From a virus, in the IMG/VR virus record IMGVR_UViG_3300031787_000983, positions 1-21,115 of that record: DNA of 21,115 nucleotides; one strand, given 5' to 3'. A model generated the notes under the pieces. That model was not told the origin of the DNA. It saw only the letters and a list, made by a program, of their open reading frames with translations, and did no database searches. Positions 1 through 21,115 of the stretch are shown piece by piece. Position numbers and translations under genes: made by a program. The stretch's first letter is position 1; the number at the start of each line of letters is the position of its first letter.

Positions 1-1084
1 CTCTTGTACTGAATACTTGGGTAGCTGCGGCGTTAAAGTATCCATCAATATGAATCACGCTATTAGCTTGCATAAGTCCTGCTGGTATAGCAACGGAGCG
101 GACAATTGTATTCGCGGTGGTGCTCCCAGTTCCTACTGATACGCTTGATTTGTAAACCACCCTGCCTCTCCATGCAACACCATCCCAAGTTAACAAAGTG
201 CCGTTAGTGCCTAGGTCTGTGGCGAAAAACATTTGCCCAACAAATGAGGCTGTCGGCCTTCCTGCCCATGTTCCTGAGCGAGGGAGTAATACATACGCGC
301 TGCCATTCCAACCAATTGGAGCTGCTGAACCCGATACCGGCATAGCCTTCACCACCGCAGGAACTGTTGGGTCTGTTTCGTTGGTTAAAAAGCCGCTAGG
401 ATTGCCGCTAGGATAAAAACCTTGGAAGCTAGACGTAATAAATCCGCTGGGGTTAGAGCTTGGGTAAAAGCCTTGCACCGCGCCTGACGTGACAAATCCC
501 GATGGGTTGCCGCTTGGATATGCAGCATTCCAATAAGCAATATTAGCCTCTGTGATAGCCTTGACAAACGTCGGAACGGTTGGGTCTTTCTCATTGGTCG
601 ATGTTACCTGCGTGCCGTTAACTTCTTCAATGACGATAAAGTCATAAGGCACCGAACATCGCCAATAGTCGAACGCTTCTTCTAGTGTTACCGTTAGCTT
701 GCACCCTGCCAATAAATCGCCCTGAGTGCCGTAAATAGGCAACATTTGAATAGTGTCTTTATTCAGTTGGAAGGCATACTGGGTATTAGATAAAAGCGAA
801 ACAACATCCATGGCAATAAGCTGCGTATCGCTTAGTACGTCGGTTATGTTGCTTGGGGTATTATCCGCATCGCCGTAATACCTATCCAATATAAAGCAGT
901 CGAACGTCCTGCTTAAAGTCTGCCCTGCTATATTGGCCGGCTGTTGTACCACGTACAAGCAAGGGAATTCCATATCGTCGGACTGCCCGAAGTTAGCCTC
1001 ATTGTCAAAGCCGAACCCTCTGAGCTGCTGATGCGCCTCAGCTATTACCTCGAACGTCCTTCTTATTTGATTCAGCGTTAACAT
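1..1084 (-). CDS. Neck/tail-completion domain fused to tail fibre (C-terminus beyond window)
   Basis: The frame is open from ATG at 1084 to the left edge: 361 codons with no stop, so the 3' end is missing. An in-frame stop (TAG, 1093-1091) lies just upstream, which fixes the start. Residues 1-150 are a compact domain beginning MLTLNQIRRTFE and ending near AFDYWRCSVPYDF; I recall this as a stand-alone protein in other Bacteroidota phages, next to the connector, so a tail-terminator or neck role is inferred. Residues 165-245 are low-complexity fibre sequence: two DPTVP..VKA segments (168-177, 238-247) flank three NPSGF repeats. From about 260 onward the sequence is beta-rich and resembles fibre shaft or tip domains. 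It follows the connector gene after 41 bp. The fusion of neck and fibre parts is odd. Coding status is secure; function is moderately secure. Confidence 0.8.
   Translation of the reverse strand, partial: MLTLNQIRRTFEVIAEAHQQLRGFGFDNEANFGQSDDMEFPCLYVVQQPANIAGQTLSRTFDCFILDRYYGDADNTPSNITDVLSDTQLIAMDVVSLLSNTQYAFQLNKDTIQMLPIYGTQGDLLAGCKLTVTLEEAFDYWRCSVPYDFIVIEEVNGTQVTSTNEKDPTVPTFVKAITEANIAYWNAAYPSGNPSGFVTSGAVQGFYPSSNPSGFITSSFQGFYPSGNPSGFLTNETDPTVPAVVKAMPVSGSAAPIGWNGSAYVLLPRSGTWAGRPTASFVGQMFFATDLGTNGTLLTWDGVAWRGRVVYKSSVSVGTGSTTANTIVRSVAIPAGLMQANSVIHIDGYFNAAATQVFSTR
383..520 (-). repeat. Three imperfect fibre repeats (YPSGNPSGF type)
   Basis: Within the fibre gene, residues 189-234 contain three copies of a 17-18 residue unit: YPSGNPSGFVTSGAVQGF, YPSSNPSGFITSSFQGF and YPSGNPSGFLT. 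The DNA copies differ at many third codon positions, so the protein repeat is conserved rather than freshly duplicated. Such repeats are common in phage fibre shafts, where they usually form trimeric or extended segments. Confidence 0.8.
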
Positions 1085-1125
1085 ATTGCTCTATTTTTAC
1101 CATGCTTTTAGTTACGTACTGCTTT

Positions 1126-1689
1126 TTACTCGCAGTTGTATTTGCCTTTGTCGATTGTGATGCCATAAGGTATTGTTTTACGTCTTAAGTACATTCCTCC
1201 CGTCGGGTTGGGCTTTTGCGGATTAATCACGTCCAACCCATCGCCTGGATTATCGTAGAGCGGGTAGTCTTCGATATGTTCACGAATAAACAAAGTAGCA
1301 CGCCTCGCATACTCCCACGCTTTCTTTTCGTACAAATCGCCCATACGCTTTAACTCGTCCATGTCCACCGGCTGGCTATTAGGGTCTGTGTGACGCTGTA
1401 AGCCCTTGTTATTGACTTTGATGTGAACGAATGGCAGGCAGTCTTTAAGTACCCAATTTAGCAACGTGCGCTGAAGGTAGTCTTCAAGTAGCGTTCTGTT
1501 TGGATTGGTTAGGCTCCCTGCTGCGGCTTGGTTCTTGATTGCATTAAACAATCCAGTGCCGATTAGCGGCTCCAGTTTCAAGTCCTGCACGCTAAGTATT
1601 GACGATGTTAACAGCTTGCTATCAATGCTTTCGCTTATGTTGCTGTTAGCCTTGATATAGTTCTCCGATATTAAAAGTACCTGTGCCAT
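1126..1689 (-). CDS. Putative head-tail connector (DUF6712-like)
   Basis: A 187-residue, mostly helical protein. The N-terminal half carries a pattern I associate with a conserved Bacteroidota phage family (DUF6712-like, from memory): LLISENYIKANSNI, then DLKLEPLIGTGLFNAIK, then LLEDYLQRTLLNWVLKDCLPF. The C-terminal tail holds a Pro/Gly-rich stretch (NPTGGMY) and ends in KYNCE. Its start overlaps the portal stop by one base (TAATG), implying translational coupling. Following the portal and preceding a neck/fibre protein, it most likely forms part of the head-tail interface, as gp6-type connectors do. The connector role is inferred from position and helical character only; no catalytic motif is visible. 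Confidence 0.65.
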   Translation of the reverse strand: MAQVLLISENYIKANSNISESIDSKLLTSSILSVQDLKLEPLIGTGLFNAIKNQAAAGSLTNPNRTLLEDYLQRTLLNWVLKDCLPFVHIKVNNKGLQRHTDPNSQPVDMDELKRMGDLYEKKAWEYARRATLFIREHIEDYPLYDNPGDGLDVINPQKPNPTGGMYLRRKTIPYGITIDKGKYNCE

Positions 1690-3689
1690 TATTTCTTACG
1701 TGTTACAATAACCTGCTTCCATACGTGCCGGCAATAAGGCAAGTTTACATCCCTATTAGGGTCGTGATACCATCCACCCCTAGTTGCCCAAACGTCGCTT
1801 CCTAAGTCGTTTTCAATGCTGTCAATTTCCTGACGTGAATACAGTTTGTTTTCCGCTAGCATTTCGCGGCAAAACTCCCTGCTTGTTTCTAAGTCTGCGT
1901 CGGAAAATCCTGCCGCCCATGAGTAGCGGTAAAGCGTCAATAGCTCCACGCCTGAATCATTGGCATCTGCTACTTTCGTTCCTCTCGAGGTGGTTTCAAA
2001 TCCGGCGTCTGAGGCTCTAACAAAACCTTTTTCGCTGAATACGTCAATAGCCTTTAGCACGGTTTCGACGTCAACATCCAAAGCCTCTGCAATACTTACG
2101 GCTGTGATTTTTGGATTGTCACGAATAACCGATAACGCTTTTTTCTCGATGTCGCTTAACTCCGCTTGCTTTACCCTGATTTGCTTCGAGGCAATATCAA
2201 CCTCGCATTCATCCAATATCTCAAACAAGTCCACGGGCTGGCCTAACGTCTTGAATAACTTTAAGATTTCCGCGTCGTTATCGTGCTTTGAGTGCTTGTG
2301 CTTTTTATGAAGGCTTTGAAGCATCACATTGCCCTCTTCTGTTTTAGCCAAAATTCTTGTCGCTGTGGCTTCTTCAAAGCCGTACAAGTCAATAAGAATC
2401 TCTTTTGCTGCCGATGCTGGTATAGTTCCTGCGTTAACTTGACTAACGATGTCAATAATCCCTTGAATACCACCAACGCTACCCCTTAAATTTCCTTGTG
2501 CTTGCTTTTTCTCATAATCTACAGAATCCGTTTGCTGAGATTCCTGTAATTGAATACCGTATTTTTCGCTTATTAATTGACGAAGCTCGTCAACCTTCAA
2601 TGCTTGATTTATCGCTCCTTCGCTCAAAGGCAAATCCAATCCAATAGGCGCAAGCGGAATGACGTTAAGCACCTCTGAATACCCCATAATCATGGCGCAA
2701 TACTGCAAGGCTTTAATCAACCTGCGTTGCTTAGGCTCGATGTATGTGCGCTTAAACATCTCATAGGCTTCAATCATTTCAGATCTGCCGCCTAATTGGC
2801 CGGGCGTTCTAACTCCGAAAATCATGGGGCTAACAACCCTGTGCGCTACAAAGATTTGTTCCTGAACTCCGGCTTTTAGCTGCTCAAATTTCTTATCTAG
2901 GTCGTTTCCCTTCAAGTCTAGGATTGTCGGTGCTCTGTCCTGCCCATCGCTAAAAACCACCACAATATCTCCAGCGTTATCACTACCGCCGTGCTGCGCT
3001 TTGACCTGCTTAACAATATCGTCCTGCTCTTCGTCGGTAGGAATGCCGTTATTAAAGCTAATCATCGTGCCGGCTGAAAAGCCATTCACGATATTGTTTA
3101 GATGCCAGTTGGCTATTTCCGCGTCTGTCTGAATGCTAACAATCCCTTGACTGTATTCAGGTTTTGGGTAGGCTGTATTTCCTGACGAATAAAGCCTTTC
3201 ATACATGACAGATGTTTCCTCTGTGGAATCCAATCTATACCGCTCGAATGCCTTGTAAGTCTTTGGCCTTTCCTTCCATTTTTCGGAATAGAAAATCTTG
3301 TGCTTTTCTTTGGATAATCTCAAAAACTGATAAGGCAGGTGATAGACCTCGCTAACACCCTTACCATCCATGCGCCTAATAACCTGAATAGCATAGCCGC
3401 CAAAAACCTCTAAGTCCATCGCTAACAATCGCATGAACTCTGAGGCATTCATGAAGCGGTTTGGCCGCCACTTTGGCTCGTTGCCGTCTTGGTTAACCAC
3501 TCCCTCGCCTGATATGTAATCGACTTTACCTTTGACGATTGCACCATGAGCTGCGGAACGGTCAAATAAGGTTAGTAGGTAGTCGGGGTATCCGTTATCA
3601 ACTCCCCAGCTTATGTATTTGTCCGACTTGGTTTCCCTGCCTTCAGGCGTGCGATATGCGCCTAGTTTGATATTTACTACCTTATTCAT
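1689..3689 (-). CDS. Portal protein with C-terminal winged-helix-like extension
   Basis: A 666-residue protein. Residues 1-440 match the portal family of Bacteroidota siphophages: SWGVDNGYPDYLLTLFDRSA (28-46) near the N-terminus, a wing/clip region, FVAHRVVSPMIFGV (280-293) and a long helical stem region (about 300-380). Portals form the dodecameric ring at one capsid vertex through which DNA enters and leaves. A basic, His-rich stretch lies at 461-469. Residues 508-572 look like a winged helix: LSDIEKKALSVI, then ITAVSIAEALDVDVETVLKA, then EKGFVRAS. Residues 582-666 form a separate domain with TSREFCREM (602-610), RGGW (637-640) and CRHVWK (653-658), a pattern I recall from minor-head proteins of Bacteroidota phages. 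Overlaps the preceding gene by 8 bp. Portal assignment is confident; the role of the extension is unknown. Confidence 0.85.
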   Translation of the reverse strand: MNKVVNIKLGAYRTPEGRETKSDKYISWGVDNGYPDYLLTLFDRSAAHGAIVKGKVDYISGEGVVNQDGNEPKWRPNRFMNASEFMRLLAMDLEVFGGYAIQVIRRMDGKGVSEVYHLPYQFLRLSKEKHKIFYSEKWKERPKTYKAFERYRLDSTEETSVMYERLYSSGNTAYPKPEYSQGIVSIQTDAEIANWHLNNIVNGFSAGTMISFNNGIPTDEEQDDIVKQVKAQHGGSDNAGDIVVVFSDGQDRAPTILDLKGNDLDKKFEQLKAGVQEQIFVAHRVVSPMIFGVRTPGQLGGRSEMIEAYEMFKRTYIEPKQRRLIKALQYCAMIMGYSEVLNVIPLAPIGLDLPLSEGAINQALKVDELRQLISEKYGIQLQESQQTDSVDYEKKQAQGNLRGSVGGIQGIIDIVSQVNAGTIPASAAKEILIDLYGFEEATATRILAKTEEGNVMLQSLHKKHKHSKHDNDAEILKLFKTLGQPVDLFEILDECEVDIASKQIRVKQAELSDIEKKALSVIRDNPKITAVSIAEALDVDVETVLKAIDVFSEKGFVRASDAGFETTSRGTKVADANDSGVELLTLYRYSWAAGFSDADLETSREFCREMLAENKLYSRQEIDSIENDLGSDVWATRGGWYHDPNRDVNLPYCRHVWKQVIVTRKK

Positions 3690-4071
3690 AGACTGTCACG
3701 TTTAATGTGTTGTTGTATGCTGTTATCGTGCTCTCATCGCCTACTACCTTAGCTATACCACGCTCTAAGATATTACTATCAGATGGTATTGTTAATGTCG
3801 CTGTGGCTACTTGGTAAACGATATATTCCCACTCGCCGGTAATGGTAAAGTTACCCTCGCCATTTAAGGCGTTAGGCGTTGCCGTGTCCGCGATGGTAAA
3901 CTTATCATAGCGTACTGTTACGGTTGATTCATTGCTCGCAAGTAGTTTAACCTCGTTAGAAGGCGATTGCCTGAGCCTGAAAACAAACAGGAAGTAAGGG
4001 TTGCTAATGGTCACACGCTCGGTTAGCGTCATGATTACCGTGTTAGCCTCGCCCTTGTTAATTAGCACCAT
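3682..4071 (-). CDS. Conserved small phage structural-type protein, function unknown
   Basis: A 129-residue, beta-rich protein starting MVLINKGEANTVIMTLTERV. I recognise the opening pattern (INKG..NT..MTLTE, then NPYFLF.F) from conserved hypotheticals beside structural genes in Bacteroidota phages, but no function is known to me. There is no signal peptide, membrane segment or catalytic motif. Alternating hydrophobic strands suggest an immunoglobulin-like or beta-sandwich fold, as in many minor virion proteins. It is the first gene after a double terminator and is followed with 8 bp overlap by the portal, so it heads a separate transcription unit (portal, connector, fibre). The start codon lies directly behind the leader GCGTTATTAAGGT, shared with the gene starting at 13369. 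Confidence 0.7.
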   Translation of the reverse strand: MVLINKGEANTVIMTLTERVTISNPYFLFVFRLRQSPSNEVKLLASNESTVTVRYDKFTIADTATPNALNGEGNFTITGEWEYIVYQVATATLTIPSDSNILERGIAKVVGDESTITAYNNTLNVTVYE

Positions 4072-4084
4072 ACCTTAATAACGC
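4069..4084 (-). repeat. 16-nt leader/start repeat, copy 1
   Basis: On the minus strand this reads GCGTTATTAAGGTATG, ending in the start codon at 4071. The identical 16-mer occurs at 13367-13382, also ending in a start codon. Both lie a short distance after a hairpin. It may be a translation-initiation or RNA-processing element; see the second copy. Confidence 0.6.
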
Positions 4085-4104
4085 GCTTCCTTCGGATATG
4101 GCAA

Positions 4105-4131
4105 TAAAAAAAGCCCGGCGTTAACCGGGCT
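4105..4131 (-). terminator. Intrinsic terminator T2 (minus strand)
   Basis: On the minus strand, AGCCCGG (4131-4125), a 6-nt loop (4124-4119) and CCGGGCT (4118-4112) form a perfect GC-rich 7-bp stem followed by a run of seven T. This is a classic rho-independent terminator. It lies about 33 bp upstream of the start at 4071, so transcripts of the portal unit must start in that short gap, read through, or be controlled by attenuation. Confidence 0.9.
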
Positions 4132-4248
4132 GCAATCAAACAAAATCAGTAACCACAAACTATTGCGTTATGTCATAGGCTCAAGGGGTTTAAAGGGTTG
4201 GTCAAAGCGATTATGAATGTTCTGTAAAGTTATAAAAGAATGTTGAAA
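4132..4248 (-). promoter_or_regulatory. Inter-terminator region, candidate promoter(s)
   Basis: This is most of the only sizeable gene-free stretch in the window (4072-4297, 226 bp), lying between two terminators. No open frame is seen. On the minus strand, TAACTTTA (4232-4225) resembles the Bacteroidota -7 box TAnnTTTG with one mismatch, and TTTG lies 16 bp upstream (4252-4249), shorter than usual. A second weak candidate is CTTG (4184-4181) 18 bp before ATAGTTTG (4163-4156). A 7-bp direct repeat (AACATTC on minus; 4238-4244 and 4215-4221) could be an operator. All are weak matches; the main support is the need for a promoter for the 4071 unit. Confidence 0.3.
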
Positions 4249-4278
4249 CAAAAAAGCCCTGCATTTCTGCAAGGCTTT
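4249..4278 (-). terminator. Intrinsic terminator T1 (minus strand)
   Basis: About 20 nt after the stop of the probable tail-tube gene, the minus strand folds into AAAGCC.TGCA / TGCA.GGCTTT with a 4-nt loop and one mismatch, followed by a T-rich run extending past 4250. Placed directly after the last gene of the capsid operon, it should end the highly expressed head transcript. A second terminator lies about 120 bp further downstream. Confidence 0.85.
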
Positions 4279-4297
4279 AATGAGGGGTTAGGGCTCG

Positions 4298-4831
4298 TTA
4301 TTCAGTTGATGAAGTGGCGCTAATTTTTCCGGTGGTGGCAGCTTCCAAAACGTGGGGGCTTGGGTCTGCTTCACGTGCCATAAAGGTAATAGAATACCCG
4401 TTTCTATCGCCCTTAGCTGTACCAGTTCCGATGGTTCCACCGTTAGCGATTACGCCATAAGTTTCGCCAAGAAGTGAACGCGTGCCGTTTTCGTTGACTG
4501 CGATAATCGCCAATCGCTTCTGAGCAAGCACCTTAATCTCGTTACGCTTGGTTTGGCTCATGTTATTAAGCACCAACGTAAACACCTGCTCATAGAACAA
4601 GCTGCCGTTTTGCTCGTTAGCTGTTAGCGTTTCAACGAAATTGGCCGTTTCTGGCGTTACCGCGTACTCATAGAATGGCGTTCCTGATGCTGAAAAGCCG
4701 CTGACGTTGCCGCTCGCATCCTTGCCAATAGTTCCAATTGCATCGAATCCGGCAATTAAAACTGAGCGAATGCCGCCTATACCATTACGGCAGGCGGCAC
4801 GCTGATTAAATCCTCGAGTTAGTAAACACAT
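4298..4831 (-). CDS. Probable major tail tube protein
   Basis: A 177-residue beta-rich protein. The core FYEYAVTPETANFVETL, then an NEQNGSLFYEQ segment, then SQTKRNEIKVLAQKRLAIIAV, and near the end GTGTAKGDRNGYSITF, follows a pattern I recall from tail tube proteins of Bacteroidota siphophages: an alpha helix packed on strands, with a G-rich loop before the last strand. Tube proteins stack as hexamers around the tape measure. It follows the capsid gene by 13 bp and precedes a double terminator, so it shares the capsid's presumably high expression. The N-terminus (MCLLTRGFNQRAAC) has two cysteines. Alternatively it could be a head decoration or head-tail joining protein; no other tube candidate is seen in the window. 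Confidence 0.65.
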   Translation of the reverse strand: MCLLTRGFNQRAACRNGIGGIRSVLIAGFDAIGTIGKDASGNVSGFSASGTPFYEYAVTPETANFVETLTANEQNGSLFYEQVFTLVLNNMSQTKRNEIKVLAQKRLAIIAVNENGTRSLLGETYGVIANGGTIGTGTAKGDRNGYSITFMAREADPSPHVLEAATTGKISATSSTE

Positions 4832-4844
4832 AGGTTAACTAAGA

Positions 4845-5783
4845 TTAGGCGGTGGCGTAACGAACAATCAAATCAGGGAAGTAAACTTGGCATCCTGCTT
4901 TCCACTTCACGCGGATTTTCAACTCATCGTCATCCTCAGAATACCAAAGTTTACCGCCTTCCAAATCGGCCTCGCTGTCAGTGCCGAATGCAAGGTTAGG
5001 TGCGTAGGTGGCGATAATTCTGCTACTTCCTGTCATGCCGGGGAAGCCATAAACAGTGATGTTGGTGGCTGGCAAGGTAAAGGAAAGGATACCACCTGCA
5101 AGGGTCGACTGGGTGATATTGAAGTTAAAGTTGTTACTGTTGTAGTAAGCATTTACCAACGTACGATAATGGTCTAACCCCATCGCGATAAACAAGTCAT
5201 CACGATAAAGAATGTCGGCAGGAATGGCGTTAAAGATCGCCTGAGCAACTGAAATGGCATTGCCTGATGTGAATCCGGTTACACCTGTCGGAGCTACTGT
5301 AGAGCCTGATACGCTGTCAATAACTTTCAACCATCCGTCGAAATGCTTAAGGTTTTGGTCATTCGAGTTGGTATCGCCGCGCCATACTGCATTTTCCATC
5401 TGACGAGAAGCAACATCAACCTTGCGAGTTGACCAGTCGTTGATGCCGTCAAAAGATTCAGCATAAGAACCGGCTGAAAGGAATTCTTGGGTGTACTTTT
5501 TGTTGAAGTCTGCAAGGCAAATTCCTTCTTCAATGCGCAATTCCGCTACTGTGATTTCGCGATTTGAGTAGGTGGTAGTTCCTGATTCTGAACCGCCGCA
5601 GTGACCTGCAAGAAATACCGCGTCGGTGTCAAACAGTTGGAGCTTCTCTTTGAACTTGATGCCTGTGAGCTTGGTAATTTTACCATTCAGGGCTTGCATC
5701 GTAGCCCATCCATAGAGCGGCTTGGTAACAAGCGCAAGTCCTTGCTCTTTGGAAAAATCGGAAAGGGAGAGGGTGAGTGACAT
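4845..5783 (-). CDS. Major capsid protein (HK97-like fold)
   Basis: A 312-residue protein starting MSLTLSLSDFSKEQGL, at the usual length for a HK97-type capsid subunit made without a long delta domain. Visible family features are the N-terminal helix, an E-loop-like region with EGICLADFNKKY and DWSTRKVDVASRQMENAVWRG (split), a spine region with DDLFIAMGLDHYRTLVNAYY, and a C-terminal segment LIVRYATA typical of the last P/A-domain strand. It would form the icosahedral shell around the scaffold. It is preceded by the scaffold (3-bp gap) and the protease, the normal head-assembly order, and followed by the probable tail tube. The assignment rests on sequence pattern and gene order and is fairly secure. 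Confidence 0.82.
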   Translation of the reverse strand: MSLTLSLSDFSKEQGLALVTKPLYGWATMQALNGKITKLTGIKFKEKLQLFDTDAVFLAGHCGGSESGTTTYSNREITVAELRIEEGICLADFNKKYTQEFLSAGSYAESFDGINDWSTRKVDVASRQMENAVWRGDTNSNDQNLKHFDGWLKVIDSVSGSTVAPTGVTGFTSGNAISVAQAIFNAIPADILYRDDLFIAMGLDHYRTLVNAYYNSNNFNFNITQSTLAGGILSFTLPATNITVYGFPGMTGSSRIIATYAPNLAFGTDSEADLEGGKLWYSEDDDELKIRVKWKAGCQVYFPDLIVRYATA

Positions 5784-5786
5784 GGT

Positions 5787-6428
5787 TTATTTTCGGGTTT
5801 TGTTTTGAATGGATTTGATTCTTTCAACTTCGCGCTGAATCGGGTCTAACGGCTCTGTAACCTCAATGGCTGGCTTTGCTGCTGGCTTGGCTTTCAAGGT
5901 TTCAACTTCGGATTGAAGCGTGCTTATTACCGCTAATTGCTCTACCATCGCTTCGGCTGCTGATGCAACTGGAGATAGCGCCTTATAGGCTTCAATAGCC
6001 TTTTCTTTTGCGTCTTCCATTTTGGACTCTCTAAGCTCCCATCCGTAGCAATATTCCATTACTACTTTGGCAATAGCCTCAAGGTTGGCAAGTCTTTCTT
6101 CTGCCGTTGCTTGCTTTACTTCAATTTTGGATTGAAGTGCTTTCATTTGCTCTACTGGCGTTTTTGCCTGAGCTGCCACGATTTCAGCAACTTTGCCGTC
6201 CTTGGTTTTGACGATGGTGCCATCTTCGAGGGTGTGGTCACCATCCGGCGCAGGTACTTCACCTTCGGCGGTAACTACCGTAATGGCAGTATCTACCGCA
6301 AGCTCGCCGGGGTATTTAATCTGTGTACCATCAGCAAGCGTTGCCGTGTTTAGTGTCGGCTCGTCCGCTTGCTTGATTAGCTTCTTTAAGGCTGATATAG
6401 CCTCTGTTAGCATCTGTTTTACTTCCAT
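5787..6428 (-). CDS. Capsid scaffold protein
   Basis: A 213-residue protein between the protease and the capsid gene, the standard scaffold position. Residues 1-22 form a short helix. Residues 27-85 are a small beta domain with LADGTQIKYPGELAVDTAI and LEDGTIVKTKDGKVAEI; this LEDGT..DGK..EI pattern is common in Bacteroidota phage scaffolds. Residues 90-213 are strongly helical, with predicted coiled coil around 155-182, an Ala/Lys/Pro linker (179-188) and a basic C-terminus (SIQNKTRK) suited to contacting the capsid shell. Scaffolds guide prohead assembly and are removed, often by the neighbouring protease. It lies 2 bp after the protease stop and 3 bp before the capsid start, implying coordinated translation. 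Confidence 0.8.
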   Translation of the reverse strand: MEVKQMLTEAISALKKLIKQADEPTLNTATLADGTQIKYPGELAVDTAITVVTAEGEVPAPDGDHTLEDGTIVKTKDGKVAEIVAAQAKTPVEQMKALQSKIEVKQATAEERLANLEAIAKVVMEYCYGWELRESKMEDAKEKAIEAYKALSPVASAAEAMVEQLAVISTLQSEVETLKAKPAAKPAIEVTEPLDPIQREVERIKSIQNKTRK

Positions 6429-6430
6429 GT

Positions 6431-7018
6431 TTAAGCGTTTACCTTATTAACGTAGGCTTGTACCAGCTGGCAAAATTCAACCGCTAAATCGTAGTCCACC
6501 TGCTCGACTTCCACGGGGTGAACCCACGCTTCGATGCTGAATCCTGTTAGCTTTCCCGATTGGATAGCCTCCCACGTTTCGGGGTTGTTGATTTTAGCCG
6601 ATGCGTAAAGCGTGCCGTCGGGCAAGTCCTCAAACTGTGAGGGCGCTTTGATGCCTCGGCTTTCGTCGGACTGGAATATCTCGAAAATAAAAACCCCCTC
6701 TGGCTTAGCTTCCTCATTGTGCATAAGGTTAATCTCGCCTGTCCGCTTGTTAGCCATAAAGTCAAGCATTAGCTGCTCAATGGATTGGGCGCTGTACTTA
6801 AGGTAAAATTTCATGCCGCCTTGATCGCGGTAGATAAGTTGGTCGGGAATAAGCAAAGGGCCGGTAACAATATGCCTTGCCTCGTTGGCTGATAGCTTGA
6901 CTTGTTTCTGCTCTGAGAATGACATCCAGCAGCGTTCAATTGCTGGCTTGTCCACCAAAGCAACCGCCGTTAACTCATTGTCGTGTATGGCCTGAACTTC
7001 AAATATTGGTAAATCCAT
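6431..7018 (-). CDS. Prohead serine protease (XkdF-like)
   Basis: A 195-residue protein. The XkdF-like pattern is clear: an N-terminal VDKPAIER segment (22-29), a histidine in INLMHNE (H100), a GTLYASAKINNPETWEAI strand-helix (135-152) and a serine in LTGFSIEAW (S161). H100 and S161 are the likely catalytic residues of a herpesvirus/HK97-type prohead protease fold. It would cleave scaffold and perhaps capsid N-termini during head maturation. It is next to the scaffold and capsid genes, as expected. The only unusual point is that the tape measure lies immediately upstream instead of the portal. Catalytic roles are inferred from family knowledge. Confidence 0.8.
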   Translation of the reverse strand: MDLPIFEVQAIHDNELTAVALVDKPAIERCWMSFSEQKQVKLSANEARHIVTGPLLIPDQLIYRDQGGMKFYLKYSAQSIEQLMLDFMANKRTGEINLMHNEEAKPEGVFIFEIFQSDESRGIKAPSQFEDLPDGTLYASAKINNPETWEAIQSGKLTGFSIEAWVHPVEVEQVDYDLAVEFCQLVQAYVNKVNA

Positions 7019-7026
7019 ACTGAATT

Positions 7027-7046
7027 AACGGCGCTACTTGGCCGTT
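7027..7046 (-). other. Small intercistronic hairpin
   Basis: In the 35-bp gap between tape measure and protease, AACGGC and GCCGTT form a perfect 6-bp stem with an 8-nt loop. No T-run follows on the minus strand, so it is not a typical terminator. It could be an RNA-stability or processing element, or chance. Confidence 0.35.
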
Positions 7047-7053
7047 GGCAGAA

Positions 7054-8952
7054 TTACCCTACCCTGCCTCTGTTCTGTAACACGTCCACCTTATTAGTAG
7101 TGGCTCGAATATCGTTTTCAAGCACATACACGCGATTGCTTTCGGTGCTTGTCGTTTGGATAGGCTGATTTTGAAATAGTGCCGTTTGCGTCACTACTGG
7201 CGGCGCTGTTGGTGCTGATATGCTCATTGATGCGCTTCCGCTAAATCCACCACCTGCACCATTGGGCGGACGCGGCACCTGCACGCTCATAATGCGCCGG
7301 ACGTTTTGTAGGCCTGTTAGAACGATGCCTGCTGCTGCTGCATATCCTAATATACCACCTTGCGCTAATGCTTTGGTAGCTCCTACATAGGTGTCAATGC
7401 CTGCCGATGCCGCACCTGCGATTTTACCAAACTCTGTATTTTCGCCAATTGCACCACCTAACGCACGCACTCCGCTGCTAATAGCATTCATGAGGGCATC
7501 GCTACTTTTGGCTCGCTCTTCGTTGATGAGCTTTTCAGCGTCTGCCGCTTCCTTGGCTGTTAACGTGCCTTGCCTGTGGTAGTCTTTAATCAACGCTAAT
7601 CTATCGTCGTAGCTCAATCGCTCTTGCACACCTTCCTCAAACAAGTTTTGAATAGCCGCCTCTTTCCTTGCGGCTGCGGCTTCCTGCTGTGCTTTGGTTT
7701 TCTTTTCCTCGTTTTCCTTGTAGCGCTGATATTCTTCTTCTCTTGCGTCGATGTCAACTTGTTTTAAGTCTTGTTCAAGTTTCGCTCTACGTTCCTTCTC
7801 GTAAGCATCTGTAAGCGTACCGTTTAACCTTCGTTGCTCTATGTCTGCATCGAACTCTTGCCGAAGGATAGCTTTTTTCTTTTCGCTGCTATCCATCATT
7901 TTTTCAATCATGAGGCGTTCAAGCTCAAGCATCTGAGTAAGCTGTGTCATACTCATCTCCTTGCGCTCTTTTTCCTCTTTCTCTTGTAAATCCTTTAGCT
8001 TTTTCTTTCTTTGGTTGCCCCTTTCCTCTTCCTCTTTTTTATACTTTTTATCAAGGTCTGTAAGGTCTTTATTCAGCTTGGCGGTCAATGCCTTTTGGCG
8101 CTCATTAAACTCTTCGGTTGTGATTTCCTTCTTCATAAGCAGTTTGCTTTGCTCCGCTAACTGCTCTTGATAATCAAGCTGCCTCATGCGTTTATCGCGC
8201 TCAATACCGTTGGCCATAGCTTCGGTTAATAGCTTCCTGTTTTGAATTTGTCGGCCTATGCCGTCAAACGTCTTGTCGATTTCCTCGTTGAGCTTTTTTT
8301 GCGCTTCCTCAGCGTCTTCGGTTTTGCTAGCCCATTCAACAAGGGCATTAACCGCATAACCAATAGCCACAACTAACGCACCTATACCCGTGGATATAAT
8401 AGCGCCTTTCAATGCCGTGAACGCCGCGCCCGTTCCTGTGGTGGCCACTCCAAAAGCGCCCATAGTAGAAGTGGCCATTTTGGTGGCAACATCGTTAACC
8501 TTGGTGGCTACCGTCGAGCCTGTGATTACTGTCGTTAGCTGCTTAAATGCCCTCGGTGCATCCTCTAACGCTTGCAAACCTTGCGTTAAGGCCATTGCCC
8601 CCTGAAGCTGGACCAGCGCCTTGCTGACATTTTCGTTTTCAACGCCGAATAAGGATAGCGCACCTGTTGCCGCTTGGATACCACCTGCCATTGATGCCGC
8701 CGCCCTCGTTCCTGCCTCGAACACGCCGCCGCCTTTGAAGGATTGCACCGCGTCGTTGACATCATCCAACTGGTCACGCAATTCACCGGCACGCCTCGCC
8801 GCCGCTTGGGTGCGCTTATCGAATTCTCCAAACTCAGCCGCAAGGTTTTGAGCTTCCCTTTGAGCTTCCCTAAGTTCCTTTTTTAGGTTCTTAGTTCCTG
8901 CCTCGGCTGACTTCGTGTCAACCGTGGTCTTTATTACTATTTCCTCAGCCAT
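7054..8952 (-). CDS. Tail tape measure protein
   Basis: A 632-residue protein with tape-measure architecture. Residues 18-75 are coiled coil, followed by a Gly/Ala-rich stretch (76-180). A hydrophobic membrane-like segment covers 183-206 (IISTGIGALVVAIGYAVNAL). A very long charged helix with Lys/Glu/Arg repeats spans about 212-440. A second Ala/Gly-rich hydrophobic segment (509-548) ends in ITGLQNVRRI-like sequence, and a Pro/Gly linker and short C-terminal coil (607-626) follow. The tape measure occupies the tail lumen, sets tail length and is ejected at infection. By the usual rule of about 0.15 nm per residue, the tail would be near 95 nm (inference). Its start overlaps the stop of the hub gene by one base (TAATG). 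It sits after, not before, the tail-tip genes. Confidence 0.85.
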   Translation of the reverse strand: MAEEIVIKTTVDTKSAEAGTKNLKKELREAQREAQNLAAEFGEFDKRTQAAARRAGELRDQLDDVNDAVQSFKGGGVFEAGTRAAASMAGGIQAATGALSLFGVENENVSKALVQLQGAMALTQGLQALEDAPRAFKQLTTVITGSTVATKVNDVATKMATSTMGAFGVATTGTGAAFTALKGAIISTGIGALVVAIGYAVNALVEWASKTEDAEEAQKKLNEEIDKTFDGIGRQIQNRKLLTEAMANGIERDKRMRQLDYQEQLAEQSKLLMKKEITTEEFNERQKALTAKLNKDLTDLDKKYKKEEEERGNQRKKKLKDLQEKEEKERKEMSMTQLTQMLELERLMIEKMMDSSEKKKAILRQEFDADIEQRRLNGTLTDAYEKERRAKLEQDLKQVDIDAREEEYQRYKENEEKKTKAQQEAAAARKEAAIQNLFEEGVQERLSYDDRLALIKDYHRQGTLTAKEAADAEKLINEERAKSSDALMNAISSGVRALGGAIGENTEFGKIAGAASAGIDTYVGATKALAQGGILGYAAAAGIVLTGLQNVRRIMSVQVPRPPNGAGGGFSGSASMSISAPTAPPVVTQTALFQNQPIQTTSTESNRVYVLENDIRATTNKVDVLQNRGRVG

Positions 8953-11744
8953 TAGTTTAGTCTTATCCAGCTTCCGCCAGTGTATGTGAATTGATATACT
9001 CCATCTGTGTTTTCGTCAAGTACAGGAATGTCAAACTTATCCCTGATAAATAGCGCGCTGCCGTCGATGTGGTTATAGCTCAAAGTGTAAATCGCATCCT
9101 CAACCCTATCAATATAAAGCGTGCAATTAGTGTTGTCAGTACTTACGATAAAGTTAACCACTCCATCGCTGGCAGTATCCTCAGTATTTCCGCTATTCAT
9201 CGTGAACGATTCCACACCTTGTTTAGGTTGGAGCTTATTGTTCTGATAAACGCCGTTAGATGTGATGGTAATATCGTTGCAGTCTATGGCTGTGACGTTC
9301 TGTAAGCCTGAAGGAACTACCACGCTGTTACAGTTTATAAGCGTAACCCTACCTACCGCGCCAATGGTGTTGTTATCGCCGATAACTAATCCCTGCAAAG
9401 CTCCCGGCGCTATGTTGTTATTACTGCCCACGTTGACAACTCCGGTTGATGGATCGCCGTTAAATCCGGGCAAAGGCTCTTCGCCAATCGTGCCTGAACC
9501 TCCGTTAGATGTTACTGTTATGATTGTGTCACCCTCTCTCACCTCGTCGGTTATAAACGTGCAAGGGGTCATGCCATCGCCTTCGGGTTGGTATCCGTCA
9601 ATAGATAATAGCCTGAACGTCGTGCCAAGAAAAACGAACTTGTTTCTAAAGTTCAAGTTAATTATATCCGGTAATGTTAACTTGAATATGCCAGTAACTA
9701 CCCTGCTGTTGATGTTGGTTAGCTGGTTGATTTTCGGACTGTGATAGACGTTGTAAACATTGCTATTGGTAATGTTAACCTGCGCACCTACCGCGTAATA
9801 AATCGCCTCTGTGATGCCAAAGTTTAAGTCGAACGTCGGGCTGCTTGGGTTATCCAAGTGTCCTGCATAAGCGTAAAAATCAAACTCTACGTTAGTGCCT
9901 TGAACGTTGACATTGTAAGCGTTGCTGGTTATTACTTCGGGCTTGTATATTAGAATCCGTAACCCGGGCGAAGGCTTTGGCGTTACTCCGTTAAGCTCAT
10001 AAGCTGCGGTTATGTACCTGTCAGTTCCTGCCACATTGGTAAGTACTGATGGAATGAAGCTAACCTGTAGTTTCTTTTGTTCCTTTTGAAATTCGTTTTC
10101 GGTTATCTTTTCCCGTGTGCCGTAAATCCTGCCGTATGTGTCCTGATGGAGTTTAGCAAGCCTATCTTTCCCTTCTTTGTAACTGTATAGATATGACTTG
10201 CTCGTACTCATGCTTAAAGGCTTGCTCTTTATTGACTGCCCTAAGTCCAACTTGTCGCTCCAGTCTGTTAACGTATCCTCGTAAAAATCCGCGTAAGGCT
10301 CAATAATCAGCGTCTTTTCGTCGTTCGTTTTCGGGTAAATAACCAAATTGAACATTCTGATAATGTCCGTCAGGAACGTCGAAGCCTTGTAATCTTCGGG
10401 GAAATTCCACTGCATTCGATACAAATCGCCGTATTGTCTACCGCCTTGCACCGCCTGAAATTGAATAGAGCTATCAACCGTTAGATTAAAGCTGAATCTA
10501 TTAGTGTATGTTATTCCGTTAGATACGGCATTAATGCGACTGACATAATAATATAATTCATCTCCAATTTGCAAAGCGCCGTTAGAAGTCGATATATCAA
10601 CCGTTGTTACAAACGTGAAATCGTTCTGCTGCTGAAATATGTTCCCGTCTTGGTCACGACCTATCAAAACCCTTTGGCCTACCGTCAACCCTTGCCCTGC
10701 GTTAAGCGCAAATCCGTTGCCGTTTTGGTTGCTTAGCGTGTATTGAACGCCTAAATCTTGCCATGAAGTACCGCGCTTTCTAACGGCATTGATGAGCACC
10801 TGTACCGATGTGTAAGTTCCTGAAACATTGCATACAGCTTGACAGTTGAGCGCCCTAAAAAACACGTTGAACTTATTAAACGATACATCGTAAGCACCTG
10901 TAGTATTGTTATAGTCGTTATTATTATCCTGTACCTCGGTGTTAAATATCAGCTTTGTAGCTCCGCTTGCGCTTGTCGATGGTGCTATTGTTTGCGCCGT
11001 AGTCGCTCGCTTAACACTTACCAACTGACCGCTTGCATCTGCTTCACTTAGCACCTCAAACTTACCTGCATAAGGCATTATGAAGGACTTGAACCTGTCC
11101 GAATTGATAAAGCTCGATTCAAACTTGAAGCCCGAATATTCAAAGCACCTATCCCATATCTCCTTAAGAAAAACCGCTGGGTAAAACTCTGATAGCTGCC
11201 ATAATGCAGGATTGTTTTGCTTGCCGTTGTAATCAATCATTGGGTAAACGTATCCTTCGCCCATGGTTACGTTGCCGCTCTCCCAAGTGCTGAATACGTT
11301 GCCTGAATTGAAGGTATGGTTTAGGTCACTCCAATCTAATTGCCTTAGGCTGATAGGCTCTAACTTGCTGATAAGGTTGACCGCCTCGCCAAAGCAAGCA
11401 AGGTCATATTCAAGCGCGCCATGTAAATCGCACCTAACCTCTAAGAGTTGCGCAAAGCCTTGGAAGAATGGAAGATTATCCACGCAAAGCAGAACGTCGC
11501 TTTTTAAGTTAGGATTGAATGTCGCACCTGACAAATAAACCTTAACGTCGTAGATGTGGCTAAACAACTTGTTAACGTCGGGTGTAGCAGGTACTGTTAT
11601 CGTCTTACTCCATTCGTTGGTCGTGTTGCTCGCTTGCTCTTCGATGTTAATAGACTTGTTGATTTCAACCGTTGTGCCGTCCTTGGTGGGTACGCTTTGA
11701 TATTCGGTTTCGCCTGAGCGCCTGAATAGTAGGTTAACTGCCAT
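8952..11744 (-). CDS. Large tail-tip/baseplate hub protein with beta-repeat C-terminus
   Basis: A 930-residue, beta-rich protein. The N-terminus resembles hub proteins of Bacteroidota siphophages: INIEEQASNTTNEWSKTI (33-50), NLPFFQGFAQLLEV (89-102) and FYPAVFLKEIWD. A middle segment WNFPEDYKASTFLTDIIRMFN is likewise typical of tail hub/Tal-like proteins. Residues 772-838 carry N-rich beta-helix-like repeats (VGSNNNIAPGALQ, VIGDNNTIG, TLINCNSVVVPSGLQ, TAIDCNDITI), and 843-930 form a final beta domain ending SWIRLN. The C-terminal part probably points outward and could bind receptor. It overlaps the upstream gene by 11 bp and the tape measure start by 1 bp. Hub identity is inferred from position next to the tape measure and a Dit-like partner; no lytic or peptidase motif is visible. 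Confidence 0.7.
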   Translation of the reverse strand: MAVNLLFRRSGETEYQSVPTKDGTTVEINKSINIEEQASNTTNEWSKTITVPATPDVNKLFSHIYDVKVYLSGATFNPNLKSDVLLCVDNLPFFQGFAQLLEVRCDLHGALEYDLACFGEAVNLISKLEPISLRQLDWSDLNHTFNSGNVFSTWESGNVTMGEGYVYPMIDYNGKQNNPALWQLSEFYPAVFLKEIWDRCFEYSGFKFESSFINSDRFKSFIMPYAGKFEVLSEADASGQLVSVKRATTAQTIAPSTSASGATKLIFNTEVQDNNNDYNNTTGAYDVSFNKFNVFFRALNCQAVCNVSGTYTSVQVLINAVRKRGTSWQDLGVQYTLSNQNGNGFALNAGQGLTVGQRVLIGRDQDGNIFQQQNDFTFVTTVDISTSNGALQIGDELYYYVSRINAVSNGITYTNRFSFNLTVDSSIQFQAVQGGRQYGDLYRMQWNFPEDYKASTFLTDIIRMFNLVIYPKTNDEKTLIIEPYADFYEDTLTDWSDKLDLGQSIKSKPLSMSTSKSYLYSYKEGKDRLAKLHQDTYGRIYGTREKITENEFQKEQKKLQVSFIPSVLTNVAGTDRYITAAYELNGVTPKPSPGLRILIYKPEVITSNAYNVNVQGTNVEFDFYAYAGHLDNPSSPTFDLNFGITEAIYYAVGAQVNITNSNVYNVYHSPKINQLTNINSRVVTGIFKLTLPDIINLNFRNKFVFLGTTFRLLSIDGYQPEGDGMTPCTFITDEVREGDTIITVTSNGGSGTIGEEPLPGFNGDPSTGVVNVGSNNNIAPGALQGLVIGDNNTIGAVGRVTLINCNSVVVPSGLQNVTAIDCNDITITSNGVYQNNKLQPKQGVESFTMNSGNTEDTASDGVVNFIVSTDNTNCTLYIDRVEDAIYTLSYNHIDGSALFIRDKFDIPVLDENTDGVYQFTYTGGSWIRLN
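9231..9431 (-). repeat. Beta-helix-like repeats in the hub protein
   Basis: Residues 772-838 of the hub show about four strand-turn units in which hydrophobic strands alternate with Asn-rich turns (GSNNNI, GDNNTI, INCNSV, IDCNDI). The pattern resembles short beta-helix or YadA-type beta-roll coils. The DNA is not a simple tandem repeat, so this is a protein-level pattern. Confidence 0.5.
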
Positions 11745-12855
11745 GTCTTACAATTCTATCGTCCAACTGAATTTCTAACTCGGCAAAAAATAACCCGTCT
11801 TTCTCGCTGTATTTCTTTTCCATGCTTCCCTGTTGAATGCGAACGGGCATTATCGACTGTTCGAATGACGCGCCATTACGCGCTAACTCGTCATCGTATA
11901 AGTACACGTCGGGCGATTGCATGATGCTTATGAAGTTGTCCATTTCCTCTGTTGTTAGGAAGTCGGTTATCAGCTTCATGTTCCTGTCAGTTGTTACCCT
12001 TGCCGCGTTGGCTCTGCCTTTGTTGTACATATCGAACACGATCGAATTACCCTGTCGCTTGCCCTTTTGTGTGGTGTAATAGCTTCGTTCTGATGTGTCG
12101 GTTATCGTTTCGGCAAAGCGGCACAACATTAAAGGCTCATATCCGCCTAATGGATTAAGCCACGTTAAACCGTACCGCCCGAAACGTGTGCAGGGTGACT
12201 TGCGTTGGATGGATATACCGTTTAATTCGCTACCATTTACAGTAAATGATAAAGTATTTGTGCTTAATAAAGATGCTTCAAATACTACTGTCCTTGCTTT
12301 TATTTTTGATTCAGCTCCTGTCCATTGCGCCAAAAACGCCGCATCTCCATTATCTGTAACTTGATAAGCATCGCCACTTGTTTCGCCATAAAAAATCGAA
12401 ACAACTGCCCATTGAAAGTTTGTGTAGATAATATTGGATTGCATTTTAAACTCATCTCCACTTAAACTATTATTCACATACTGCTCCCAGTTTTGACCTG
12501 CATTTATTGCCGTGTGAGCATCGCCTGTAACCGTGCCTTGCTCAACCGTTACGCCTCCGCTCGTGAACAATTCCGAACAAACAATCTTAAATTCAGGACA
12601 AGCCGCACCGCTCAATGTATCTATCAAATCAAACTTGGCGTAATCCCTGACAATCGGTGCAATATCGAATCTAAAGTACTGTGTGCCCAATGCAGGAATG
12701 CGTAAGTCTGCCTTTACTGCACCGTCAACTAATACCCTAGTTCTTAGTTTAAAGTCGGGCTGTGATACTTCCGTTGACTGAATTAAACAGTCTATTGGAT
12801 TGTCAACCCTGTGATAGTCTTCGTTCTTCCCTACCTGTCTAATCGTTATTGCCAT
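11734..12855 (-). CDS. Distal-tail-like (Dit-like) tail-tip protein
   Basis: A 373-residue beta-rich protein partnered with the large hub gene. Features I recall from the matching Bacteroidota phage family are the N-terminal DNPIDCLIQSTEVSQPDFKL (18-37), a strand FRFDIAPIVRDY, and the central cysteine block CTRFGRYGLTWLNPLGGYEP, followed by RSYYTTQKGK and a C-terminal DFLTTEEMDNFISIMQSPDV with VYLYDDE. The WLNPLGGYE segment is the most diagnostic. It likely forms the ring joining tail tube to hub. It overlaps the upstream completion gene by 17 bp and the downstream hub by 11 bp, so the three are a translationally coupled set. The Dit role is inferred from context and fold pattern, not from a named domain. 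Confidence 0.6.
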   Translation of the reverse strand: MAITIRQVGKNEDYHRVDNPIDCLIQSTEVSQPDFKLRTRVLVDGAVKADLRIPALGTQYFRFDIAPIVRDYAKFDLIDTLSGAACPEFKIVCSELFTSGGVTVEQGTVTGDAHTAINAGQNWEQYVNNSLSGDEFKMQSNIIYTNFQWAVVSIFYGETSGDAYQVTDNGDAAFLAQWTGAESKIKARTVVFEASLLSTNTLSFTVNGSELNGISIQRKSPCTRFGRYGLTWLNPLGGYEPLMLCRFAETITDTSERSYYTTQKGKRQGNSIVFDMYNKGRANAARVTTDRNMKLITDFLTTEEMDNFISIMQSPDVYLYDDELARNGASFEQSIMPVRIQQGSMEKKYSEKDGLFFAELEIQLDDRIVRHGS

Positions 12856-13369
12856 TCTTTCTTATGTCGTTAGCTGTGAATTGTACGTGCGCTTTGCTTA
12901 ACTCGGCTTTGAGTTCCTTCACTTGGTCAGCATCGAAAACGTCGGTAATAAACCGCGTTGCTCGAATACCCTTCTTTGGAATGCTTGTTTGAAGCACCTT
13001 TGCAAGGGCTGTATTTCGCTCCTTAGCGTCTTGCCCTGTGGTAATTAAGCCCTTCATGGCTATCCATCCGCCAGCGCCCTGCAAAGCTGAAATAGGAATG
13101 AATTTCTTTTTGTACTGAAAGGGTGAATCTTGGGGTGCGTTTACATTCTGCCAGCCCTTAACACCCTTGTCAATATACTTCCAGTAATCTTCTGCTATCA
13201 AGTCAAGTTCTGCTACCGTTTCGCTCAGCACCTTGTCAATAGGCCTTAACGAAGCCGATAAGCGCCCTGACGCATCGCGGCGCTCCTTGGCTAACATATC
13301 CTTGGATAAGTTAACCTTGGCTTGGTAGTGCTTTCTTAGCACCTCGGCTAATGCGTCAATCAATCGCAT
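12839..13369 (-). CDS. Putative tail-completion protein (HK97 gp10-like)
   Basis: A 176-residue protein with an N-terminal helix, then a beta core with DLIAEDYWKYIDKGVKGWQN (56-75), then basic FQYKKKFIPISALQGAGGWI (84-103), and a C-terminal helix (VKELKAELSKAH). The Y..YIDKGVKG followed by F.YK.K..PI.AL..W order is a pattern I associate with Bacteroidota versions of HK97 gp10-type tail-completion proteins, which help join tail to head. Its start follows the leader GCGTTATTAAGGT, identical to that before the gene starting at 4071, and a hairpin lies just upstream. It comes right after the tail chaperone. A role as minor tail protein is an alternative. Confidence 0.6.
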   Translation of the reverse strand: MRLIDALAEVLRKHYQAKVNLSKDMLAKERRDASGRLSASLRPIDKVLSETVAELDLIAEDYWKYIDKGVKGWQNVNAPQDSPFQYKKKFIPISALQGAGGWIAMKGLITTGQDAKERNTALAKVLQTSIPKKGIRATRFITDVFDADQVKELKAELSKAHVQFTANDIRKNGNND

Positions 13370-13382
13370 ACCTTAATAACGC
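13367..13382 (-). repeat. 16-nt leader/start repeat, copy 2
   Basis: Minus-strand GCGTTATTAAGGTATG, identical to 4069-4084, with the ATG used as start of the gp10-like gene. A 16-nt exact match is unexpected by chance in 21 kb, and both copies place the ATG at the same position. A one-mismatch 13-nt relative occurs at 6440-6452 near the scaffold start, inside protease coding sequence. Confidence 0.6.
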
Positions 13383-13384
13383 AA

Positions 13385-13408
13385 AGCGGCTACCTCATGG
13401 CAACCGCT
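13385..13408 (-). other. Imperfect hairpin at end of tail chaperone gene
   Basis: On the minus strand AGCGG..CC and GG..CCGCT pair around a 4-nt loop with two internal mismatches; the stem spans the stop codon of the -1 frame (13392-13390) and is followed by TTTGCGTTATT. It may be a weak terminator or processing site; the T-run is poor. Confidence 0.4.
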
Positions 13409-14090
13409 CGCATATTTAAGTACAGGACATGCGTTAGATATTCCTCTAACGGCATATTCAGAAAGAAGTCAAACTTGGTGCGGTCGTGTCCTGCCGCATT
13501 AAACAAGTCATCGTAATCTCCCCATGCTTGCCTAAACTCTATCCACTCGTCACTCGCTGAACCGCTAAATGTAGCTCTTCCGCGATAATCGGCTGTAAGC
13601 CTTGCCAAGTTCGCAAAAAAAAACCTGCCATGCCTAGAGCTGTGGGTAGTGGCATATTCAAAGCATGCTCAGCATACACCGCGTTATCATAAGGCAAATC
13701 ATCACACATAAGAAAGCACGCAAGTAGCTTGTGCTGATTCATTATCAAGTCATGGTCTTCAATATCGCCGTCATTTTCGAGTGACTTAATAATCGCCTTG
13801 TAATCCAAATAGCGCTTCGTTTCCATGCGCTCAATAAGCGGCAAAGGTGTAAACTTGTAATCGCCTGAATTGAATGCGGGCATCTTGTCATCAGGCATAG
13901 GCTCGACATTCAAAAAAGATAGCCGCCGCATTCGCTCTTTGATTTCGGCAACGGTCAACTTATCTATCTGCTCGATGGTGAGATTATCGAAGATGATAAG
14001 CACCTGAATTGCAAAGCTGATATTATCCGTGATAGTGGATAAATCCCTATAAAGCATGAACTGCTTTAGTGTTACGTCGTTCCAAGTCAT
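13390..14090 (-). CDS. Tail assembly chaperone, -1 frameshift fusion product
   Basis: The -1 frame is open from upstream of 13608 to 13390 and lacks a convincing start (only TTG at 13608). Reading codons 1-158 of the upstream frame, slipping back one base in the T9 run (13623-13615) and continuing with TTT GCG AAC gives a fusion of about 233 residues. The added C-terminus includes SASDEWIEFRQAWGDYDDLF and a conserved-looking LNMPLEEYLTHVLYLN helix. Tailed phages commonly make two tail chaperones (G and G-T in lambda) by such a frameshift; they bind the tape measure during tail assembly. Position just before tail-completion genes fits. A frameshift mutation or sequencing error is the alternative, but the site is a textbook slippery sequence. 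Confidence 0.7.
13539..14090 (-). CDS. Tail assembly chaperone, unshifted product
   Basis: A 183-residue helical protein starting MTWNDVTLKQFMLYRDL, a pattern I associate with Bacteroidota tail assembly chaperones (short strand, then helix with K.F...RDL). DNLTIEQIDKLTVAEIKERM (35-54) is also typical. About 25 residues after the slippery run (codons 156-159, G-F-F-L) it ends at TAG (13541-13539). Its start overlaps the methyltransferase stop in an ATGA (14087-14090). The unshifted form is expected to be the abundant chaperone that coats the tape measure; the frameshifted form recruits tube subunits. Here the tape measure is about 4.6 kb further downstream, farther away than usual. Confidence 0.7.
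   Translation of the reverse strand: MTWNDVTLKQFMLYRDLSTITDNISFAIQVLIIFDNLTIEQIDKLTVAEIKERMRRLSFLNVEPMPDDKMPAFNSGDYKFTPLPLIERMETKRYLDYKAIIKSLENDGDIEDHDLIMNQHKLLACFLMCDDLPYDNAVYAEHALNMPLPTALGMAGFFLRTWQGLQPIIAEELHLAVQRVTSG
13614..13625 (-). promoter_or_regulatory. -1 programmed frameshift site (T9 slippery run)
   Basis: Minus-strand GGTTTTTTTTTG, read as GGT TTT TTT TTG in the chaperone frame. Both T TTT TTT and T TTT TTG heptamers fit the X XXY YYZ rule for -1 slippage. Slippage joins the chaperone to a 72-residue open -1 frame extending to 13390. A clear stimulatory stem directly downstream was not identified. Confidence 0.7.
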
Positions 14091-14599
14091 CGTTTATTGT
14101 TTTTGAATAGCACCACAAGGCAAGGCAGGCCAGCGTAATCAGTAACCGCCGCATGGTCTAAAATTGTCCAATTGAACTCCTTAGCCCATCCGTTAACCGC
14201 GTCCATCGTAAACCTATTGCAGTCGATTGGGAAGGCATGGTAAGGAAAGCCGAACGTCGGGAAGGAAAGCAAGATGTGCTTGCCCGTGGTTAGGCTGTCA
14301 ATCAAATCCAGCACTCGCCAAAATATCGGCACATGCTCCAATGTTTCGCAGCAAACAAGCAAATCTGGGCTGTAATGGCTTAGCGGTAGTTTCTTGATGA
14401 CGTCCTTCGTGTCGGTAATATCAGCCACAATATCAACGCCGCTGCCTGCTTCAATGTCGATGCCTATGTAGTTGCTCGACTTAAAATTAACGCGCTGCGT
14501 GCCGTTGACATTATAGCTGCCAAACTCCAGCACCGTTGCCGGATAGATGCCGTGCTTCTCCATGAACGCGGCTGTTGTTTCAAGTATTTCTTTTGTCAT
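14087..14599 (-). CDS. SAM-dependent methyltransferase (class I)
   Basis: A 170-residue protein of the size of minimal class I methyltransferases. Motif I is VLEFGSYNVNG (23-33), the acidic strand-2 motif is YIGIDIEAG (44-52), and the post-catalytic DLLVCCETLEHV (79-90) is typical of Methyltransf_11-like enzymes. No target-recognition domain or DNA-methyltransferase (N/D)PPY motif is present, so DNA is an unlikely substrate; a small molecule, sugar or protein is more plausible. It is embedded between a glycosyltransferase-like gene and the tail chaperone by 4-nt ATGA overlaps on both sides. A role in finishing a sugar added by the neighbouring transferases is possible but only inferred. Confidence 0.7.
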   Translation of the reverse strand: MTKEILETTAAFMEKHGIYPATVLEFGSYNVNGTQRVNFKSSNYIGIDIEAGSGVDIVADITDTKDVIKKLPLSHYSPDLLVCCETLEHVPIFWRVLDLIDSLTTGKHILLSFPTFGFPYHAFPIDCNRFTMDAVNGWAKEFNWTILDHAAVTDYAGLPCLVVLFKNNKR

Positions 14600-15210
14600 A
14601 TTTTGATTTTTGTTGCTCTGTAAAACGCTGCAAAGCTAGGCCAATCATTCGGGTTTGGGCTTTCGAGTTTTGCGCGTGTCAATCCTATCCACCGCTCAGC
14701 AAAAAAACGGTTTTTAGATAAGTCAACCTTGGGAAGCGTCTTTAAGAATCCAACTTTCGCCAGCCAAAAGTTACCGCCAAAGAAGTCATGCTTTTCTAAT
14801 TTACCATTTAAAAAATCATGTTTTTCAAAAATTGGAAAATGCTCCCATTTATTAGCCTCTAACAAGAAACCGCCCCATGCTGTACTTGGGTTAATGCCTG
14901 CTTGCAAGCCTCTCAGCATAATGTCTTGCATCGATTCTCGCCATGCGTCACCGAATATCCTTTCATTACCTTCTTTGCTTATCCCTTTAGTGTGGGCATA
15001 AAGGATAAGGTCATTGTCCGGATATTTGCTTAAATCGGATTGAAGTGCCGCAAGTGTGGGCATCTCAAAGCCCGGCGTTGCTTCCACATTTTCAAATACA
15101 TGCTCGGAATCTACATAATCCGCGAACATGGCTAAGTGCCGCAACGTGATGTGCTTAGAATCTTCTTCCTTGCTCTTTGGAATGTACTGGTGAAAGTAGT
15201 GATGTATCAT
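14596..15210 (-). CDS. Glycosyltransferase-like protein (YAHTKG / GNFWLA motifs)
   Basis: A 204-residue protein. YAHTKGIS (71-78), WRESM (90-94), GGNFWLAKVGFLKTLP (145-160) and RFFAERWIG (168-176) form a motif set I recall from a sugar-transferase-like family found in viral and bacterial surface-polysaccharide loci. I cannot name the family with certainty and see no classical DXD. Residues 129-148 contain a 10-residue tandem duplication (EKHDFLNGKL, EKHDFFGGNF) just before the GNFW motif. It is linked to the large terminase and methyltransferase genes by ATGA overlaps. A virion or host-surface glycan modification role is inferred from the two neighbouring sugar/methyl enzymes. Confidence 0.5.
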   Translation of the reverse strand: MIHHYFHQYIPKSKEEDSKHITLRHLAMFADYVDSEHVFENVEATPGFEMPTLAALQSDLSKYPDNDLILYAHTKGISKEGNERIFGDAWRESMQDIMLRGLQAGINPSTAWGGFLLEANKWEHFPIFEKHDFLNGKLEKHDFFGGNFWLAKVGFLKTLPKVDLSKNRFFAERWIGLTRAKLESPNPNDWPSFAAFYRATKIKI

Positions 15211-16394
15211 ATTCGTTTTACCGCGTAATTACTCTGCTTGTTTAGTTTATCGCCTATAATGTACCGCGCCGCGTCAATAGCGTGGTTGTTAAAGTCTACT
15301 GGCTCGTTGATGATATTGCCCTGTCTGTCGGTGCGCCATTTGTAAGTTTCAAATTCCTTGGCCACAAAATCGGAGCAAACCACGATGCTGTACTGCTTCA
15401 TTAAGTCAATAGTGAAATTAACGCTTCCCCTCGGCTTATTAGCTGCCTTGATGCCTCGCCAGCCTAACCGATATAATTCTTCAATGCTTTTTGGCTCTGA
15501 TGAATCGGCTATTATCGTGTCGCTCTTGCCCACATTTTCCAATAGCATCCTGTCCGATATATCCTTGTTAGTTAGTCCGCGTTCGTAGATCAAGCAGTCG
15601 ATGTAAAGCTCACCGCCTGAAAGGTAGCACGCCACTAATGCCGATACGTCGTTACTGAATCCAAAGTCTAAACCATACCCTATCAGCTTGGCTTCTTTGG
15701 GTAAATTACCGCGCCTCCAGTTTGTGAAAATGATGCCCCTTAATTGGGTGTATTGTCCAGCGCCGAACACTAGCCAAGTGTCCATATCTTGAACCTTTAG
15801 CAGTTCGATTTCGCGGACCACCTCTTTTTCTAGGTACGGATTGTTTACGTAAGTGCTAACAATAACCTCAACATCACCCACCTCATGTTGCCTTATGTCT
15901 TCGTAGAAGGTTTTTAGAACATGGTACGGATTGGAAGGATTAAACGCAAAGAAGCACCTCCCTGTGGTACGGATAAGTAGCTGCTTAATATCTTCGCTCG
16001 TTAGCTCGTTAGCTTCATCTATAAACAAGTGCTTTCGCTTTCTACCTCTAACCTTTGTTTCATTGTCGATGCTAAAAAACTCAACCGTGCGATTTCCACA
16101 AACAAAGGTTAGAGTTGTCAAGTTTTCCTTTACAACTGAAAGCCAGCCAGCCTCGGCTAAGATCTCCTTAAAGTCCCGATATGTCGAAGCCCTGAGCGCT
16201 GGTGATGTTTTGCGGACAATCGAAAAAAAGCCGTTTGAGTCAACCGGCCAATGCTCGCCCACCTTGCCAGAAACTAACCATATCGCGGCAATTTGAGCGA
16301 CTGAAAAAGACTTGCTGCTTCGTGAACTACCACGGTTCAGGCATATCTTTTTCGCGCTATTCCAATTGTCTTCAAAAACTCCGGTTGCTTTCAA
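15207..16394 (-). CDS. terL: Terminase large subunit (PBSX/Terminase_3-like)
   Basis: A 395-residue packaging ATPase-nuclease. The ATPase half has a deviant Walker A LNRGSSRSSKSFS (19-31), Walker B HLFIDEANE (122-130) and a coupling motif FNPSNP (151-156). The nuclease half has GLDFGFSND (241-249), IIADSSEPKSI (294-304) and VDFNNHAIDAARY (366-378), whose acidic residues D243, D298 and D374 are the probable RNase H-type metal ligands. The only in-frame start is TTG at 16394, since a stop lies 21 nt upstream; it overlaps the upstream gene by 23 bp. The motor powers DNA entry through the portal. The portal gene is more than 11 kb further downstream, not next to terL as is common. Confidence 0.93.
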   Translation of the reverse strand: MKATGVFEDNWNSAKKICLNRGSSRSSKSFSVAQIAAIWLVSGKVGEHWPVDSNGFFSIVRKTSPALRASTYRDFKEILAEAGWLSVVKENLTTLTFVCGNRTVEFFSIDNETKVRGRKRKHLFIDEANELTSEDIKQLLIRTTGRCFFAFNPSNPYHVLKTFYEDIRQHEVGDVEVIVSTYVNNPYLEKEVVREIELLKVQDMDTWLVFGAGQYTQLRGIIFTNWRRGNLPKEAKLIGYGLDFGFSNDVSALVACYLSGGELYIDCLIYERGLTNKDISDRMLLENVGKSDTIIADSSEPKSIEELYRLGWRGIKAANKPRGSVNFTIDLMKQYSIVVCSDFVAKEFETYKWRTDRQGNIINEPVDFNNHAIDAARYIIGDKLNKQSNYAVKRI

Positions 16395-16602
16395 TCGCTT
16401 TTCTAACGTCGTTTATCGCTTCTTCCACGCATGGCCGGCATCCGTTATTGAATTGCAGCCTGCCAGTATAGTTGCGCCACAACTTCATGAAGCTGTGCCA
16501 CTCGTAACCAATAGGCCGCAGCACTCCCGAATCGTCATAACGCTTCAAAAGCTGTTTGGCCAGTTCATAATCTTGCGAATCAGGAACGCCGCTATCATAC
16601 AT
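16372..16602 (-). CDS. Small CxxC protein beside terminase, function unknown
   Basis: A 76-residue protein with FNNGCRPCVEEAINDVRKAI near the C-terminus; a small CxxC helix of this kind recurs beside terminases in Bacteroidota phages, as I recall, with no known function. The two cysteines could bind metal or form a disulfide. The ATG at 16602 gives a 58-bp overlap with the membrane-protein gene. A TTG at 16548 (residue 19) would give a 4-nt overlap with that stop and a 58-residue protein; which start is used is uncertain. The C-terminus overlaps terL by 23 bp. Confidence 0.6.
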   Translation of the reverse strand: MYDSGVPDSQDYELAKQLLKRYDDSGVLRPIGYEWHSFMKLWRNYTGRLQFNNGCRPCVEEAINDVRKAIESNRSF

Positions 16603-16778
16603 AAGCCTGTGTTTATTAGGTAGTTAAAGTTCATCATGTAAACCGATGCTGTAATAGATAACCAAAAGGCCATGCAGGTACAGCAGCTTAAAGGCTTTGG
16701 CCAGTTCATCGCTGGGGAAAGCTCCGAAAAGGCCACGGCAATAGAGGCCACAATAAGGACGTAAGTTAGCTCAAGCAT
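16545..16778 (-). CDS. Small membrane protein with KPLSCCTC motif
   Basis: A 77-residue protein with hydrophobic segments at about 3-20, 37-49 and 52-68, likely two or three membrane spans. Between them lies PKPLSCCTCMAFWL (27-40), a Cys motif I recall from small membrane proteins in Bacteroidota phages and bacteria (KPLSC..C..FW pattern, like DUF1360). No signal-peptidase site is evident. Its start overlaps the GT4 stop by 13 bp. It could assist membrane-linked glycosylation or insertion of a phage product into the envelope; it is not an obvious holin, given the Cys motif and lack of a neighbouring endolysin. Confidence 0.65.
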   Translation of the reverse strand: MLELTYVLIVASIAVAFSELSPAMNWPKPLSCCTCMAFWLSITASVYMMNFNYLINTGLCMIAAFLIRKIMNWPNSF

Positions 16779-17845
16779 CTGTTGAAGTATTCAGCCCTTA
16801 ATTCGTTGACATCGTTTACGTTATAGTGCTTTCTTACCGCATCGTAGGCTATCGCTCCGCGTGCATGCACTTCCTGCCTGTCTTTCATTAGTCGCTGCAT
16901 GACCTTAAGGAATGCGCCGCGCTTGTTCCTTACCAAGATAACCCCATCGCCTAACAGCTCCTTGGCTCTTTGGTATGGTTCAACGTCGCTTGCGATAATC
17001 GGTAGGCCGAACGTTGCAGCTTCGATACACTTTAATTCAGACTTGCACCGCTCAAACTCACCATCAACCAAAGGAGCTAATGCCACGTCGAAACGGTTGT
17101 ATCCTTGGGCATAGTTGAATACAGATGCGGCATTGATAACATTCAGGTTGTCAGCCTCAGCCTTATTGTAGTTGGAAAATATCATGGCAGCTTTACGCCA
17201 AAAAACATCATTGTTCACGTAGCCTTGAAGTACTAAGCGATACATCGACCTATAAGTTGACAAGCTGTGTAGTGTTGCAATATCGTCGGCCAAGATGGTC
17301 AAGTCTTTCTCATGCGTCGCACCGCCGCACCAGCCAAAGCGAATACGCTCGTCGATTACCGGATTAAGTTTAAACTGTGGTTCGTTAAAATCAACCGCGT
17401 TTTTTAATACCACCGCGTCAACGCCTAAGTCTTGTTTAATCTTTTGCTTTAAATATTCCGTGCTAACTGTTACTAAATCAGCACGTTGTAAGTTTTCCTT
17501 GATTATTGGAAGCCTGTATTGGTATCTAGTATAATAAGGGTGGTATTTAGGGAGATGGTAATAGTCATCCAAGTCAACTATTACCTTAACTCCATCGCGT
17601 TCGCAGCAGTCAAACAAATCACGGTGCGACATATCAAACAGGAAGCGGTTAAAAAATACAGCGTCGTAACCGTCAAGCGTGCCGGGTGGAAAGTCTGTGG
17701 CAAACTTAGGGCTATTGGAGATGGTGAAACCTTTGTCGATTAATCCTTTGAGCGGAATGTAATAACGCCAGTACGTTACGCCATTCATCTTCTCCGTGTC
17801 AAAAATCGCCAGTATTGACTTGTTTGGCTTTTGTTCTAAATTCAT
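16766..17845 (-). CDS. Glycosyltransferase, GT4-like (GT-B fold)
   Basis: A 359-residue protein. The N-terminal Rossmann part includes SILAIFDTEKMNGVTYWRYY (10-29), where NGVTYWR is a common acceptor-site pattern, and NRADL-like VTVSTEYLKQKI (125-136). The C-terminal donor-binding part has RFGWCGGATHEKDL (169-182) and FDVALAPLVDGEF (252-264), then KSELKCIEAATFGLPIIAS (268-286), the E(x7)E-type nucleotide-sugar region of GT4 enzymes. It would transfer a sugar from a nucleotide sugar to an unknown acceptor, in the cytoplasm or at the membrane. The start at 17845 overlaps the sigma-like gene by 47 bp. Placement in the packaging operon suggests virion or host-surface modification. Confidence 0.8.
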   Translation of the reverse strand: MNLEQKPNKSILAIFDTEKMNGVTYWRYYIPLKGLIDKGFTISNSPKFATDFPPGTLDGYDAVFFNRFLFDMSHRDLFDCCERDGVKVIVDLDDYYHLPKYHPYYTRYQYRLPIIKENLQRADLVTVSTEYLKQKIKQDLGVDAVVLKNAVDFNEPQFKLNPVIDERIRFGWCGGATHEKDLTILADDIATLHSLSTYRSMYRLVLQGYVNNDVFWRKAAMIFSNYNKAEADNLNVINAASVFNYAQGYNRFDVALAPLVDGEFERCKSELKCIEAATFGLPIIASDVEPYQRAKELLGDGVILVRNKRGAFLKVMQRLMKDRQEVHARGAIAYDAVRKHYNVNDVNELRAEYFNRCLS

Positions 17846-18269
17846 CTATGTAGTGTCTTAATGTTCGTGCCGGCACCGTCGTAAGCTCGCTAACCTTGTT
17901 TATGCTGCCATGCTTCAATATCAGCTTAACTGTTTCGGCCAATATCCTTTCGCGGCGATTGCCTTGTAGAAAAAGCTCTATCGTACCCTCGTAATCTTTA
18001 AGGCAGTATGGGTCTATTTCGTCCGGCCTTTCTTCGTTGTCAGTTAGCTGCTCAGGCTTTTGCTTGCGGTGCTTTTCGGCTTGGCAGTTTATCGCCGTTC
18101 GCATGGCATAGCTCAGGATATGCCCTTTGGCGTGGATAGCTTCGAGGTCTTTGGTAGATAGTTTGATAACTACATCATGGAGTAAGTCCTTCCAATCGCT
18201 GCCGGCTAAACGCTTGCACGCTAGCCGGATTGCTTTGGAATTATACACCTCCATGATTAGGTTATCCAT
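17799..18269 (-). CDS. Phage sigma-like / HTH transcription factor
   Basis: A 156-residue protein built like the small sigma-related factors of Bacteroidota phages. DWKDLLHDVVIKLS (25-38) recalls sigma region 2 (the DLLQE-type helix), and HILSYAMRTAINCQAEKHRKQ (50-70) the region 2 DNA-contact helices. The C-terminal HTH spans about 108-148: ILAETVKLILKHGSINKVSE, then TTVPARTLRHYIDEFRTKAK. It probably directs or activates expression of phage late genes. It overlaps the terS stop by 8 bp and the GT4 start by 47 bp. A DNA-binding regulator unrelated to sigma is the alternative; the region 4-like HTH is the strongest part. Confidence 0.6.
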   Translation of the reverse strand: MDNLIMEVYNSKAIRLACKRLAGSDWKDLLHDVVIKLSTKDLEAIHAKGHILSYAMRTAINCQAEKHRKQKPEQLTDNEERPDEIDPYCLKDYEGTIELFLQGNRRERILAETVKLILKHGSINKVSELTTVPARTLRHYIDEFRTKAKQVNTGDF

Positions 18270-18720
18270 CCTTACGCTGCACCTCTACTTTAACCTCGGT
18301 TATCCGCGTTTCGTTGGTGGTTTCGGATTGCTCTTTTATACCCTCAATGCGTGCGATAATGTTCTCTTTGAGCGCACCTGCCGCGGCTAAGTCGGTGTTG
18401 TGTCTGCGGCAAAATGCCCTTATACGTGTAATGGTGGGGGTAAACTCAGGATGCTGCTCATAAAACTTCAAGTCTTTGAGCAAATCAAAATAAGCCAAAT
18501 ATCCCTCGAAGCCTATAAAGGTTACAGGCCGTTGGATAAACTCAGTTTGTTCGATTCCATCCTTACCCACAAAGTGTGTTTTCGGAATTGGATTGTCTTT
18601 TTGATACTGGATGTAATCTTCAAAAGCTCCCCAAAGCATTTCAGGAGTATCAAATTTGCGCGGCCTTCCCATCTTTTTTGGCTGTGGCTCAACTTTTGAC
18701 TGTGCTTTAATTTTGCTCAT
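18262..18720 (-). CDS. terS: Terminase small subunit (gp3-like DNA-packaging protein)
   Basis: A 152-residue protein when started at the ATG at 18720; a TTG at 18729 would add three residues, so ATG is preferred. GRPRKFDTPEMLWGAFEDYI (18-37) is the hallmark of the gp3-like/Terminase_6 small subunits, with an AT-hook-like GRP. RIRAFCRRHNTDLAAAGALK (99-118) and NIIARIEGIKE (120-130) are also typical. It recognises the packaging site and regulates TerL. The start overlaps the MazG-like gene by 14 bp. terL lies about 1.9 kb downstream, separated by four other genes. Confidence 0.85.
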   Translation of the reverse strand: MSKIKAQSKVEPQPKKMGRPRKFDTPEMLWGAFEDYIQYQKDNPIPKTHFVGKDGIEQTEFIQRPVTFIGFEGYLAYFDLLKDLKFYEQHPEFTPTITRIRAFCRRHNTDLAAAGALKENIIARIEGIKEQSETTNETRITEVKVEVQRKDG

Positions 18721-19342
18721 CGTCTGCAATTTTAGCGGCTTCCAAGGTCAAATCTTCACGTATAACGCCGTATGCTTTAAGGATTCTCTCCAGTTCCGGC
18801 TCCGGCTCAAAGAAGCTGTTAGACTTCAATAATTTACCATCTTCTCGCATGATTGCAAACTTATCGCCAACGGGCTTGATAAAGGTTCTGATACCTTCCC
18901 ACAAGTACTTTTCCTGCACTTCCAATGCTTCGATGTTCGTGTTAGCTAGCTTGCTCATGTTTGAATTATGAACGGCAAAAAAGCATTGATCGAAGATTAA
19001 GCCCTCGTTTAAGGCATCGTTTACCACCTCAGAAAGTAGCTTGTTGATTAGGTACAAAGGGCTGTGCTGATGGTGCTTGTAAATGACTTTTAAGTCCATG
19101 TCATGATAAACCCCTGCATGAAGGTAGTAGCCAATGAGGAAGTAATACGCATCGACTATTGCATCCATGCGACTAATTGGGTCCTTGGCCTCTAAGTATT
19201 CGTCAATCTCTTCCTGAATAAGTTTTTCATGGAAGCGCACTTGGTGAGCGGACAAAGCGTAACCCTGATTAAGGGGTAATCCGGCAGCTATTCGGAAATT
19301 CCGAACAGCCTCTATGTGGTCAATTGGTGGTGTGGTTATCAT
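18707..19342 (-). CDS. MazG/HisE-like nucleotide pyrophosphohydrolase
   Basis: A 211-residue protein of the all-alpha NTP pyrophosphohydrolase group. Metal-binding residues fit E44, E45, E48 in LIQEEIDEYL and D60, D64 in RMDAIVDAYYFLIG, the EExxE-x(11)-DxxxD pattern. VHNSNMSKL (124-132) and DGKLLKS (168-174) are shared with phosphoribosyl-ATP pyrophosphohydrolase-like phage proteins. It would hydrolyse a nucleoside triphosphate to monophosphate and PPi; phages carry such enzymes to adjust dNTP or alarmone pools, the exact substrate being unknown. Its start overlaps the small GRPK-protein stop (ATGA, 19339-19342). Extra C-terminal residues (175-211) are not typical. Confidence 0.75.
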   Translation of the reverse strand: MITTPPIDHIEAVRNFRIAAGLPLNQGYALSAHQVRFHEKLIQEEIDEYLEAKDPISRMDAIVDAYYFLIGYYLHAGVYHDMDLKVIYKHHQHSPLYLINKLLSEVVNDALNEGLIFDQCFFAVHNSNMSKLANTNIEALEVQEKYLWEGIRTFIKPVGDKFAIMREDGKLLKSNSFFEPEPELERILKAYGVIREDLTLEAAKIADDEQN

Positions 19343-19503
19343 TGGGGTTTTGTGTGTTTCTTTCTTCCGTACTTCGCGTTAACTGCCTGAATTGCAGCCT
19401 CATAAGTCGCTCTTTCTGAAGGTTTACAATAGTAGTAATACTGCCTCACCTTCTCTTCGCTTTTGGGTCTGCCTACCTTTGGCCTGTCAATTTCTTGCAT
19501 CAT
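19339..19503 (-). CDS. Small basic protein (GRPK motif), function unknown
   Basis: A 54-residue frame (53 from the second ATG at 19500) between the putative replication gene and the pyrophosphohydrolase. It reads MMQEIDRPKVGRPKSEEKV at its start and ends in AIQAVNAKYGRKKHTKPQ. It is Lys/Arg-rich with an AT-hook-like VGRPKS, as in small DNA-binding proteins. The start overlaps the preceding stop (19487) by 17 bp and its stop overlaps the next ATG by 4 nt (ATGA), the same coupled spacing as its neighbours, which supports it being a real gene. No family recognised. Confidence 0.6.
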   Translation of the reverse strand: MMQEIDRPKVGRPKSEEKVRQYYYYCKPSERATYEAAIQAVNAKYGRKKHTKPQ

Positions 19504-20365
19504 TTTGTAAAGGTAGTAATTTATTTATTTCCTGCTCGGTTTTGTCCAAAATTATTTTGTGATTTTCTTGGACTAGGTTTGATTTCGCTATCCAAACAGC
19601 CGAATTAAAAACCTTTTGATGAAGCTCCGACATCTTGCCAACTATGTCAGGCGTTGGCCTCTCAAATTCCATGACTTCCATTAAGGCGTTTTTAGCGCGT
19701 TTCTCCTCTCTGTCGGTGGTATTACCCCACTCTTGTAACATCTGCCTTCCAGCGGCCTGAATGGCGGCAAATTTCGCATTTGCTGAGATGGTCAACCAGC
19801 CACGTTTTACAGCTTGGTCAAAAATCCATACTCTCGCCCCTTCTTCGATGGTTCTAAGCACTCGACTTGTGACGCTTTCGAGTTTCTCTTTCGGGGTGAA
19901 AACTCCCATTTCGTAAGCTAAGCGGCGAATGTGTTGCAGATCTTCGAGGTTCTGATCTTCGGGTGTTTTGACTTTTTCGGGCAAAGCGGCTGTTTCTGCT
20001 TGTTTAATTGCCTCGGCGCGTTCTTGACTGGTGGAGTATTGCCGTATCCATTCCATCAGGAGTTTGGCGCTAAATGTGACGTAATCGCCGTATTTCCCGA
20101 CTTTACCTTCTTGAAAAACCACGATCAGCTCTTTGGCTTTCATGTGTGGATAGTTGCGTTTGAGGTCGGGAACTATCAACCTTGCGCCTAATTCCACCAC
20201 TTCCGGTTCAATTTTTTGTCCGCAAAAGTTCATGACATCAAGCCATAACTTTCGGATTCCTGCCTCTAACTTTTCGTTTTCAGTTTGTGCAATTGTTGCA
20301 CCTACTCGCGCTTCGGCTATTCGAGTGCTAAGTGTTTTTTGGGTGTTAACCGAAAGGGAATTCAT
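19487..20365 (-). CDS. Putative replication-associated protein, function unknown
   Basis: A 292-residue protein, largely helical, with no catalytic motif I can name. Residues 84-109, FQEGKVGKYGDYVTFSAKLL then MEWIRQY, resemble a short motif (G..GKYGDY......L..W...Y) I recall from conserved proteins next to initiators in Bacteroidota phages, where helicase-loader-like roles are suspected. Its C-terminal half is rich in Lys/Glu helices (TPKEKLESVTSRVLRTIEEG). It overlaps the initiator-like gene by 20 bp and is followed by the small GRPK gene. A replication role is inferred from position only. Confidence 0.5.
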   Translation of the reverse strand: MNSLSVNTQKTLSTRIAEARVGATIAQTENEKLEAGIRKLWLDVMNFCGQKIEPEVVELGARLIVPDLKRNYPHMKAKELIVVFQEGKVGKYGDYVTFSAKLLMEWIRQYSTSQERAEAIKQAETAALPEKVKTPEDQNLEDLQHIRRLAYEMGVFTPKEKLESVTSRVLRTIEEGARVWIFDQAVKRGWLTISANAKFAAIQAAGRQMLQEWGNTTDREEKRAKNALMEVMEFERPTPDIVGKMSELHQKVFNSAVWIAKSNLVQENHKIILDKTEQEINKLLPLQNDARN

Positions 20366-21115
20366 CGTTGCTTGTTGGGTTTTTGCGAAGTTCTTGGATT
20401 AGCGAATTGGCGGCGTGCCACTGTTTAGATTTTTCCGGCGTTTTGAAATTGATGTACTCGGATTTTTTGCGCTGCTGGCAGTAGTTGGAAAAATGGGTGT
20501 AAAGCCCTTTCCATGTGTTGTGATAAAATTCGTCTTTTATGAAAAACTTTTGAAAACAATCTTCAACTATTTCAGGGGTTAACCAAGATTGCATTAAAAC
20601 AAATTTATTGATTCGAGGCTGTAACCACTGTTGGAGCTTTTCGTCTTGGAAGGATTCAAATTTTTCACCTTCAATCCAAAACCCCGGCTCAGATTTCGAC
20701 TTCGAAATTTTTTTCGAAGGCGGTTTAGTATCCTGTGGGTTTTCTAGTATGGTTAAAGTATCATTAGACTGTTGAACTACTAGAATGTTACTCTTACTTC
20801 TTTCTTCTTTATTCTTATTTCTTATTTCTGTCCTTACTTCCGTAGCTACTTTTGTAGCTACAATTGTAGATGCTTTTGCATACCTACTTTCAACGTTTTT
20901 CCTCATTTTCTCGCTCAAACCGTCGATTTTGCCGATTAAGGGTTCGTAGTATTTTGAAAAAAAATGACCGTTTCTTTGCTCGAAAAGCGATTCACTTTTC
21001 AGGAAAAACTGAATGATTTTTGAAGGAATTTTGTATCGTTTTTTGATAAAATTGATGTCGATTTCGTCAACACTTTTGTCGTCACTTTCTACAATGTACA
21101 GGCTTAAAAGCATGA
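20346..21115 (-). CDS. Replication initiator-like protein (N-terminus possibly outside window)
   Basis: The frame is open to the right edge; the first visible ATG is at 21113, but the true start may lie beyond it. Residues 1-80 match the end of a Lin1244/Lin1753-like (DUF4373) replication domain: IPSKIIQFFLKSESLFEQRNG then FFSKYYEPLIGKI, typical of phage initiators, usually preceded by about 40-60 residues not seen here. The middle (79-140) is a low-complexity Lys/Thr/Asn linker encoded by 12-bp repeats. The C-terminal domain WLTPEIVEDCFQKFFIKDEF (177-196), then HNTWKGLYTHFSNY, resembles DnaD/initiator C-terminal helices. It likely binds an origin, perhaps inside this gene, and loads the helicase. 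Codon use is AT-richer than its neighbours, common in initiators. Confidence 0.65.
   Translation of the reverse strand, partial: MLLSLYIVESDDKSVDEIDINFIKKRYKIPSKIIQFFLKSESLFEQRNGHFFSKYYEPLIGKIDGLSEKMRKNVESRYAKASTIVATKVATEVRTEIRNKNKEERSKSNILVVQQSNDTLTILENPQDTKPPSKKISKSKSEPGFWIEGEKFESFQDEKLQQWLQPRINKFVLMQSWLTPEIVEDCFQKFFIKDEFYHNTWKGLYTHFSNYCQQRKKSEYINFKTPEKSKQWHAANSLIQELRKNPTSNDEFPFG
20788..20819 (-). other. AT-rich polypurine tract next to the repeats
   Basis: The minus strand here runs AAATAAGAATAAAGAAGAAAG and continues almost purine-only with few T. It borders the 12-bp repeats directly and would melt easily, as expected for a DNA-unwinding element of an origin. It encodes a Lys/Asn/Glu-rich linker. 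Confidence 0.4.
20820..20879 (-). repeat. Iteron-like 12-bp tandem repeats (candidate phage origin)
   Basis: Five consecutive 12-bp units on the minus strand: GCAAAAGCATCT, ACAATTGTAGCT, ACAAAAGTAGCT, ACGGAAGTAAGG, ACAGAAATAAGA, of rough consensus ACAaaAGTAgcT. They encode residues 79-98 (AKAS TIVA TKVA TEVR TEIR). Within them are perfect palindromes CTACAATTGTAG and TTGTAGCTACAA and a second GTAGCTAC. An AT-rich tract follows. Lambda-type phages often hold their origin as iterons inside the initiator gene, so this is a strong origin candidate; function is inferred. Confidence 0.5.

Follow-up and report, generated by a model that had tools for sequence, protein, structure and literature searches.

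The window analyzed here is the entire 21,115-bp record IMGVR_UViG_3300031787_000983, probably a fragment of a phage genome, with the region upstream of the gene under study lying outside it. Its main genes, including those for the terminase, the portal, a head protein, and the tape measure, are carried on the minus strand. The terminase has its closest relatives in a few viral contigs (∼43 to 47% identity) and in Bacteroidales genomes (∼42 to 43%), which makes a host among the Bacteroidota probable. At the right edge of the window lies a candidate replication initiator gene (20346-21115, minus strand), referred to as the focal gene. It is open at the window edge on its 5′ side, with its first visible ATG at 21113, and about 50 N-terminal residues of its product are probably encoded outside the record. 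Its end is overlapped by the start of a DUF6633/phrog_35728-like partner gene (19487-20365, minus strand), which matches phrog_35728 with an E value of 3.9e-05 and PF20338 with an E value of 2.5e-04 (21.9 bits, under the 27-bit cut-off of that family). By its position only, the partner is a candidate helicase loader.

On the coding (minus) strand, the focal gene contains four abutting 12-bp inverted-repeat units at 20834-20881 and a degenerate fifth at 20822-20833. In coding-strand order, they are ATGCAAAAGCAT (20870-20881), in which the inverted repeat ATGC/GCAT flanks AAAA and with which the array begins at nucleotide 233 of the gene; CTACAATTGTAG (20858-20869), a perfect palindrome; CTACAAAAGTAG (20846-20857), the reference copy for counting matches; CTACGGAAGTAA (20834-20845), which is degenerate; and GGACAGAAATAA (20822-20833), a poor copy that runs into AGAAATA-like heptamers. 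Counted by hand against the third unit, units 1 to 5 share 8, 10, 12, 9, and 7 of 12 positions. Of the five 12-bp repeats of the preliminary description, three are thus good copies and the other two poor, and the array that it placed at 20788-20879 in fact starts at 20881. The interlocking palindromes that it named, CTACAATTGTAG at 20858-20869 and TTGTAGCTACAA at 20852-20863, are both there and are the only perfect 12-bp palindromes in the 21,115 bp. In addition, the window contains two copies of GTAGCTAC, each of them inside the array, where GTAGCTAC-AAAA-GTAGCTAC (20842-20861, minus strand) could form an 8-bp stem in single-stranded DNA. Folding analysis brought out a further inverted repeat, GTAGgtATGC-AAAA-GCATCTAC (20866-20887, minus strand). 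On folding, the dyad part gives two hairpins with AAAA loops that are far more stable than expected from shuffled sequence; the 116-nt region has a z score of −5.48, with none of 200 shuffles being as stable. A search for an RNA element in Rfam gave no match above threshold; one sub-threshold hit lies outside the array. A single near-copy of the second unit, CTACAATGTAC, is found at 21089-21099 in the upstream part of the focal gene; this is possibly an outlying site, and it could be due to chance. When viral contigs were searched for the dyad core as an exact pattern, no match was returned.

The 12-bp units encode TIVA/TKVA/TEVR/TEIR. Because 12 nucleotides correspond to four codons, part of this period reflects periodicity of the protein, and similarity at lag 12 alone is weak evidence; of 10,000 synonymous shuffles, 366 reached it. 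A tandem run of four inverted-repeat 12-mers, on the other hand, is rare, appearing in 2 of 3,200 shuffles.

The heptamers form an array of about six AGAAATA-like copies at 20788-20829 (minus strand; TRF period 7, 6.1 copies), which is polypurine on the coding strand. An adjacent polypurine, AT-rich tract had been noted here before, and the tract is indeed present; however, it is itself a six-copy heptamer array, which the earlier reader underrated. No other DNA repeat in the focal gene is as strong as this lag-7 signal, which is also statistically the strongest part of the whole feature. The array scores 19, compared with 8.8 ± 1.2 under the null, a score reached by none of 10,000 gene-wide synonymous shuffles (the out-of-frame null) and by none of 5,000 permutations confined to the linker. 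Under local codon permutation, the P value is 0.001, with lambda O, the positive control, giving 0.03. A period of 7 nucleotides is out of frame and therefore cannot arise from a protein repeat, and the heptamer period is explained by neither the protein nor its codon usage. Of the other window genes tested, only the large terminase gave an out-of-frame repeat signal, and this was weak. A duplex stability scan placed the least stable 45-bp window of the 21-kb record at 20781-20825, and on its sequence the heptamer array at 20788-20829 is a candidate DNA unwinding element. A lambda-type origin should have repeats in the linker-coding region beyond what protein and codons lead one to expect, as seen here at lag 7 and in the 12-bp units (2/3,200), and an easily melted AT-rich tract downstream of the repeats, as seen in the least stable 45 bp. 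GC skew, suggested earlier as a check, was uninformative on the 21-kb record, with no switch marking an origin.

The focal gene is read as an initiator because of its position, directly upstream of and overlapping a partner of the DUF6633/phrog_35728 type. In viral loci L018, L013, L118, L033, and others, the gene that precedes and overlaps the homologous partner matches replication-initiation, O-like, or DnaD-like helicase loader PHROGs. A search with the partner alignment yielded 80 viral loci, of which 73 were scanned; an adjacent upstream gene of at least 140 amino acids was present in 65 of the 73, giving 40 non-redundant genes in this position, the initiator slot. When eight of the 40 were run against PHROGs, seven matched replication-initiation, O-like, DnaD-like, primosomal, or replisome-organizer families. 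The initiator-slot gene of L243 matched only families of unknown function.

Out-of-frame repeats (P < 0.01) were found in 17 of the 40 initiator-slot genes, compared with 1 of 40 partner genes, counts that are not independent because many of the 40 are related. With a stricter local null, in which codons were permuted only around the array, 10 initiator-slot genes and 1 partner gene remained. In nine of these ten, the repeat period is 11, 22, or 23 bp, approximately one or two helical turns, and 22-bp arrays occur in further genes (L017, L018, L053, and L191). By our own reading, no fewer than seven separate motif families underlie these counts. In L243, L265, and L266, CATATG or one-base variants of it recur every 11 bp in different codon frames, so that no protein-level cause explains them. 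Across the initiator-slot genes of L243, L251, L258, L265, and L266, the CATATG sites fall into two groups, one in the part encoding the N-terminal domain (about nucleotides 130 to 165) and one in the linker (about nucleotides 295 to 350), often in 11-bp steps and in different frames. Several relatives, for example L118, L208, and L204, are without a significant array. Short-unit A-rich or purine repeats lie 3′ of, or near, the iterons in L195, L210, L211, L231, and L235, and the 3′ flank of the arrays is the purine-richer one in 22 of 25 cases (the window and lambda included), a count for which protein composition and common descent are confounders. The A-rich 3′ flank in relatives is consistent with the origin model.

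Initiator-slot genes such as those of L017, L018, L191, L195, L236, and L243, among others, share with the focal gene its operon position, a layout of N-terminal domain, linker, and C-terminal domain, and out-of-frame repeats within or close to the linker, in some cases with short A-rich or purine repeats 3′ of them. They differ in that their iterons are mostly phased at 11, 22, or 23 bp, whereas the focal gene has 12-bp and 7-bp units, and no sequence similarity is detectable between the focal protein and their products. Three of these genes bear on which domain may read the repeats. L018 and L017 have a common iteron, with a WGGCRnnATTGCCA-like core and 22-bp spacing, and are 84% identical in their N-terminal domains and 68% in their C-terminal domains; L018 and L013 have differing repeats and are 56% identical in their N-terminal and 78% in their C-terminal domains. 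In these three genes, the iteron sequence tracks the N-terminal and not the C-terminal domain, a pattern due in part to the domain and the linker being physically linked. This is the expectation if the N-terminal domain binds the repeats.

The focal protein itself was matched significantly by no entry in Pfam, PHROG, NCBIfam, or the PDB, and no relatives of it were present among the viral contigs, phages, plasmids, and PDB entries searched. Likewise, no close relative of the focal gene carrying this array was found in the collections searched, which may omit records very near the window. With phmmer, the focal and partner genes gave nothing below an E value of 0.4 in the first 147 loci except the window itself. 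A search for homologues in 396 genomes of one phylum gave weak matches, and among the nine whose loci were read, none was initiator-like. A single-sequence AlphaFold model had a pLDDT of 41 and was unusable. There was no match to O-like PHROGs up to an E value of 1, and hhalign comparisons with O-like C-termini and with 22 C-terminal domains of relatives stayed at chance level. No Pfam match exceeded the curated cut-off for the Lin1244_N (PF14297) or DUF7833 (PF25200) profile. In hhalign, the first residues of the focal protein align with the second half of Lin1244-/DUF1376-type N-terminal domains, slightly above shuffled controls, a placement that fits the absent N-terminus. Profile comparisons with initiator sets are suggestive at best, and the relationship to Lin1244-/DUF1376-type N-terminal domains is likewise a suggestive one. 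A literature search of incomplete coverage found no paper that names DUF6633, DUF7833, or Lin1244.

Origins of this layout are known. In lambda, iterons and an AT-rich tract lie in the middle of O, and for unwinding it is enough to have two of the iterons and the AT-rich region (as cited in PMC7466680). In SPP1, oriL lies within gene 38 and consists of direct repeats and an AT-rich unwinding element, a second origin, oriR, is located ∼13 kb from oriL, and the helicase loader is separate from the origin-binding protein (PMC6316719). As in lambda, iterons occupy the middle of the focal gene, where the linker is encoded, a purine AT-rich tract lies downstream of them, and, as with O and P, a partner gene, here a candidate loader, is directly downstream and overlapping. 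It shares with SPP1 the repeats and candidate AT-rich unwinding element inside the gene of a putative origin-binding protein, with a separate gene as candidate helicase loader. However, lambda has four annotated 18-bp iterons ∼20 to 24 bp apart, in contrast to the abutting 12-bp units and subsequent 7-bp array of the window; the focal protein shows no detectable homology to O, and its partner is DUF6633-like, not P. The second origin of SPP1 may be a further difference.

The preliminary description proposed that an initiator gene carries its own origin in its linker, as in lambda O, and this proposal is supported in part. Layout, synteny with dozens of initiator-slot genes, the out-of-frame repeats of relatives, and low duplex stability speak for this; the likeness to O does not extend to detectable homology with it or with any initiator profile, and the N-terminal part lies outside the record. 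The likeliest competing explanation is that the segment encodes a low-complexity, charged, helical linker (TIVATKVATEVRTEIRNKNKEERSKS) whose repeats come from residue periodicity, A-rich codons, and replication slippage, without a function of the DNA. Slippage in 21-nt steps would preserve the frame, the 12-nt period equals a 4-residue period with only mildly unusual similarity at lag 12, and other window genes contain 12-bp doublets of equal or higher score. We nevertheless regard this as unlikely, since the 7-nt repeat, the strongest one, runs out of frame and stands out under both the gene-wide and the local synonymous null, since the 11-, 22-, and 23-bp iterons of relatives present one motif read in different frames, and since such a signal is absent from the partner genes and from most of the other genes tested in the window.

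It is less probable still that the feature is a regulatory element of DNA or mRNA, such as an autoregulatory operator or transcript hairpins. Proteins with a wHTH fold often repress their own operons, and dyad sites and two stable hairpins would suit such a role; however, the array lies in mid-gene and not at a promoter, arrays recur in the corresponding gene part across initiators, and regulation gives no reason for the adjoining stability minimum and purine heptamers. Finally, the true origin could be elsewhere, upstream of the gene or in an early region outside the record, with the array as a secondary initiator-binding site or relic. SPP1, with oriL in gene 38 and oriR ∼13 kb off, provides a precedent (PMC6316719), the record is a fragment whose upstream region falls beyond the window, and a near-copy of the site occurs at 21089-21099. 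Against this stands the adjoining unwinding-element candidate, which is complete and has the lowest duplex stability of the window, and we consider an origin elsewhere very improbable.

The reading we favor, with considerable confidence, is that the feature is a phage replication origin of the lambda/SPP1 type, embedded where the phage's own initiator gene encodes the linker, with iterons and an AT-rich unwinding element. Such a probable origin is a known kind of layout, here extended to a broad phage group. Points against it are the 12- and 7-bp periods, which differ from the 11/22-bp helical phasing typical of relatives, the share of protein periodicity in the 12-bp period, the lack of a detectable homologue of the protein and of a close relative with this array in the collections searched, the uninformative GC skew, and the relatives in which no array is significant. 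By analogy with lambda and SPP1, the 12-bp dyad units would be iterons to which the encoded protein binds through an N-terminal domain of winged-helix fold, the resulting complex would strain the adjoining AT-rich heptamer array until it opens, and the overlapping DUF6633-type partner, or the C-terminal domain of the initiator, would deliver the replicative helicase to the exposed strand. More tentatively, and with slightly more doubt than belief, we propose that phages with DUF6633 partners, for which terminase relatives indicate Bacteroidota hosts, systematically have their origin within the initiator gene and that their iterons are helically phased, the iteron sequence being swapped together with the DNA-binding domain of the initiator. 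The window would then be an outlying variant with abutting 12-bp dyads, a 7-bp unwinding array, and an initiator without a recognizable homologue. If true, the origin of a phage with an unrecognizable initiator could be read from sequence alone, and out-of-frame repeats upstream of DUF6633-type partners would predict origins and initiator binding sites in many uncultured phages. It would also provide a natural series of domain/iteron pairs for studying how initiator DNA specificity changes and give DUF6633 proteins a testable role in replication.

Several other genes of the minus strand are described here as separate observations. The portal-like gene (1689-3689) has a C-terminal extension matching the winged-helix family PF13412 (E value, 3.2e-06), unusual in a portal protein; judged from this match, the gene could be a fusion. 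A MazG/PRA-PH-like nucleotide pyrophosphohydrolase gene (18707-19342; phrog_671, E value of 9.2e-19) lies directly upstream of the small terminase gene. Between the latter and a glycosyltransferase-like gene is a weak sigma-70/ECF-like gene (17799-18269), weakly similar to genes in L013, L018, L019, and L035. The glycosyltransferase-like gene (16766-17845) adjoins the large terminase, and similar-looking genes are found near the terminase in L002 and L033. Within the tape-measure gene, a strongly strand-biased purine/pyrimidine tract at 7991-8050 is as extreme in purine content as the focal tract and probably reflects a K/E-rich coiled coil.
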